DNA from: Providencia sneebia DSM 19967
Lineage (GTDB): Bacteria > Pseudomonadota > Gammaproteobacteria > Enterobacterales > Enterobacteriaceae
DNA: 64,000 nucleotides
Reading direction: 5' to 3'
Assembly: GCF_000314895.2 (NCBI RefSeq)
Contig: NZ_CM001773.1
Location: 3,638,028-3,702,027 of the forward strand
In this document: positions 1 through 64,000 of the stretch, in pieces
Numbering within the stretch: the stretch's first letter is position 1
Layout of the letters: each line of letters begins with the position of its first letter
The notes under the pieces: model-generated
Told to the model about the DNA's origin: nothing
The model's database searches: none
The model's input: the letters and a program-made list of their open reading frames with translations, nothing else
Position numbers and translations under genes: made by a program

Positions 1-472
1 TACCCGACACAATCACATTGCCTTCTTTATCTTTTAAACCTTCCAGTGTCTCTGCTATTGCCTTTGGTTGACCGGGCAAATTCAAAATTAATGCTTGGTG
101 ACGAATAGCGCCTACTTGGCGAGAAAGAATTGCAGTTGGGACAAACTGCAAACTAATTTGACGCATTTGTTCACCGAATCCTGGCATTTCACGATCAGCA
201 ATTGCCAAAGTTGCATCAGGAGTCACATCGCGACGTGCCGGTCCAGTTCCACCGGTCGTTAATACCAAATGGCAAGCGCGTTCATCCACCAGCTCACATA
301 ATGTTTGTTCTATCATGATTTGCTCATCTGGAATTAAGCGTGTTTCAATGCGAAAAGGCGTAGTTAACGTTTTTTTCAGCCACGCTTCTAAAGAGGGAAT
401 TCCTTTATCTTCATAAATTCCATTTGAAGCACGATCAGAAACTGAAACTAAACCTATGCGCAACTCATCCAT
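1..472 (-). CDS. mog: Molybdopterin adenylyltransferase Mog (3' end outside the window)
   Basis: Mog adenylylates molybdopterin before molybdenum insertion during molybdenum cofactor synthesis in the cytoplasm. Reading the minus strand from ATG at 472 gives MDELRIGLVSVSDRAS, followed by an RLIPDEQ segment and the conserved TTGGTGPARRDVTPDAT substrate-binding stretch, all closely matching E. coli MogA. About 157 codons are present and the frame is open to base 1, so roughly the last 40 residues lie outside. As in E. coli the gene lies next to talB, but an extra gene (858-2009) separates them here. An alternative ATG at 468 is in another frame. The identification is firm. Confidence 0.93.
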   Translation of the reverse strand, partial: MDELRIGLVSVSDRASNGIYEDKGIPSLEAWLKKTLTTPFRIETRLIPDEQIMIEQTLCELVDERACHLVLTTGGTGPARRDVTPDATLAIADREMPGFGEQMRQISLQFVPTAILSRQVGAIRHQALILNLPGQPKAIAETLEGLKDKEGNVIVSG

Positions 473-857
473 ATAAACCTCAATCAGTAAACAATAAAAA
501 GTATGATTTATACTAATATACCACAAACCCTAACCATCAATTTTATCATTATTATACCATGAGACTTTCGCTTTCAGGTCAAGATAACACCTTAAGATAT
601 TAGTTCATTAAATAATTTTTTTATCTTTTTCTGATGCCATATCACAACATGCATGAAAAAAGAAAAAAACATGAAAAAACATGAAAAATCAATTAACTAT
701 ATATCAAACTTTAAAGAATTAAATAATAATATACCTACCAATTTTAGATAAATAGGTTTTTAACTAGCCAATAAATTATTAAATATTTAATTTCACAATA
801 AGATAAATACAAAAATATTATTTTATCCACTTTAATGACTACAAAGGTTTATAAATA
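473..857. other. AT-rich intergenic stretch between mog and the orphan repeat gene
   Basis: This 385 bp gap is strongly A+T rich, with repeated short 'catgaaaaa' motifs around 650-690. It must carry the promoters of mog (reading left) and of the orphan gene (reading right). No conserved operator, RNA gene or other open frame was recognised. The composition suits an acquired segment. Confidence 0.5.
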
Positions 858-2009
858 ATGCCGCAGTTTACAACAATCCAAAGAGAATTAGTTTCAGCTC
901 AACCTTTAAATGATAAAAAGCACCAAAAAGTTATTTCAGAAATAGCAAAATATATCACTAGAGTATCTAATCCCAAAAAGGTTAATCAGACTAAGACAAC
1001 AAACTCCATTCCATCGCTTTTTGAACTCGCATTAGACAAAACAATTCCTAAAGTAAAATTTTTAGGTGAAGAAAAAAAAATCGCAGAACAAAATATTGAT
1101 GATTTAGTAAAACTATTTAACCAATGCTCTTTCCCCAAGAATAAACAGCAGTTATTAGCTCAAAAATTAACGTTATCACAGAACCCTGAGTTGGCAACTT
1201 ACATTGCATCAAAACGTATCAAAAACGGTGAATACCTTTCAGAATTCTCTTTGGAACATGGTATATATTTTGGCTCTAAAGAATTTAGAGCATTAGTAAC
1301 ATCAGACAGCGTAACTGATATATTAAAAATGCTACAAAATGGTACGGATTTTCAGCATGCTTTATCTGAGCACACTAAAAAGGAATCTGAGAATCTTAAA
1401 TTTGCTGCCAAATATGTTCATGACTGTCCTTATAGTGAGATTGAGAAAAGGTATCTTGAAGAAGTTACAATGTGTTTCACTAAACAATATCTGAATAAAC
1501 AGATAATTGACGGTGCTTATCCTAAAAATATCGCAAATAAATATGGAATAAAAACTGAGGAACCAGCCTATAACGAACTTCTTAATACAGCAGTTAAAGG
1601 TCATCTAGGAGCACGTGCGTATAATGGTGAAAATTGCATAACCCTTGCTAAAAAAGCAGGAATAAATAGGAATTCATCAGCTTTCAAGCAGCTCATGATG
1701 AAGTCGGTCGAGGGACAAGCAGGTGAACGTGCACTCAAAGGTAAATCTTGTGACATTATCGCTAAAGAGCATGGAATATGTGAAAACAGTGAAGCTTTCA
1801 AGCAGCTCATGATGAAAGCTATCGAAGGACCAGCAGGTAAACGTGTCGCTAATGGCGAATCCCCGAGATCTGTTGCTAAAAAATATGGAATAAAAATTGA
1901 AACGAATCACCGCAATCTGCAATTAGGATATACGTATTTTGGGGTTGAAGAAACTGCATACCAACAATTAACAAAACTCAGTCCTCGAGCACTAAAACCA
2001 AATAACTAA
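858..2009 (+). CDS. Orphan protein with C-terminal 38-residue repeats
   Basis: This 383-residue protein of unrecognised family has no signal peptide or membrane segment and is rich in Lys, Asn and Glu. Its C-terminal half (about residues 215-355) holds tandem units of about 38 residues with a core like NGExxxxIAKKYGI, then an AFKQLMMKSVEG-type helix. The units read IANKYGI, LAKKAGI, IAKEHGI and VAKKYGI; a weaker unit (FSLEHGI) lies near residue 130. Two units are nearly identical in DNA, with the 23 bp around 1680 recurring exactly 114 bp later at 1794. Each unit resembles a helix-turn-helix-like pair, which could bind DNA or protein; this is inference. Its position between mog and talB and its AT-rich flanks suggest horizontal acquisition. 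An SD-like AGGTTT precedes the ATG. Confidence 0.75.
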   Translation: MPQFTTIQRELVSAQPLNDKKHQKVISEIAKYITRVSNPKKVNQTKTTNSIPSLFELALDKTIPKVKFLGEEKKIAEQNIDDLVKLFNQCSFPKNKQQLLAQKLTLSQNPELATYIASKRIKNGEYLSEFSLEHGIYFGSKEFRALVTSDSVTDILKMLQNGTDFQHALSEHTKKESENLKFAAKYVHDCPYSEIEKRYLEEVTMCFTKQYLNKQIIDGAYPKNIANKYGIKTEEPAYNELLNTAVKGHLGARAYNGENCITLAKKAGINRNSSAFKQLMMKSVEGQAGERALKGKSCDIIAKEHGICENSEAFKQLMMKAIEGPAGKRVANGESPRSVAKKYGIKIETNHRNLQLGYTYFGVEETAYQQLTKLSPRALKPNN

Positions 2010-2164
2010 AACAAATATTCATGCCTATACGGAGCGTGCTGCAAATCAAATACAGTCACACCGTTCTAGTCTAAAAATATCCCGTAGCATTTTCTCTACG
2101 GGATATTCATACTTATCAATGCAAATACGATGAATAAAATAGGCTACTTAATAACAAGTTATGA

Positions 2165-3118
2165 CTACAGCAGGTCTGCAATCATTTTTTCCAATTTTTC
2201 TTGGTCGATTGCAAATTTACGGATACCTTCAGCGAGTTTATCAACAGCCATTGGGTCTTGGTTATGCTGCCAATAGAACTGAGATTCAGTTAATTTAGCT
2301 TCTGGCTCTTTAGTCTTACCTGCATCAACAAGTTTACGAACAACTTCACCTTGAGATTCAGACAGCTCTTTCAGCAATGCAGGAGCAATAGTCAAACGAT
2401 CACAGCCAGCGAGTTCTAAAATTTCACCGACATTACGGAAGCTTGCGCCCATCACGACAGTTTTGTAGCCATGAGATTTGTAATAATCGTAGATTTCAGT
2501 AACTGAAACCACACCTGGATCTTCTTGTGGTGCATATTCTTTCTTATCAGTATTCGCTTTATACCAGTCAAGAATACGACCAACAAATGGAGAAATCAGG
2601 AAAACACCTGCTTCAGCACAAGCACGAGCTTGAGCAAAGGAGAACAGTAATGTTAAGTTACAGTTGATACCTTCTTTTTCCAGTTTTTCCGCAGCGCGGA
2701 TGCCCTGCCAAGTTGAAGCTAGCTTGATCAAAATACGATCATTACTAATACCTGCTTCGTTATAAAGTTTGATCAGTCGGCGTGCTTTCGCAATACAAGC
2801 TTCTTCGTCGTAAGACAAACGTGCATCAACTTCAGTAGAAACACGGCCAGGAACCAATTTTAGAATTTCCAAACCGATATTAACTGCAAGTTTATCGCAA
2901 GCATCAATGATTTGTTGTTCGCGGTTGCTGCTTTGCTTACGCGCCCATTCAACAGCTTCATCAATTAATTTGCGGTATTCAGGGATCTGAGCAGCATTTA
3001 GAATTAAAGAAGGGTTGGTTGTCGCGTCTTGTGGTTTGTAAAGCTTCATCGCTGCGATGTCACCAGTATCGGCAACAACGGTGGTCAGACTACGTAAGGA
3101 AGTTAATTTATCGGTCAT
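2165..3118 (-). CDS. talB: Transaldolase B
   Basis: Transaldolase moves a dihydroxyacetone unit between sedoheptulose-7-phosphate and glyceraldehyde-3-phosphate in the non-oxidative pentose phosphate pathway. The 317-residue product begins [20 protein letters not shown] and has the usual length. The Schiff-base lysine is K132 in the ILIKLAST motif, and the DATTNPSL and NCNLTLLFS segments of the (beta/alpha)8 barrel are intact. A longer frame extends upstream to 3163, but ATG 3118 matches the family N-terminus and follows a purine-rich GAGATTAAAGA sequence. It is transcribed toward the orphan gene. Confidence 0.97.
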
Positions 3119-3401
3119 TTCTTTAATCTCGTTGTTATAAAGGAATTGAGGCAAACGCCGCACCGTGTAATGATAATATCATGCATCCCAGTTGCTGCAA
3201 GTAGCTATATTCATTCAAACATAATCAATTGATATAAAGCATTTTTTCATTTTTAATTAAAAACTGAACCCTTTTAGCTTCAAAATACCATAATCACATT
3301 GCGGCAAAATAAAGAAATTGTTTTTTCTTATTGCATCAATTCGCTATTTCATCGCAATTTTTGCTAAAGTGTTATGAGTCATTTTTTATAGAGGTTCTGT
3401 C

Positions 3402-4178
3402 ATGCTTATCACTATATCACCTGCTAAAACACTCGATTATGAAAGTCCACTAGCGACACAAACATTCACGCAACCCGCATTACTCAATGAATCTCAACAA
3501 CTTATTAATGTTTGCCGTAAACTTACCCCTGCCGATATCGCAAGTTTAATGAAAATCAGTGATAAACTCGCAGGATTAAATGCCGCTCGCTTTGGTGAAT
3601 GGCAGCCTAATTTCACACTCGACAATGCTCGACAAGCTATTTTGGCCTTTAAAGGTGATGTGTATACCGGCATGCAAGCTGAAACATTTTCTGAGCAAGA
3701 CTTTGCATTTGCACAGCAACATCTGCGTATTCTTTCTGGGCTTTATGGCCTATTACGCCCGCTTGATTTAATGCAACCTTATCGCCTTGAAATGGGGACT
3801 CGTTTAAAAAATCCAAAAGGCAAAGATCTCTATGAGTTTTGGGGAAATATCATTACAGACCAACTCAATAGTGCACTCGCCGCTCAAGGTGACTCTATTC
3901 TTATTAATCTTGCTTCCGATGAATATTTTAAATCCGTCAATACATCAAAATTAGATGGTGAGATAATTAAACCTGTTTTCCTTGATGAGAAAAATGGCAA
4001 ATATAAAGTTATTAGTTTCTATGCTAAAAAAGCGCGCGGTCTAATGAGCCGTTTTATTATCCAAAATAAATTAACAAAAACAGATCAATTAGCTGACTTT
4101 AATCTTGAAGGGTATCAGTTTGATGAGCGCCAATCTAAAGCTAATGAACTCATCTTTACTCGCCCAGAACAGCATTAA
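3402..4178 (+). CDS. yaaA: Peroxide stress protein YaaA (DUF328)
   Basis: YaaA is a cytoplasmic DNA-binding protein that limits free iron and oxidative DNA damage during peroxide stress; in E. coli it belongs to the OxyR regulon. The 258-residue product starts [16 protein letters not shown] and carries [29 protein letters not shown] family segments and a C-terminal [10 protein letters not shown] motif. ATG 3402 has a GAGG Shine-Dalgarno sequence 7 bases upstream. It diverges from talB, as the talB-yaaA neighbourhood in enterics predicts. No OxyR site was recognised. Confidence 0.96.
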
Positions 4179-4192
4179 TAATCTTATTTATA

Positions 4193-4235
4193 TTGATTAG
4201 ATGGATGAAAATATTAAATTAATCCATCTAATCAA
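4193..4235. terminator. Stem-loop with perfect 14-bp arms after yaaA
   Basis: TTGATTAGATGGAT at 4193-4206 pairs perfectly with ATCCATCTAATCAA at 4222-4235 around a 15-base A+T-rich loop. It lies 15 bp after the yaaA stop codon. The following bases are not a clean T run, so it may be a weak terminator or a 3' stabilising stem. Confidence 0.5.
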
Positions 4236-4387
4236 AATGTTAAATCATATTGATTATTTTTCATTCCCTATCACATATCTGCAAAAAAATGTTTACCTTC
4301 CACAAAAATTAGCATTGTTTCCTCAGAGCGACTTTTATATTTATGCCAATATCATTTAGGTTTTCTGCCAATAATTGGAGGTGAAGT

Positions 4388-5383
4388 ATGCCTTACGTCG
4401 CAAATACGCAGCGTTATGCAAATATGGAATACCGACTTTGTGGTCGTAGTGGATTAAGACTCCCTCTGATCTCTTTAGGTCTTTGGCACAATTTTGGGGA
4501 CAATAGTCGACAAGATAATTGCCAAGCAATGCTACGACATGCATTTGATCATGGGATCACGCATTTTGACCTTGCGAATAATTATGGTCCACCACCGGGC
4601 AGCGCAGAAAGCCAATTTGGTCGAATACTTCAACAGGACTTTTTGCCTTATCGGGATGAGATGATCATATCCACTAAGGCGGGTTTTACAATGTGGGATG
4701 GCCCATACGGCGATTGGGGAAGTAAAAAATATTTAGTCGCCAGTCTCAACCAAAGCCTAAAAAGGTTGAATCTTGATTATGTTGATATTTTTTATCATCA
4801 TCGCCCTGATCCAAATACGCCGCTTGAAGAAACAATGGGCGCACTTGATTTAATTGTTCGCCAAGGTAAAGCATTATATGTTGGTATTTCCAACTACCCT
4901 GCTGATCTTGCCAAAGATGCCATTGATATTCTAAAACAGCTTGGAACACCTTGTTTGATACATCAGCCGCGTTACTCAATGCTCGTGAGAGATCCGGAAA
5001 CAGAGTTATTCGATGTGCTTGATGATGAAGGTGTTGGTGTCATTGCTTATTCACCACTGGCAGGCGGAATACTGACTGACCGTTATCTTCAAGGTATTCC
5101 TGCGGATTCAAGAGCGGCCGGAAATCCTTCACTACCGCCAGAAAGACTCACTTCTGCGGTGATGGCAAAAGTGAAAAAACTTAATGATTTAGCCTCTAGC
5201 CGAGGACAAAAACTAAGTCAAATGGCATTATCATGGCTATTACGCCATGATAGAGTCACCTCTTTATTGATTGGTGCAAGTCGGATCAGCCAAATTGATG
5301 ATGCATTAGGTATTATCAATAACCGCCATTTCTCACAAGCTGAATTAAAAGTTATTGAGTTAATTTTGGAAGGCGATATTTAA
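4388..5383 (+). CDS. gpr: Aldo/keto reductase, L-glyceraldehyde 3-phosphate reductase type
   Basis: The 331-residue product aligns throughout with E. coli YghZ/Gpr, an NADPH-dependent aldo/keto reductase that reduces L-glyceraldehyde 3-phosphate and methylglyoxal-like aldehydes. The AKR tetrad is visible: D61 and Y66 in FDLANNYGPPPGS, K97 in STKAG and H138 in FYHHRP. The C-terminal cofactor segment LIGASRISQ is also present. ATG 4388 has a GGAGG-type ribosome site (ttggaggtgaagt). In E. coli the gene is elsewhere, so its place between yaaA and thrC is lineage-specific. It stands alone and converges on thrC. Confidence 0.9.
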   Translation: MPYVANTQRYANMEYRLCGRSGLRLPLISLGLWHNFGDNSRQDNCQAMLRHAFDHGITHFDLANNYGPPPGSAESQFGRILQQDFLPYRDEMIISTKAGFTMWDGPYGDWGSKKYLVASLNQSLKRLNLDYVDIFYHHRPDPNTPLEETMGALDLIVRQGKALYVGISNYPADLAKDAIDILKQLGTPCLIHQPRYSMLVRDPETELFDVLDDEGVGVIAYSPLAGGILTDRYLQGIPADSRAAGNPSLPPERLTSAVMAKVKKLNDLASSRGQKLSQMALSWLLRHDRVTSLLIGASRISQIDDALGIINNRHFSQAELKVIELILEGDI

Positions 5384-5399
5384 TCGATTATTTCTCCAC

Positions 5400-5429
5400 A
5401 TAAAAAAACGGAAGCGTAATGCTTCCGTT
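5400..5429 (-). terminator. Rho-independent terminator for minus-strand transcripts (thrC side)
   Basis: AACGGAAGC (5407-5415) and GCTTCCGTT (5421-5429) form a 9-bp stem with a GTAAT loop. Read on the minus strand, seven T residues follow the stem, so it should stop transcripts coming from thrC. It lies only about 20 bp past the gpr stop codon, while the thrC stop codon is about 180 bp away. Confidence 0.7.
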
Positions 5430-5440
5430 CAGACTGCTGA

Positions 5441-5560
5441 CAAACATATTATGTTTGGCGGCAAGTCATATAGGTTTTGAAAATAAGCAAGGAAAATCAA
5501 TACATTGATTTTCGACTGATAACACAAAGCGGGAAAAACCACGCTTTTATCCCGCTTTGT
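5441..5560. repeat. Three further hairpins between the two terminators
   Basis: Three perfect inverted repeats lie in a row: CAAACAT/ATGTTTG (5441-5447, 5451-5457), GAAAATCAA/TTGATTTTC (5492-5500, 5505-5513) and ACAAAGCGGGA/TCCCGCTTTGT (5524-5534, 5550-5560). With the flanking terminator stems they make five hairpins in under 200 bp. No function is recognised. Confidence 0.6.
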
Positions 5561-5570
5561 CAACAACCTC

Positions 5571-5598
5571 AACGGAAGCGTAATGCTTCCGTTTTTTG
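5571..5598 (+). terminator. Rho-independent terminator for plus-strand transcripts (gpr side)
   Basis: This is an exact second copy of the AACGGAAGC-GTAAT-GCTTCCGTT stem-loop (5571-5593), followed by six T on the plus strand. It should stop gpr transcripts just before the end of thrC. The two copies are direct repeats that acquire T tracts on opposite sides. Confidence 0.7.
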
Positions 5599-5610
5599 TT
5601 ACTTAAACAT

Positions 5611-6903
5611 TTATTTAACGGTACGTTCCATTAAAAATGTTCTCAATTGGGCAAAATCTGCTGGCAAGAAATGTGACAACAATGGTAAATCAGCTCTTTC
5701 TGCTAACTCAGCTGGTAAAGGTAATTGTTTACCTAAAATAGCTTCCACACTCTCTTTGAATTTCGCAGGATGTGCTGTACCTAAAAATAAGCCATACTCG
5801 CCATCTTGTAGTTGATCACGCAAAATACGATAAGCAACCGCAGCATGTGGCTCAGATACGTAACCTTTTTTATCAAGCTCTTTTACCGTTTCCTTCGTTA
5901 CGTCATCATTAACAACACCATGACCAAGCTCACTTAATGACCAACCTTTACGACGGAAGAGTTCTTCAATTCTCGGCCAGTTGTTCGGCTGACTAACATC
6001 CATCGCATTCGACAAGGTCGCCACTGTTTGATGAGGTTTCCACTCACCTTCTTCAAGGAAACGAGGAACAGTATCATTTACGTTGGTTGCTGCAATAAAA
6101 CGCTTAACAGGCAAGCCCATTGCTTTTGCAAGCAATCCCGCCGTTAAATCACCAAAGTTACCGCTAGGAACAGAGATGACCAATTGATCGCGTTTTTCAG
6201 CTGGAATTTGCGCTACCGCTTCAAAGTAATAACAAATTTGTGCTAATAAACGGCTAATATTGATGGAGTTTGCAGAGTTTAAATGTAATGCTTTTTTTAG
6301 CTCTTCATCATCAAACGCTTGTTTTACAAGAGATTGACAAGCATCAAAATCATCTTTAATTGCTACTGTATGAATATTCTCACCTAAAGTGCAGAATAAT
6401 TTTTCTTGTAGCGGGCTAATTTTGCCTTCTGGGTAAAGAATAACAACTTGTACGTTATTTAAACGGTAAAAAGCATGAGCAACTGCTGCGCCAGTATCAC
6501 CGGATGTTGCAGTCAAAATAGTCACTGGCTGTTCACCTGCAACTTGTGCCAATGCTTGCGCCATAAAGCGCCCACCAAAATCTTTAAATGCCAATGTTGG
6601 CCCATGATATAGTTCTAGTGTTGCAACATCTGCTTCAACGGGTGTTACTGGTGCTGGGAAGGCAAATGCCGCTTTGACTCTCGCGGCCAATTCAGCTTCA
6701 GGGATCTCATCGCCGATAAATGCCGTTAAAATACGGCTACTACGCGTTACAAAATCCAGCTTCAATAACTCATCAATTTCTGCCTGACTGAATTCGGGTA
6801 GATCTTGAGGAAAGAACAGCCCTTGTTGCTTACCTAATCCCTGTTTAACAGCTTGAGAAAAACTCACTTGCTCGCTATTGTCTTTTAAATTATATAATTT
6901 CAT
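5611..6903 (-). CDS. thrC: Threonine synthase
   Basis: ThrC converts O-phospho-L-homoserine to threonine with pyridoxal phosphate, the last step of threonine synthesis. The 430-residue protein begins MKLYNLKDNSEQVSFSQAV. The PLP lysine is K107 in LAFKDFGGRF, and TATSGDTGAAVAHAF and VPSGNFGD bind the cofactor phosphate. Length and start match the enteric family. It is the last gene of thrLABC, with only 3 bp between the thrB stop and its ATG, so translation is probably coupled. Confidence 0.97.
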   Translation of the reverse strand: MKLYNLKDNSEQVSFSQAVKQGLGKQQGLFFPQDLPEFSQAEIDELLKLDFVTRSSRILTAFIGDEIPEAELAARVKAAFAFPAPVTPVEADVATLELYHGPTLAFKDFGGRFMAQALAQVAGEQPVTILTATSGDTGAAVAHAFYRLNNVQVVILYPEGKISPLQEKLFCTLGENIHTVAIKDDFDACQSLVKQAFDDEELKKALHLNSANSINISRLLAQICYYFEAVAQIPAEKRDQLVISVPSGNFGDLTAGLLAKAMGLPVKRFIAATNVNDTVPRFLEEGEWKPHQTVATLSNAMDVSQPNNWPRIEELFRRKGWSLSELGHGVVNDDVTKETVKELDKKGYVSEPHAAVAYRILRDQLQDGEYGLFLGTAHPAKFKESVEAILGKQLPLPAELAERADLPLLSHFLPADFAQLRTFLMERTVK

Positions 6904-6906
6904 TCT

Positions 6907-7836
6907 TTACCCTATTGTCCTTGCCCCTGCGAGATCCAAACGGCAGATATGCACAAAGCCTTCATCATTCTGAATATAATGTTGTTGTAAGTAATCAGCC
7001 ATTTTCTCTGCAATCTGTTTATCGTCACAAATGGCGAATAATGTAGGTCCTGAACCTGAAATACCACAAGCAAGCGCACCAATTTCATTCGCATTTTTTC
7101 TCGCTTGTGCAAAGCCTGGTAGCAGCTGCGTGCGATAAGGTTCAGCCACAACATCTTGGATCATTTTTACTGCCAAATCAGGCTGTCCGGTATGACATGC
7201 ATGAATAAATCCAGCAAGATAGCGCCCATGACTGACAATATCACGACGTGGATAGCTATCAGGTAAAATAGCTCTCGCTTCTGCGGTTGATACTTTGATC
7301 CCCGGATACGCCATTACCCAATACCAATTATCAAACGCTGGAACTTGCTGAGAAATAATGCCATTCTGCTCAATAATGAGCTGTAATCCCCCCAAATAAC
7401 AAGGAGCCACATTATCATAATGCACACTACCCGAAATGCGGCCTTCAAGTTCACCCATCATACCCAGCAAGGTATTTTCATCGAAAGGTTTACTCGCAAA
7501 TTCATTTAATGCCACTAATGCTGCGACAACAGAACATGCACTTGACCCTAATCCTGAGCCAATCGGCATATTTTTTTCAAGTACCATTGCCACATTTAAT
7601 GGTTTACCTAATCTCTCACAAAAGAGTTCCCAGCATTGGTAAACAATATTTTGCTCAGGCTTTTTCGGTAATTTGGAAACAAAACGCCCTTGATTTGTCA
7701 ACGAAAAGCTATCAGCTGCTTCAACTGTGACACAATCACCTAATAGTGTTCCATCTACTGGCGATACTGCTGCCCCTAACACATCAAACCCGACACTAAC
7801 ATTACCTATTGAAGCGGGCGCATAAACTTTAATCAC
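6907..7836 (-). CDS. thrB: Homoserine kinase
   Basis: ThrB phosphorylates homoserine to O-phosphohomoserine using ATP. The 309-residue protein has the GHMP-kinase layout: an N-terminal [18 protein letters not shown] segment, the ATP loop [11 protein letters not shown] at residues 91-101, and the C-terminal [12 protein letters not shown] motif. The gene lies 3 bp from both thrA and thrC, in a compact operon, and shares their attenuation control. Confidence 0.97.
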
Positions 7837-7839
7837 TTA

Positions 7840-10299
7840 TTAAACTCCCAATTTCCATGAAAGGGTACGCAACATGTCAGCAAAAACACCTGCGGCAGTC
7901 ACATCATTACCCGCACCATAACCTCGAAGGACTAAAGGAATTGGTTGATAATAACGGGTATAGAAAGCGAGCGCATTTTCACCATTTTTAACTTTAAATA
8001 GCGGATCATTGCCATCAACTGCAATGATTTTTACTTGGCAGCGACCCTCTTCTATCAAACCAACATAGCGTAATACTTTTTCTTCCGCTTCAGCGGCTTT
8101 CTTGCGCAGCGCAAACTGTTGGTCAAGTTCAGGTAAACGAGCCATAAATTCAGCCACATTACCACTGCTATCAAATTCAGCCGGTAACACAGACTCAATC
8201 TCAATATCATCCAACTCTAATTGGTAACCTGCTTCACGAGCAAGGATCAGAAGTTTGCGTGCAACATCCATTCCTGACAGATCATCTCGTGGATCAGGTT
8301 CAGTGAAGCCTTTTTCTTTTGCAAGTGCAGTAGCTTCAGACAATGACATTCCTTCATCAAGCTTACCAAAAATAAAGGATAAAGAACCGGATAAAATTCC
8401 ACTAAAGTGAACGAGTTCATCTCCAGCGTTTAATAGATTTTGTAAATTTTCGATAACCGGTAAGCCTGCCCCCACGTTTGTATCATATAAGAATTTACGT
8501 TTTGAAACTTCGCAAGCCGAACGTAACTGATGGTAATAATCCATTGATAATGTATTGGCTTTTTTATTCGGTGTCACAACGTTAAAGCCATCTTTTAGGA
8601 AGCTAACATACTGCTCAGCAATTTCTTGGTTAGATGTACAATCAATAATGACAGGGTTAAGGAAATGATATTCACGTTCTAAACGAATAAGACGACTTAA
8701 ACTAAATGGTTCAGTGGCTTGTGCCAGCTCTTCTTTCCAATTATCAAGTGAAATTCCCTGCATATTTGTCAGCATGGCTTTAGAATTAGCAATACCACAA
8801 ACACGTAAATCAATATGTTTTTGCTTCAACCATTGTTGCTGGCGATGAATTTGCTCTATCAATGCATTACCCACACCGCCCACACCAATAATAAACGCCT
8901 CAATAACTTGTTCTGCATTAAATAGCATTTGATGGCATAAACGTACCGCGGTTGTTGCTGCATCATTGGCAATAACGGCAGAAATTGAGCGCTCAGATGA
9001 ACCTTGAGCAATCGCAACAATATTGATGTTACCGCGAGTCAGTGCGGAGAAGAAACGTGCTGAAATGCCTTTTAGTGTACGCATCCCATCACCCACAACA
9101 GAAATGATGGATAACTGTTCCATCACATCTAATGGCTCAAGCACACCATCTTTCAGCTCTAAGTAAAATTCTTCAACTAATGCTGCACGTGCGCGGGCTA
9201 ATTCATTTTGCGGAACACAGAAGCTAATGCTGTATTCAGAAGAGGATTGCGTAATTAAGACAACAGAGATCCCTTTACGTGACATCACTGAAAAAATCCG
9301 TGCTGCCATGCCCACCATTCCTTTCATGCCAGGACCAGAAACGTTGATCATCGCCATATTGTTCAGGTTGGTGATCCCTTTAACTGGCGTGCTATTATCT
9401 GTCTGTCCATCGCCAATCAATGTGCCAGGAGCACTTGGATTCGTCGTATTTTTAATTAAGCATGGGATTTTAAATTGAGCAATTGGTGCAATAGTACGTG
9501 GGTGAAGAACTTTAGCACCAAAATAAGATAACTCCATCGCTTCTTGGTAAGACATCCCTTTAAGAAGTCGAGCATCAGGAACTAGGCGCGGGTCACAAGT
9601 ATATACGCCATCAACATCAGTCCAAATCTCACAACAATCTGCACGTAAACATGCAGCAAGTACAGCGGCAGAATAGTCAGAACCATTGCGCCCTAAAACA
9701 ACCAATTCCCCCTTCTCATTCCCTGCGGTAAAACCGGCCATAAGAATAAAGTGATCTTTTGGGATATTTAGCGCTGAAATACGTTTTGTGGATTCATTGA
9801 TATCAACAGTTGATTCAAGGTAATGACCTACCGCTAATAAGCTTTCAACTGGATTAATAACAGTGACTTTGTGTCCGCGTGCAGTTAACACTGATTCCAT
9901 GATAGCAATTGAGAGCTTTTCACCACGGCAAATAATGGCAGCATTGATGCTATCAGGGCATTGTCCGAGAAGAGTAATACCATGCAGTACTTGTTTAATT
10001 TGCGCGAATTCTTGTTCTGTTAATTTTTTCAGTCTTTCATAATCAAAACCAGGCTGCTTCTCTTTCAATCCTTTGAGTAAAGATGAAAAAATCATTTCAG
10101 CATCATTCACATGCGTGATGACATCCTGACCCGCAGCCGTTTTTTCAATCATTGCAACTAGATGGTTTGTTATCTTAGCGGGTGCTGATAACACCAACGC
10201 CACCTGCCCATCAGCCAATTTGCTTTCAGCGATGTCTGCAACATTCAGTACTCGTTCGTCATTTGCAACCGAAGTACCGCCAAATTTAAGCACACGCAT
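7840..10299 (-). CDS. thrA: Bifunctional aspartokinase I / homoserine dehydrogenase I
   Basis: The 819-residue ThrA catalyses the first and third steps from aspartate to threonine and is usually feedback-inhibited by threonine. The kinase domain opens with [13 protein letters not shown], with two ACT regulatory segments near residues 315-455. The homoserine dehydrogenase domain begins at about 465 with the nucleotide-binding GVGGVGN motif and includes the conserved [20 protein letters not shown] stretch. The frame extends to 10338 but runs into the attenuator; ATG 10299 matches the family N-terminus and follows AGGAGAGAAATACC. It is the first structural gene of the operon. Confidence 0.97.
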
Positions 10300-10324
10300 G
10301 GTATTTCTCTCCTGATTTAGCGCC

Positions 10325-10362
10325 AAAAAAAAGCCCACATCTTTTAGGATGCGGGCTTTTTC
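10325..10362 (-). terminator. thr operon attenuator
   Basis: Read on the minus strand, GCCCGCATC and GATGTGGGC form a G+C-rich stem (one G-U pair) followed by eight T. It lies between the thrL stop codon and thrA. Ribosome stalling at the Thr and Ile codons of thrL should favour an alternative fold that frees thrA expression. Confidence 0.9.
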
Positions 10363-10382
10363 GTTTTGATTTTTTGGATGCG

Positions 10383-10451
10383 TCAGCCCGCCCCGTTTCC
10401 TGTGGTCACGGTGGTGGTCGTAATAATAATGTCTAGGCTGATAATACGCAT
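10383..10451 (-). CDS. thrL: thr operon leader peptide
   Basis: The 22-residue peptide reads [20 protein letters not shown] plus AG. It holds six threonine and five isoleucine codons, and its end matches the TTGNGAG end of E. coli ThrL. It is the regulatory leader of the threonine operon: low charged Thr-tRNA or Ile-tRNA stalls the ribosome and prevents the terminator at 10325-10362. The Shine-Dalgarno sequence directly before ATG 10451 is poor. A better GGGAGAAAG precedes another ATG at 10477 in a different frame, which opens a 14-codon frame ending inside thrL (see findings). Confidence 0.93.
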
Positions 10452-10492
10452 AAATTTCTGTCTGTCTCTTGATTCATTACTTTCTCCCTATA

Positions 10493-10521
10493 CGGTTAAA
10501 GCAATTGACCAAAAATGTCAA
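10493..10521 (-). promoter_or_regulatory. Candidate thr operon promoter
   Basis: On the minus strand a consensus -35 TTGACA (10521-10516) is followed after 17 bases by TAACCG, a weak -10. It lies about 40 bp upstream of the thr leader. The -35 is perfect and the -10 poor, so the exact promoter is uncertain. Confidence 0.45.
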
Positions 10522-11239
10522 ATTAATTTGTAAAAAAATGCAAAAATTGAGTTAGTGGACACTAAAAATATATTCCATATCTATCGAAAAAATTAACATA
10601 AAAAACAATCAATGAACACTAATTGCAAAAGTTAAAACCATTAAATGACGAAATATCACCATAAAACGTCATCATCTCTTTTTATATATCTAATAGTGGC
10701 AGTGCAGTGAAATTACGCAAAAATACTATGTATACATAACCTACTAAATCAAATAATCTATTTCATAATTTGATAGAGAAAAGTTGTTTCTATTTGTATA
10801 ATTTTATATCTAATAAAATTTGTTAACGTGCTACAATTGATTTTGATATGTATCAACAAAAGTTATTTTTTTAGGTGGTAAATGCGGTATTAGCTGTTAT
10901 ATTGCTGTTAACAGCCAAAAATTGTGAAAGAGCCTAAATTTGATTCATTTTTTGAATCTAAATATGTCGTCAATAATTCGAGAAATCAAGGTACGAAAAT
11001 AACAAACTACCTTAGATAACTGATAGAGTTACTCTCAATAATAGTTTATAACTGTTGAAGAAAAAGCTAAGTCAAAAGTCTGATGGACATATGACTAAAG
11101 GTAGCTAAATAACGTTGGCTTATAAGAAATGTTTTTATAACTCACAGGCGCATTTTTCCAAAAAAATAATAACCACCTAACTAATTTGGAAGCGGCTTAT
11201 GAGTTCACTATTTTTATTTTAAAACTTTAGGTATCAGAT
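10522..11239. other. Long intergenic region between thrL and arcA
   Basis: About 720 bp separate the divergent thr operon and arcA. The region is A+T rich, holds a perfect FNR-type palindrome (10843-10856) and a 12-bp palindrome GCTGTTAACAGC near 10904, and has no credible open frame. It most likely supplies several arcA promoters and a long arcA leader. E. coli has a tRNA/rRNA methyltransferase gene (yjtD) near here that is absent. Confidence 0.6.
10843..10856 (+). promoter_or_regulatory. FNR box upstream of arcA
   Basis: TTGATATGTATCAA matches the FNR consensus TTGAT-N4-ATCAA at all ten positions. arcA is activated anaerobically by FNR in E. coli. A possible -10, TAAATG at 10879-10884, is placed about right for a class II FNR promoter, implying a transcription start near 10891 and a leader of about 350 nt. 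Confidence 0.75.
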
Positions 11240-11956
11240 ATGCAGATCCCACATATTTTAATTGTTGAAGATGAGATTGTCACACGCAATACGCTGAAAA
11301 GTATTTTTGAAGCAGAAGGTTATGTTGTCCATGAAGCAACTGATGGCGAAGAGATGCATAATGTTCTTTCTGAACATGACATCAATTTAGTTATCATGGA
11401 TATTAATTTACCCGGTAAAAATGGCCTACTGCTAGCGCGCGAATTACGTGAACAAGAAAGCATTGCATTAATGTTTTTGACGGGCCGTGATAACGAAGTA
11501 GATAAAATCCTTGGCCTAGAAATTGGTGCTGATGATTATATTACTAAACCATTTAACCCACGCGAACTGACTATTCGTGCACGTAACTTACTTTCACGTA
11601 CGATGAATCTGAGCAGCGGTTCAGAAGAACGTCGTCTAGTAGAAAGTTATAAGTTTAACGGTTGGGAACTTGATATTAATAGCCGTTCATTGATAAGCCC
11701 TGCTGGTGAATCCTACAAATTACCACGTAGTGAATTCCGTGCAATGCTGCATTTTTGTGAAAATCCAGGAAAAATTCAAACTCGCGCAGACCTACTGAAA
11801 AAAATGACTGGACGTGAGCTGAAACCACATGACCGAACTGTTGATGTTACAATTCGTCGCATCCGTAAACATTTCGAGTCAACACCAGACACACCTGAAA
11901 TCATTGCAACTATCCACGGTGAAGGCTACCGTTTTTGTGGTGATTTAGACGAATAA
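11240..11956 (+). CDS. arcA: Two-component response regulator ArcA
   Basis: ArcA is the aerobic-respiration control regulator, phosphorylated by ArcB under low oxygen; it mainly represses respiratory and TCA-cycle genes. The 238-residue protein has an N-terminal receiver domain with the acidic pocket (EDE at 10-12), phospho-acceptor D54 in VIMDINLPG, and the KPF lysine. A C-terminal OmpR-type winged-helix domain follows, ending in [11 protein letters not shown] and IHGEGYRF. It is nearly identical to E. coli ArcA and stands alone, as usual, with ArcB encoded elsewhere. Confidence 0.98.
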
Positions 11957-11962
11957 TCGTCA

Positions 11963-12060
11963 TTTTATCTATCCCTTTTTACATGGATAGATAAAACCAT
12001 AAATAGATAAAACCGGCTAGAGAGTCCAATATAGGGATATTTCAATGCCGGTTTTATTTT
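11963..12060 (+). terminator. arcA terminator region with two stem-loops
   Basis: A first stem pairs TTTTATCTATCC (11963-11974) with GGATAGATAAAA (11985-11996). A second pairs ATAAAACCGGC (12007-12017) with GCCGGTTTTAT (12047-12057) and runs into six or more T on the plus strand. The second is the better terminator for arcA. Confidence 0.65.
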
Positions 12061-12109
12061 TTATGGACTTATCAATAAAATCTATTTGCTAATCAATAAA
12101 ATAAAAGTC

Positions 12110-12586
12110 TTACCACGGCATAATTGGAACTGCACTCAGCGCATTTTGTGGCGAACCTTCAATAACTTTATCAGAATAAGTCAAATAAATCAGAGCATTA
12201 CGTTTTGGATCATAAAAACGTACAACTTGTAATTTTTTGAATATCAATGATGTCCGTTTTTGAAAAACAACATGTGCCTTTTTCGGTGAATTCTTGATAC
12301 GATCACTCAGTTCAATAGGTCCAACTTGTTGACAAGAGATTGCAGCATCAGATGTATCTTCCGCTAAACCGAGTCCACCTTTAATTCCACCCGTTTTTGC
12401 GCGACTCAAATAACAAGTGACATTATTCACATCGGGATCATCAAAGGCCTCAACAACAATTTTATGATCTGGCCCAAAAACTTTAAAAACAGTGTCGACA
12501 GAACCTATTTCCTCTGCGAAAGCCGCAAAAGGTAATACAGAAAATAGTGAGCCTAATAATATTTTTTTAAACTTACGAAGATGCAT
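12110..12586 (-). CDS. creA: CreA family periplasmic protein
   Basis: CreA is a small secreted protein of unknown biochemical role, encoded in E. coli before the CreBC two-component genes. The 158-residue product has a signal peptide (about residues 1-24, ending AAFA), then [19 protein letters not shown] and the two cysteine-containing segments [13 protein letters not shown] and [10 protein letters not shown] that typify the family. creB, creC and creD are not next to it; rob follows directly, so the cre regulon genes seem to be absent at this locus. Its function cannot be deduced from sequence. Confidence 0.92.
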
Positions 12587-12892
12587 ATACAGTACCCTTT
12601 CAGCAAAATGCAGGAAATGAGAATAACAAAATTGAGTGTATTGTTACTTTTTTAACACTATATCCTAAATCATTCAAATCTTCGTCTAGAACTGATGTAT
12701 AACAATCAAAAATCAGTATAAAAATAGTGATGATATTCAACTAACTAAATAGATAATCAAAATGGAAATATGATGATTATAAAATCATAAATACAACTCA
12801 TTTCCTATAAACGAAATGGCCAACTTGATATAGAATACCAATACATTGATAACTTATATCTATCTTTTAAGTCACATTGACTAGGGATATAC
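12587..12892. other. Divergent creA-rob intergenic region
   Basis: These 306 bp hold the promoters of creA (reading left) and rob (reading right). The stretch is A+T rich. No clear operator, RNA gene or small open frame was recognised. Confidence 0.5.
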
Positions 12893-13786
12893 ATGGATCA
12901 AACCAATATAATTCGCGACCTGCTGCACTGGATCGATAACAACCTAGATAAACCGCTTTCTCTTGACAACGTAGCAGCAAAAGCAGGTTATTCAAAATGG
13001 CACTTACAGCGGATGTTCAAAGAAGTCACAGGGCAAGCTATTGGCTCTTATATTCGTGCACGTAGACTTTCTCGCGCTGCCGTAGCGCTTCGCCTGACGA
13101 GCAGACCTATTCTCGATATTGCCTTACAATATCGTTTTGATTCGCAACAAACTTTTACGCGTGCATTTAAAAAACAATTTAATTTAACGCCAGCTTATTA
13201 TCGACGTAGCGATGAATGGTGTGCGACAGGTATTTGCCCACCGATTATGTTGGACGGACATAAACATTTAGATTATGAGTTCGTGCAACTAAAAGAACAA
13301 ACATTAGTGGGACTCGAACAAAGCTGTTCTTATGTATTAGAACAATGGTCCAATGTCTGCTCTCAAATACGCGAAACATTCTGGCACTATTATTTAGAAC
13401 ACACGACATCTGTTGCATCTGAAGTTTTTGGCTTGCACCACACTGTTCATAATCCTGAAAAAGAAGATGAACAAACCGTTATTTATACCACAGCGGTAAA
13501 ACCTGAAGATGCCAACTTTAGTAATGATACTTACCGCCAAGTCATCATTCCTGAAGGTGAATACATTAAATTTAGCTTAGGCGATAAAGTGACTCGCGAC
13601 ACAATGCAAGAGTTCTTATTTCAAATTTATGGTGTCTATTTGCCTAAATTGAATATTACACGCCGACCTGGCTATGATATTGAGCACTATAAACTCAAAA
13701 ATATTGAATCACCGGATATAAAACACAAAGATGACCACGAATCTCACATTGAAGCTTTTGACTATTATGTGCCTATAAAGCGTTAA
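12893..13786 (+). CDS. rob: Right-origin-binding AraC-family activator Rob
   Basis: Rob is a MarA/SoxS-like activator of the multidrug, superoxide and solvent-resistance regulon and binds near oriC in E. coli. The 297-residue protein has an N-terminal AraC-type DNA-binding domain (residues about 8-105) with both helix-turn-helix units: SLDNVAAKAGYSKWHLQRMF and RPILDIALQYRFDSQQTFTR. The C-terminal GyrI-like effector domain (about 125-290) is present. It is a few residues longer than the E. coli protein (289), with a charged tail. It is monocistronic. Confidence 0.96.
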   Translation: MDQTNIIRDLLHWIDNNLDKPLSLDNVAAKAGYSKWHLQRMFKEVTGQAIGSYIRARRLSRAAVALRLTSRPILDIALQYRFDSQQTFTRAFKKQFNLTPAYYRRSDEWCATGICPPIMLDGHKHLDYEFVQLKEQTLVGLEQSCSYVLEQWSNVCSQIRETFWHYYLEHTTSVASEVFGLHHTVHNPEKEDEQTVIYTTAVKPEDANFSNDTYRQVIIPEGEYIKFSLGDKVTRDTMQEFLFQIYGVYLPKLNITRRPGYDIEHYKLKNIESPDIKHKDDHESHIEAFDYYVPIKR

Positions 13787-13790
13787 CATA

Positions 13791-13823
13791 ACGGAGTTTC
13801 AGAATAACGAAACTCCGTTTATT
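13791..13823. terminator. Bidirectional terminator between rob and gpmB
   Basis: ACGGAGTTTC (13791-13800) and GAAACTCCGT (13809-13818) form a perfect 10-bp stem with an 8-base loop, followed by TTATTTTTC on the plus strand. It lies between the convergent rob and gpmB genes. Confidence 0.8.
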
Positions 13824-13828
13824 TTTCA

Positions 13829-14476
13829 TTACGCTTGCTGCTCATCTAAGGCAGGTTGTGTTAAATGACTAATTTCTCCTGCACTTTCAACAATCCAGCC
13901 ATTCACTAGCCACGGGCTATTTTGATAATCCACTCTTGAAATAGAGCAGTTGCGCAAGCGTAGACGTCGCCCTGCATGAGGTGGAACACCTAAAATACGA
14001 TTTAGTAATGCACTTAGCGCGATCCCATGGCTTACCAATAGCGGTTTACTTCCACTCGGTAATGCTAAGCAGCTATTCAATGCTGCGAACATGCGCTCCT
14101 GTAATTCAGGCATTGACTCGCCTTCAGGAATGCGACCATCATGTGTTCCATTAATCAAACTTTTACGCCACTGTTCTTCTTGTTCAGTAAGAGAATCAAT
14201 CTCTCGTTGTTCGAGAACACCCATATTTAGTTCACGCAAGCGCGGTTCTGTGATAATTTCACATCCGCAAACACGGGCAATTATTTGTGCTGTTTCACGA
14301 GTACGTCCCATATCACTCGTGATAATATGGGTAATGCCTTCTGATTTTATTTTTTCGGCAACCTGATAAGCTTGTAAACGCCCAGTGGCGGTTAAAGGGC
14401 TGTCAGATTGCCCTTGTATACGACGAGCCACGTTCCATTCGGTTTCGCCGTGGCGAACAAGATAAACCTGTAACAT
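13829..14476 (-). CDS. gpmB: Phosphoglycerate mutase-like phosphatase GpmB
   Basis: GpmB belongs to the histidine phosphatase superfamily. It was named as a co-factor-independent-activity mutase homologue, but related proteins act as general phosphatases. The 215-residue product has the catalytic RHG motif with H9 in LVRHGETEWN, and the second histidine in LLVSHGIALSALL. It ends in a divergent tail. Placement beside rob and yjjX matches E. coli. Its true substrate is uncertain. Confidence 0.94.
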   Translation of the reverse strand: MLQVYLVRHGETEWNVARRIQGQSDSPLTATGRLQAYQVAEKIKSEGITHIITSDMGRTRETAQIIARVCGCEIITEPRLRELNMGVLEQREIDSLTEQEEQWRKSLINGTHDGRIPEGESMPELQERMFAALNSCLALPSGSKPLLVSHGIALSALLNRILGVPPHAGRRLRLRNCSISRVDYQNSPWLVNGWIVESAGEISHLTQPALDEQQA

Positions 14477-14528
14477 AGATGTGTTCCGTTATTACTTTGC
14501 TAAGTATATGTTCAAAGGAAAATAATTA

Positions 14529-15065
14529 ATGTACCGAGTTATAGCTGCAACGACTAATCCTGCCAAAATTAAAGCAATTCATCTTGCTTTCGATGCTGTT
14601 TTTGGGCCAGACAGTTATCAGATAGAAGATATTAATGTCGATAGCAGCGTTCCGCAGCAACCTATCGGTAATAATGAAACTCGCACTGGTGCAAGACAAC
14701 GCGTTATGGCATCAAGACAAGTCCGGCCTGAGGCTGATTTTTGGGTTGGCATCGAAGCGGGCATTGACGAAGATATGACTTTTGCTTGGATTGTCATTGA
14801 ACATAAGCAAATTCGTGGAGAGTCGCGTTCAGCAAGCATCATGATCCCAGAAAAAATACTGGCAGGTATCCGAGAAGGACGTGAGCTTGGTGATGAAATG
14901 GCTGAATTAACCGGTATTGATAATATTAAGCAACAAGGCGGTGCCATTGGTTTTTTCACTAACGGGGTACTGACTCGGACAAGTGTTTACCAACAAGCTT
15001 TGATACTGGCGCTGGTTCCCATTAAGCATGAAATTTATAAAGAGCTAAACCAGATAGAAGATTAA
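14529..15065 (+). CDS. yjjX: Inosine/xanthosine triphosphatase YjjX
   Basis: YjjX hydrolyses non-canonical purine triphosphates such as ITP and XTP, cleaning the nucleotide pool. The 178-residue protein starts [20 protein letters not shown], the family's nucleotide-binding beginning. It also carries [18 protein letters not shown] and [12 protein letters not shown], which form the active site. It diverges from gpmB with a short intergenic gap, as in E. coli. ATG 14529 follows an AAAGGAAAA ribosome site. Confidence 0.95.
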
Positions 15066-15221
15066 TTATACATAAAATAATTAAAGTTGCATGTAAGTTA
15101 TCTTCACTTAACGCTTTTTAACAAAAATTCAGCAAATATTTTAAAAATAAACGTATTTTACATCATAAATTGCGTTAATAAAGCTCACTATTTGCTTGTT
15201 ATGACTTGCTAGTAGATAAAA

Positions 15222-15248
15222 ATATAGGGGTAAAAAATACCCCTATAT
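15222..15248. terminator. Bidirectional stem-loop between yjjX and trpR
   Basis: ATATAGGGGTA (15222-15232) and TACCCCTATAT (15238-15248) form a perfect 11-bp stem with an AAAAA loop, between the convergent yjjX and trpR genes. The G-C core is short but the position suits a terminator for either gene. Confidence 0.6.
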
Positions 15249-15281
15249 ACAATTTAGTCGCATCTATTGTACCAAATAAGC

Positions 15282-15602
15282 CTACTTAAGTAATTGCTCT
15301 TCCAGCCAAGCCTTTACTGGCAACGGCGCTGATTTCAAGCTATTTGAACCGCGGGTAATTGTTGCTATTCCAACCCCTAGCTCATTTTTTAGCTCGCGTT
15401 GACTCATTTCACCGCGCATTAATTCTTGAACAATTCTGACACGAGTTGCCAGTGCTGTGCGTTCATCCGGTGTTAACAATAGTTGCAGTATGGGATGCTG
15501 TAAATCTTGTTCAAATGCAAGCTGAAGCAACTTAACAAAGCGTTGCCAATCTTCATTAGCATCAGCGCTAAGTGCGGGATCATTCAAGTGATTTGCTATC
15601 AT
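15282..15602 (-). CDS. trpR: Trp operon repressor TrpR
   Basis: TrpR binds operators at trp, aroH, mtr and its own gene when loaded with L-tryptophan. The 106-residue all-helical protein contains the DNA-reading helix-turn-helix [20 protein letters not shown] (about residues 66-85) and the conserved [20 protein letters not shown] segment. The start at 15602 is preceded by GAGGAAAT. Its own TrpR operator lies 12 bp upstream, so it is probably autoregulated. It is downstream of slt, as in E. coli. Confidence 0.97.
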
Positions 15603-15613
15603 ATTTCCTCACC

Positions 15614-15631
15614 ATACTATTTAACTAGTAC
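15614..15631 (-). promoter_or_regulatory. TrpR operator in the trpR promoter
   Basis: Read on the minus strand the site is GTACTAGTTAAATAGTAT, differing at two positions from the symmetrical TrpR consensus GTACTAGTTAACTAGTAC. It lies 12-29 bp upstream of the trpR start codon, matching the known autoregulation in E. coli. Confidence 0.85.
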
Positions 15632-15672
15632 AAATGATAACATACAATTTTGCAAATCACTTGAAAAAGACA

Positions 15673-17589
15673 TTAATACTTCATTAACCATTCGTTATCT
15701 GTCAATACAGGCCCCGAGTTACCCATGAAATAGCGGTAAAACACATCATAAGATAAGACATTTTTTACATAGCCACGCGTCTCGGAAAAAGGAATACTTT
15801 CAACAAATGCCACGGCATCAAGACGGCCGCCACTGTTTCCAAGCCAACGATTAACACGCGAAGGTCCCGCATTATAAGCAGCACTGGATAAAATACGATT
15901 ACGTGAAAACTGTTGGTAAACATCATCAAGATAAGCCGTACCAATCTCAATATTTTTTATTGGGTTGGTCAATTGGCTTACATTGACATAATGACTAATT
16001 CCTTGCTTTTGCGCTGTATGTTTTGCTGTTGCTGGCATTAATTGCATTAGACCAGTCGCACCAACTGGTGAGCGAGCTTGCGGATTCCATGCACTTTCTT
16101 GACGTGCAATCGCCATTGCATAGCTTTTATTGATCATTTTATCTTGCGTATATTGATTAAATTCCTTTTCCCACGCTAAAGGAAAACGTTCTTCTAAATG
16201 ATCCCACAGTTTAGCTTTAATTGTCGCTTGTACACTTAAATCTGCCCAATTGTGATCAAAAGCATAACGAGCAAGCTGTTCTTGCTGATTAACAGGCAGT
16301 GATGCAACAAGATTTATCCACTCACTACGTGCTAAATTATCCATTTCCCAATACATCAATTCGCGAACACGCTGGATTTGAGCAAGATTATCTAAATGGC
16401 TATTATCAGGCTTTTCCGCTGTTTTAATATACAGAGGATATTCTGTTCCTAATTTTTGAGCAGCCACCATTGGGTAGAATCCACGGCTATTCAGAAGCTT
16501 ACGTAAAATCTCTTCCCCTTGCGCTTTTTGCCCTGCATCAATCAACGTTATCGCCTGCCAGTACTGCCACTCTTCTTTATTTTTTGCCTCAGCCGGTAAT
16601 TGTCTCAACCATGCTGCTAATCCTTTCTTATCACCTTGCCCTAAAGCTAAACGAACACGACGCTCCTTTAATGACGTTGAATCCGTTTCACCAATAACTT
16701 GGTCACGCCAGTTTGCCTGCTCAGGCGTTACATCGCCCATATATTGCCAAGCAATGCTATCTTTCAGCTTTTGGCTTTCTGCCATATTCATTTTTTGCGC
16801 TGAGGTTATACTCGGCAGCGCTGTTCGAGCTGCATCTGGTGACTGCCTTGCATAGCGGCTAAAGGCGGCAATTGTAGCTTGACGAGAAAAATCCGTCGGC
16901 GTCATTGATTTGGCAAAAGTGGTCACTGAACTCGGATCGTTCTGTAACTTCACCAATGCATCACCAATTGTTTTATAACTTGGAGGTAAGCGCTTAGCAA
17001 GATAAGCGGCTATTGAGGTATTACCTGCTTCAATTGCCAAATGAATACGTTCTAAAATCATCTCAGGCGTGAGGTAACCTGCTTTTTCCCACTCATTAAA
17101 TAACTTGTCACAGGCTTCTGGCATAGAACGACCATTTAGCCATAATTTTTCTGCTCCCTGCCAAGCTAAGCTTTTATTTCCCGTCGCCCAATTAGCAAAA
17201 TAGTAATTACATTGTGCTTCCGCTGGTTTTGGTTCTTGAGGGCTAAATTCAAGTAGTGATTTCCACTCTTGCCGACGTGCTAATTCATTAACAAAGCGCG
17301 CTTTTAACGTTTGTGCTACGGGCAAAGTAGGATGGCTATCTATAAATGTTTGAGCTTGTTTTGGTGAAATAATATCAAGATCTTGCGTTAGCTCTCGATA
17401 TTCTAAATAGGGATATAATGGATATTCTTGTAGTGTTGGCAATAAACGCTCAACCTCATCCATTTGCTTCGCATCCCAAGCTTGTTTTATTGCTTGATAG
17501 CGCTCGCGCTGTGCTTGTAGAGAATCTGCCCATACGGAGGTAGAAACCAAAACCATTGTCATTGGAACTGCCACCAAGAATTTTTTCAT
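15673..17589 (-). CDS. slt: Soluble lytic murein transglycosylase Slt
   Basis: Slt cleaves glycan strands of peptidoglycan in the periplasm, releasing 1,6-anhydromuropeptides. The 638-residue protein has a signal peptide (1-21, ending VWA), a long alpha-helical superhelix that forms the ring-shaped body, a linker domain, and a C-terminal lysozyme-like domain. The catalytic glutamate is E498 in IARQESAWNPQARSPVGATG, followed by LMQLMPATA. Length is close to E. coli Slt70 (645). It lies directly upstream of trpR. Confidence 0.97.
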   Translation of the reverse strand: MKKFLVAVPMTMVLVSTSVWADSLQAQRERYQAIKQAWDAKQMDEVERLLPTLQEYPLYPYLEYRELTQDLDIISPKQAQTFIDSHPTLPVAQTLKARFVNELARRQEWKSLLEFSPQEPKPAEAQCNYYFANWATGNKSLAWQGAEKLWLNGRSMPEACDKLFNEWEKAGYLTPEMILERIHLAIEAGNTSIAAYLAKRLPPSYKTIGDALVKLQNDPSSVTTFAKSMTPTDFSRQATIAAFSRYARQSPDAARTALPSITSAQKMNMAESQKLKDSIAWQYMGDVTPEQANWRDQVIGETDSTSLKERRVRLALGQGDKKGLAAWLRQLPAEAKNKEEWQYWQAITLIDAGQKAQGEEILRKLLNSRGFYPMVAAQKLGTEYPLYIKTAEKPDNSHLDNLAQIQRVRELMYWEMDNLARSEWINLVASLPVNQQEQLARYAFDHNWADLSVQATIKAKLWDHLEERFPLAWEKEFNQYTQDKMINKSYAMAIARQESAWNPQARSPVGATGLMQLMPATAKHTAQKQGISHYVNVSQLTNPIKNIEIGTAYLDDVYQQFSRNRILSSAAYNAGPSRVNRWLGNSGGRLDAVAFVESIPFSETRGYVKNVLSYDVFYRYFMGNSGPVLTDNEWLMKY

Positions 17590-18257
17590 GCTTAATAATT
17601 CCCTATGCCTACTTTTCTCTGAATGATTTTTTACACTGGCTCACCAAGTTTTCAAATGGGTATCATTTCATTTCAAACTAACGGTCAGCAGAACGATTCT
17701 AATTAACAATTTTTAAGAATATCTGTCATATATTCAGTATATACTCGAAAAAAGTTGGAGAACACGCGGATACTGCCATTTTCTAACAATATATTTAGAA
17801 CCATATGTGTTGACTCTATCAATACAAAAGCCTTGACTAAAAGGCAAGCAGAGTGTTCCTGAATCTACATTTTGTTGATGTAAAAAATAAGTGTACAGGC
17901 CTACAGACGAAAAATTAGCATCGGAAACAAAGTTACTATGGGTAAACGCTATTAAATAGGATAAAATGTGCGTTATACATCATCTACCGTCACAAATAAT
18001 TCAATGTTTATCAATAAAATAAATATAAAAATTTAAAGAAATATATTTTTGTATAACAAAATAAAACGCTCATTAGTTGTAAATAATAGTTTGTGTCACT
18101 AATAGCTCAAACAAATTATGTCAAATATTGATGATTAACCATTGTATCAAAAATATTAACTTAATGGTTTAATAACACTATTCAAGGATAAAAGGTAAGA
18201 TTCACACAATGAAATTCATTAGGAATAACTTAAAATCCCTTTAAAATGAGATAGGAT
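17590..18257. other. 668-bp intergenic region between slt and ccmA
   Basis: The two genes diverge here, so both promoters lie inside. Small inverted repeats occur (for example GCCTT/AAGGC near 17830), but no open frame, tRNA or recognised operator was found. The right half, next to ccmA, is especially A+T rich. Confidence 0.45.
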
Positions 18258-18953
18258 ATGGATTTCAAAAATATATTTTTTGCTATTTTAGGTTGCGGAT
18301 GGACCTATCTTTTAATTTATCAGTTAACAGATATACACACTGCAGTATTATCTTTACCCTTTTTAATCATTTTCTTCATTATTTTTTATCTACTTTCTAC
18401 AAGGAATAAACGGATGTTTTCAAAAAAAAGTAAAAACAATGCTATTAACCATACTAAAAATAATGAGTTAATTGATAATAAAGAATCCACTGATAAAAAA
18501 GAGCTTATTGAAATGAAAGAAGATAAACTCTCTCAAACCCCAACAGCAAGAAAAAGCACTTCCATTTCAAGTAGCTGCTACATTACAGGTGATCTTGTTT
18601 TAGAGGAAGACATTCAAATATTTGGCCATATTAAAGGTAGTATCCGCAGTAATAACGGTGTCGTTACTATTCAAAAAGAAGGTTTTGTTGAAGGCGAGAT
18701 TTATGCCCAAACAATATCAATTAATGGAAAAATGAATGGATTATGTGTATCTGAGGATTTGGATATCTTAGAAAATGGTCAGTTAGATGGTATCTGCCAA
18801 ACTAAAAATTTGACGATCAAAAAAGGTGGCGTATTTACTGGGACTTCAGAAAGAACGGATAAAAAAATACTACACAATGATGTAAAAAAAGAATTAGCAC
18901 AGAAAAAAGCGGATGTCGTAAAATTAGACGCTAATTCAATATCTGCACCATAA
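18258..18953 (+). CDS. ccmA: CcmA-type bactofilin (membrane-anchored polymer-forming protein)
   Basis: The 231-residue protein starts with two predicted membrane segments (about residues 4-25 and 29-46) and a charged, probably disordered linker. It then carries a bactofilin (DUF583) beta-helix domain at about 98-195, with repeated rungs such as SSCYITGDLVLEEDIQIFGH and GSIRSNNGVVTIQKEGFVEG. A lysine-rich tail follows. Bactofilins polymerise without nucleotides and act in cell shape. Proteus mirabilis CcmA has this same membrane-anchored layout and affects cell curvature and swarming. It is monocistronic, flanked by long non-coding stretches. The family call is firm; the shape role is inferred. 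Confidence 0.88.
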   Translation: MDFKNIFFAILGCGWTYLLIYQLTDIHTAVLSLPFLIIFFIIFYLLSTRNKRMFSKKSKNNAINHTKNNELIDNKESTDKKELIEMKEDKLSQTPTARKSTSISSSCYITGDLVLEEDIQIFGHIKGSIRSNNGVVTIQKEGFVEGEIYAQTISINGKMNGLCVSEDLDILENGQLDGICQTKNLTIKKGGVFTGTSERTDKKILHNDVKKELAQKKADVVKLDANSISAP

Positions 18954-19638
18954 CAATATAAGAAAAACTTAACGCTATCCGCAGAAACATAAATAAGTTA
19001 CTCGGATAGCTAAAATATATTAATTAGCTAATGAATTAATAACTTTATTTATATTATCGCATAAAAGGAAAGTATTTTATTTTAATAACTCCATCTATAT
19101 TTTATATTGTGAAAATAAGAAAATTATCATATTTCATTTATCACTGAACATAAAATGAATAAAATCCACTAAAAAATTTCACTCGGTAATACATAAATTA
19201 CTGCCTATTTTTGATGAAAAATATCTTCTATCCTTTCACAGATTAAAAATATTGATATATTTTAATCTGTTTGTTTCCATCACATCTTGCTGTTATTCAC
19301 TCATAATAATAATCTGCCGAGCTATCAGATAAAAAGTGAACAATCCTAGTTGCAGTGGTTGACTTCAAGCAAAGAACAATTAGAGTGAGGCACAGAAATA
19401 TTTAAGGCTGACGAGCAGCAATCGCGGTCTCCTAAGCTATACTAGGTTAGTCAATCCACCAGCTTAATATTATCGGTTGGATCAATCAGGCGATTTTGGG
19501 TCACTGACTATTTTTTATTTTTGAACCGCCTTAACAGATCCATCTCAGTTCGGAAATTTTGACTAAAAAAATCGTCAATTTTATGATAAAAATAGTTCTA
19601 ATATTGATATTCCATTTAAAAAACAATAGGTAAAAAAA
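18954..19638. other. 685-bp intergenic region upstream of ettA
   Basis: A stem (GCTATCCG 18974-18981, CGGATAGC 19003-19010) follows ccmA. From about 19310 to 19520 the composition is richer in G+C than the flanks and ends in 'ctgactattttttattttt'. This block could be a structured ettA leader or a small RNA with a terminator-like T run, but no known RNA family was recognised. Confidence 0.4.
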
Positions 19639-21306
19639 TTGGCTCAATTCGTTTATTCTATGTTTCGGGTAGGAAAAATTGTTCCACCTAAACGTCATAT
19701 ATTAAAAAATATCTCTCTCAGCTTTTTTCCTGGCGCTAAGATTGGTGTTTTAGGTTTGAACGGTGCGGGTAAATCAACATTACTACGCATCATGGCTGGT
19801 ATTGATACTGAAATCGAAGGGGAAGCACGTCCTCAGCCGGGTATCAAAATTGGTTATCTTCCACAAGAACCAAAACTGAACCTTGAACATACTGTTCGCG
19901 AAGCTGTTGAAGAAGCCGTTTCCGAAGTTAAAAATGCGCTAACACGTCTAGATGAAGTTTATGCAGCTTATGCTGATGAAAATGCAGATTTTGACAAATT
20001 AGCAAAAGAACAAGGTGAGTTAGAAGCTATCATTTCCGCACATGATGGACATAATTTAGACAACCAACTAGAACGCGCTGCTGATGCATTACGTTTACCT
20101 GCTTGGGATGCGAAAATTGAAAACTTGTCTGGGGGAGAGCGCCGCCGTGTTGCAATTTGTAAACTGCTTCTCGAAAAACCAGACATGTTACTTCTTGATG
20201 AACCAACTAACCACTTAGATGCTGAATCAGTAGCTTGGCTAGAGCGCTTCTTGCATGATTATGAAGGCACTGTTGTTGCTATCACGCATGACCGCTACTT
20301 CCTTGATAATGTTGCAGGTTGGATCCTTGAGCTTGACCGTGGTGAAGGTATTCCTTGGGAAGGAAACTATTCATCTTGGTTGGAGCAAAAAGATGAGCGT
20401 TTAGCACAAGAAGCATCGACTGAAGCAGCTCGTCGTAAATCTATCGAGAAAGAACTTGAGTGGATACGCCAAAATCCTAAAGGCCGTCAAGCGAAAGGTA
20501 AAGCACGTTTAGCGCGTTTTGAAGAGTTAAATAGCGTTGAATATCAAAAACGTAATGAAACTAGTGAGCTATTCATTCCACCAGGACCACGCTTAGGTGA
20601 CAAAGTACTTGAAGTGGAAAACCTCAGCAAATCTTATGGTGATCGTGTTCTTATTGATAACTTGAATTTCTCGATTCCTAAAGGTGCAATTGTCGGTATT
20701 ATCGGCCCTAACGGCGCGGGTAAATCAACACTATTTAGAATGATTTCCGGACAAGAGCAACCAGATTCAGGTTCAATCACGCTTGGTGAAACCGTAAAAA
20801 TTGCCTCTGTTGATCAATTCCGTGATTCTATGGATGACAGCAAAACAGTTTGGGAAGAAATATCAAACGGGCAAGATATCATGCGGATCGGTAACTTTGA
20901 GATCCCAAGCCGTGCTTATGTCGGCCGTTTTAACTTCAAAGGTGTTGACCAAGGTAAACGTGTTGGTGAGCTATCGGGTGGTGAACGTGGTCGTTTGCAT
21001 TTAGCAAAACTACTACAGGTTGGCGGAAACCTACTGCTTCTCGATGAACCAACCAACGACCTTGATGTTGAAACTTTGCGCGCACTGGAAAACGCCTTAT
21101 TAGAATTCCCAGGCTGTGCAATGGTTATCTCGCATGACCGTTGGTTCCTTGACCGTATTGCAACGCATATCATTGATTACCAAGATGAAGGTAATATCAC
21201 CTTCTTCGAAGGTAACTTCACTGAATATGAAGATTACAAAAAGCGCACATTAGGCGCTGATGCATTACAACCTCATCGCATAAAATACAAGCGAATGAGC
21301 AAGTAA
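19639..21306 (+). CDS. ettA: Energy-dependent translational throttle EttA (ABC-F ATPase)
   Basis: EttA binds the ribosomal E site and gates the first elongation steps according to ATP/ADP levels. The 555-residue soluble protein has two ABC domains: Walker A GLNGAGKST near residue 40 with signature LSGGERRRVA, and GPNGAGKST near 357 with LSGGERGRLH. The charged arm and linker regions between them are present. It starts with TTG (AQFVYSMFRVGK follows), which aligns exactly with the E. coli N-terminus and has AGG 8 bases upstream, so the rare start is convincing. It is monocistronic. Confidence 0.97.
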   Translation: MAQFVYSMFRVGKIVPPKRHILKNISLSFFPGAKIGVLGLNGAGKSTLLRIMAGIDTEIEGEARPQPGIKIGYLPQEPKLNLEHTVREAVEEAVSEVKNALTRLDEVYAAYADENADFDKLAKEQGELEAIISAHDGHNLDNQLERAADALRLPAWDAKIENLSGGERRRVAICKLLLEKPDMLLLDEPTNHLDAESVAWLERFLHDYEGTVVAITHDRYFLDNVAGWILELDRGEGIPWEGNYSSWLEQKDERLAQEASTEAARRKSIEKELEWIRQNPKGRQAKGKARLARFEELNSVEYQKRNETSELFIPPGPRLGDKVLEVENLSKSYGDRVLIDNLNFSIPKGAIVGIIGPNGAGKSTLFRMISGQEQPDSGSITLGETVKIASVDQFRDSMDDSKTVWEEISNGQDIMRIGNFEIPSRAYVGRFNFKGVDQGKRVGELSGGERGRLHLAKLLQVGGNLLLLDEPTNDLDVETLRALENALLEFPGCAMVISHDRWFLDRIATHIIDYQDEGNITFFEGNFTEYEDYKKRTLGADALQPHRIKYKRMSK

Positions 21307-21322
21307 TCCTCTGATTTTATGA

Positions 21323-21360
21323 TAAAAAAAGGCACCGAAATATTTAGGTGCCTTTTTTAT
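21323..21360. terminator. Bidirectional terminator between ettA and nadR
   Basis: AAAAAAAGGCACC and GGTGCCTTTTTT frame a stem with A and T tracts on both sides (about 21323-21359). It can end both the ettA transcript and the convergent nadR transcript. Confidence 0.85.
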
Positions 21361-22592
21361 TATTCATCTAACATTAATAATTGCTGAACCAGTGCAATAC
21401 ACGTTAAGAACCGGCTATCATAATCCGGTGAATCAACTTGTACGAACTCAACATTATTTTTTCTTAACATCTCAATTAATAATGATTGAAATTCTTGGCG
21501 ATCTTTATCGCTTCCTAAGCTACGTAATCCATCTGCAACCCAAGGTGTATTATTTTCTAATACAATCACCAAATCAAAACGATATTCATCAATCAACGCT
21601 TGCACAAAAGGATGCTCTTTGCCTTCATAACGTTTACAAAAAGCTTGTGTTGTAATGAAATCTGTATCAATAAAAGCGACTTTATTTGCATATTTAACAG
21701 CGAAATCAATATATTGAGCATGGCCTAATGCAATTTTGTCGTAGTCAGAATATTGCAAGGCCATCTCATTACCACCAAGGTGGGAAAACACATAGTCGTG
21801 GCCAAATTCCCAAGCACTCGTGGTATTAAAAATATTCGCTAACTTATTAACTAAGGTAGATTTCCCGCTTGATTCTCCACCTAATATTGCGACTTTACGC
21901 ACAAAAAAGGGTTTAACTTCAGTTGGAATATATTCCCAATAACGAAAAGGTGCCTGACGAATTTGATTACCGCTGATGTTCATAAACGTCCGTTCTGGGT
22001 CAATCAAAATAGTTTCCACACCTAAATATTTCTTATAGCGTGGGGCATCATTGGCTTCACCCGAGTAGATAAAACTAGGATGAATATTGTGTTTTTCTAA
22101 AAAGCCTTTCATTCCTTCACTCCACACTTCCCAACCATGTGGATAAGGTTCAATCCCTTGTTCATCAAAAGAGTGAATGAAGATATTTTTTTGATATTTA
22201 AAGGTTTGTAATAACCATCTTAAGCGATCACTCACTGTTGGCTGCTGGGACATTGAGCTATGAATAAACAGCTCTTTATCACGCGGTTCATCATGACAAA
22301 GAATGACATGCAGCTCATCAACTTGGCTACAAGCACGCTGAATCAGGTAAATATGTCCTGTGTGTAAAGGATAAAACTTACCAAAAACCACACCTACCGT
22401 TTTTTGTTTATTCGGATATTCAAGGCCTAAAAATTGATGAAGCGCAGCAATTTTCTGTGCACTAGGACTTTTAATTTTATTATTTAGAAGCTGGCTCAGA
22501 TAACCTTTTGTCATATCGGAGGCATCAGCAACTTGTTGTAATGTGTAGCCAGCCTGCTTAATTGCATTTTTTAGATAATTAAATTCAGCCAT
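21360..22592 (-). CDS. nadR: Trifunctional NAD regulator NadR
   Basis: NadR represses NAD-synthesis genes and also has NMN adenylyltransferase and nicotinamide riboside kinase domains. The 410-residue protein has an N-terminal XRE helix-turn-helix (TLQQVADASDMTKGYLSQLL, about 16-35), a nucleotidyltransferase domain with GKFYPLHTGH (near 68), and a C-terminal kinase domain with P-loop GGESSGKST near 240. The frame is open to 22619, but ATG 22592 (MAEFNYLKNAIKQAG) matches the family and has AAGGAAATC before it. It starts 13 bp after the radA stop and probably shares its transcript. Confidence 0.97.
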   Translation of the reverse strand: MAEFNYLKNAIKQAGYTLQQVADASDMTKGYLSQLLNNKIKSPSAQKIAALHQFLGLEYPNKQKTVGVVFGKFYPLHTGHIYLIQRACSQVDELHVILCHDEPRDKELFIHSSMSQQPTVSDRLRWLLQTFKYQKNIFIHSFDEQGIEPYPHGWEVWSEGMKGFLEKHNIHPSFIYSGEANDAPRYKKYLGVETILIDPERTFMNISGNQIRQAPFRYWEYIPTEVKPFFVRKVAILGGESSGKSTLVNKLANIFNTTSAWEFGHDYVFSHLGGNEMALQYSDYDKIALGHAQYIDFAVKYANKVAFIDTDFITTQAFCKRYEGKEHPFVQALIDEYRFDLVIVLENNTPWVADGLRSLGSDKDRQEFQSLLIEMLRKNNVEFVQVDSPDYDSRFLTCIALVQQLLMLDE

Positions 22593-22605
22593 TTGATTTC
22601 CTTTA

Positions 22606-23994
22606 TTAATCAAATTCATCCATTACACTGAGTGCATCCGATAATTTTTTGACACCATAAACTTTCATATCAGGTGGTAACTTTTTAGGCATATTGGCAT
22701 GCGGGACGATGGCGCGTTTAAAGCCATGTTTTGCTGCTTCTGAAATACGCTCTTGCCCACTTGGTACAGGACGGATTTCACCCGCAAGCCCGACTTCACC
22801 AAAGACAACCAAATCTCTCGGTAAGGGTTTATCACGAAAACTGGAAACTAAAGAGAGCAATAAAGCAAGGTCAGCACTGGTTTCTGTGACTTTAACACCA
22901 CCGACAACATTCACAAACACATCTTGGTCTGACATTTGCAAACCGCCGTGACGATGCAAAACAGCTAATAATATGGCTAAACGATTTTGCTCAAGCCCCA
23001 CAGCGACACGGCGCGGATTTGACATCATTGAATGATCAACAAGCGCTTGGATTTCAACCAACAAAGGGCGCGTACCTTCCCAAACAACCATCACTGAGCT
23101 ACCGGAAGTGACTTCATCACCACGGCTTAAAAAAATGGCGGAGGGATTACTGACCTCTTTTAAGCCTTGTTCTGTCATAGCAAAGACACCCAGCTCATTG
23201 ACTGCCCCAAAGCGATTTTTATGGCTACGTAATGTCCTAAAGCGATTGTCTGCCTCACCATCAAGCATAATTGAGCAGTCAATACAGTGTTCTAAAACTT
23301 TCGGGCCTGCTAATGAACCATCTTTTGTAACATGACCCACCATGATAATTGCAACACCGCGAGTTTTAGCAAAACGGGTAAGATAAGCCGCAGTTTCTCG
23401 CACTTGAGCAACACTGCCCGGAGATGATTGGATATCAGCCATGTGCATGACTTGAATGGAGTCAATAACCATCAATTTAGGTTGTTCTTGTTCGGCAATT
23501 AAACAGATTTGTTCAATACTGGTTTCTGACAACATGTTCAGTGAATCTGTTGGTAAACCAAGACGATGCGCGCGCATTGCAACTTGTTGTAGAGATTCTT
23601 CACCTGTTACATAGAGCGTTTTCATTTCGCGAGAAAGCAGGCACATTGTTTGCAAAAGAAGTGTACTCTTCCCTGCCCCTGGGTTCCCACCAATCAAAAT
23701 GGCACTTCCCGGCACCACACCACCACCAAGAACACGGTCAAACTCTTTAAAGCGTGTGGTAAAACGTGGCAGTTCTTCTAAGCTAATTTCTGACAGTTTC
23801 TGTACTCTGCTAACACCTGCTGCATTTCCAGCATAGCCAGTCAAACGTTCATTACGAGAAGATGAGCTACTTGGTGCAAGGCGTACTTCTGTAATGGTGT
23901 TCCATGCATGACAAGCACTACATTGCCCCTGCCAACGCGGATAATCCGCCCCACACTCATTACATACAAATGCTCTTTTTGCCCCTTTTGCCAC
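22606..23994 (-). CDS. radA: DNA repair protein RadA
   Basis: RadA is a RecA-like ATPase that promotes branch migration of recombination intermediates. The 462-residue protein has an N-terminal C4 zinc finger (CNECGADYPRWQGQCSAC, residues 11-28), Walker A GGNPGAGKST, the RadA-specific HKNRFG motif, and a C-terminal Lon-protease-like domain without the catalytic residues. Gene order serB-radA-nadR matches E. coli, with a 154-bp gap from serB. Confidence 0.97.
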   Translation of the reverse strand: MAKGAKRAFVCNECGADYPRWQGQCSACHAWNTITEVRLAPSSSSSRNERLTGYAGNAAGVSRVQKLSEISLEELPRFTTRFKEFDRVLGGGVVPGSAILIGGNPGAGKSTLLLQTMCLLSREMKTLYVTGEESLQQVAMRAHRLGLPTDSLNMLSETSIEQICLIAEQEQPKLMVIDSIQVMHMADIQSSPGSVAQVRETAAYLTRFAKTRGVAIIMVGHVTKDGSLAGPKVLEHCIDCSIMLDGEADNRFRTLRSHKNRFGAVNELGVFAMTEQGLKEVSNPSAIFLSRGDEVTSGSSVMVVWEGTRPLLVEIQALVDHSMMSNPRRVAVGLEQNRLAILLAVLHRHGGLQMSDQDVFVNVVGGVKVTETSADLALLLSLVSSFRDKPLPRDLVVFGEVGLAGEIRPVPSGQERISEAAKHGFKRAIVPHANMPKKLPPDMKVYGVKKLSDALSVMDEFD

Positions 23995-24148
23995 AACTAA
24001 CCCCTTTTAAACCAAACAAAAAAATTACCTAAATTGAATATATTAACTGAGTAATAGCTGAATATTATTTAATAAATAACAAATATTCTAAATAATTTGT
24101 CCTGTAACTAGGCGGCAAATGAAGCCAACAGCGCTACAGCGCGAAAAA

Positions 24149-25126
24149 TTATCTTTCCTCGTGCTTCAACCCACCACTCAACACACACATCACGCCCATC
24201 AAATCAGCATGACGAATAGCGACTTTGGCTCTGGCATAAACTTTTGGTTTTGCATGATAAGCGATACCTAATGCCGCTTTACGCAACATTTTCAAATCAT
24301 TCGCTCCATCACCAATTGCAATAGTTTGCTCTAATGGGATCGCTAAACGTTCAGCTAATTTAACCAATGTTTGAGCTTTATACTTTGCATCCACAATAGC
24401 GCCTTTCACTCGGCCTGTCAGTTTGCCATCTTTGATTTCAAGCTGGTTAGCAACCGCCGCCGCAAGTTTTAATTGTTGGCGTAAATTATCCGCGAAGAAA
24501 GTAAATCCGCCAGAAGCAATAGCAACATGCCAATCCATTGCTTGCAACTTACGAACAAGGCTAGTTAAACCGGGCATTAAGGGTAAAGTATCCATAACTT
24601 GTTGAAGGATCATTACATCAGCGCCTTTCAACAAGCTAACTCTTGCTCTTAGACTTTCAGAGAAATCTAACTCACCTTGCATAGCGCGTTCAGTGACTTC
24701 AGCCACTTGTTCACCAACCCCATATAAACGCGCTATCTCATCAATGCACTCAATCTGAATGGCTGTTGAATCCATATCCATCAACAACAAACCCGGCGCA
24801 CGTAAACGTGGGATTTGCCCTAAAGGAACCACATCTAATAAGCATTCATCAGCTAATTTTTTAATACGCGGCGTAATGCTACCTGCGATTCTTACGACTT
24901 GATAATCATCAATTCGCCATGAAGAAACGATGACAATTGCTATCCCTAAACGCTGCTGAAAATTACTAATGCGCGCTTTATCTAAACCCCGACCATATAA
25001 TAACCAACCGCTATCACCGGCGCGATAATCTAAGGGCATCACCTCTTCTCCGCTCAAAGAAAGAGGAAGTCCGGGCCATTTTTGGATTTCATCGGGTAAA
25101 TAGCAATAGGTCAAACTCGTTGACAT
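24149..25126 (-). CDS. serB: Phosphoserine phosphatase SerB
   Basis: SerB dephosphorylates phosphoserine in the last step of serine synthesis. The 325-residue HAD-family enzyme shows motif I with catalytic aspartates in MDMDSTAIQIECIDE, motif II ASGGFTFF, and motif III/IV AIGDGANDLKML. The N-terminal regulatory domain (to about residue 110) ends in RLRAPGLLL. The frame continues to 25153, but ATG 25126 follows an AGGAGC ribosome site and matches E. coli. It diverges from smp. Confidence 0.97.
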   Translation of the reverse strand: MSTSLTYCYLPDEIQKWPGLPLSLSGEEVMPLDYRAGDSGWLLYGRGLDKARISNFQQRLGIAIVIVSSWRIDDYQVVRIAGSITPRIKKLADECLLDVVPLGQIPRLRAPGLLLMDMDSTAIQIECIDEIARLYGVGEQVAEVTERAMQGELDFSESLRARVSLLKGADVMILQQVMDTLPLMPGLTSLVRKLQAMDWHVAIASGGFTFFADNLRQQLKLAAAVANQLEIKDGKLTGRVKGAIVDAKYKAQTLVKLAERLAIPLEQTIAIGDGANDLKMLRKAALGIAYHAKPKVYARAKVAIRHADLMGVMCVLSGGLKHEER

Positions 25127-25298
25127 GAAAATTAGCTCCTGTAATCGACTCAATTTTTTATAATAAAAATAGATTCTAAAACTATCCTATCTTCGTAACC
25201 TCTGGCAACATACTTGATTAAAAGCATTCAATTCGCATAAACATTGGCAGCTATATTAATTGTCATTAGAAATTAGATGAAGAACCCATAAAATTGCT

Positions 25299-26042
25299 AT
25301 GAAACTAACATTTAAACTACACAAAACAGTCATTATTGTTATCTGTGTTGCACTTATCGCCTTATTAATGCAGGGCGTTTCCTATTTAGGTCATAGCCAA
25401 AACCAGAATAGAGTTGAGCAATTTAAACAGTTAACTCGCGTATTAGCCGAACAAGTTGCTTTCAGCTTATCTGATTATATTAGTTCAGGCAGCAAAGATT
25501 TTAATCATGAACGAATTATTGCTAACCTGAATAACCTCGCAAAAGATAAATATATTTTAGATGCGGGCATTTATTCAGCTAGTGGTACATTAATCGCATC
25601 ATCTGGAGAAGCCGTTCCAGTTCGCCAACGATTAGCGATTGATAACAATCAATCTGTACAACCTTTTCAATATCAATTAGTTGTTCCAATTCCTGGTCAA
25701 GAGGAGCCTACTGGCTATCTCCGTCTAACAATTGATACCGAATTGTTAGCGACTGAACTCCAACAAGCTGATAATAGTACAAATGTTCTAAGAATATTTA
25801 TTTTATTAGCGCTTTGTATAGGATTTATGCTGGCAAATACATTATTCCGATTGAAGAAAAAGAAAGGACAGCATTTACCTCCACCATTAGTTGTGGGAGA
25901 AGACACTAATGATGAAGAGGAAGAACCAAAAAAAGTGAAGAAAAATGCGATTAATAAACGAAAAGTGGATAATCCGCCTTATCATCCAAAGAAGAAGCGG
26001 CCAAAAAGTAAATCAAATAAAACACCACCTCAAGACCACTAA
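25299..26042 (+). CDS. smp: Membrane protein Smp (YtjB)
   Basis: Smp (YtjB) is an inner-membrane protein of unknown role, encoded divergently from serB in enterics. The 247-residue product has a membrane segment at about residues 9-30, a periplasmic domain with QNRVEQFKQLTRVLAEQVAF, and a second membrane segment near 164-184. A long Lys- and Pro-rich cytoplasmic tail follows (KKKKGQHLPPP to the end). The tail is rich in KKxK runs and probably disordered. Confidence 0.9.
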   Translation: MKLTFKLHKTVIIVICVALIALLMQGVSYLGHSQNQNRVEQFKQLTRVLAEQVAFSLSDYISSGSKDFNHERIIANLNNLAKDKYILDAGIYSASGTLIASSGEAVPVRQRLAIDNNQSVQPFQYQLVVPIPGQEEPTGYLRLTIDTELLATELQQADNSTNVLRIFILLALCIGFMLANTLFRLKKKKGQHLPPPLVVGEDTNDEEEEPKKVKKNAINKRKVDNPPYHPKKKRPKSKSNKTPPQDH

Positions 26043-26051
26043 TACACCCAA

Positions 26052-26074
26052 CGGCTAAGGAAAAACCTTAGCCG
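26052..26074. terminator. Stem-loop between smp and the tonB-like gene
   Basis: CGGCTAAGG (26052-26060) and CCTTAGCCG (26066-26074) form a 9-bp stem with an AAAAA loop just after the smp stop codon. No clear T run follows, but the stem lies between convergent genes and probably ends transcripts. Confidence 0.6.
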
Positions 26075-26111
26075 AATTTGAATTAATCAATATTTATCTG
26101 ACAGAACCTGA

Positions 26112-26892
26112 TTAAATAAAAGTGGTATCAAAAACAATCGGGGCGACAAACTCCACTTTGCCTTCCACTAATAACGTTTCAGGTGGTGCAGGAAAAGGGG
26201 CTGCTCGTTGAATAGTGGCAATAGCCTCTTTGTCTAACACTTTAGTGCCTGAAGAATTAATTAAACTTGCTGCAATGACTTGCCCTTTACTATCCACCGT
26301 CACTTTTACTTGAGATACACCAGTTGAGCGATAACGCAATGCAGCTCTCGGGTAGCGTTTTGCCTTAGCTAAGCGTTGATGTATTTCACTGTGCCAACTT
26401 TGTTGACCACTCATCGCTGCGGAGGCACTGCTTGAAAAGTTAGCGCTGCTGTTTGATGAACTTCCCGAAACAGGCGTAGATGTAACCGCAGATTCTTGTG
26501 TATTTAATGGCGCATCTTCTATCACTTTTTTAACTTGAGGCGGTTTCTTTTTTGGTGGTGTTTTTCTTTCACTCACCTTAGTCAAAGTGCCATTATCAAC
26601 CAGTGGTGTATTGGGTAATTTTCTTTTTTTCAACAAGATCAGGCAATACTTCATCATAAGTTGCCATTTGCTGTTTTGGAGCATGGTTTATTTCTGGCTC
26701 GGATTGTTGCTCAAGCTGATAAATACCTAATTGAAGAGATATCGCAGGCGGCAATACACCTGTTTTCGACTGATGTACAGAAAACCAGCCAATAAAAATT
26801 GCAACAAGCATTCCATGGAAAAATAGACTTAAAAATAAACCGCCCAATGGACGGAAAATCGGGCGCACAATTTGGCCCGTAATACTGCTCAT
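26112..26892 (-). pseudogene. TonB-like energy transducer, frameshifted
   Basis: TonB proteins transmit inner-membrane energy to outer-membrane receptors. The N-terminal frame (ATG 26892; GTGAGGCAG ribosome site) encodes a membrane anchor, GGLFLSLFFHGMLVAIFIGW, with the SxxxH motif (S22, H26). The frame then stops at ITQYTTG. A second frame carries the Lys/Pro-rich linker (ERKTPPKKKPPQVKK) and a complete TonB C-terminal domain: YPRAALRYRSTGVSQVKVTV, then KVLDKEAIATIQRAAPFPAP. The frames meet at seven A (26624-26630); six A would join them as DLVEKRKLPNTP. This could be a real mutation, slippage-dependent expression or a sequencing error. It diverges from the sigma-factor gene and likely serves the 28704-31469 receptor, as FusB does for FusA. 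Confidence 0.8.
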
Positions 26893-26941
26893 ATTCTGCC
26901 TCACGACTTTATTTTTTGCGAATTATAGGCATAATACAAAC

Positions 26942-26960
26942 AAAAATGATATTCATTATT
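26942..26960. promoter_or_regulatory. Fur-box-like site between the tonB-like and sigma-factor genes
   Basis: AAAAATGATATTCATTATT matches the 19-bp Fur consensus GATAATGATAATCATTATC at 15 positions. It lies in the 167-bp divergent control region, so iron-loaded Fur could repress both directions. Confidence 0.7.
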
Positions 26961-26970
26961 ATTAATAAGA

Positions 26971-26984
26971 TTGATAATAATCAA
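26971..26984. promoter_or_regulatory. FNR-box match next to the Fur site
   Basis: TTGATAATAATCAA fits the FNR consensus TTGAT-N4-ATCAA at all ten fixed positions. It lies 10 bp from the Fur-like site in the same divergent promoter region. It may instead be part of an extended Fur site. Confidence 0.5.
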
Positions 26985-27059
26985 ACAACTGATTGAATTA
27001 TAATTAGAAAAAAATATCGAGCAATAAATCATAACTTTACACTTTGACACCAGCGAAAA

Positions 27060-27599
27060 ATGACTATTGATAAATCCCTTGCTCGCAAAATTAGCGGCGC
27101 ATATCAGTCAACTTATAGCCAACTTGTCCGATTTTTCCGCAATCGGCTAGGTGATAGCAACGATGCTGATGATTTATCACAGGATGTGTTTACACTATGG
27201 CTAAACCGTAAAGAGCAATCTCCTGTGAAAGAGAGCCGAGCTTATTTGTTCAAGATTGCTAATCATGTGCTTATTGACCATTGGCGGCGTAATCAACGTC
27301 TGGCAAAATCAGAATCAACACTTGATGACAGTCAGCTTGAGCACAATTTCGAAAGCACTCAAAGCGATCCTAGTGAAATCCTTGAGCAGCAACAGCGTGT
27401 GCAACATTTAAGTGAAGCCATTGAATCTTTACCACCAAGGCGAAGAGAAGCATTTTTACTTTACCGATTTGATGGATTGTCACAGAGTGAAATAGCCGAA
27501 CGAATGGAAATTTCGATCAGTATGGTTGAAAAGCATATTGCTGCCGCATTAGTACACTGTAAACACTATTTAGATAATCAGAGCAATAATAATCAATGA
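27060..27599 (+). CDS. FecI-type ECF sigma factor
   Basis: This 179-residue group IV sigma factor has region 2 at about residues 14-80 (FFRNRLGDSNDADDLSQDVF) and region 4 at about 120-170 (LPPRRREAFLLYRFDGLSQS, then EIAERMEISISMVEKHI). This is the FecI class that transcribes receptor genes after a surface signal. Its stop overlaps the next start as ATGA (27596-27599), so it is translationally coupled to the FecR-type gene. Fur- and FNR-like sites lie upstream. The ribosome site is weak (cagcgaaaa). Confidence 0.92.
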   Translation: MTIDKSLARKISGAYQSTYSQLVRFFRNRLGDSNDADDLSQDVFTLWLNRKEQSPVKESRAYLFKIANHVLIDHWRRNQRLAKSESTLDDSQLEHNFESTQSDPSEILEQQQRVQHLSEAIESLPPRRREAFLLYRFDGLSQSEIAERMEISISMVEKHIAAALVHCKHYLDNQSNNNQ

Positions 27600-28582
27600 C
27601 ACACGCAGCCCCACCAGAGACAGAGACACTAGAAACGATTGATGAAGTCGCCGCACTTTGGTTTATGCGCCAACATAGCCAAAATATGAGTGCTGAGCAA
27701 TCGCAACAATTTGTACACTGGTTGCAGGAATCACCTGAACATGCCAAAGCTTATGAAGCTATTGCAGGTGTATGGCGTGACTTTGATTTAATGCCAAAAC
27801 CACAATTGAACACGTCTTCACAAAAAAAACGCTTTTTTTTTCGACTCTGGCGACCACTGGGTAATACTTTAGCGGCTTTTTCCATTGTTGCATTACTTGT
27901 CCTTCCGTACAGCCATCTGCCATTAATGCTGTTCAATAATATGACGCTTGCAGCAACAAATATGCCTAAAGAAGTGACGTTGTCTGATGGCTCGAAATTA
28001 TTTCTAAATCACCATACCCGCATCCGAGTGGCTTATAAAACGGATGTACGCCAAGTCTACCTTGATGAAGGAAGTGCTTATTTTAAAGTCGCGCCCAATC
28101 CTTACCGACCCTTTATTATTCAAGCTGACCAACGCAAAATCCAAGTGGTGGGAACAGAATTTGAAGTGGAAAAAGATCAACAACAAATCGCAGTTCAAGT
28201 AAGTCAAGGGATTGTGAGTTTTCAATCCGGCAACGAACAGAAAATAAACTATCTGTTTGCAGGTGATAGTGCAGTGAGCCATGCGGTTAATGGCAAAGTA
28301 ATATTGAATAAAATCTCACCATTAGATGTCGCAAGATGGCGTTTTGGTGAGCTTAGTTTTACCGATAAACCATTAGGCGATGTTCTTAAGGAACTCAAAA
28401 ATTACTCTTCCGCACAAATAGAGCTTTCACCACCATCTCTGAGTCAACGTAAAATCTCAGGTAGGATCAATTTACAGCAGCCTGATCAGTTTTTCCAAGC
28501 ATTACCGATGCTTTTGCCTGTTGAAGTGATCTATCATGACAAAAATAATATATTGATTATTAACAATAAAAAAAATAAATGA
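27596..28582 (+). CDS. FecR-type sigma regulator (transmembrane anti-sigma)
   Basis: FecR proteins hold or activate the FecI sigma factor and read the state of the outer-membrane receptor. The 328-residue product has an N-terminal cytoplasmic domain with the DUF4880-type motif ALWFMRQHSQNMSAEQSQQF, one membrane segment (about 88-110: GNTLAAFSIVALLVLPYSHL), and a periplasmic FecR domain (VTLSDGSKLFLNHHTRIRV to KVAPNPYRPFIIQ). The C-terminal DUF4974-like domain includes RWRFGELSFTDKPLGDVLKE. It overlaps the sigma gene by 4 bp. The signal probably passes from the STN domain of the receptor encoded next. Confidence 0.92.
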   Translation: MTHAAPPETETLETIDEVAALWFMRQHSQNMSAEQSQQFVHWLQESPEHAKAYEAIAGVWRDFDLMPKPQLNTSSQKKRFFFRLWRPLGNTLAAFSIVALLVLPYSHLPLMLFNNMTLAATNMPKEVTLSDGSKLFLNHHTRIRVAYKTDVRQVYLDEGSAYFKVAPNPYRPFIIQADQRKIQVVGTEFEVEKDQQQIAVQVSQGIVSFQSGNEQKINYLFAGDSAVSHAVNGKVILNKISPLDVARWRFGELSFTDKPLGDVLKELKNYSSAQIELSPPSLSQRKISGRINLQQPDQFFQALPMLLPVEVIYHDKNNILIINNKKNK

Positions 28583-28602
28583 AAATTATTTCGATTTACA
28601 GG

Positions 28603-28617
28603 TGAGGATAATTCTCA
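28603..28617. promoter_or_regulatory. Fur-box-like site upstream of the receptor gene
   Basis: TGAGGATAATTCTCA matches the 7-1-7 Fur palindrome TGATAAT-N-ATTATCA at 11 of 14 fixed positions and is itself largely symmetrical. It suggests that the receptor has its own iron-repressed promoter in addition to the sigma-factor input. Confidence 0.6.
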
Positions 28618-28627
28618 TTTAACCCTC

Positions 28628-28691
28628 TTCTTAAGCAGTTGTTATTTATTTGGCTATTTTTTTACTTTTGATGCCATTGAATGCTTAAGAA
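28628..28691. repeat. 10-bp inverted repeat spanning the receptor leader
   Basis: TTCTTAAGCA (28628-28637) recurs as TGCTTAAGAA (28682-28691). The right arm touches the likely ribosome site AAGGGAT, 13 bp before the ATG at 28704. It could be a protein-binding site or an mRNA stem affecting translation. Confidence 0.5.
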
Positions 28692-28703
28692 TAAGGGATA
28701 CTC

Positions 28704-31469
28704 ATGTCAATTCGATTTACTCACAAGCCGTTCAAGCCACTTGTCCTGTTTGTGGCGATTAATAGTGCGATAATTTGTCAATCTGCGGCGGCACAAGAAG
28801 TGTCTTTCACACTTCCTGAACAATCACTTGCTTCATCAGTGGCGCAAATCAGTCAACAAGCACAGATTCAATTGCTTTATGATAAAAGTCAGCTTAATGG
28901 CTTACAAGCCCCTGCACTCTCAGGTCACTACACCGCACAAACCGCATTACAAAAAATATTGATTGGTAGCGGTTTAGAATTAGTCAATGAGAATGGCGTC
29001 TTTGTTATTCGTCAGCAAAATCTCAATCAAGGAACTTTAGTCTTGCCAGAAACTCAGGTTTCCGGTGTGCTACAAAACCATCCTGCAACTGATGCTATTT
29101 CAGCACCACAATATGTCACTTCAGAAGAGATCAGCCAGCGAAATACAGGTGATGGCAATATCACCGATTTGATGAAAACTAACCCTGCGGTTCAATTTGC
29201 TAATAATGACAGCAACTCCATGAACCAAGGAGAAATAAAACCTTCTCGTATTTCAATTCATGGTTCAAATAGCTATCAAAATGCTTATCGCCTTGATGGT
29301 ATCAGTTTTAATAATGATTTTGACCCTGCGGATAATGGGCTTGGTGAAACCAATACACGCCTCAGCAGCAGCGATCAAGGGATTTACATTGATAGCCGCC
29401 TTATCGACAGCATGACGGTGTATGACAATAATATTCCAGTTGAATTTGGGGGCTTTACGGGGGGAACAGTTGAAGTTAATAGCCGCCGCTGGCAAGGGGA
29501 AAATAGTGCTCACGCCTATTATCGTTTAACCCGTTCTGGCTGGAATAACCTATTTCATGATTCTACTCAAGGCATTGATACCACAAAAAATGACACCTCG
29601 AACCCCGCTCGTTTTCAAAACCGTTATGATAAAAGTGACTTTGGTGGTTGGTTTGAGTTAGGCGTTAGTGAAAACTCAGGGTTGGTTTTCTCTGCCTCAC
29701 GTCGTAGCTCAACGATCCCAATGACTTTAGCGAGTGATGGCGGAGCTTTCATCAATGATGAAGGGCAGCTTGATACGACAGAAGGCATTAATGGTAAAAA
29801 AGATCAAAAAAGAACATCTGATAACTATTTCCTAAAATATACCATTGATCTTTCAGATAAAAGCTCTTTTGATTTGTCCGCCAACTATGCCAATTATGAT
29901 AGCCGTCTATTTTCTTCAACTATCATGAATTCTGGCTATGATAGCACGCATAAAGGTTTAGGTTTTACAGGTGTTTTCAAGCATAAATATGATATTGGTG
30001 ATTTGGAATTAACAGCAAGCACCCAACAGCTTAAAGATGAACGTTCTAATGACCAAAATTATTTTGTCGACGTTCTTGCGATGTCACCTGATTATGATTG
30101 GGAAAAACGTAAATACTTACGCAGTGGTGGCCAAGGGGATTTAATTTCTGAACAAAATAGCCAAACTGCAAAAGCTGTAATGCGATTTACAACCATGGAA
30201 GATGGATTAGGCATTACACATAACCCAACAATTGGTAGCGAAGTCAGCTACACCAAAGGGACTTATAAACGAGATAAAGATTTTTATCGTTATAACTATT
30301 CTGGCGTGCTCGATAAGAATGATTATTGGACAGGTCAGTTAAATAACGTCACACGCTTCCAAGCTGGTAACCATTCTGCGGATTACACCAACTATTCTCT
30401 ATTTGCTGACGATAACCTCAAATACGGTAAGTTGACGCTGCGTCCCGGTGTAAGACTTGATCGCGATGATTTCGTCAATAGAACCAATATTGCCCCACGG
30501 TTATCAGGTTCTTACGATGTGTTTGGTGACAATAGCACCTTATTGATTGCCGGTGCAAACCGCTACTATGGTCGTTCCATGTTGACTTATGCTCTATATG
30601 GTGCACAAAACGCTGGCATGCAAAACTGCAACTTTTTCTGTTCTCTTGACCCAAATGAAAATGAGTGGGATAACAAAAAAGATTACGAAGGTATCGATTC
30701 TCTTAAAACACCTTACAATGATGAGCTAACGCTGGCATTACAACAAGAAATTCTGTCAACTACTTGGCGTCTGCAATATGTTCATCGTGAAGGCTATGAT
30801 GAAGTCAGATCACGCACTAAATACAATAGTCGTGAGGAAGATAAACGCAGTATCCGTATGTATGATAACGGCGGTCGCAGTTCACACGATACCGTTACAC
30901 TTTCTGTCAAAAATAGTCAGCCTTGGGAATGGGCAGAAGCTAACCATATGATGAACGCATCACTGACATGGCAACAAAGTGAAAGTAATACGCCGAAAGA
31001 TACGGGTTATAACTCTTATGATTCAAGCAATAATGTGAATCTAAATAAAGTTTGGTATGACGGCAAATTTATTGATGCATCTAAACTACCATCGACTAGC
31101 TTCAACTCGCCATTTAAATTGAATTTAGAGCTGACCAGTGTTTGGGATGAATACAACATCACTTGGTATAACCGCTTACAATGGTGGGGAGCGCGTGACC
31201 AAGCCGTTCGTTATGATAACGCCTATGCTGTTTCACCTGAATATGGTCAAGTTCGCAAATACACCAAACAGCATTTCGCCAGCAAATATACACTGGATAC
31301 TCGCCTGGGTTGGAAACCCGAGTTTGCACATGGATTCGGTGTCTCTATTGAAGTGAATAACCTCTTAAATAATAAAAACGTGGCAGATCGCTTTGTCTTC
31401 GAAGATAGCGTCCTGAAATCTTATGACCCAGGTCGACAATTCTGGCTACAAGTTAATTACGATCTATAG
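28704..31469 (+). CDS. TonB-dependent outer-membrane receptor with STN signalling domain
   Basis: The 921-residue receptor has a signal peptide (about 1-30, ending SAAA) and an N-terminal STN domain (about 32-105: VSFTLPEQSLASSVAQISQQ and GHYTAQTALQKILIGSGLEL). A plug domain follows (about 128-260: IHGSNSYQNAYRLDGISF), then a 22-strand-type barrel ending in QFWLQVNYDL. The STN domain marks it as a transducer that signals to FecR. The next genes encode a YddA-like ABC protein and a PqqL-like protease, so it is the YddB/FusA counterpart, and its ligand may be an iron protein. The ligand cannot be read from sequence. Confidence 0.92.
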   Translation: MSIRFTHKPFKPLVLFVAINSAIICQSAAAQEVSFTLPEQSLASSVAQISQQAQIQLLYDKSQLNGLQAPALSGHYTAQTALQKILIGSGLELVNENGVFVIRQQNLNQGTLVLPETQVSGVLQNHPATDAISAPQYVTSEEISQRNTGDGNITDLMKTNPAVQFANNDSNSMNQGEIKPSRISIHGSNSYQNAYRLDGISFNNDFDPADNGLGETNTRLSSSDQGIYIDSRLIDSMTVYDNNIPVEFGGFTGGTVEVNSRRWQGENSAHAYYRLTRSGWNNLFHDSTQGIDTTKNDTSNPARFQNRYDKSDFGGWFELGVSENSGLVFSASRRSSTIPMTLASDGGAFINDEGQLDTTEGINGKKDQKRTSDNYFLKYTIDLSDKSSFDLSANYANYDSRLFSSTIMNSGYDSTHKGLGFTGVFKHKYDIGDLELTASTQQLKDERSNDQNYFVDVLAMSPDYDWEKRKYLRSGGQGDLISEQNSQTAKAVMRFTTMEDGLGITHNPTIGSEVSYTKGTYKRDKDFYRYNYSGVLDKNDYWTGQLNNVTRFQAGNHSADYTNYSLFADDNLKYGKLTLRPGVRLDRDDFVNRTNIAPRLSGSYDVFGDNSTLLIAGANRYYGRSMLTYALYGAQNAGMQNCNFFCSLDPNENEWDNKKDYEGIDSLKTPYNDELTLALQQEILSTTWRLQYVHREGYDEVRSRTKYNSREEDKRSIRMYDNGGRSSHDTVTLSVKNSQPWEWAEANHMMNASLTWQQSESNTPKDTGYNSYDSSNNVNLNKVWYDGKFIDASKLPSTSFNSPFKLNLELTSVWDEYNITWYNRLQWWGARDQAVRYDNAYAVSPEYGQVRKYTKQHFASKYTLDTRLGWKPEFAHGFGVSIEVNNLLNNKNVADRFVFEDSVLKSYDPGRQFWLQVNYDL

Positions 31470-31523
31470 CGTTTACATTAGAAAGCAATGTGAGTTAGTC
31501 ACAATAACAATACGAAGAACGTC

Positions 31524-33230
31524 ATGAAGACATTGAAACAATTTTTTTATTTAGTAAAACCATTTTGGGGGCAGCGTGCTGCCCTTTTCTGCTGGATTTT
31601 ACTTGCGTCATCACTAGGGTTAACACTGTCATCCGTCTGGTTCAACGTTAAAATGAACATGTGGAATGGTGACTTTTATAATGCACTACAAAAATTAGAT
31701 GGGCAGGCGCTTTACAGCCTGCTGCAATACTTTGTCATCTTGGTGAGTGGTTTGATTTTTGTTGTCGTAATGGGTAACTACCTAAAACAAATGCTGATTA
31801 TTCGTTGGCGTAAAGGCATGACAGAGTTAGTGCTTGGGCGTTGGCTATCATTAAACAGCAAACACTATATGTTACGACTGACGTCACAAGAACCTGATAA
31901 CCCTGACCAACGTATTGCAGAAGATATTCGACTATTAATTGAGTCCACGCTCACCTTATTAGTCACTTTCTTACATTCCATGCTAACTCTTATCTCCTTT
32001 GCCACTATTTTATGGACACTTTCTGGCAGCCTCTCTTTTAACTTAATGAATAGTGATTGGACAGTTCCGGGTTATATGTTTTGGGCATGTATTATTTATA
32101 CAATTATTGGTATTGCGCTAACACAATGGATTGGTTTCCCATTACGCCGTTTACATATGGATAAACAGCATCGTGAAGCTGACTACCGTAGCTCGCTAAT
32201 TAATTGCCGCCAACATGGTGATGCAATTGCTGGGCAGCGTGGTGAAGTTCAAGATAAGAAAGAACTCATGCAACGTTTTGGCGCGATTATCCGCAATTGG
32301 AATCACCTCATTCGCTGTGAACGAAACTTATCATTTTATACGGTGGGTTACCAACAAGTTACTGCTTTAGCCCCCGTATTATTAGCACTGCCTAAATTCC
32401 TTGCAGGCGAAATTATGCTAGGCGGTTTGATGCAATTACGCCAAGCTTTTAGCAGTGTTGCGACATCACTAGGCTGGTTTATTTTTGCATATAAAGAAAT
32501 AGCCGCTTGGCAAGCTACCGTTTCTCGTCTCTATAATTTTGTGATTTTATTAGAGAATGACAAACCTGCTGATGTCACTATTACAGAAGAACCTCCGCTT
32601 TTAAATGCTGAATTAAAAATTATGACAGCAGATAACCGCATTCTTATTGATTCAATCAATATAACCGCAAAACAAGGTGAGCTAACGCTAATTTCTGGCC
32701 GTTCAGGGATTGGTAAATCTACATTGCTACGCGCGCTTAGTGGGCACTGGCCATTCTTTAATGGCAAAATTGAACGTACAGATAATCTAATATGGTTGCC
32801 ACAACGTTTGTATCTGCCAGTAAGTCGCTTAGATAATTTATTGGCTTATCCTCAAGATCCTGCACAATTTAGCGAAAATGATTTCAAAGATGTGCTCAGT
32901 AAAGTTGGCTTGGATAAACTCCATTATCAATTAACGTTAGAAACAGATTGGAATAACCGATTATCCGGTGGTGAACAGCAACGCATTATGTTTGCTCGTT
33001 TATTACTCAATCGCCCTAAATTACTGCTACTGGATGAAACAACTTCTGCACTTGATGAAAATAGTGCTATTGAGCTTATCCAATTGCTCAAACATGAACT
33101 GCACGACAGTGCAATTATCCTCGTCAGCCATCAACTCTTTCTGTCATCACTTGCCGAGCATCAACTCCCTCTTTTTGACGTCGTGGCTCCCACTAAGGCA
33201 ACAATAGGAACGCCTGAATATGCTTCGTAA
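31524..33230 (+). CDS. YddA-type ABC transporter (SbmA/BacA fold fused to ATPase)
   Basis: The 568-residue inner-membrane protein has an N-terminal SbmA/BacA-like membrane domain with about six helices (FYLVKPFWGQRAALFCWILL onward) and a C-terminal ATPase. Walker A is GRSGIGKST (near 400), the signature is LSGGEQQR, and Walker B is LLLLDE. Length and layout match E. coli YddA (about 560) and FusD of the ferredoxin uptake system. It follows the receptor by 54 bp with no terminator and overlaps the protease gene by 11 bp. A likely role is moving peptides or cofactor released by the protease; the substrate is inferred. Confidence 0.9.
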   Translation: MKTLKQFFYLVKPFWGQRAALFCWILLASSLGLTLSSVWFNVKMNMWNGDFYNALQKLDGQALYSLLQYFVILVSGLIFVVVMGNYLKQMLIIRWRKGMTELVLGRWLSLNSKHYMLRLTSQEPDNPDQRIAEDIRLLIESTLTLLVTFLHSMLTLISFATILWTLSGSLSFNLMNSDWTVPGYMFWACIIYTIIGIALTQWIGFPLRRLHMDKQHREADYRSSLINCRQHGDAIAGQRGEVQDKKELMQRFGAIIRNWNHLIRCERNLSFYTVGYQQVTALAPVLLALPKFLAGEIMLGGLMQLRQAFSSVATSLGWFIFAYKEIAAWQATVSRLYNFVILLENDKPADVTITEEPPLLNAELKIMTADNRILIDSINITAKQGELTLISGRSGIGKSTLLRALSGHWPFFNGKIERTDNLIWLPQRLYLPVSRLDNLLAYPQDPAQFSENDFKDVLSKVGLDKLHYQLTLETDWNNRLSGGEQQRIMFARLLLNRPKLLLLDETTSALDENSAIELIQLLKHELHDSAIILVSHQLFLSSLAEHQLPLFDVVAPTKATIGTPEYAS

Positions 33231-36009
33231 AATTACCTTTACCCTTTTTGTCGGCCTAATCATAAGCGGCTGTGCAAAAAATCCAGCAAACAGTTCGAAT
33301 GGACAAGTATTACTGCCAACTCGTTCAGACCTTCAATATTACCAACTTGATAATGGTTTACAGGTCTATCTTCTACAGCGTAATCAGCCCGGTGTAGAGC
33401 TACGTTTATTAGTGAAAAGTGGCTCAATACAAGAAAATGAACAACAACTTGGTCTTGCTCATTTCACTGAACATATGGCATTTAAAGGGACTAAACATTT
33501 TCCTGGTACGACGGGATTTAAACAACTTGAACAACAAGGTTTAAAATTAGGTAGCCATGTTAATGCCATCACAAGTTTAAACTCGACGTTGTACAAACTT
33601 TCTTTACCAGAAGCCACACCAGCTCAAATCACGACGGGGTTACAAGTTATCGCTGATTGGGCTTCTAATATGACGTTTGACCAAGATGCTTTTGAAAAAG
33701 AGCGCCCTGTCATTATAGAAGAGTGGCGTTTACGCCAAGGTATGGGCTATCGAATCAATGATAGCTTAGAAAAATTGCGCTATCACGGTAGCCGTTATGC
33801 AGAACGAAACCCAATTGGTTCACTGGATATCGTTCGCCAAGCACCTATTGAACAAGCAAAAAATTATTATCAAACTTGGTACCAACCCCAGCGGATGACA
33901 TTATTAGTGATTGGTGATTTTAACCAATCATCAGTGCGCAAAGAAGTTGATGCCTTGTTTACTGCACCAAAACCGCAAATCCCCTCTTTAGATAATCCGC
34001 AATGGCAAAAGTTTGCAGATACAAACGCCATGTTAGTACAACCCATCTTTGATAAAGAGCAAGGCGCGCGGTTTATTCAATTTGCGCTACAAAAAGATGT
34101 TGCTGCGCCACTCAATACTCGCCAAGGACAATATGATGATTTAATGGATAGTTTATGGCTTGCCATTTTAAATCAGCGTTTTACTGCTTTGGTCGATAAT
34201 GGTGTCCTGCCGGCAATTAGTATCAATGAACAAGGTTCAATGCTAGATAACCGCAGGTTACAGCAACTGATGATTATTCATCCTAAAGGTGATGATTATA
34301 AAAATGCCACAACGGTTCTCTTTACAGAACTACAGCGATTAGCCACAGAGCCAGTAACTCAACAAGAGCTTGATGCTGCACGACAAGCTATGTTGAAAAA
34401 ATTCAGTCAGCAAGCCGCAACCGAACAGCGTTATGCCAATGATTATCTTGCAGGTCAACTCACTACCGCATTGGAATATGACATGCCATTGTGGAATAAA
34501 CGCCAACAATTAGATAATAGCTACCAATTAATTGGCAAAGTAAAGCCTCATGATTTACAACAACATGTCTCTACATTTTTAGCTAAAGCATCACCCCGTC
34601 TTGCATTGATTGGCCCTGATACTGATGCTGCTGGGGTTAATGCAGATACCTTCCGCCAGCAATGGCAAAATATTCGTACCACATCTCCCGGGCCATTTAC
34701 ATTACAAACCCAAACAATCACACTGCAATTAGCAAAACAGCCAAGCGGTTCTATTATTGAACAAAAAGCCATTCCGGTTGCTAAAACTGAACGTTGGGCA
34801 CTCAGTAACGGCATTCAAGTTATTGTCAAAGCAGATAAAAATTTAAAAGAAGATATTCAATTTAACCTACAGCTACCGGGTGGGCGCTCACTTGAGACAC
34901 AACAAACTGCAGGTCTAACAGATTGGGCATTAAAGCTTCCTGAAAGCAGTGGTTATGGTGAATATAATGCACGTGATTTGGCGCTACTTGCCAAACAAAA
35001 TCAAATCTCTATTCGCCCTTATAGTGAATTATTAACACACGGTTTTCGTGGTAAAACCCCCGTTGATAATCTAGAAACCGCATTGCAATTGCTGCACTTA
35101 AAACTTACCGCACCACAATTTAGTGGTGAAAAGCTAGAACAACAGAAACAATCATTTGCTTTGAATCTTTCTAAAACGCCAGTTGAGCGCACTTTCCTAG
35201 ATAATATCAACAAAGAAAGCTATCAAAATGGTGAGTTATTAGTCGTCAATCCACAAGGCAGCTGGCAGAATTTTACAGCTGGACAATTACAGCAAGCGAA
35301 TCGCCAATTATTGACGTCAACAGCAGATATGACGCTAGTCATTAGTGGTGCGCTCAATACTCGAGACTTAAAACCGCTGTTAGAACAATGGATCGCCACA
35401 ATTCCTGCACGTAATCAACAACTTACTTGGCGTAACCAAGGCATTATGCCGAAAATGGTTTCTTTGAATAAACATTATCCTATCAGCAGCAGTGATAAGA
35501 GCATGGTCAGTATTCAATATGCGGCACCTGCCCAATGGACACAGCAACAGCAATTAGGAATCCAATTATTAGATACTATCATTAGCCAGAGATTGCGTGG
35601 TGAGTTACGAGAAAAAGCCAGTGGTATTTATGCATTAGGTTTTTCACAAATGTTAGCGAAAAAACCGCAACCTTATTATTATGCGCGGCTTAATTTCACC
35701 ACAGCACCACAACGTGCAGAAGAGATGACTCAGATTGCGCAAAAAACAATTGCCCAAATCCAACAATCTGGCATCAACCAAAAAGAGCTGACTGAAGCGA
35801 AAAATATCTGGCTAACAGAAAATGCTCAAGTTGTTGATAGTTCTGGATATTGGACAGAAGCACTAATGCAAATCGCCTCCGACGATCAACAGTATCAACG
35901 CCTAACACAGGAACCAGCTATTATTCGCCAACTTACAGTTGATGATATCAATCGTTTGGCTCATCAATATTTAGGACAAAATCCAAAAATATTTATGATG
36001 ACGCCTTAA
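33220..36009 (+). CDS. PqqL/FusC-like M16 zinc metalloprotease lipoprotein
   Basis: The 929-residue protein has two M16 halves. The active half carries the inverted zinc motif HFTEH (H81, E84, H85), with the third ligand around E167/E168 in VIIEEWRLRQG. The C-terminal half (from about 520) is an inactive M16 domain. A signal sequence with lipobox LIISGC (C18) predicts a membrane-anchored periplasmic enzyme. Length matches E. coli PqqL (931). FusC, the Pectobacterium homologue, digests imported ferredoxin. It is last in the operon and overlaps the ABC gene, so it probably digests the protein imported by the receptor. Confidence 0.92.
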   Translation: MLRKITFTLFVGLIISGCAKNPANSSNGQVLLPTRSDLQYYQLDNGLQVYLLQRNQPGVELRLLVKSGSIQENEQQLGLAHFTEHMAFKGTKHFPGTTGFKQLEQQGLKLGSHVNAITSLNSTLYKLSLPEATPAQITTGLQVIADWASNMTFDQDAFEKERPVIIEEWRLRQGMGYRINDSLEKLRYHGSRYAERNPIGSLDIVRQAPIEQAKNYYQTWYQPQRMTLLVIGDFNQSSVRKEVDALFTAPKPQIPSLDNPQWQKFADTNAMLVQPIFDKEQGARFIQFALQKDVAAPLNTRQGQYDDLMDSLWLAILNQRFTALVDNGVLPAISINEQGSMLDNRRLQQLMIIHPKGDDYKNATTVLFTELQRLATEPVTQQELDAARQAMLKKFSQQAATEQRYANDYLAGQLTTALEYDMPLWNKRQQLDNSYQLIGKVKPHDLQQHVSTFLAKASPRLALIGPDTDAAGVNADTFRQQWQNIRTTSPGPFTLQTQTITLQLAKQPSGSIIEQKAIPVAKTERWALSNGIQVIVKADKNLKEDIQFNLQLPGGRSLETQQTAGLTDWALKLPESSGYGEYNARDLALLAKQNQISIRPYSELLTHGFRGKTPVDNLETALQLLHLKLTAPQFSGEKLEQQKQSFALNLSKTPVERTFLDNINKESYQNGELLVVNPQGSWQNFTAGQLQQANRQLLTSTADMTLVISGALNTRDLKPLLEQWIATIPARNQQLTWRNQGIMPKMVSLNKHYPISSSDKSMVSIQYAAPAQWTQQQQLGIQLLDTIISQRLRGELREKASGIYALGFSQMLAKKPQPYYYARLNFTTAPQRAEEMTQIAQKTIAQIQQSGINQKELTEAKNIWLTENAQVVDSSGYWTEALMQIASDDQQYQRLTQEPAIIRQLTVDDINRLAHQYLGQNPKIFMMTP

Positions 36010-36020
36010 ACATCATTATT

Positions 36021-36042
36021 GGGAGCTACGGCTCCCTTTTTA
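36021..36042 (+). terminator. Terminator ending the receptor-ABC-protease operon
   Basis: GGGAGC-TACG-GCTCCC (36021-36036) is followed by TTTTT on the plus strand, 11 bp after the protease stop codon. It is a compact, strong rho-independent terminator. Confidence 0.9.
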
Positions 36043-36105
36043 ATTGACATCCAACAATCTTATATGTGATTAATTGATGTTTATAATTAAAAAGTAGAGC
36101 TAACG

Positions 36106-36609
36106 ATGAACGACATTATTATCCGCAGAGCAACTCCTGAAGATATTCCTGCGATCACCCAAATGCATGCAGATTATTCAGCTTATGCAAACACACTTCA
36201 ATTGCCTTATCCCTCAACAAAAACGTGGGAAAACCGACTTAATGCGAATGATCCATTTATTTCACAATTTGTTGCTACCCTAAATGATCTCGTTGTCGGC
36301 CTATTAGTGATCCACCAACCAAGCCAAGTTCGCCGCAAACATGCAGCTAGCTTTGGTATTACAGTTAGCCAAGCACATCAAGGCAAAGGTATTGGTTCTA
36401 AATTAATGGAAGTGCTAGTGGATTATTGTGATAACTGGCTAAATATTCGCCGTATTGAGCTAGAAGTTTACGCAACGAATGATAACGGATTAGGCCTTTA
36501 CCAAAAGTTTGGATTTCAGCAAGAAGGGATTATGCGAGATTATGCATTTCGTGATGGGAAATACGTTGATGCCATTATGATGAGCCGCATTAATCAGCAA
36601 GCTAATTAA
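36106..36609 (+). CDS. GNAT acetyltransferase related to YhhY/AaaT
   Basis: The 167-residue protein has the full GNAT fold: beta-strand motif FGITVSQAHQGKGIGSKLM (acetyl-CoA binding, Q/RxxGxG/A type) at about 85-103, and the C-terminal LYQKFGFQQEG motif. E. coli YhhY (AaaT), an L-amino acid N-acetyltransferase, shares the CNTLQ/ANTLQ, CDNWL and RNGEYVDA/RDGKYVDA segments, so this is likely a homologue. The substrate is not proven. It stands alone between the iron island and deoD. Confidence 0.8.
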   Translation: MNDIIIRRATPEDIPAITQMHADYSAYANTLQLPYPSTKTWENRLNANDPFISQFVATLNDLVVGLLVIHQPSQVRRKHAASFGITVSQAHQGKGIGSKLMEVLVDYCDNWLNIRRIELEVYATNDNGLGLYQKFGFQQEGIMRDYAFRDGKYVDAIMMSRINQQAN

Positions 36610-36615
36610 AGCAAT

Positions 36616-36644
36616 AATGCCACGTTTTTTAATAACGTGGCATT
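36616..36644. terminator. Stem-loop between the GNAT gene and deoD
   Basis: AATGCCACGTT (36616-36626) and AACGTGGCATT (36634-36644) form a perfect 11-bp stem with a 7-base T/A-rich loop, between convergent genes. It is a likely terminator for either side. Confidence 0.7.
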
Positions 36645-36698
36645 AAGATAAATCAGTGCTTTTTAAGCAAAAACATAAATAGGCACGATAATGCTATT

Positions 36699-37415
36699 TT
36701 ATTTGTCACCTAATAAAACTGAATCTAATGCGATTTCAATCATTTCATTAAATGTCGTTTGGCGTTCAGCTGAAGTGGTTTGTTCACCTGTTTTGATATG
36801 ATCAGAAACAGTACAAATAGTCAGAGCACGAGCACCGAACTCAGCAGCAACCCCGTAGATACCCGCCGCTTCCATCTCAACACCAAGAATGCCGTACTTT
36901 TCCATCACATTAAACATATCAGGTTCTGGGGAATAGAACAGATCAGCAGAGAATAGGTTACCAACACGAACATTAACGCCTTTCGCTTTTGCAGCTTCCA
37001 CAGCATTATGCACGAGATCATAATCAGCAATTGCAGCAAAATCATGACCTTTAAAACGTTGGCGGTTAACATTTGAATCGGTGCAAGCCCCCATACCAAT
37101 CACGACATCACGCAGTTTAACATCATCCATTACTGCACCACATGAACCTACACGAATGATAACTTTCACACCAAAATCAGTAATCAGCTCTTTCGCATAA
37201 ATAGAGCAAGATGGGATCCCCATTCCATGTCCCATAACAGAGATCTTACGGCCTTTATAAGTTCCCGTAAAACCTAACATTCCACGCACATTATTCACTT
37301 GGCGTACGTCTTGAAGGAATGTTTCTGCAATATATTTTGCGCGCAGCGGGTCGCCCGGCATCAATACGACGTCAGCGAAATCACCCATTTCTGCATTAAT
37401 ATGTGGAGTTGCCAT
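36699..37415 (-). CDS. deoD: Purine nucleoside phosphorylase DeoD
   Basis: DeoD cleaves purine (deoxy)nucleosides with phosphate to give the base and (deoxy)ribose-1-phosphate. The 238-residue hexamer-type enzyme starts [20 protein letters not shown], with phosphate residues in MPGDPLRAK and the purine-site motif EMEAAGIYG followed by the catalytic aspartate in [10 protein letters not shown]. It is the last gene of deoCABD. A 160-bp gap with a stem-loop separates it from deoB, so it may have its own promoter. Confidence 0.97.
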
Positions 37416-37533
37416 TATTATTATTCCTATAGATCATTAAATTAAATGGTTTAGCGTAGGCGCCCGATAATCATTGTGATTGACGAGAATAGATATCTAC
37501 GACAAATAACTAAAATAGAGTTAAATAATAAAT

Positions 37534-37561
37534 GGAATAAGGCAAATCTCTGCCCTATTCC
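37534..37561 (-). terminator. Stem-loop in the deoB-deoD gap
   Basis: GGAATAAGGCA (37534-37544) pairs with TGCCCTATTCC (37551-37561) with one wobble pair. On the minus strand a T-rich ATTTATTATTT follows. It may partly end deoB transcripts or adjust deoD expression. Confidence 0.45.
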
Positions 37562-37576
37562 TTATCTTACTAATTA

Positions 37577-38800
37577 TTAAAGCATTGATTTACCGTAATC
37601 CATTGGCGATAAATCAAAGTAATTTGCCACAGTTTGCCCAATATCAGCGAAAGTTTCACGATGGCCAAGTGAGCCTGGTTTAACTTTTGGTCCATAAATG
37701 AGAACAGGAATGTGTTCACGAGTATGGTCTGTACCATGCCAAGTTGGGTCACAACCGTGGTCAGCGGTTAAGATCAAAATATCATCTTCACCAACTAATT
37801 CCATCAGCTCTGGTAGACGACGGTCAAACAATTCTAATGCTGCTGCATAGCCCGGAACATCACGGCGGTGACCATAAGCTGAGTCGAAATCAACAAAGTT
37901 AGTAAAGACAATTGTTTTATCGCCTGCTTCTTTCATCTCTTTTACGGTGGCATCAAATAATGCATCAATACCCGTTGCTTTCACTTTTTTAGTGATACCA
38001 ACATGCGCATAAATATCAGCAATTTTACCAATAGAAACGACTTCACCTTGTTTTTCTTCAACCAGCTTTTGTAGCATTGTCGGTGCTGGTGGCTCAACGG
38101 CTAGGTCATGACGATTTCCGGTACGTTCGAAATTACCCGCTTTATCGCCAATAAATGGACGCGCAATAACACGACCAATATTGTAGCCGCCGTCAGTCAA
38201 CTCTTCACGAGCAATCTCACATAAAGCATACAGTTCATCTAAGCCATAAGTTTCTTCATGGCAAGCAATTTGGAATACTGAGTCAGCAGAAGTATAGAAA
38301 ATAGGTTTACCTGTTTTCATGTGCTCTTCACCCAGTTGGTCCAAAATAACCGTACCAGATGAATGGCAATTACCTAAATAGCCCGGGATATTTGCGCGTT
38401 TAACAATTTTGTCGAGCAGTTCTTGTGGGAAACTATTTTCATGATTTTCAAAGTATCCCCAATCAAACAGAACGGGTACACCCGCAATTTCCCAGTGGCC
38501 AGATGGCGTATCTTTACCTGATGATAATTCGCTCGCATAAGCATACGCACCGATAATATCAGCATTATGGTCTAGCCCAACTGGGAATTTACCACAGGAT
38601 TCCTCAGCCGCTTTACCAAGCCCAAGAGCAGTTAAATTTGGTAGATGAAGTGGACCTTTACGACCCACATTTGCTTTACCACTCGCACATGCTTCAGCAA
38701 TGTGACCTAATGTATTTGCACCTTCGTCATTAAATTTATGCGCATCACCTGCTGCACCAATTCCGAAAGAGTCCAATACCATAATAAATGTACGTTTCAT
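37577..38800 (-). CDS. deoB: Phosphopentomutase DeoB
   Basis: DeoB converts (deoxy)ribose-1-phosphate to the 5-phosphate. The 407-residue alkaline-phosphatase-superfamily enzyme starts [20 protein letters not shown], which holds the metal-binding aspartate. The phospho-acceptor threonine lies in [12 protein letters not shown], and metal ligands lie in [19 protein letters not shown]. It lies between deoA and deoD as in E. coli. The start follows an AGGAGAAAAA ribosome site. Confidence 0.97.
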
Positions 38801-38862
38801 AATTTTTCTCCTGCGTCATAACCACGTTAAGGAAATGCCACTGATAAAACCTATTACGTCAA

Positions 38863-40185
38863 TTATTCACTAATTTGACGATAAACCATTGGTGTCGCTG
38901 CTGCGGCTTTCTCACCAATAACCATTGCTTCGCGTACTTCTCGCGCAGCTTCTTCCCAAGCTTTTTCACTATTCGCATGAATAATAGCTAAAGGCGTTTG
39001 GCTATCAACAGATGTTCCTAATGCCGCAATACCGCTTAAACCAACACTATAATCAATATCATCTGTTGCTTTGCGACGACCACCACCGAGTGTCACTACA
39101 GACATGCCCAAAGCTCGGGTATCCATCGCGGTCACAATACCGGATTTTTCTGCATAAACGGCTTTGCTCAATACTGCTGTTGGTAAGTATTTGTCATAGT
39201 TTTCTACAAAATCACTTGGACCTTTTTGAGCCGCGACCATACGTCCAAAAATTTCTGCTGCTTGACCATTATCAAGCACCGCTTGTAATTTTCGACGAGC
39301 ATCATCTCTATCTACAGCAAGCCCACCTGAAACTAACATTTCAGCACACAACGCCATCGTGACTTCAAATAAACGAGGATTTCGATACTCTCCGGTTAAA
39401 AACCGTACTGCTTCTCTGACTTCAACGGCATTACCTGCACTTGAGGCAAGCACTTCGTTCATATCTGTCAATAATGCCGTTGTTTTACAACCTGCGCCAT
39501 TTGCCACTTTGACAATTGACTCAGCAAGTTGCTCTGATTTTTCATAAGTTGGCATAAATGCGCCAGAACCTACTTTGACATCCATCACTAAAGCATCTAA
39601 ACCTTCAGCCAGCTTTTTACTTAAGATAGATGCTGTAATCAAAGGAATAGAATCAACGGTTGCGGTGATATCACGTGTTGCATAGAAGCGTTTATCGGCT
39701 GGTGCCAATGAATTGGTTTGACCAATGATTGCCACACCAACCTGACGAATAATGTCACGGAAACGCTCATCATTTGGAAAAATATCAAATCCAGGGATAG
39801 CTTCGAGTTTATCTAATGTGCCCCCCGTATGACCTAAACCTCGGCCAGAAATCATGGGGACATAACCGCCACATGCTGCCACCATTGGACCTAACATGAG
39901 TGATGTCACATCACCAACACCACCCGTTGAGTGCTTATCAACAAGAGGGCCATTGAGATTTAATGATTTCCAATTTAATACTGTACCAGAATCACGCATT
40001 GCTAAAGTCAATGCAACGCGTTCAGGCATTGTCATATCATTGAAATAGATCGTCATCGCCAAAGCGGCTATTTGACCTTCAGAGACTGCGTTATCGCGAA
40101 CACCATTAATAAAGAAGCGGATCTCTTCTTCACTCAATGGCTTACCATCACGTTTTTTGCGGATTATTTCTTGCGCCAGAAACAC
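38863..40185 (-). CDS. deoA: Thymidine phosphorylase DeoA
   Basis: DeoA cleaves thymidine to thymine and deoxyribose-1-phosphate. The 440-residue protein has the N-terminal helical domain ([20 protein letters not shown]), the phosphate-binding motif [16 protein letters not shown] (near 84-99), the family signature [20 protein letters not shown], and the nucleoside-site [20 protein letters not shown]. Length and start match E. coli. It is the second gene of the deo operon, between deoC and deoB. Confidence 0.97.
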
Positions 40186-40337
40186 GGTATGCTCCTCAAT
40201 CCAAATAGATTTCGTGATACTCGTAATAACTTTTGTAACATGAGGCCTAGAAAATTTGACTAAGCCTCTATTTATTAGATAAATGCCGTATGACTTAAGT
40301 TATAACGAGTATAGATAACAGTTTGACAATACGCTTC

Positions 40338-41117
40338 TTAATAACTGCTATTTGATTTTTTTACATCAAAACCAAGTGTATTTAATAAGCTATTAAGCAA
40401 GCTTGATGCGCCGAAACGGAAATGACGCGCATCAACCCAACCATCACCTAAAATTCTATCTGCAAGTGCTAAATATTGAGCAGCTTCTTCAGCCGTACGA
40501 ACGCCACCAGCAGGTTTAAAACCGACAGTTTTGGCAACATTCATATCATGAATCACCTGCATCATGATCTCAGCACTTTCAAGGGTTGCGTTAACAGGTA
40601 CTTTACCTGTAGAGGTTTTAATAAAGTCTGCACCCGCTTTAATCGAAATTTCAGAAGCTTTACGAATAAGCGCAGGATCTTTTAGCTCGCCGACTTCGAT
40701 AATCACTTTCAATAAAACATTGGCCTCTGAACAAGCTTCTTTGCAGGCTTTCACTAAGTCGAAACCAACTTGCTCATTGCCAGCCATCAGTGCACGATAA
40801 GGGAATACCACATCCACTTCATCAGCGCCGTAAGCAATCGCAGCTCGAGTTTCTGCTAAAGCAATTTCAATATCATCATTACCGTGTGGGAAATTGGTTA
40901 CTGTTGCGATACGTACTTCAGGCGTACCCTGTTCACGTAATGCTTTACGAGCAATTGGAATAAAACGGGGATAAATACAAATAGCCGCAGTTTGACCCGC
41001 AGGACTTTTGGCTTGATGACATAATGCGATCACTTTTTCATCAGTATCATCGTCATTCAAGGTTGTTAAATCCATCAAATTCAATGCGCGTTGCGCAGCG
41101 GCAGTTAAATCAGTCAT
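40338..41117 (-). CDS. deoC: Deoxyribose-phosphate aldolase DeoC
   Basis: DeoC splits deoxyribose-5-phosphate into glyceraldehyde-3-phosphate and acetaldehyde. The 259-residue class I aldolase has the Schiff-base lysine in the [10 protein letters not shown] motif (about K167), and [11 protein letters not shown] further on. A frame extends to 41129, but ATG 41117 gives exactly the E. coli length and has GGAGAG upstream. It is the first gene of deoCABD, with a structured leader of about 180 nt holding a DeoR-like half site and a small overlapping frame (see findings). Confidence 0.97.
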
Positions 41118-41142
41118 AAAACTCTCCAACGTTTGTGAATTC

Positions 41143-41162
41143 TGTTAGAACAACACGTTCTA
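41143..41162. promoter_or_regulatory. DeoR-like operator near deoC
   Basis: TGTTAGAA (41143-41150) is an exact half of the E. coli DeoR palindrome TGTTAGAATTCTAACA. A TAGAAC/GTTCTA inverted repeat (41146-41151, 41157-41162) overlaps it. It lies 26-45 bp upstream of the deoC start codon. Confidence 0.45.
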
Positions 41163-41586
41163 TGTTGGCGAGCGGGCTTGGTTCCTTAAAGATGCTCCTC
41201 GGCATAGACCGAGCGTAGCAGCTGAATTCCTTCTCACCGCACAATACCCTAGAGCACATTCACTCTGAGAACTAGCAGTCCATAGCAGCTTACTTAAACT
41301 TATTTGACCATGGAATTAGGCTATTTTATGTGTCTTGAGTCACATTAATAACCTGAACGTTACATCGTTAAATACATAATTGTGAATAACAGCACAATTA
41401 TACCTTAATTCACCTCAGTTTTATTCTCTCAAATGGCTTTTTATCACCCTTTCTTAGTCCCAATTGAAGCATACAAAACTCTTGATAAAGCTTAGTTCAA
41501 AAAATTAGGCTCATGATAAAAAATAAAAGAAGATAACTGAGAGTCATTGTCGCGGGAGAGACTCGCCCTCCCGCTAAAAGATAGGC
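41163..41586. other. deoC leader and promoter region
   Basis: About 420 bp between deoC and the nucleoside transporter. The part nearest deoC (41160-41290) is richer in G+C, with a CTCGG/CCGAG hairpin near 41198-41213, and looks like a structured leader. The far part holds a CRP site (41329-41344) and is A+T rich. A stem GCGGGAG/CTCCCGC at 41552-41574 follows the transporter gene and may end its transcript. Confidence 0.55.
41329..41344. promoter_or_regulatory. CRP site upstream of deoC
   Basis: TGTGTCTTGAGTCACA matches the CRP consensus TGTGA-N6-TCACA at nine of ten positions. It fits catabolite control of the deo operon, as in E. coli where CRP and CytR act together. Confidence 0.7.
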
Positions 41587-42873
41587 TTATATTACAGCGA
41601 GAGTTAAGAAGAAACCTGCAATTGTCGCACTCATTAAGTTAGAGAGCGTTCCGGCAAGGACAGCTTTCATTCCCAAACGTGCAACATCACTACGGCGATT
41701 TGGTGCCATTCCACCTAATCCACCTAATAGAATTGCAACAGATGAAAGGTTAGCAAAACCACACAATGCGAATGAAATAATTGCTTTAGAATGCTCAGAG
41801 AGGACTTGTTTACCTGCTGCAATCACTTCTGCATCTGGTTTCAGATATTCACCAAAATGCATATAGGCAACAAATTCGTTAACAACAATTTTTTGGCCGA
41901 TAAAAGAACCTGCAATATTTGCTTCACTCCATGGCACACCAATCAAGTAAGCGATTGGAGAAAATACCCAACCTAAGATCAGTTCAAGAGAAAGCTCTGG
42001 GTAATCAAACCAACCACCAACGCCACTTAAAATACCATTCACCAATGCGATTAACGCAATGAAAGCAAGCAACATAGCGCCAACATTCAAGGCTAATTGC
42101 ATACCCGATGCCGCGCCAGATGCTGCCGCATCAATAATGTTCGCAGGGCGCTCATCTTCAGCAACTAAATCTACTGCATTAGCATCATCACGACTTTTTT
42201 CTGTTTCAGGAACGAGTAACTTAGCAAATAACAATCCGCCCGGTGCAGCCATAAATGAGGCTGCGATGAGATATTCCATAGGAACACCTAATTGTGCATA
42301 TCCTGCCAATACAGAACCTGCAACAGAGGCTAAGCCACCGCTCATGACAGCAAATAATTCAGAGTTTGTCATAGTCGCAATGTAAGGGCGAACAACTAAA
42401 GGCGCTTCAGTTTGACCAACAAAAATATTTGCTGTTGCAGATAATGATTCAGTTCTTGAAGTGCCGAGAAGTTTCTGCAAGCCGCCACCAAGCACTTTGA
42501 TAACTAATTGCATGATACCGAGATAATACAGAACGGCTATCAAAGAAGAGAAAAAGACAATAATTGGCAGAACGCGCAGTGCAAAAACAAATCCGCCGCC
42601 GCCAAACAATTCAAACATTTTGTCAGAAACAAGGCCACCAAAGATGAAACTCATCCCATCTTGACCATAACTAATGACTTTAGAGACACCATCAGATATC
42701 GCTTGCAGCACACTACGGCCGGCTGGTACATAAAGAACTAAAGCACCTAAAGCGAGCTGAATGAGGAAAGCACCGCCCACTGTGCGAAGTTTAATTGCTC
42801 TGCGATTGCTGGAAAATAGCACGGCAATAGCAATTAGCACTGCCATCCCGACCAGACCCATAATGAGTTGCAT
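41587..42873 (-). CDS. CNT-family nucleoside transporter (NupC/NupX type)
   Basis: The 428-residue inner-membrane protein belongs to the concentrative nucleoside transporter family, importing nucleosides by ion symport. It contains many hydrophobic helices and the conserved [13 protein letters not shown] and [19 protein letters not shown] family motifs. The frame begins at 42891, but ATG 42873 ([10 protein letters not shown]) fits the CNT start and has CAGGGATT before it. It lies just upstream of the deo operon, so uptake and breakdown of nucleosides are encoded together. Which member (NupC, NupX or PsuT type) cannot be fixed from sequence alone. Confidence 0.93.
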
Positions 42874-43027
42874 GGAAGAATCCCTGTTCACTTAATTTTT
42901 AATGGATGTAAAAGGAAACGCGTTAGTTTCCTTGACTCTTTGTGCTGTAATTATACCGAGTCCTCATGAAGAACCCGCAATATTTGTCACAAATATATGG
43001 TACAGAAAGCAACAAAAATTCTTTTGT

Positions 43028-43043
43028 TGTGATGAATATCACA
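43028..43043. promoter_or_regulatory. Perfect CRP site upstream of the nucleoside transporter
   Basis: TGTGATGAATATCACA matches the CRP consensus TGTGA-N6-TCACA at every fixed position. A TATATT -10 candidate on the minus strand (42997-42992) would place the site about 50 bp upstream of the transcription start. Confidence 0.8.
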
Positions 43044-43164
43044 ATAAATCACTATTTAAGACCAAATGCACAACTTGCACAGAGTATGGCGTGAATAGAT
43101 AAATCTACTAAGAATATAAAAGAACACGCCAAAAAGGATAAAAACTTTAGATTTTAATTCTATT

Positions 43165-43944
43165 TCAAAGCGATAAATTAAATAGCGTTTGGCTATTTTT
43201 ATACAGCTGATTTGCAATTTCATCAGGCGGTTCAGGCCGTAACTCACATAATGACTGAAAAATCGACTGTATACGTTCAGGTCGATTAGATTGGCCTTGA
43301 AAACCAGAAACAGGCATATCAGGTGCATCTGTTTCAAATACCAGCGAACTCAAGGGTAATTGCGACATTGTTTGCCGCGTTTTATTGGCGCGTTCATAGG
43401 TAATTGTTCCACCAACACCAATAAAATAACCCAATTTAATAAAAGCTTGAGCTTGGACCAAACTCCCAGCAAACCCATGAACAACGCCACAAGCAGGAAC
43501 AGGATGTCGGCGCAGTAATACAGCAAGTTGGTCATGACTTTTACGTGAATGTAAAATAACGGGCAGATCAAATTGTTTTGCCAATTTTAGCTGCTCACTT
43601 AACACTTTTTGCTGTAATTCAAACAGCGGTTCTTGCATATAAAGATCAAGACCTATTTCACCAACAGCCACACATTTAGCATTTTTTTGTTGTAAGTAAT
43701 CACGTAATTGTTCAATTTGATCAACTTGGAATTGGGACAAATAAAGAGGATGAAACCCCATTGCTGCATACAATTGAGGATATTGTTGAGATAGCTGCCA
43801 AACACGACCAAAATTATCCGCTCCGACTGTCGGAATAATAATTTTCGAAACACCCGCTTGTTCCGCTAACAAAAGACTTTGTTCAATTGACTCAATAAAA
43901 GGCGGAAAATCAAAGTGGCAATGCGTATCAATAAACGTATTCAT
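43165..43944 (-). CDS. yjjV: TatD-family metal-dependent hydrolase YjjV
   Basis: YjjV is a TatD-family metallohydrolase; relatives are DNases or D-aminoacyl-tRNA deacylases. The 259-residue protein starts MNTFIDTHCHFDFPPF, with the metal-binding HxH in THCHFD. The glutamate of VGEIGLD, the histidines in VILHSRKS and VHGFAGS, and the aspartate of ETDAPDMPV follow in the usual order. It lies with yjjU and the osmY-like gene as in E. coli. The substrate is not established. Confidence 0.93.
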   Translation of the reverse strand: MNTFIDTHCHFDFPPFIESIEQSLLLAEQAGVSKIIIPTVGADNFGRVWQLSQQYPQLYAAMGFHPLYLSQFQVDQIEQLRDYLQQKNAKCVAVGEIGLDLYMQEPLFELQQKVLSEQLKLAKQFDLPVILHSRKSHDQLAVLLRRHPVPACGVVHGFAGSLVQAQAFIKLGYFIGVGGTITYERANKTRQTMSQLPLSSLVFETDAPDMPVSGFQGQSNRPERIQSIFQSLCELRPEPPDEIANQLYKNSQTLFNLSL

Positions 43945-44019
43945 CTATCGCAAATTATCTCTATTGTTTTTTATCATAAATATTTTACAGCAAAATAAGT
44001 ATCCTAAATAAATAATAGG

Positions 44020-45174
44020 CTATTTATCATGATTACTCACCTTTTTAGCCTGTTCTTCATTGGCAACTAATACCGAATTAGCAATAAAGGATTGGGCTGT
44101 ATCTGCCATTTTCCGCGCTTTATGCTGAGCAATAAGTTCAAGATCATCACTTGCATCAGAAATTGCTTGAGCATAATCATTTTCGATTTGAATCTCTTCA
44201 TTAGGCGAATTATCAAAACTAGAATACCTAAATGGTATATCTGCCATTGAGAAACAATGACCTAATGCTGCGAGAAAATAGCGGCCACAACGTCTGCCAG
44301 TATGATAATCATAGTTTAATGCAGATAATTTGCTTCCCAAAGCACTACTTTTCAGTGGTGAAGGTGGATATATTTCAAATATTTGCAAATCTTCAGGTGG
44401 GTTTTCAATAAACTCCTGAGTACGATGATAACTCTTTAAATAAACTTTCAGCATAGTCGCCATGCGTTGTAAGCTATTTTTATCGCCTTCTAACCACCGC
44501 GTCATTCTCTTCACCCATTCAGGTGTAAAATACATTTGAGAAGGAACGGTACGAATAACAACAATCGTATCAGCACCACGGCGATAAGCTTCTTCAACTG
44601 GCACTGCTGCGCTAATTCCGCCATCGTGATATAGCTTGCCATCAAACTCAACGCCATTACGATAAAACCCAGGGATTGCACTGGATGCTCTGATAATATC
44701 TAGCCAAGTATCCGCTTCTGGCTGTAAAAACTCAGCAATAAAGTCATGACTGCGGCTGGCTCCCATGAGAAACTCACGTCCAGCCTTAATTAATTCCATT
44801 CCTGATTCAATCTGTAGTGGCAGCTCTTTTGCGGTAATCGCCACTAACCAATCTAAATCAATTAAATGTCCACCGCGAATAAAACGTAGTGGATTAAAAA
44901 ATAAGGAATTTGTTGTATAACGTGTGATCACACGCCGAGCATAGCCATGTTGCCCACAAATATAAGCTGAAAGGTTCTGTGCTCCCGCAGAAGTACCAAT
45001 CATGATGTCAAAAGGATTAAAGCCCGTTTTGAGGAACTCATCCAATACACCCGCAGTAAAAATACCACGTTGCCCTCCACCTTCGCAGATAAGAGCCGTT
45101 TTGCCTTTATTGATCTCATCAAAAAAAGCCAATGGTTCAATACTCCCGAGTGTCACTGATACACGTTTTCCCAT
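44020..45174 (-). CDS. yjjU: Patatin-like phospholipase YjjU
   Basis: The 384-residue protein is a patatin-like esterase with the oxyanion motif GGGQRG (near 32), the nucleophile GTSAG (serine near 62), and the catalytic aspartate in YHDGGISAAVPV (DGG). It has no signal peptide, so it is probably cytoplasmic or peripheral. The tail (about 330-384) is charged and less conserved. The position next to yjjV matches E. coli. Its lipid substrate is unknown. Confidence 0.93.
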   Translation of the reverse strand: MGKRVSVTLGSIEPLAFFDEINKGKTALICEGGGQRGIFTAGVLDEFLKTGFNPFDIMIGTSAGAQNLSAYICGQHGYARRVITRYTTNSLFFNPLRFIRGGHLIDLDWLVAITAKELPLQIESGMELIKAGREFLMGASRSHDFIAEFLQPEADTWLDIIRASSAIPGFYRNGVEFDGKLYHDGGISAAVPVEEAYRRGADTIVVIRTVPSQMYFTPEWVKRMTRWLEGDKNSLQRMATMLKVYLKSYHRTQEFIENPPEDLQIFEIYPPSPLKSSALGSKLSALNYDYHTGRRCGRYFLAALGHCFSMADIPFRYSSFDNSPNEEIQIENDYAQAISDASDDLELIAQHKARKMADTAQSFIANSVLVANEEQAKKVSNHDK

Positions 45175-45334
45175 TATTTGTCTCCGGACAAAATAAGTGG
45201 CGACCTCTTCCTTGTATATGAAGCCTTGCTGTTTATAAAAACCAATATATCGGTTTTAAATACAACAACAATAAATTAAGTGGCGAAATATAAGCTATTG
45301 ATTCATCGCTAAGATAGGAGGATGCAGAAAACAA

Positions 45335-45363
45335 AAACTGAACTTCTTATCAAAGTTCAGTTT
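45335..45363 (-). terminator. Terminator after the BON lipoprotein gene
   Basis: AAACTGAACTT (45335-45345) pairs with AAGTTCAGTTT (45353-45363); on the minus strand the stem is followed by TTGTTTTC. It lies about 60 bp after the stop codon of the BON lipoprotein gene. Confidence 0.75.
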
Positions 45364-45425
45364 AAGAATATAAAGCGATTAATTTCAGGAATATGCTCCA
45401 TTGTCATAACAGAGCGCAACAATAA

Positions 45426-45833
45426 TTAATTCGCCACGACTAATCCATTTTGAACTGATTTCACACCATTAATAAGTGAAGCAACTTCAGCCGCTTTATT
45501 CGCTTGGCTATCTGATTTCACAAAACCAGATAAATAAACAACGCCTTGAACTGTCTTCACTGAAATGGAATTGCTATCGATACCACTTGTAGTCAATAGC
45601 TTACTTTTTACTTGCGCAGTGATAGATGAATCAGTGATATATTTATCTGTACTTTCTACACCACTAGAAATGGCTTCGCCGGTATCTTTACCAGCAATAT
45701 CAATCGTTTTTCCTGCGCTATCCCACGTTTCGGTTGCTTGCTGTTTTAAGGGTGAATTTGAAGAACCACAAGCAAATAGAGCACTGCTCAACCCAATAAC
45801 GATTAAAGAACGTAAAAATAGGGTATTTCTCAT
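45426..45833 (-). CDS. BON-domain lipoprotein (OsmY-like)
   Basis: The 135-residue product begins MRNTLFLRSLIVIGLSSALF with lipobox ALFACGSS, so it is probably a lipoprotein anchored at the cysteine. One BON domain (about 65-135) reads ITAQVKSKLLTTSGIDSNSI followed by VKTVQGVVYLSGFV. E. coli OsmY sits in the same gene order but is a soluble 201-residue protein with two BON domains, so this is a shorter, lipidated relative rather than a plain orthologue. ATG 45833 follows AAGGAAG; the open frame to 45866 has no comparable site. BON proteins usually protect the envelope under osmotic stress. Confidence 0.85.
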   Translation of the reverse strand: MRNTLFLRSLIVIGLSSALFACGSSNSPLKQQATETWDSAGKTIDIAGKDTGEAISSGVESTDKYITDSSITAQVKSKLLTTSGIDSNSISVKTVQGVVYLSGFVKSDSQANKAAEVASLINGVKSVQNGLVVAN

Positions 45834-45990
45834 TGGCGACTTCCTTCTCTCTTCTTTGGGTATCAATTAATCACTATAGACTATGAGAAAAGCGTCACTA
45901 AATAAAGTGGCAAAGGGACAATGGAAGATCAATCTGCAATCTTTAGACAAAAAAGCAGAATAACATTCAAAAATAGAATATTACTTTAGA

Positions 45991-46029
45991 ATAACCCACT
46001 ACAAAAAACAGCCCTCTGTAGTGGGTTAT
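45991..46029 (-). terminator. Stem-loop after prfC
   Basis: ATAACCCACTACA (45991-46003) pairs perfectly with TGTAGTGGGTTAT (46017-46029), a 13-bp stem just downstream of prfC. It is a likely terminator for prfC. Confidence 0.75.
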
Positions 46030-46043
46030 GCAGCTAAGTGAGA

Positions 46044-47633
46044 TTAGTGCTCACGCGTTTTACGGAATTCTACTTCTGGATAACGTTCACTGGTCAAATT
46101 AAGATTAACCATTGTTGGTGCAATATAAGAAAGATTATCGCCACCATCTAGTGCCAGATTTTGCTCATTCTTACGCTTAAACTCTTCAAATTTTTTCGCA
46201 TCATTACACTCCACCCAACGAGCTGTTGATACGTTAACTGCTTCATAAATAGCTTCTACGTTATATTCACTCTTCAAACGAGAAACAACCACATCAAACT
46301 GAAGCACACCCACAGCACCAACAATCAAATCATTGTTGGATAATGGACGGAATACTTGCACAGCACCTTCTTCAGATAGCTGAACTAATCCTTTGAGAAG
46401 TTGTTTTTGCTTCAGGGGATCACGCAAGCGAATACGACGGAATAATTCAGGCGCAAAGTTAGGAATACCTGTAAATTTCAGATCTTCACCTTGTGTAAAG
46501 GTATCACCAATTTGGATAGTTCCGTGATTATGCAAACCAATAATGTCACCAGCGTAAGCATTTTCAACATGTGAACGGTCACCCGCCATAAAGGTTAAGG
46601 CATCCGAAATTACCACATCTTTCTTAGTGCGAACTTGGCGCAGTTTCATCCCTTTTTCAAACGTTCCCGATACAATGCGCATAAATGCAACGCGGTCGCG
46701 ATGTTTAGGGTCCATATTTGCTTGAATTTTAAATACAAATCCGCTGAATTTTTCTTCAGTTGCTTCAACCATGCGAACATCTGTTTTACGTGGTTGCGGC
46801 GCTGGTGCCCACTGGACTAGCCCATCAAGCATGTGGTCAACACCAAAGTTACCTAATGCAGTACCAAAAAATACAGGCGTTAATTCACCCGCGAGAAATG
46901 CTTCATGATCAAATTCATGAGAAGCACCTTGTACCAATTCCAATTCATCACGTAATTGAGCAGCAAGATCATCACCCACTGCGGCATCCAATTCAGGGTT
47001 GTCTAACCCTTTAATAATACGAACTTCTTGAATGGTATGGCCTTGACCTGTTTGGTATAAAATAGTTTCATCGCGTAATAAATGATATACGCCTTTAAAT
47101 AATTTACCGCATCCGATAGGCCAAGTAATTGGGCAACATGCGATTTTTAATTCATTTTCAACTTCATCCATCAATTCCATTGGATCACGAATATCTCGGT
47201 CGAGTTTATTCATAAAAGTAAGAATTGGTGTATCACGTAAACGCGTAACTTCCATGAGTTTACGTGTTCTATCCTCAACCCCTTTACCGGAGTCAATAAC
47301 CATCAAGCAGCAGTCTACTGCGGTTAAAGTACGATAAGTATCTTCAGAGAAATCTTCATGTCCTGGCGTATCAAGAAGGTTAACCAAACAATCATGATAA
47401 GGAAATTGCATTACGGAGGTGGTAATTGAAATACCACGTTGCTTTTCCATTTCCATCCAGTCTGATTTAGCGTGCTGATTTGAACCACGCCCTTTTACTG
47501 TTCCGGCACGTTGAATTGCTTGTCCGAAAAGTAATACTTTTTCAGTGATGGTTGTTTTACCCGCATCTGGGTGAGAGATAATTGCAAACGTTCTGCGCGT
47601 ACTGACTTCATGTAAAAAATTCTGATCTGCCAT
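46044..47633 (-). CDS. prfC: Peptide chain release factor 3
   Basis: RF3 is the GTPase that recycles RF1 and RF2 from the ribosome after termination. The 529-residue protein has the GTP-binding motifs: G1 [13 protein letters not shown] near residue 20, G3 [10 protein letters not shown], and G4 TFMNKLDRD. The EF-G-like domains II and III follow. It ends KTREH. The start [16 protein letters not shown] aligns with the family. In E. coli yjjG follows; here an accessory block occupies that position. Confidence 0.97.
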
Positions 47634-47893
47634 TTAATCGTTCTTTTTTCGTTTAGATACAGATTGTTTTATGCATTGGAAGAGATAATCATCAGCTCTT
47701 CGCTTAGCAAATCTGTCATTGTTAATCATAATTGGCGGCTATTTTCGCTGATCTTGCCCTGATAAACAATCAATGGTTAGTTAATTCATCACCATTTACA
47801 CTCAGCGGTTACGAATACTCTGTTGCTGTCGTTTACGATCTCTGTTTTTTTAGCTCATGAGCAGCCGCAGCTAAGTCACAAATTCCTTCGCGA
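47634..47893. other. Intergenic region between the phage repressor remnant and prfC
   Basis: A minus-strand stretch near 47835-47895 encodes REGICDLAAAAHELKKQRS and then a stop; it may be the tail of another decayed phage-type gene after the repressor remnant. The prfC promoter should also lie here. No other feature was recognised. Confidence 0.35.
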
Positions 47894-48484
47894 CTAAAAA
47901 TCGATGATATCTTGTCGAACTACACCAATAATGGTGCAGTTGCTGTTAATAAGTATTGGGAGTTCAAAGGTTTTAGGTACTTTTTTTCATCGTTAATGAC
48001 CAGCAGCTTAAAGGTGACTTCCTTGGAATCATCTAGTGGCGCAACAATCAACAAACCTGATGAGTAAGGTAACTGACATCAACAATGATTACCGCTTGGA
48101 TTTTCCATGCTGTCACCTTTTACACGAATAACGAAACAACCCTCATACACTTCATGCTACGCCTCAGTATTTTCACAGGCAAATACCTCGACTATTATAG
48201 CCTAATCATCGGCCTTAACCCAGTTAATGAGAGGAATTCTTCCTTTAATATCAGGCCTGACTTATACATTACCCCAAGTCAATCTCATCATCACCTTTAG
48301 CAAACCAATGGGCATTCACGCGAAGTTCCTCCGCAACCTCTATGGTGTAACTAAATCTAGCCGATTTACCAGAGAAGATCTGACTGGTCGACTGCTGTTT
48401 AATACCAATGCAACGAGCCAACTCAGACTGAATCATCGCAGCAATCTGTAAGGTATGGTTTAGTCATTCGGATAAATTTTTCAT
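47894..48484 (-). pseudogene. Decayed phage CI/S24-family repressor
   Basis: Minus-strand translation from ATG 48484 gives MKNLSE, a stop, then LNHTLQIAAMIQSELARCIG and QQSTSQIFSGKSARFSYTIE, a phage XRE helix-turn-helix. After a stop and a frame change near 48280 it continues PDIKGRIPLINWVKADD, stop, AIIVEVFACENTEA, stop, HEVYEGCFVIRVKGDSMENP. That last motif is the S24 peptidase serine site. LDDSKEVTFKLLVINDEKKY (lysine site) follows, and in another frame NCTIIGVVRQDIIDF. At least four stops and two frame changes are needed, so it cannot make a working repressor. Several stops fit single C-to-T or G-to-A changes. It marks an old prophage or mobile remnant beside the AbiE genes. Confidence 0.85.
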
Positions 48485-48529
48485 AAGCCCGTATTCTACA
48501 AATAGCCACCTGTTATATGGTGGTTTGCT

Positions 48530-49450
48530 CTAGACCTTTATACCAAGAACATCTTTCAGCTTTTCTAGTGCTTGTTTATGTTTTTCATTCGACATTTTTG
48601 TCAAATTGATTTGTTTCCATCTGATGGATGGAAGCTTATCGACTCCATTCAAGCCGAGTAGAGACCAGTCTGGCTCTCGATTTTTAAACGTTAGCAAAAA
48701 AGTCTTTTCAATATCGGTCAGTCCATGATGAATAAGAACTACTAGGCGCTCTCTCACCGCTTCCAGCTCCGCTAAAGGGATATCCGTCTCTGCCATGTTG
48801 GTAAATTCACCTTCATAGATGGCAGTAATATCCTTTAATTGCGGGTTGAGCAATTCTGCCATTGGCCGATTATGGCTTAATAAATAGACAAGTAAGGCTT
48901 TACGAATTTTATCCGTTAGGCCTTCATTCTCTAAAAGCCACTTAACATCAAATAAGTCTCTTGGATGCTGTCTATCCAATGCTGCACATATCTTACCAGC
49001 ATAAAGATCAGCTAAATCAACAACAGGTATTTCAACATAACCGAATTCATCTTCTACGGCAGCGCAAACCTCCATCAACTTTGGTTCATAAACAGTACCA
49101 TGCAGTACAGGCGATAACTCTACCTTGATTTGTACACCGCTTCGAGAAACGATCAATCTCAGAGCGTCACTTTTTGAGCGATAAGCTTCTGTTAGCTCGA
49201 CGTCTTTAAACGCTGTTTTCAAATCCGCACTAATAGCATCAAGTGCATCACAGATTTCTTCCAAAGCATCATCACGGCTCTTCATAGGTAGATACACCAA
49301 ATCAATATCGACCGATAAGCGAGGAAAGTCTCTAACAAATAAATTGATTGCTGTGCCACCTTTGAGTGCAAAGCATTTTTGTTTGGCAACAAAAGGTAAC
49401 ACCTGTATCAAAAGCTGTACTTGTTTGTAATAAATACTATTTCTATCCAT
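48530..49450 (-). CDS. abiEii: AbiEii-type nucleotidyltransferase toxin
   Basis: AbiEii/AbiGii toxins are nucleotidyltransferases of type IV toxin-antitoxin systems that cause abortive infection or growth arrest, often by adding nucleotides to tRNA ends. The 306-residue protein shows the family core: KGGTAINLF (near 28) and RLSVDIDLVY (near 44-53), with the catalytic pair of aspartates. VDLADLYAGKICAALDRQHPRDLFDVKWL-type motifs follow in the helical part. It lies 8 bp after the antitoxin gene and ends just upstream of the repressor remnant. Its specific target is unknown. Confidence 0.9.
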   Translation of the reverse strand: MDRNSIYYKQVQLLIQVLPFVAKQKCFALKGGTAINLFVRDFPRLSVDIDLVYLPMKSRDDALEEICDALDAISADLKTAFKDVELTEAYRSKSDALRLIVSRSGVQIKVELSPVLHGTVYEPKLMEVCAAVEDEFGYVEIPVVDLADLYAGKICAALDRQHPRDLFDVKWLLENEGLTDKIRKALLVYLLSHNRPMAELLNPQLKDITAIYEGEFTNMAETDIPLAELEAVRERLVVLIHHGLTDIEKTFLLTFKNREPDWSLLGLNGVDKLPSIRWKQINLTKMSNEKHKQALEKLKDVLGIKV

Positions 49451-49458
49451 CGCTGAAA

Positions 49459-50295
49459 CTATCCTTTACTTGTCAACGCCATATGTTTAGGTACTGTTAT
49501 TAGATACTCCGTATCCAACTTTCCACCTTTAGCAACAACACGTTTACCTGAACCTAAATCGTAATTTTCTACATTTAGCTTATCAAACCAAGGATAAGCT
49601 TGACGCTTTGCAAGCCAAAAGAATAAGCGTTTGACTTTTACGCTTTTACACGCTTTTAAAAGAGTATCAAGCTTTCTTGGAGATAAGTTCACCAACCCTT
49701 GCATTAATTCATCGGCATGTTCAAATGACACACTTTCAGGCAAGTCCACCAACACTTCCAATATGGCTTTTTCCGAACATGAAAAATACACAGGTGGCAA
49801 TTGTTCTTCCCATTCATACTCTTTAACGAACGCTCTATCTTTGGATAAGCTATCAGGCCAAAGTTTACTTGTACTATGTCCCTCGAACTTAATTGGCAAT
49901 GACAGTCTCGCAAGCCAGGAAGGAAGCTTTCTCGTTGCATATAAATGAATATGAGGTGTACTTCCTAACGACAAATATTGCGACAAACCCGATATTGAGA
50001 GCGCTGACAACCCACCGACCACAACAGGTGGAAGTTGTTCATCTACACTTTTATCCATCATACGCTGCATAGAAGCGACTACCCCTTCCCAAGTAACTGT
50101 TCGAGAATACTGGCTGTAAACACCTGTAGCTAGTAGCAATAACGTATCGGTTTTGACAGCATTATCTAACGAATGAACACTCAAACCCTGCTCTACAAGC
50201 CATTTCTTTGTAGCTAACATGCCATAAGGTAAAAGAGTTTTAAGAGGCTGCTTATAAGACTCTTTCACCATTTCATGCTGAAAATGACTAACCAT
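49459..50295 (-). CDS. abiEi: AbiEi-type antitoxin
   Basis: The 278-residue product fits the AbiEi family: an N-terminal winged-helix region (about 15-95) that represses the operon, a central segment VVVGGLSALSISGLSQYLSL with TPHIHLYATRKLPSWL, and a C-terminal domain that neutralises the toxin. The partner toxin gene starts 8 bp downstream. An almost perfect 27-bp palindrome (50336-50362) about 40 bp upstream is a plausible self-operator. The start at 50295 has only a weak ribosome site, and an in-frame ATG at 50271 is possible. Confidence 0.87.
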   Translation of the reverse strand: MVSHFQHEMVKESYKQPLKTLLPYGMLATKKWLVEQGLSVHSLDNAVKTDTLLLLATGVYSQYSRTVTWEGVVASMQRMMDKSVDEQLPPVVVGGLSALSISGLSQYLSLGSTPHIHLYATRKLPSWLARLSLPIKFEGHSTSKLWPDSLSKDRAFVKEYEWEEQLPPVYFSCSEKAILEVLVDLPESVSFEHADELMQGLVNLSPRKLDTLLKACKSVKVKRLFFWLAKRQAYPWFDKLNVENYDLGSGKRVVAKGGKLDTEYLITVPKHMALTSKG

Positions 50296-50335
50296 TTCTA
50301 AACACCAAACCCTTTATCTAGTTTATCTCTTTATC

Positions 50336-50362
50336 ATTTCACGGCGAAAATCGCCGTGAAAT
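50336..50362. promoter_or_regulatory. Palindrome upstream of the AbiE operon
   Basis: ATTTCACGGCGA (50336-50347) and TCGCCGTGAAAT (50351-50362) form 12-bp perfect arms around AAA, 41 bp before the antitoxin start. AbiEi proteins repress their own operons through inverted repeats, so this is the best operator candidate. It would also fold as a tight hairpin in RNA. Confidence 0.6.
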
Positions 50363-50424
50363 ATAGTCTTAGTAAACTATCACAATAAAGGACGGTTTAC
50401 CGAAACAAAAAAGTTATACTTAGT

Positions 50425-50529
50425 TCAGTCTGGTACACAAGAAAGAATGCAGAGTTCTCTCTGGCTCAAGCCTTTACGTATTCGCGTTTCTCGAAGGCTT
50501 CCTAGTATCTGGTCTATTACGTAGTTCAT
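50425..50529 (-). pseudogene. Truncated XRE-type helix-turn-helix regulator
   Basis: ATG 50529, with AAGGAT upstream, encodes MNYVIDQILGSLRETRIRKG and LSQRELCILSCVPD, then a stop. This is the first half of a typical XRE/HipB-like helix-turn-helix, where one would expect a GVPQSHISKIE-type continuation. The following bases do not restore it in any frame, so the rest is deleted. It lies directly upstream of the AbiE palindrome, in the same direction, and is probably a residue of an earlier regulator or toxin-antitoxin gene. Confidence 0.65.
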
Positions 50530-50746
50530 ACTTGATATCCTTCTATATATCATTGCACCAAAATTATATATAAAAACATATCGCACTCACCTTATAAACT
50601 AATCAAGTGATATCACTCATTGAAAATATCTTGTTTTGTGTACGGGTTTTTCCGATAAGTACGAAAAATGATAATTTGGAATGGTTTTAATTTTGGATAG
50701 GATTATTCAATTTCGCTGCATGGTGATGAAATACATCATTAAAAAT

Positions 50747-50777
50747 AAAAACCGTGATAATAATTACCACAGTTTTT
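50747..50777 (-). terminator. Terminator after rimI
   Basis: AAAAACCGTGATAA (50747-50760) pairs with TTACCACAGTTTTT (50764-50777) with two mismatches. On the minus strand it runs into TTTTTATTTTT after the rimI stop codon. Confidence 0.7.
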
Positions 50778-50799
50778 ATCTTTAAATATGTATTGATTA

Positions 50800-51249
50800 T
50801 CAATCTTTAAATAATGTTAATGCAAAAATAAGCGCATCTTCGCGGCCTTGCTTTGTTGGGTAATAATCTTTACGAACCGTAACTTGATGAAAACCCAAAC
50901 TATCATACAGCTTTAATGCTGGGGCATTAGATTCTCGAACTTCAAGCCATAATGTTAAAATGCCTTTATCAACTAAATCATTGATAAGCTGTTCCATTAA
51001 CTGGCGCCCGTATCCTTTTCCTTGATAATCTGGATGTACCGCAATATTAAACAAGGTTGCCTCATCAAGTACACATTGTGTTATTGCAAAGCCAACAATC
51101 TGATTATCTGATGAAATTTTAATATTATGGTATTTTTCACCCTGATTGCCATAAAAAACACGCTCAGTCCAAGGAAAATCATGACTTAGCTTCTCAATTA
51201 AGAAGGCTGTTGCGAGATCAGACTGCTTTAGTGCTGAAATTTTCGTCAT
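50800..51249 (-). CDS. rimI: Ribosomal protein bS18 alanine N-acetyltransferase RimI
   Basis: RimI acetylates the N-terminal alanine of ribosomal protein bS18. The 149-residue GNAT enzyme has the substrate segment EATLFNIAVHPDYQGKGYGR with the acetyl-CoA loop, the ESNAPALKLYDSLGF motif, and a C-terminal YYPTKQGREDALIFAL. Its start overlaps the end of holD by 32 bp, as in E. coli, implying translational coupling. Confidence 0.96.
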   Translation of the reverse strand: MTKISALKQSDLATAFLIEKLSHDFPWTERVFYGNQGEKYHNIKISSDNQIVGFAITQCVLDEATLFNIAVHPDYQGKGYGRQLMEQLINDLVDKGILTLWLEVRESNAPALKLYDSLGFHQVTVRKDYYPTKQGREDALIFALTLFKD

Positions 51250-51628
51250 TTTGATAGATCTGCTTCCATAGTGCCCGTTTAGCGCTATTGCTCATTGCTA
51301 GCTCAGCTAACACAGGAGAAATAAAAGTACTTTTTAGGGTTTCCGGCTGAAATTCTGTGCCTAATACCCAACAATTTATAGTTATTGGTGTCGGAAGCAT
51401 ACTTAGCTGTTCCGAATTAATACAAACAACCTCTGCAGGATCAATGCTCATTGCAAGAAAAATATCTTTTAACAGATGGCTGTTTAAATCCATATTATCA
51501 TCCGAAATGATAATAAGTTTAGTCGAATCCGGAATTCTTATACCACGCTCACCACGTAATGCAGCAGGATTTCTCACAACCCATTGAGTGATACCCATTT
51601 GATTTAAAAGCCTATCCCGTCGAGCCAT
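51218..51628 (-). CDS. holD: DNA polymerase III psi subunit HolD
   Basis: HolD (psi) links the clamp loader to the chi subunit and SSB at the replication fork. The 136-residue protein starts MARRDRLLNQMGITQWVVRN, the chi-binding N-terminal segment, and carries the conserved IPDSTKLIIISDD and WVLG segments. It overlaps rimI and diverges from rsmC across about 208 bp. The arrangement is the same as in E. coli. Confidence 0.94.
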   Translation of the reverse strand: MARRDRLLNQMGITQWVVRNPAALRGERGIRIPDSTKLIIISDDNMDLNSHLLKDIFLAMSIDPAEVVCINSEQLSMLPTPITINCWVLGTEFQPETLKSTFISPVLAELAMSNSAKRALWKQIYQNDENFSTKAV

Positions 51629-51836
51629 TTGTTTGCTTCCAGTCTCTAATTAACTATCACATCTTATCAAAGGGGGTTAACAGCGCCAACATAGCAATGC
51701 TATTTCGCTATTTTCTGATAAAGTATCCATCATTATCATCGCATTGCATCTAAAGGCAAAAAATAGCCATTAAATCTGCAATCTGACAAACAATAATCAG
51801 TACTTTTATTTTTCAGTATAAAAAACAGGACACACC

Positions 51837-52850
51837 ATGTCATTATTAACTCCAGCCAGCGAAGTGATTCAGCGCCATCTCGAACATTTTACAGATCGCC
51901 ATGTTATTTTAGCTGGTGATATTCAGGATGAGCTAGGTAGCATTCTAGATGCTGCTAGTGTGCGTGTTCTCACAAACCAATATCATCGTTGGCAAAACTT
52001 GCATCCTCTTATGGGAGATAACGTCAACTTCAGTGCCACTGTTCCCGCTGATTTTATGAGTGATTGTGACACATTAATTTATTATTGGCCTAAAAACAAA
52101 CAAGAAGCCTGCTTCCAGCTGGATGACCTGTGTACTTATTTAAAAGCAGGTAGCCAGATTTTCATTGTAGGTGAAAATCGCAGTGGCGTGAAAAGTGCTG
52201 AAGCGATAATGGAAGGGATTGCCACCTTACAGAAAATTGACTCTGCAAGACGCTGTGGACTTTATTATGGCGAATTAGAGCAACCTACCACTTTTGATAT
52301 TGCTCGCTGGTGGCGCCGTTATGAAGAAGAAGATGTCCAAATTCACGCATTGCCAGGTGTATTTAGTCACAATGAGTTAGATATTGGCAGCAATTTGTTA
52401 TTGGCAACGTTAAATGAACCAATGAAAGGCAAAGTGCTTGATCTCGCTTGCGGAAATGGTGTTATTGCGACTGTTGTGGGTAAACGTAATCCAGATGTGA
52501 CTTTGACGCTCAGTGATGTCAGTGCTTCGGCTATTGCCAGCGCAACGGCAACACTTGAAGCAAATCAGCTGACAGGTAAAGTGATTGCTAGCGATGCCTA
52601 TTCAAATATTGATGAGCAATTTGACTGGATAATATCCAATCCACCATTCCATGATGGCTTGAACACGAGCTACAATGCCGTTGAAAATATGATTTATCAA
52701 GCACCTAAGTACCTAAAAAAAGGTGGACGTTTGCGTATCGTGGCAAATGCTTTCCTACCTTATCCTGATATGTTGGATAAAGCATTTGGTGGCCATACCG
52801 TATTAGCGAAAACAGGGAAATTTAAAGTCTACGAAGCAACTAAGCGTTAA
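51837..52850 (+). CDS. rsmC: 16S rRNA (guanine1207-N2)-methyltransferase RsmC
   Basis: RsmC methylates G1207 of 16S rRNA. The 337-residue protein has two methyltransferase-like domains; the C-terminal one is active, with the SAM motif VLDLACGNGVIA (near 200) and catalytic motif IV SNPPFHDG. The N-terminal domain (1-170) lacks the motifs and helps folding and RNA binding. A stem-loop at 52879-52906 follows. Confidence 0.96.
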   Translation: MSLLTPASEVIQRHLEHFTDRHVILAGDIQDELGSILDAASVRVLTNQYHRWQNLHPLMGDNVNFSATVPADFMSDCDTLIYYWPKNKQEACFQLDDLCTYLKAGSQIFIVGENRSGVKSAEAIMEGIATLQKIDSARRCGLYYGELEQPTTFDIARWWRRYEEEDVQIHALPGVFSHNELDIGSNLLLATLNEPMKGKVLDLACGNGVIATVVGKRNPDVTLTLSDVSASAIASATATLEANQLTGKVIASDAYSNIDEQFDWIISNPPFHDGLNTSYNAVENMIYQAPKYLKKGGRLRIVANAFLPYPDMLDKAFGGHTVLAKTGKFKVYEATKR

Positions 52851-52878
52851 TGAGCTAACTTATTGCGTTTATCTTATA

Positions 52879-52906
52879 TGCGGTCAGGTTATTGTAACTG
52901 ACCGCA
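52879..52906 (+). terminator. Stem-loop after rsmC
   Basis: TGCGGTCAG-GTTA and TAAC-TGACCGCA form a stem of about 12 bp with one bulged base around a TTG loop. It is a likely terminator for rsmC, though no long T run follows. Confidence 0.6.
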
Positions 52907-52934
52907 ATTATTAGTAGTAATAAGAATTAAGTTC

Positions 52935-53195
52935 TCAAGGGTGATGCTGTAATACAAAAGCAGCTAAACTGCATAGCAATGTAATAATGGCAGGCACAAT
53001 TAATAAGCGCCTTGAGCCTCGGTTAAACAACATGGCTATCGTTGTTAACATTGCCACGATGATAGCAATTTTTACATTATCAATGCCCATGTTGCTAAGT
53101 AGATAAATCACACTCAAGAAAATAACGGCAAATACGCTCCACAATCCTGTGATAATCCGACGTTCCTGAGTGTTCTTTGATACGCTAATTGGCAT
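52935..53195 (-). CDS. Small inner-membrane protein under a Fur box (possibly DUF1435)
   Basis: The 86-residue protein has three hydrophobic segments (about 15-35, 40-57 and 66-82) and ends in LQHHP. An open frame extends to 53258, but ATG 53195 follows an ideal GAGGTGG ribosome site, and the Fur box lies within the longer version. E. coli encodes the small DUF1435 protein YjjZ near rsmC and the iron-regulated fhuF; this may be its counterpart, but the match is only by position and character. Iron regulation is likely from the perfect Fur palindrome. Confidence 0.7.
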   Translation of the reverse strand: MPISVSKNTQERRIITGLWSVFAVIFLSVIYLLSNMGIDNVKIAIIVAMLTTIAMLFNRGSRRLLIVPAIITLLCSLAAFVLQHHP

Positions 53196-53215
53196 AACCA
53201 CCTCGACAACGCAAA

Positions 53216-53230
53216 TGATAATTATTATCA
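53216..53230. promoter_or_regulatory. Perfect Fur box
   Basis: TGATAATTATTATCA is an exact 7-1-7 Fur palindrome (TGATAAT-N-ATTATCA). It lies 21 bp upstream of the small membrane protein start, where it would block its promoter when iron is plentiful. Confidence 0.85.
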
Positions 53231-53365
53231 ATAATATCTTTTTTTTAGCAAAAAACAATATTATTTTGCTATATAAAATTAATATGAAAATAATTTAAAA
53301 TTTATACGAATATCGAGGCCTATAAGCTCTTCTCACTGTATTAGTCAGTATGTTAACGTCGCTAT

Positions 53366-53899
53366 TTACACATCAAATAGATAAATAAAATGGATGTCCT
53401 CAGGTTCTAAGGCGAATAATTCAGGATCCGGCTTTTCAATCAACTGACATCCCATATATTGATAAAAATGAACTGTATTTTCTGAAGGTGTTGCAGAGAC
53501 ATATAACCCTTTAGCACCTTTCTTTTTTGCTAGTTCAACGCATTCGTGAAAGAGCATACCACCAAGCTTTTCACCACGATAACGGTGACTGACATGTAAA
53601 AATGATAACTGTAGTAAATCGCTATTTTCACCACGCCAAATGTTATCTAAGCCTGCTGCAGCAATCAGTTTATCATTATCAAAAACACCAATAAAAATAG
53701 CGCCATTATCGTAACTTTCTAAAAGATGTGGCGTATAAGCTTCAGGTTCACCTTCCGGCCAACCTTTCATATCAAATCGTTGTGCAGATAACACCAATTG
53801 TCCATTTTGGTGAAGGTACAAATTTTCTATTAATTCTGTTCTATCAATTGACCAAACGGAAGTCATTTCATCCCGTTGTAACTCACGTATTTTTCTCAT
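53366..53899 (-). CDS. GNAT-family acetyltransferase
   Basis: The 177-residue protein has the GNAT acetyl-CoA-binding region LSFLHVSHRYRGEKLGGMLF (about 95-114) and the late motif VHFYQYMGCQLIE. The N-terminal half (RTELIENLYLHQNGQLVL, and DMKGWPEGE) resembles other uncharacterised enteric GNAT proteins. It overlaps the end of yjbB by 17 bp and is probably translated with it. The substrate is unknown. Confidence 0.85.
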   Translation of the reverse strand: MRKIRELQRDEMTSVWSIDRTELIENLYLHQNGQLVLSAQRFDMKGWPEGEPEAYTPHLLESYDNGAIFIGVFDNDKLIAAAGLDNIWRGENSDLLQLSFLHVSHRYRGEKLGGMLFHECVELAKKKGAKGLYVSATPSENTVHFYQYMGCQLIEKPDPELFALEPEDIHFIYLFDV

Positions 53900-55534
53900 T
53901 TTCTAAACTCTGTAATTCTTTTCGACTTTCAGCAACGCCTTCAAGTGCATGATAAGCAACCGCGCAAAAGAGCGAATTTAATCGTTTCATATCGCCTAAT
54001 AAGCTCACATGCAAATTACTGGTTTCTAAGCTCAACATATTATTTTCATGCAGGCGTTCAACATGCGCATAAGCAAAACGTTGATTTATCAATCTGAAAC
54101 GATGCTTTGCGCGGCGTAAACGTTTAGCATTATCAATATCTTTTGATACAAACACTGACATAGCTAAATTTAAATTTGCTTGCAAGCGACTAAGTAAGGC
54201 ATGCAGCTCCTTATAACCTTCTTCTGAAAAGGAAGCTTGATGATTCAGCGTTTTCTTCACTAATTCAGATGTCATACGGTGAATGATGGTAGATGATTGC
54301 TGTAAATTAAACGCGGTATCAATAATTTCAGCCCAACGTCTTGAATCTTCTTCACTGAGTTCACTTTGTTGTAACTGCGCAAGATAGAGTTTAATACTGC
54401 TATGCAGCATATCGACCTCTTCTTCTAAGCGATTAACTTCTCTTTTTTGCTCTTTATTGCCATCAAGTACCTCATTAAATCGTTGTAGCATCGACTCAAG
54501 TACATCCCCCATGCGCAATGTTTCCCTTACGGCATTGGCAATAGCCAGTGAAGGGGTTTCTAAAGCACTTTTATCTAAATAACGTGGGGCAATCTCATTG
54601 TCTGAAGGCGGTGCTATTGGGCATAATTTATTACACAATTTAGCCATTGCACCAACAAATGGAAGCATTAATAAGCAACGAATTAAGTTATAAAATACAT
54701 GGAAATAGATGACGACTTCCGACTTCTTAAAGCCATATTCGCCGATCCATAACGCCAAAGGCTTGACCCACGGCAACACAACAATGCAGCCAATTAACTT
54801 AAACAGTAAGCTACCTAAAACAACTTGGCGAGCAATCTCACTCTGTCCTCGGCTACTCATCATCGCCAATAAACCACTACCAATATTAGCGCCAATCACA
54901 ATGCTTAAACTGATATAGAGAGGAACTAATCCAGCAGCACTCAGTGTTGCCGTTAACAACACAGCAGCAAGGCTGGAGTAACTGATCATAGCGAAAATCG
55001 CCCCAACCAGCATAGCCAATATCACATCACCACTTAAAGACGTAAAAATAGCCTTAACAGCATCCGCTTGTGTGATAGGTTCAGCAGAAGCGACTATCAA
55101 TTGCAATGCTAATAATATTAACCCTAAGCCGATTCCCACTCGGCCAATTTGACCTGACCTATTTTTTTCTGACTCAGAAAAAAAGTGACCCCTAACAAGA
55201 TCAACAAAGGTGAAAGCCAAGATAAATCGAAGGTCAACACACGCGCCATTAGCGCAGTACCAACATCCGCACCTAGCATGATCACCATTGCAGGAGTAAG
55301 TGAAATCAGCCCTTGAGAAACAAAAGAGATCACCAGTAATGCCGTAGCATTACTGCTTTGCACTAGCGCCGTCACTCCAACGCCAGATAGAAATGCGCTA
55401 AATTTTTGGTTAACGCTTTTTCCTAAAATACGTCGAAGATCTGCGCCAAAAACTCGCATTATCCCAGTGCGGACAATATGTGTTCCCCACACCAGCAATG
55501 CAACAGAGGATAAAAGATGTAGAAGTTCTAGCAT
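53883..55534 (-). pseudogene. yjbB: Na/phosphate cotransporter family protein YjbB, frameshifted
   Basis: The pieces together match E. coli YjbB, an inner-membrane phosphate exporter with two Na/Pi-cotransporter repeats and a C-terminal PhoU-like helical domain. The first frame (from ATG 55534) encodes MLELLHLLSSVALLVWGTHI, through QSSNATALLV, to TFFLSQKKIGQV, then stops at WESA. The rest (NRSGQIGRVGIGLGLILLAL onward, with YSSLAAVLLTATLSAAG) is in another frame. The break is at seven A (55162-55168, minus strand); eight A would restore one protein of about 550 residues. The remainder is intact, so a recent mutation or sequencing error is likely. The PhoU-like part spans about 200 residues. 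Confidence 0.85.
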
Positions 55535-55781
55535 TGAAATCCTATATAGTGAAATTGGCGATATTAATCGAAAAAATTTGTAGGCGCTTCATCAGAAAAG
55601 AACGTCATATTCTTTTCTATCTCCGCTTATTTTGGGTCATGCCAAAAATTGGCAGATTGCAGATTAAAGATAACTCAAAGTTATACCTAATGACTTATCA
55701 TACATTATTCGTATTATTTTTCAAAAAGTTAACTCTAATTGCAGATATTGGCGGTGACATTTGATGAAAAATACAAACAAA

Positions 55782-55814
55782 AAATCCTCTGCAACATCCT
55801 ATTGCAGAGGATTT
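55782..55814 (-). terminator. Terminator after phoA
   Basis: AAATCCTCTGCAA (55782-55794) pairs with TTGCAGAGGATTT (55802-55814), a perfect 13-bp stem just after the phoA stop codon. On the minus strand TTTGTTTGTA follows. Confidence 0.85.
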
Positions 55815-55834
55815 AAATTACAGGGTTGGTTTTA

Positions 55835-57268
55835 TTATTTCAATTGCATAGCATCGCGCATTGTAAAAAATAAATCTGTTTGGTCGGTTAATCCCATCAC
55901 GTTTGCAGCATGTGGGCCATAGGCTGCAACGCGTAATTGTGCCCCCGTGTGCTCTTGTGAATCGTCTTCTGAGTTACCATAATTCACCACCATAACCGAA
56001 CCATCTTTTGTGATTAAAGCTTGTGTTAAGCCTGGTGATTTAGCATCTTCTGGAATAATTTGGCTAGAATGAGAATGGTCAGCAGTGACAATAATTAATG
56101 TATCACCATGTTTTTTAGCAAACTCTAAGCCAACTTGTACAGCTTCATCTAAAGCGACAGTTTCACCAATTTGCCCACACGGGTTCGCATTGTGATCTTG
56201 CTTATCAATTGAAGCGCTTTCTACTTGTAAGAAAAAGCCATTTGGATTTGTTTCTAACAAATCTATCGCTTTTTGTGTCATTTGCGCCAATGTTGGGGCA
56301 TTAGGATCAAGTTTAGAATTTGGTTTGCACTCTAAAGGTTGATTTTCAAGATTGCTATGATAGCTCGCTTTTGGTCCTTCCCATGCTACAGCCATATTTC
56401 CGTCATGAAATAAGCCCAATACCGGTTTATCTTGATTAGCTTCAGTTACCACATCTAATGATTTAGCATCACGTACAATATGATATCCGCGTTCTTTTGC
56501 CTGTTCTTCAAGCGTTTTGCCTTTATAATCACCAGCCTTTGCGACTTGATTGAAGCTTTTAGCACCGCCACCTAAAGTGACATCAGCACGCGTCACTAAT
56601 AATTGTTCTGATATTGAACCTCTACCACCATTTTCTAGCGCATTTGTTGCACATTTTTCTGACGTTTCTTCAGGACCATAACATTTACGTCCTGTCACAT
56701 GCGAGAATTGTGCCGCTGGCGTAGCATCTTGAATTTCAGACGTGGTCACGTTACCCGTAGCTTTACCATTACGTTTAGCAATTTCAAGTAATGTTTCATG
56801 ATCTTTACCAAAAACGTCTACACCAAGTGCACCATTATATGTTTTCACACCAGAAGACCAAGCCGTCGCGGATGCCGCAGAATCAGTGACATAATCAGGT
56901 TTTTGGGTCTTTTTATTTAATGCATAGTGTGTGTATTGGCCTGTAACAGGTAAAGCATCAATTCCTTTAAAAAAGCCACCAGCACCTTCCGCATAATTAC
57001 GTGCAACCGTAATCTCAGAGTCGCCCATTCCATCGCCAATAAATAGGATCACATTTTTTGCTTTATCGTTATGTAAAGCCGCTTTCATAATATCTGTTTG
57101 TTCTTGAGCTAAACGGCGAGCACCACCAAATTGGGTAATATCACCTTGGGCTGCTCTATTTTGTGAAACAGCGTCATTTGGTTGGGCTGCATAAACTGGA
57201 ATAGCGCTCCCCATTAGAATAGTGGTGATTGCAACAGCTAAAAGGGATTTCATACGATAACCTGTCAT
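55835..57268 (-). CDS. phoA: Alkaline phosphatase
   Basis: PhoA is the periplasmic zinc/magnesium phosphomonoesterase made during phosphate starvation. The 477-residue precursor has a signal peptide (about 1-27, ending VYA), the metal-binding [12 protein letters not shown], the active-site serine in [13 protein letters not shown], and zinc ligands in [21 protein letters not shown] and EHTGAQ. ATG 57268 ([10 protein letters not shown]) follows CAAGGAACAGG. The longer frame to 57286 would need a TTG start. A PHO box lies about 80 bp upstream. Confidence 0.96.
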
Positions 57269-57346
57269 AAACCTGTTCCTTGCCAATATAATTAGATGGA
57301 ATATTAATTTATTATCAAATAATGAAGGTCATACTAATTTAGATAT

Positions 57347-57364
57347 ATGACAACCCGATGACAT
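57347..57364 (-). promoter_or_regulatory. PHO box upstream of phoA
   Basis: On the minus strand ATGTCAT-CGGG-TTGTCAT forms the two 7-bp direct repeats with 11-bp periodicity that PhoB recognises (consensus CTGTCAT repeated). It lies 79-96 bp before the phoA start. Confidence 0.75.
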
Positions 57365-57397
57365 TTTCATGGCGATAAAAAGACAGTATTTTTAAGC

Positions 57398-57432
57398 GAA
57401 GGATGAAGGATGAAGGATGAAGGATGAAGGAT
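57398..57432. repeat. Five tandem copies of a 7-bp unit upstream of phoA
   Basis: GAAGGAT is repeated exactly five times in a row, between the esterase terminator and the phoA PHO box. The unit number could vary by replication slippage. It is outside any gene, about 35 bp upstream of the PHO box. Confidence 0.9.
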
Positions 57433-57466
57433 GATAAAGAAGAAAAATGGGAAATAAAAAATGTTA

Positions 57467-57507
57467 CACCTTAAAACAGGTATTAATGTAATACCTATTT
57501 TGAGGTG
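57467..57507 (-). terminator. Terminator after the Fes-like esterase gene
   Basis: A long imperfect stem pairs CACCT with AGGTG, AAAA with TTTT, and AGGTATTA with TAATACCT around a three-base loop (57467-57507). On the minus strand a T-rich stretch follows after a few bases. It lies close to the esterase stop codon at 57519. Confidence 0.7.
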
Positions 57508-57518
57508 TTCGAATTTAG

Positions 57519-59114
57519 TTACTGATTTATTTTAGATATAGAGGAAAAATATCGTGTGCCATCATATAAAGCCTCACACCATGACACGTAATCATGTCCA
57601 CTCGGTAATTCATTTGTTTGAACGGAATAACCTTTATGTTGCAGCACATCCATCAACCGATAATGATTTTGGATAATCCCGCCCGAGCTACCATTGCGCT
57701 CAAATAAGCCCGCTTCAAGATAAAAACGTAAAGGCTTTTTCGCTAATAATTCAGCTTCACGAGTTAGCCATTCCGGATCTTTACCTTTTGGCGACCACCA
57801 GTAAGATCCTGACATACTGATCACATTCCCAAATAACTCCGGATGCGCTAACGCATTCCATGTTGCCCCAAGCCCACCAAAACTAGAACCCGCAATAGTA
57901 GTCGATTTAGCCGGGGCTTGAATACCTTTAGCCGCTAATATTGGCATCAACTCTTGTGCAAGCATTTGAGGAAATTCAGTATTAGGAGGTAATTCATTAC
58001 CTCTGCGTTCAGAACTAATGCTATCGAGAAATACCACATTCATTGGTGGTATTAGCCCTTCTGATATCCATTTATCAAAAAAATCAGCCATTTTATAGGT
58101 ATGCAAATACGTTTGCCCATCTAAAAGCACTAAGACCGCAGGTTCTGTCATAATCACTGCAGGATGATAAATAGTAATTTGCCGTTCATTTCCCAATATT
58201 TGACTGTGAAAAGGAAAAGACTCTAACTGGCCTTTTCTATGATAATTGGCTATCTCAGCAAAATGGCATTGACGTTTTTCTGGCGCTAAAGACAACAAAG
58301 AAAAACGATTATAGGGGTCAACAAAAAAGGAGGGTACAGCATGCTGATTCAAGGGATCTGCTTGTGCAGTAGCAAGGATTGCTCGACGTTGAGCAAAACC
58401 CCCTTCGGGAACTTTTGGGATATCAGGCGCTATTTTATATTGTGATAGGGCATCATCTGGAACAATAAAAGTTCTGTACCAAATATCGCTATTCGGTATA
58501 TGGGCTAAAGGCTCATGATTACCTGAAGGCGCACCTAAGATGTAGGCATTTGATTTCGCTCCACGCCATAAAAAAGTGATTTTTTTCTGCCCTTTTTTAA
58601 AATCTTCAACTAACGGCGTTCCTTGTTTTTTTACCTCTAACCAAAACTCATCCGAAGTTTCTTCCGCTTGGTATTTATCAAGCAACGCCTGTAATTTAGG
58701 GCTATCAATTTTATGTTCAGCTTCAATTTCTAATGGTTGATAATCTATTATATTAAATTTAATCTGCCATGGCTGATCAGGTTGACCTTTCAAATCAAGG
58801 TAATATTGATTATGAGCAGAAACAGTATAAAGCGCAGTGTGTGGCTCTTTCACTGGTGCACTTTGTAATAATGTGCGTAATGCTTTGCCATCCTTATCAG
58901 CTAATATCACATCAGAAATACCCTCATTATCCTGACGAATATAAGAGTCATTTGATATTTGAATGAGTAAACAACTATTCCCTTCGCTATTATGAATACC
59001 ATTAATATTAGGGGATAATTCATCTAAATGAATACAGTTAGATGCTGTTGCTACTGCCGCCGAAGAAAAGAAAATACAGCCAATTAGCGGTAAAGATTTC
59101 ACATCAATTCCCAT
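57519..59114 (-). CDS. Secreted Fes/IroE-like alpha/beta-hydrolase esterase
   Basis: The 531-residue protein starts with a hydrophobic export signal (about 7-24, ending ATAS). An N-terminal Fes-type domain follows (KITFLWRGAKSNAYILG, DIWYRTFIVPDD, and DPYNRFSLLSL). The C-terminal hydrolase domain (from about 270) has the nucleophile GSSFGG (serine near 409), LDGQTYL, and the catalytic histidine in LPSGHDYVSW. This is the enterochelin-esterase family that cleaves ferric trilactone siderophores, but export to the periplasm is unlike cytoplasmic Fes. No Fur box was seen upstream. The substrate may be a siderophore or another ester. Confidence 0.82.
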   Translation of the reverse strand: MGIDVKSLPLIGCIFFSSAAVATASNCIHLDELSPNINGIHNSEGNSCLLIQISNDSYIRQDNEGISDVILADKDGKALRTLLQSAPVKEPHTALYTVSAHNQYYLDLKGQPDQPWQIKFNIIDYQPLEIEAEHKIDSPKLQALLDKYQAEETSDEFWLEVKKQGTPLVEDFKKGQKKITFLWRGAKSNAYILGAPSGNHEPLAHIPNSDIWYRTFIVPDDALSQYKIAPDIPKVPEGGFAQRRAILATAQADPLNQHAVPSFFVDPYNRFSLLSLAPEKRQCHFAEIANYHRKGQLESFPFHSQILGNERQITIYHPAVIMTEPAVLVLLDGQTYLHTYKMADFFDKWISEGLIPPMNVVFLDSISSERRGNELPPNTEFPQMLAQELMPILAAKGIQAPAKSTTIAGSSFGGLGATWNALAHPELFGNVISMSGSYWWSPKGKDPEWLTREAELLAKKPLRFYLEAGLFERNGSSGGIIQNHYRLMDVLQHKGYSVQTNELPSGHDYVSWCEALYDGTRYFSSISKINQ

Positions 59115-59205
59115 TGATAGATAAATAATAATAAGATTACTACCAAATTAATAATTAAAACTCAACAGAATCAATAATATTTAACTTATCTTTATATCTA
59201 TATTT

Positions 59206-59820
59206 TTATCTAATCAAATAAATACTAATATGTTTATGCATAAATTGATGGATCAGCTGTAATGCGCTCAGTAAACGGTGTCTTTGCTCAACCGTTAATC
59301 GCAAATAACGACGAGTGGCGGGAATTCTGCTAACCATTTCTGATGCAGTAAAAGGCTCAATATCACATCGCCAAATTCCATTTTCAATTTTCATATGACA
59401 ATAATTAAAATCTAGCTCCTCAAAAGTCTGTTTTATAATAGGATAATTATCCAGTATTTTAATTAATGATTTTCCATCAAGCTCTTTCGATACAAAATGC
59501 ACCTGTTTTTTACGAAAATTTCCCCGTGTTTTTACTTTAATGTGTGCATAAAGATGATGTGAACAATGTCCTTGAATTGAAAAACAGCTTGAAGAAATAA
59601 AAGCAAGAAAAAGTGTTTTAACTTGCTCTGTAACTTGGACAGTTAAATCAGTTTGTAGGTGAACGAGGAGCTCACCAGGAGCCCCCCATTCACACACGTA
59701 AGGGGAAAGATCACGCTCTAATTTATTTAATGTCAGACCTAATTGATAACCTGTGGGCAAACGTTTTTTAGTCAAACGCTGCCAAAGGGTATTTTTAGGC
59801 GAGATTACGTAATGGCTCAA
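59206..59820 (-). CDS. Protein of unknown function coupled to the amino-acid permease
   Basis: The 205-residue product has no signal peptide or membrane helices and contains TLNKLERDLSPYVCEWGAPG, CSHHLYAHIKVKTRGNFRKK and a C-terminal RRYLRLTVEQRHRLLSALQL. It may belong to DUF3156, but this is not certain. A TTG at 59820 follows TGGAGG by 6 bases, a near-ideal ribosome site, while the in-frame ATG at 59835 has a poor one. Either start overlaps the end of the permease gene, so the two are translationally coupled. No function can be assigned. Confidence 0.7.
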   Translation of the reverse strand: MSHYVISPKNTLWQRLTKKRLPTGYQLGLTLNKLERDLSPYVCEWGAPGELLVHLQTDLTVQVTEQVKTLFLAFISSSCFSIQGHCSHHLYAHIKVKTRGNFRKKQVHFVSKELDGKSLIKILDNYPIIKQTFEELDFNYCHMKIENGIWRCDIEPFTASEMVSRIPATRRYLRLTVEQRHRLLSALQLIHQFMHKHISIYLIR

Positions 59821-61288
59821 TTTCGACCTCCACATATTCTTCTTTATCAAATGTGCTTGATAATACCTGCTCAACGGGAACGGGCTTAAATGGATTCACT
59901 TTTTGTACAAATACAGTCCAAACTAAAGCGTAACTAGCCGTTAAACCAAGCATAATGGCAAATGGAACATAAACATCAGATTTGTTCATGCCAGCAGGCG
60001 TAATATAAACAATAGCTAAAATAATCCCCACACTCGAAATAATTTGTGGAATTGGGAAAAATGGAGAACGATAAGCGCGATGTAAATCAGGACGGCGAAT
60101 ACGTAACAAAATAACTGATATCGTGACTAAAAGGTAAGCGGTTCCCCATGAACATACCGCAGCCAAAACAAGTGGAATGATCCGATCCAAATCACCTTGG
60201 ATCGCAAAGGTGTGTAAACAAGGGATCATCACGGCAACTAAAATACCAAATATTGGCGTTTTAAAACGTGGATGTAAGTAAGCAAAAATACGCGGCAATG
60301 CCCCATCTAATGCCATGCCATATAAAATTCTTGGTACTGCTGCCATCAATGTATTAATCGTGGCACCACCAGCAAACAGTAGAGCAAAACCAATCCAGTA
60401 TTTACCAAAATCACCAAAAATTTGTCCAGCAAAAGCGGGAATTGCCATTGGCGTTTCCAATAAGCTTACATTATGTGTCGGGTCAACAATCACATTTTCA
60501 ACTTGGTGAGTCATCGCAGCGCCAAATAAGAACATGCAGAATGCCACGCCACATAAGCCTGTTGCCATTGCTCTAGGAATAACTTTTGCCGAATTTTTTA
60601 TTTCAGGCGCCATCGGAGTCACTAGTTCACAACCCACAAACATAAACATTGCCATTCCAACAAAGCTTAAGACAACTGTAGGATCAGAGATATTTAATTC
60701 AAGACCAAACCAACCTTCCGCAGGTGCATGAAAAGGCATCATTAAGCCTGCTATGCTGAAAATAACTAATGTTGTCCAAATGGTAAAAGTCAGAACAACT
60801 TCAACTTTACTGAAAGCTTCAATACCAAATGCATTTAACACTCCAAAAAGGATCACCAATCCAACACCCACCATCCAAGATGTGTTACTTGTTTCCATAA
60901 CAGTATTGAGGCTTTCAAAATTCACGAGCGCCATAATACCTGAAAGTATAGTTTCAGCTGTTCCAGCAAATACGTGAACAATCAGATAAGCGGATAATGC
61001 GCCTGTGATAGCCCAAAAGCGCCCCATGCCACAAGAAATATAATCATAAACCGACCCTGAAGTCGGCAAAATAGCAGCTGCCTCAGAAAATGTTGTTAAC
61101 TGAGCTTGCATCATAATAAAACTGAGCAACACCGCGAGTGCGAATGTATCACCACCTATGCCAAAACCGCTCGTGACTGTCAATATGACGGGACTTGCCA
61201 TAATCACACCCACTGAACTTGCTAAAGTGGTAGGAAAGCCCACTTTACCTTTCTCAATATGTGACGTTAATTTTGAGGACATATTCAT
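59795..61288 (-). CDS. APC-family amino-acid permease
   Basis: The 497-residue inner-membrane protein has about 12 hydrophobic helices and the APC-family start (VGFPTTLASSVGVIMASPVI, then an SGFGIGGDTFALAVL loop). Further family segments are AILPTSGSVYDYISCGMG and FVGCELVTPMAPEIKNSAK. ATG 61288 follows AGAGGGAAG. It is the first gene of a two-gene unit with the unknown 59206-59820 gene. A LuxR-type regulator gene lies divergently about 400 bp away. Its amino acid or amine is not identifiable. Confidence 0.9.
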   Translation of the reverse strand: MNMSSKLTSHIEKGKVGFPTTLASSVGVIMASPVILTVTSGFGIGGDTFALAVLLSFIMMQAQLTTFSEAAAILPTSGSVYDYISCGMGRFWAITGALSAYLIVHVFAGTAETILSGIMALVNFESLNTVMETSNTSWMVGVGLVILFGVLNAFGIEAFSKVEVVLTFTIWTTLVIFSIAGLMMPFHAPAEGWFGLELNISDPTVVLSFVGMAMFMFVGCELVTPMAPEIKNSAKVIPRAMATGLCGVAFCMFLFGAAMTHQVENVIVDPTHNVSLLETPMAIPAFAGQIFGDFGKYWIGFALLFAGGATINTLMAAVPRILYGMALDGALPRIFAYLHPRFKTPIFGILVAVMIPCLHTFAIQGDLDRIIPLVLAAVCSWGTAYLLVTISVILLRIRRPDLHRAYRSPFFPIPQIISSVGIILAIVYITPAGMNKSDVYVPFAIMLGLTASYALVWTVFVQKVNPFKPVPVEQVLSSTFDKEEYVEVEIEPLRNLA

Positions 61289-61698
61289 TTTGCTTCCCTC
61301 TCTTTTATATAAAACGCAGCCTTGATTGTGAATTTTTTGTGAATAAATATATTGACTGTTCCGCCACTATAAAAATAAGCACAAACATGTCGCTATCGTC
61401 CTAAAGAACGATAACCAAAGAGAGATACGACTGAATTAACGAACTCAAAAAGTACTTACAATTGATAGTTAAAAATAAATAATTCATTGAATATCAATAA
61501 GTAAAAAACACCCAATTCATTAACACATTAATAAATCAATAACGAAAGGTACTAAAAGGCTACCCAGGGTATTTTGCTTAAGGTTGGTTAAGTTTAAATA
61601 TTGCAATCAAGCTCACGTTATTAACATGTTTATTTTATGTTAATTGAATTTAATTGCATGATAATCACTATGCGCAAAATAGAAGGATAAAATAGAGT
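61289..61698. other. Divergent control region between the permease and the LuxR-type gene
   Basis: These 410 bp separate two divergent genes and must hold both promoters and, by its position, likely sites for the LuxR-type regulator. It is A+T rich. No clear CRP, FNR or Fur site or open frame was recognised. Confidence 0.5.
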
Positions 61699-62367
61699 AT
61701 GACAAAACCAATATTGCATCAGCAGCAGAAAACATTAATTAATTGCTGCCTAGATACTATTGCTCATATTATTCCTATTTCAGCCTCCGTTTATTATCTC
61801 GTCGATGACCTCTGGCAGCCCGATAATTATGTTTTGTATGGTATTAGTTCAAATATGCATCAAGAATATTTAACGCATTATAGAGAACTAGATCCTCTGC
61901 GCCCTGATAAATTTCGTGGTGATGACCTTCGTCTAATCAAAATGGCGCCAGAGATGAAACACAAAAACCAAGCGTTTTATGCTGATTTTATGCAGCCAAA
62001 TAACATCACTGATATGGCTGAAATTTTTATTCGGCGTAAGAATAAAATTATTGCCGGTATTTCTGTATTAAGAGACACACCATTTCAACCACAAGAAATC
62101 ATGCGATTGAATGCAATTTTACCTATCGCCGAGCTTATTACTTTTGATATTTTGCCTGATTCACTTGTGTGCTATACACCAAAAGAACAAGAGATCATTC
62201 ATTTAGTTCGAGAAGGCGCGAGTAATAAACGTATTGCATTACTATTGGGCGTATCACTTTCTACTGTAAAAACGCATCTACGTAATATTTTCACAAAAGC
62301 CAATGTGAGTAACAGAACAGAACTTGTTTCATCCGGATTTATTATTCATCAAGAAAAAATATTGTAA
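61699..62367 (+). CDS. LuxR-family transcriptional regulator
   Basis: The 222-residue protein has a C-terminal LuxR/FixJ helix-turn-helix (about 160-215: TPKEQEIIHLVREGASNKRI, then ALLLGVSLSTVKTHLRNIF). The N-terminal 150 residues do not look like a receiver, autoinducer or PAS domain that can be named with confidence. The segment YRELDPLRPDKF resembles the sensory region of some solo LuxR proteins. It diverges from the amino-acid permease, which it probably controls. An AGAAGGATAA ribosome site precedes the ATG. Confidence 0.88.
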   Translation: MTKPILHQQQKTLINCCLDTIAHIIPISASVYYLVDDLWQPDNYVLYGISSNMHQEYLTHYRELDPLRPDKFRGDDLRLIKMAPEMKHKNQAFYADFMQPNNITDMAEIFIRRKNKIIAGISVLRDTPFQPQEIMRLNAILPIAELITFDILPDSLVCYTPKEQEIIHLVREGASNKRIALLLGVSLSTVKTHLRNIFTKANVSNRTELVSSGFIIHQEKIL

Positions 62368-62421
62368 TATTTGATAAGTTTCAGTATCCCTATTTAACAG
62401 CCAGCTATTACAGAACGCATA

Positions 62422-63165
62422 TTAACGTCCACCACCAACTTCAATAATTGAGCCTGTCATATAAGAAGATGCATCACTCAAAAGCCATGTAACTACTTCG
62501 GCAATTTCTTCCGGTTTCCCCCCTCTTTTCATTGGAATATTGCTTGCAATTCTATCAACTCTTTCTGGTTCTCCCGCATCAGAATGAATATCGGTATAAA
62601 TAACGCCAGGACGGACAGAATTAACTCTAATTCCCAGCTCAGCAAGCTCTGTAGAAAGACCTTTAGTGATGGTATCTACAGCACCTTTCGATGCAGCATA
62701 ATCAACATTTTCACCAGGCATACCAAAACGAGCAGAAATAGATGAAATATTCACGATGACAGCATCTTGAGTGGCCGCCAAATTTTGTCTATTTTTGATA
62801 AATTCACGACAACAAATTAATAATCCAGTGACATTTGTCGCCATAACCGCATTAATTCGTTCAGCTGTTAGTTGTTCAGCTGTGCATTTGTGAAAAAGGA
62901 TCCCAGCGTTATTGACGAGATAATGTAATTCACCATATTTTTCACGAATAGTAGCAAACATCTTTACAACTTCATTCTCATGAGCAATATCACATTGAAT
63001 TGCAATAGCATTACCACCAGATTCAATGATGTTAGTCACTACTTCATTCGCAGCTTGTTGATTACACTTATAGTTAACAAAAACTTGCATACCAAGACCT
63101 GCAAGCTGTAGAGCAGTTGCTCTACCAATTCCGCGGCTGCCGCCAGTAACTAATACTCTTTTCAT
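62422..63165 (-). CDS. ygfF: Short-chain dehydrogenase YgfF-like
   Basis: The 247-residue NAD(P)-dependent oxidoreductase has the Rossmann motif TGGSRGIG (7-14), NNAG, and the catalytic Ser/Tyr/Lys set (SSISARFG, YAASK). C-terminal GGKPEEIAEVVTWLLS and GSIIEVGGG follow. E. coli YgfF aligns along the whole length (GGSRGIGRATAL, NNAGILF, AERIN and GEPERVDR segments). The substrate is unknown. It ends 54 bp from the LuxR-type gene, with which it converges. Confidence 0.88.
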   Translation of the reverse strand: MKRVLVTGGSRGIGRATALQLAGLGMQVFVNYKCNQQAANEVVTNIIESGGNAIAIQCDIAHENEVVKMFATIREKYGELHYLVNNAGILFHKCTAEQLTAERINAVMATNVTGLLICCREFIKNRQNLAATQDAVIVNISSISARFGMPGENVDYAASKGAVDTITKGLSTELAELGIRVNSVRPGVIYTDIHSDAGEPERVDRIASNIPMKRGGKPEEIAEVVTWLLSDASSYMTGSIIEVGGGR

Positions 63166-63393
63166 TACATATCCCTTTTACTATTCAAATTTAGAAGGGA
63201 CTTACAATATGTCATTTAATATCCTCCTTCAATGACCTAAAATGGCTATTTATATATTGCAACTCATTGAGCTATATCACAAAAAATATAAAACAAAGTA
63301 ACGATATACATTAAAGAACATGATTTAATTTCTGATCAATATTTGAACATAAATAGGTTTGGTAAACATGGGAGATAATGAGGAGTTATTCAA

Positions 63394-63417
63394 AGAAAAA
63401 ACCCAGCCGAAGCTGGG
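63394..63417 (-). terminator. Terminator after the aldehyde dehydrogenase gene
   Basis: CCCAGC-CGAA-GCTGGG (63402-63417) is followed on the minus strand by TTTTTT. It lies 35 bp after the dehydrogenase stop codon and is a strong rho-independent terminator. Confidence 0.9.
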
Positions 63418-63451
63418 AAAACCACTATAAATTATTAGTTCGTTGATATGA

Positions 63452-64000
63452 TTAGTAACGGATCATCACCGACTTTAATTCGGTATAATATTCAATAAAA
63501 GCACTACCAAATTCACGACCAATTCCTGACGATTTTATGCCACCAAAAGGTACTGCGGGGTCGAGAAAAGTATGCATATTGACCCAAACTGTTCCTGCTT
63601 CAATGCGCGAAATCATCCGCATTGCTTTGCTCAAATCATTTGTCCAAAGGCTAGCAGCCAGACCGAATGGCGTGCTATTCATCTGTTTGATGAGTTCCTC
63701 TTCATCGTCATAGCTTAAAAAGGTACCAATGGGTCCGAATGTCTCTTCTTTCATAAGCGTATCATCAGGGCTATTTGCTCTAATAATCGTTGGTTCGACA
63801 AAATACCCCGTTCCATCAATAGGGCAACCGCCATAAATAATTTGGTTGCCATCTTGTTTAGCTTGTTCAAATAAATTTAGTATTTTTTCGTAATGTGCTT
63901 TATTCGCCAAAGGCCCCATTTCAGTTGTTTCATCTAATGGTGAACCAATTTTAAAAGTGGATAAACGCTGTTTTAATTGTGATAAAACATCATCTATCAA
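63452..64000 (-). CDS. Aldehyde dehydrogenase, C-terminal part (start outside the window)
   Basis: Only the last 182 or so residues are inside the window; the frame stays open to base 64000 and no real start codon is visible. The segment contains the family motif EETFGPIGTF, the RIEAGTVWVNMHTFLDPAVP region and the oligomerisation end IKSSGIGREFG. This is typical of the substrate-broad NAD(P)+ aldehyde dehydrogenases (PuuC, FeaB or betaine-aldehyde types). The catalytic cysteine and the cofactor domain lie outside. With the permease and regulator next door it may handle an amine- or amino-acid-derived aldehyde; this is inference. Confidence 0.88.
   Translation of the reverse strand: MIDDVLSQLKQRLSTFKIGSPLDETTEMGPLANKAHYEKILNLFEQAKQDGNQIIYGGCPIDGTGYFVEPTIIRANSPDDTLMKEETFGPIGTFLSYDDEEELIKQMNSTPFGLAASLWTNDLSKAMRMISRIEAGTVWVNMHTFLDPAVPFGGIKSSGIGREFGSAFIEYYTELKSVMIRY

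Follow-up and report, generated by a model that had tools for sequence, protein, structure and literature searches.

The window analyzed here, a stretch of 64,000 nucleotides from Providencia sneebia DSM 19967, contains six neighboring genes that resemble parts of a protein importer and of a cell-surface signaling circuit. They lie between smp (25299-26042, identified by a PF10144 match) and deoD (36699-37415, recognized by eye from its translation), as the original prediction had it. On the forward strand, an ECF sigma factor gene (27060-27599) is followed by genes for a FecR-type transmembrane anti-sigma regulator (27596-28582), a TonB-dependent receptor with STN, Plug, and barrel domains (28704-31469, 921 amino acids), a YddA-like ABC protein in which an SbmA/BacA-type membrane domain is fused to an ABC ATPase (31524-33230), and an M16 protease of the PqqL/FusC kind (33220-36009), whose gene begins within the end of the ABC gene. 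A TonB-like energizer gene (26112-26904) lies on the reverse strand. Five of the six predicted genes are present as intact frames, and the regulator, the STN-bearing receptor, and the ABC protein all carry the domains that had been proposed for them. The TonB-like gene has both an N-terminal part (26596-26904) and a TonB_C part (26112-26684), so that this element of the prediction stands, and fails only in that the two parts occupy overlapping reverse-strand frames instead of a single open frame. The frame changes near a run of A at about 26,625. In 22 of 23 same-genus relatives this gene is one frame of 263-270 codons, and the use of both frames was rejected as a family rule. Since the gene is also interrupted in the remaining relative (L036), a homopolymer error and real decay are both possible for DSM 19967. 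Directly 3' of the protease gene is a terminator-like hairpin (36021-36036, forward strand), which is a consensus match of a kind found eight times in the window versus 10.4 expected in shuffles. A sigma-70 promoter scan of the window likewise gave no excess (34 found versus 36.1 expected in shuffles).

The STN signaling domain of the receptor (residues 55-104; 28866-29015, forward strand) matches PF07660 with 39.8 bits against a cut-off of 28.4. Beyond this domain the receptor groups with FusA and YddB, the receptor family of protease-associated import systems, as predicted. Its sequence matches YddB (2e-87) and FusA (1e-67) in the PDB across plug and barrel, whereas the remaining PDB receptors, HasR included, align within residues 26-139 only. 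Foldseek ranks YddB first (E 7e-68) and FusA second (7e-63), followed by FpvA (1e-32). In VIA-align, Z alone does not separate FusA (30.2 over 720 residues) and YddB (28.7 over 700) from BtuB (28.9 over 518), whose alignment is about 200 residues shorter. Among NCBIfam models only that of FecA matched, over residues 15-166 and with 36 bits against a cut-off of 1100. On the NCBIfam result and the PDB sequence and Foldseek rankings, a siderophore receptor was rejected. Residues 321-560 of the receptor (29664-30383, forward strand) form a variable patch that is nearer to rettgeri/vermicola-type receptors.

The protease has an intact HFTEH zinc motif (residues 81-85; 33460-33474) and a lipobox cysteine, Cys18 (33271-33273). 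Both sites had been predicted, and the motif gives no sign of an inactive enzyme. Its best solved relatives are 9ldy (1e-73), PqqL (5e-60), and 6brs (1e-49), the last of which we take to be FusC. It is a two-half M16 protein of the FusC/PqqL kind with HxxEH, encoded next to the other import genes, as is characteristic of the import class. HxxEH and a downstream EEWR are present in the M16 proteins of all 60 loci numbered L056 to L115. A clear lipobox was not seen in the M16 proteins of two Yersinia (L087, L103) and three Gilliamella (L092, L109, L112) loci, and the lipobox was rejected as a family trait because of these five. Assignment to Fus proper, the system of Pectobacterium, was also rejected, since the TonB-like gene that would be the FusB-like partner is frame-broken in DSM 19967. 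The wider import class needs no such gene, and none adjoins yddA-yddB-pqqL of Escherichia coli.

The sigma factor had been described as FecI-type. It is an ECF sigma factor, but FecI orthology was rejected: the match to the FecI equivalog NF041727 has 92 bits where the cut-off is 260, the identity to E. coli FecI is 34%, and the best model is PRK12527 (123 bits, cut-off 162). The closest set among those compared, apart from Fus-type loci, is a cassette on a Pseudomonas aeruginosa plasmid (L128; NZ_CP133752.1), with 47% identity for the sigma factor, 37% for FecR, and 34% between residues 1-168 of our receptor and the cassette's receptor. This record ranks first among plasmids for the sigma factor, apart from Proteus, and its cassette adjoins a receptor annotated as a heme receptor; from that name and the Hxu gene order, we take the cassette to be probably Hxu. 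The FecR-type protein lies next to the ECF sigma factor, contains FecR (3e-19) and DUF4880 (2e-11) domains, and shows a hydrophobic segment by eye in the alignment. Gly186-Thr187 (28151-28156, forward strand) aligns with the position at which FecR-family proteins cleave themselves. A regular expression for the Gly-Thr motif matched 41 of 47 FecR copies. The six copies without a match come from Pseudomonas (L100-L102, L113), from a fragmented gene (L093), and from L115, where the alignment does show Gly-Thr. The Pseudomonas copy L114 lacks Gly-Thr at the aligned place, and hence its match lies elsewhere; in the Pseudomonas copies the motif was not found at the cleavage place. The sigma factors of the Pseudomonas, Halomonas, and Janthinobacterium loci belong to a different lineage.

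An ECF-type candidate promoter block, GTGAGGATAATTCTCATT-N5-CTCTTC, is found between fecR and the receptor gene (28602-28630, forward strand) and is conserved. The block is the single site of its kind in the DSM 19967 genome at up to three mismatches. When whole loci were scanned, each of the 40 from Enterobacterales scored 16-18 out of 18, and none of the remaining 21 exceeded 15. The best score in 734 other upstream regions was no higher than 14. Of the 40 loci, 38 have the block immediately before the receptor gene, and the exceptions (L065 and L093) have broken receptor genes. With one genome site at up to three mismatches, a wider sigma regulon was rejected, within a scan that a looser or different promoter would escape. 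A Fur-box-like site scoring 15 out of 19 lies in the intergenic region from which the tonB-like and sigma genes diverge (26942-26960, strand not assigned). In 21 of 23 same-genus relatives the 250 bases preceding the sigma gene contain a site that scores at least 15, a level reached in 8 of 734 background regions; two Providencia score 10-11. Eleven named Proteus loci score 13 out of 19, and L062, L064, L066, and L086 score 10-12. Before the receptor, scores of at least 14 are found in 7 of 13 loci whose receptor lacks STN (two of the loci being near-copies), in 8 of 47 with STN, and in 26 of 734 background regions. This distribution points to a putative control of the operon by iron.

The same six genes, in identical order and at the same genomic place, are present in all 23 other Providencia genomes searched, with single genes broken in some, and hence the operon is found in 24 of 24 Providencia genomes. 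Because this order is kept in all 23 genomes searched, a chance grouping of the six genes is excluded. Outside this genus, the operon was found in Proteus, Morganella, Yersinia, and Serratia loci. ABC and M16 genes occur beside the receptor in all 13 loci without STN and in 46 of 47 with it. The exception is L115, which lacks the ABC gene, so that 59 of the 60 loci L056-L115 have ABC gene, receptor, and protease together. ECF sigma and FecR genes were found near 46 of 46 receptors with STN and 0 of 12 without it, counted over 58 of 61 named loci after two at contig ends (L068, L105) and a fragment (L116) had been left out. The Fisher value for STN against ECF plus FecR is 1e-12, a figure that ignores relatedness. 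The tree requires three changes of STN, and the sigma factor changes along with STN in each of the three independent pairs, a number too small for significance in a sign test. As far as the sequence can tell, STN, sigma factor, and anti-sigma factor were gained or lost jointly, and loci without STN keep the ABC protein and protease while lacking sigma and FecR. No STN, ECF, FecR, ABC, or M16 match was obtained with our own profiles in the retrieved stretches around four distant FusA-like receptors (L121-L123, L051), and no STN, ECF, or FecR match in the yddA-yddB-pqqL stretch of E. coli (L119) or a Pantoea stretch (L120).

Among known systems, Fus and YddA-YddB-PqqL share with the Providencia operon a FusA/YddB-family receptor, an M16 protein with an intact zinc motif, and an SbmA-like ABC protein, and Fus of Pectobacterium also shares the TonB-like gene. 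Unlike them, the Providencia operon has an STN domain on the receptor, an ECF sigma factor, FecR, and an ECF-type promoter block. FecI-FecR-FecA of E. coli K-12 has the same order of sigma factor, FecR, and receptor, an STN domain, and the Gly-Thr site, and the stretch upstream of fecA resembles the promoter block in its AATAATTCTTATT core. It differs in its sigma factor and in FecA, which aligns with the Providencia receptor over residues 22-93 only. In the Has system (HasI-HasS-HasR-HasB), an STN receptor senses a protein ligand and works with its own sigma/anti-sigma pair and a TonB paralogue. Has differs in that the heme taken up by HasR comes from a hemophore that the cell itself makes; in 26112-36009 neither a hemophore-like gene nor one for a type I exporter was recognized. 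Protease-associated importers, a Providencia cluster included, were catalogued in 2019 (Grinter, 2019; PMC6793856). The signaling layer on a Fus-type importer, comprising STN, ECF sigma factor, FecR, and the candidate promoter block, may be new. Neither "FecI" nor "FecR" occurs in the main text of PMC6793856 or of PMC6071955, and the former also lacks "STN." Our searches of the open-access literature, at the level of titles, abstracts, and text passages, brought up no account of ECF/FecR signaling of a Fus/PqqL-type importer. According to a heading in PMC6793856, PqqL and YddB of E. coli do not support growth under iron limitation in LB, so that outside Pectobacterium protein import by this family is putative. 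The identity of the protein imported by such systems outside Pectobacterium, E. coli YddB/PqqL included, is given there as an open question.

In our view the locus is probably a Fus-type operon for protease-associated protein import, governed by a cell-surface signaling circuit of its own. This agrees with the original prediction of a self-signaling import island and is supported by the family placement, the zinc motif, and the company that STN keeps with ECF and FecR genes, with family membership as the basis for suggesting protein import in Providencia. The operon layout, the single promoter block, and the all-or-none pattern of STN and ECF plus FecR speak for a functional tie between importer and sensor. 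An ECF-FecR cassette that had merely settled beside a Fus-type operon is very improbable. Related sigma factors do occur widely on plasmids (with matches in 1581 of 72556 records), yet such a neighborhood would hardly give STN in 46 of 46 usable loci with the cassette and 0 of 12 without it, a conserved fecR-receptor block, and a second sigma lineage in the same role in Pseudomonas, Halomonas, and Janthinobacterium. This second lineage indicates that the circuit was recruited at least twice.

The ancestry of the circuit raises the question of heme. HxuIRA is described as a heme signaling system for heme taken from hemopexin (PMC8768829), and the sigma factor, FecR, and receptor N-terminus of the Enterobacterales loci are nearest, among the sets compared, to the L128 heme-receptor cassette, which also has a CGTCTTC element before its receptor, as do many of these loci. 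Heme or another small iron compound might be taken from a host protein, with the sigma circuit sensing the heme protein, the cofactor alone entering the cell, and the M16 and ABC proteins handling by-products or peptides. We regard this as distinctly unlikely, because regulatory ancestry tells little of the ligand, plug and barrel are those of FusA/YddB, and no NCBIfam heme-receptor model matches. The receptor barrel of L128 is of the heme/hemoglobin type, and no M16 or SbmA-type gene is found among the 13 features around that cassette. Elsewhere in the DSM 19967 genome, at 0.92 Mb, another STN receptor, of the heme/hemoglobin type, comes with ECF/FecR genes of its own. Proteins may otherwise serve as food, with M16 producing peptides that the SbmA-type ABC protein imports for nitrogen or carbon. 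The SbmA/BacA domain and the nearly constant company of the ABC gene with receptor and protease fit this explanation, as does the fact that no siderophore or iron-permease gene was seen in 26112-36009. Scavenging of this kind has a small chance of being correct, as the Fur-like scores before the sigma gene and before STN-minus receptors point to iron, and PMC6793856 describes both FusC and PqqL as dependent on iron.

For the preferred reading, a self-signaling protein importer, we infer import, digestion, induction by the ligand, control by iron, and the nature of the ligand as follows. Low iron would release Fur from the DNA that separates the tonB-like gene from the sigma gene, allowing a little sigma factor, FecR, and receptor to be made. 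A foreign protein would then bind the outer face of the STN-bearing receptor, and, with energy from TonB, the STN domain would signal to the FecR-type protein and free the ECF sigma factor. Reading the promoter block, this factor would raise the levels of receptor, ABC protein, and protease. Once drawn into the periplasm, the cargo would be cleaved by the M16 lipoprotein, and its peptides would probably enter through the SbmA-type ABC protein, along with iron if the cargo carries any. We tentatively suggest, at somewhat less than even chance, that one and the same foreign protein, still intact, serves as inducer and as cargo, and that Fus-type importers acquired sensing on two or more occasions, from a Hxu-like sigma lineage in Enterobacterales and from a Fec-like one in Pseudomonas, Halomonas, and Janthinobacterium. 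As the variable outer patch of the receptor seems to have been exchanged between species, species may be tuned to different proteins.

An importer wired to a sigma factor that apparently serves a single promoter would reveal its ligand through that promoter, and a reporter screen of protein extracts could find the cargo. Since the operon extends from Providencia to Proteus, Morganella, Yersinia, and Serratia, the answer would apply to several genera of the gut and urinary tract. Loci with and without STN provide a natural comparison of one importer with and without signaling. In Morganella morganii KT, the receptor MM1952 adjoins fecR MM1953 and the sigma factor MM1954 (PMC3521468), and these genes perhaps belong to the same kind of operon.

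Five genes on the forward strand of the window, found from the ORF list and family scans, encode an ECF sigma factor (27060-27599), a FecR-type protein (27596-28582), an STN-Plug TonB-dependent receptor of 921 aa (28704-31469), an SbmA/BacA-type ABC protein (31524-33230) and an M16 protease (33220-36009). The last two genes overlap each other, and downstream of the protease gene there is a terminator-like hairpin, a consensus match only. The original prediction of a six-gene island stands for these five; the sixth, a TonB-like gene on the reverse strand (26112-26904) divergent from the start of the sigma gene, is split in the ORF list over two overlapping frames that switch near an A-run. In 22 of 23 relatives it forms a single open frame, and in locus L036 it is interrupted as well; the break in the window is either an assembly error or real decay. 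The account best supported for this sequence is that of a Fus-type protein importer whose expression a sigma factor controls in response to ligand. The sequence shows the parts, their families and their joint gain or loss; on this reading a protein would enter via the receptor, the M16 protease would cut it, the ABC protein would take up the cleavage products, and ligand binding would induce the operon. The importer class, with a Providencia cluster included, was published in 2019 (PMC6793856).

A first survey covered 60 genomes, namely that of the window, 23 others of the same genus and 36 from outside it. The receptor is full-length in 23/23 other Providencia genomes (in two pieces in genome G005, with an in-frame stop in G004). 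A near relative was absent from all 36 non-genus genomes, two of which gave weak partial matches, and of 369 genomes sampled across the class, 4 others matched at 1e-12. Co-occurrence of ECF sigma, FecR, STN receptor, YddA-like and M16 genes was borne out by genome search: all 23 Providencia relatives keep the order tonB-sigma-FecR-receptor-ABC-M16, adjoining smp and serB, and the set recurs in several other genera. We collected 61 named loci, several from genomes already surveyed, by searching genome contigs with a 20-member receptor alignment. The six genes are present too in Proteus, Yersinia, Serratia, Symbiopectobacterium, Citrobacter JGM124, Klebsiella BIGb0407 and a Cedecea bin, with neither serB nor smp in the fetched flanks of these loci. 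deoD lies inside the fetched stretch of 12/12 named Providencia loci and 5/5 Morganella loci, and not always within that of the 23 relatives.

Three named loci (L068 and L105 at contig borders, and the fragment L116) were left out when the loci were scored with profiles built for the purpose, giving 58 usable ones. Within the fetched flanks, ECF and FecR accompany the receptor in 46/46 STN-plus loci, and either one in 0/12 STN-minus loci. The STN-minus loci (Gilliamella, Frischella, Vibrio, Shewanella, Moritella, Sutterella) retain receptor-ABC-M16. A plug and barrel tree was made by a quick method from 45 rows, after removal of 18 near-copies, three broken genes and L116; its long branches are L115, L053-L055, Pantoea and YddB. 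STN changes three times, on the starred branches, and ECF moves with it in all three independent pairs (40 rows), too few for significance. STN, sigma factor and FecR are gained or lost jointly, and these comparisons tie the signalling layer to the importer.

Among themselves, the sigma factors of eight Enterobacterales loci are 54-79% alike; their likeness to the sigma factors of two Pseudomonas loci, Halomonas and Janthinobacterium is only 26-38%. The latter share 47-54% with E. coli FecI. Among NCBIfam models, PRK12527 gives the top score for the sigma factors of the window, Proteus and Yersinia (122-127 bits), and models of FecI or PRK12528 do so for the Pseudomonas, Halomonas and Janthinobacterium ones (187-204 bits). 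These last scores exceed the PRK12528 cut-off of 184 bits, and all stay below the 260 bits required for FecI. The label "FecI-type" is loose for the window sigma factor. The FecR tree splits in the same way, and in the five Pseudomonas loci the sigma and FecR genes sit downstream and on the other strand. Sequence comparison indicates at least two separate recruitments of a sigma cassette by Fus-type importers, from different sigma lineages. Of the sets compared, the nearest to the Enterobacterales cassette is found on a P. aeruginosa plasmid beside a receptor annotated for heme (47% for sigma, 37% for FecR, 34% for receptor residues 1-168), and the receptor barrels have no significant similarity. 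From the receptor name in the record and the gene order hxuIRA (PMC8768829), this cassette is probably HxuI/R, the sigma/anti-sigma pair of Hxu signalling.

A putative promoter block, GTGAGGATAATTCTCATT with (C/G)TCTTC five bases further on, resembles a stretch upstream of E. coli K-12 fecA and is present a single time in the genome of the window. Scored over whole loci, its 18-base part reaches 18/18 in 36 loci of Enterobacterales, and four of the five Morganella loci give 16-17, making 40/40; no score exceeds 15 in the 21 remaining named loci. In 38/40 the block sits no more than 250 bases upstream of the receptor; in the exceptions, L065 and L093, a broken receptor gene misplaces the start. 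Regions upstream of 734 other ORFs in the same loci reach at most 14. The stretch separating the TonB-like and sigma genes of the window holds a Fur-like site (15/19); the score upstream of the sigma gene is at least 15 in 21/23 same-genus relatives and 13 in Proteus loci. Before the receptor, scores of at least 14 occur in 7/13 STN-minus, 8/47 STN-plus and 26/734 background regions, a hint only of an excess before STN-minus receptors. Five Pseudomonas copies (L100-L102, L113, L114) share by eye another block before the receptor, TTGTCCCTTT...GATC...GGCATA, perhaps the promoter of a Fec-like sigma factor there. In the running text of the open-access papers searched, we found neither the signalling layer nor its double origin or promoter.

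Across 22 Providencia sequences (L040 and L050 not used), residues 321-560 (window 29664-30383) vary more than any other part of the mature receptor. Conservation is lowest (0.70-0.77) at gaps 343-363, 450-479, 496-504 and 524-541 between predicted strands; most of these gaps would face outward in the usual barrel layout. This patch of the window receptor is nearer rettgeri/vermicola-type receptors; the rest of the operon, like serB and smp, is closer to the genes of a stuartii genome, whose M16 gene is in pieces. Such an apparent mosaic would fit a ligand-binding surface that is swapped from one species to another.

Single genomes carry broken or split operon genes: M16 in P. stuartii NCTC11800 (L032/L057), the receptor in P. 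rettgeri RB151 (L050/L071) and P. rustigianii DSM 4541 (L040/L065), and FecR, receptor and M16 in Symbiopectobacterium endolongispinus (L093). These reflect either sequencing error or decay. The metagenome protein P0108 (1226 aa) holds M16 and Plug domains together, either through fusion of a receptor with a protease or through a join made in assembly. The window's genome has a second ECF-FecR-STN receptor cassette (locus L127, 4750-9041; C1:920749-925040), whose receptor falls in the heme/hemoglobin family (542 bits with TIGR01785).
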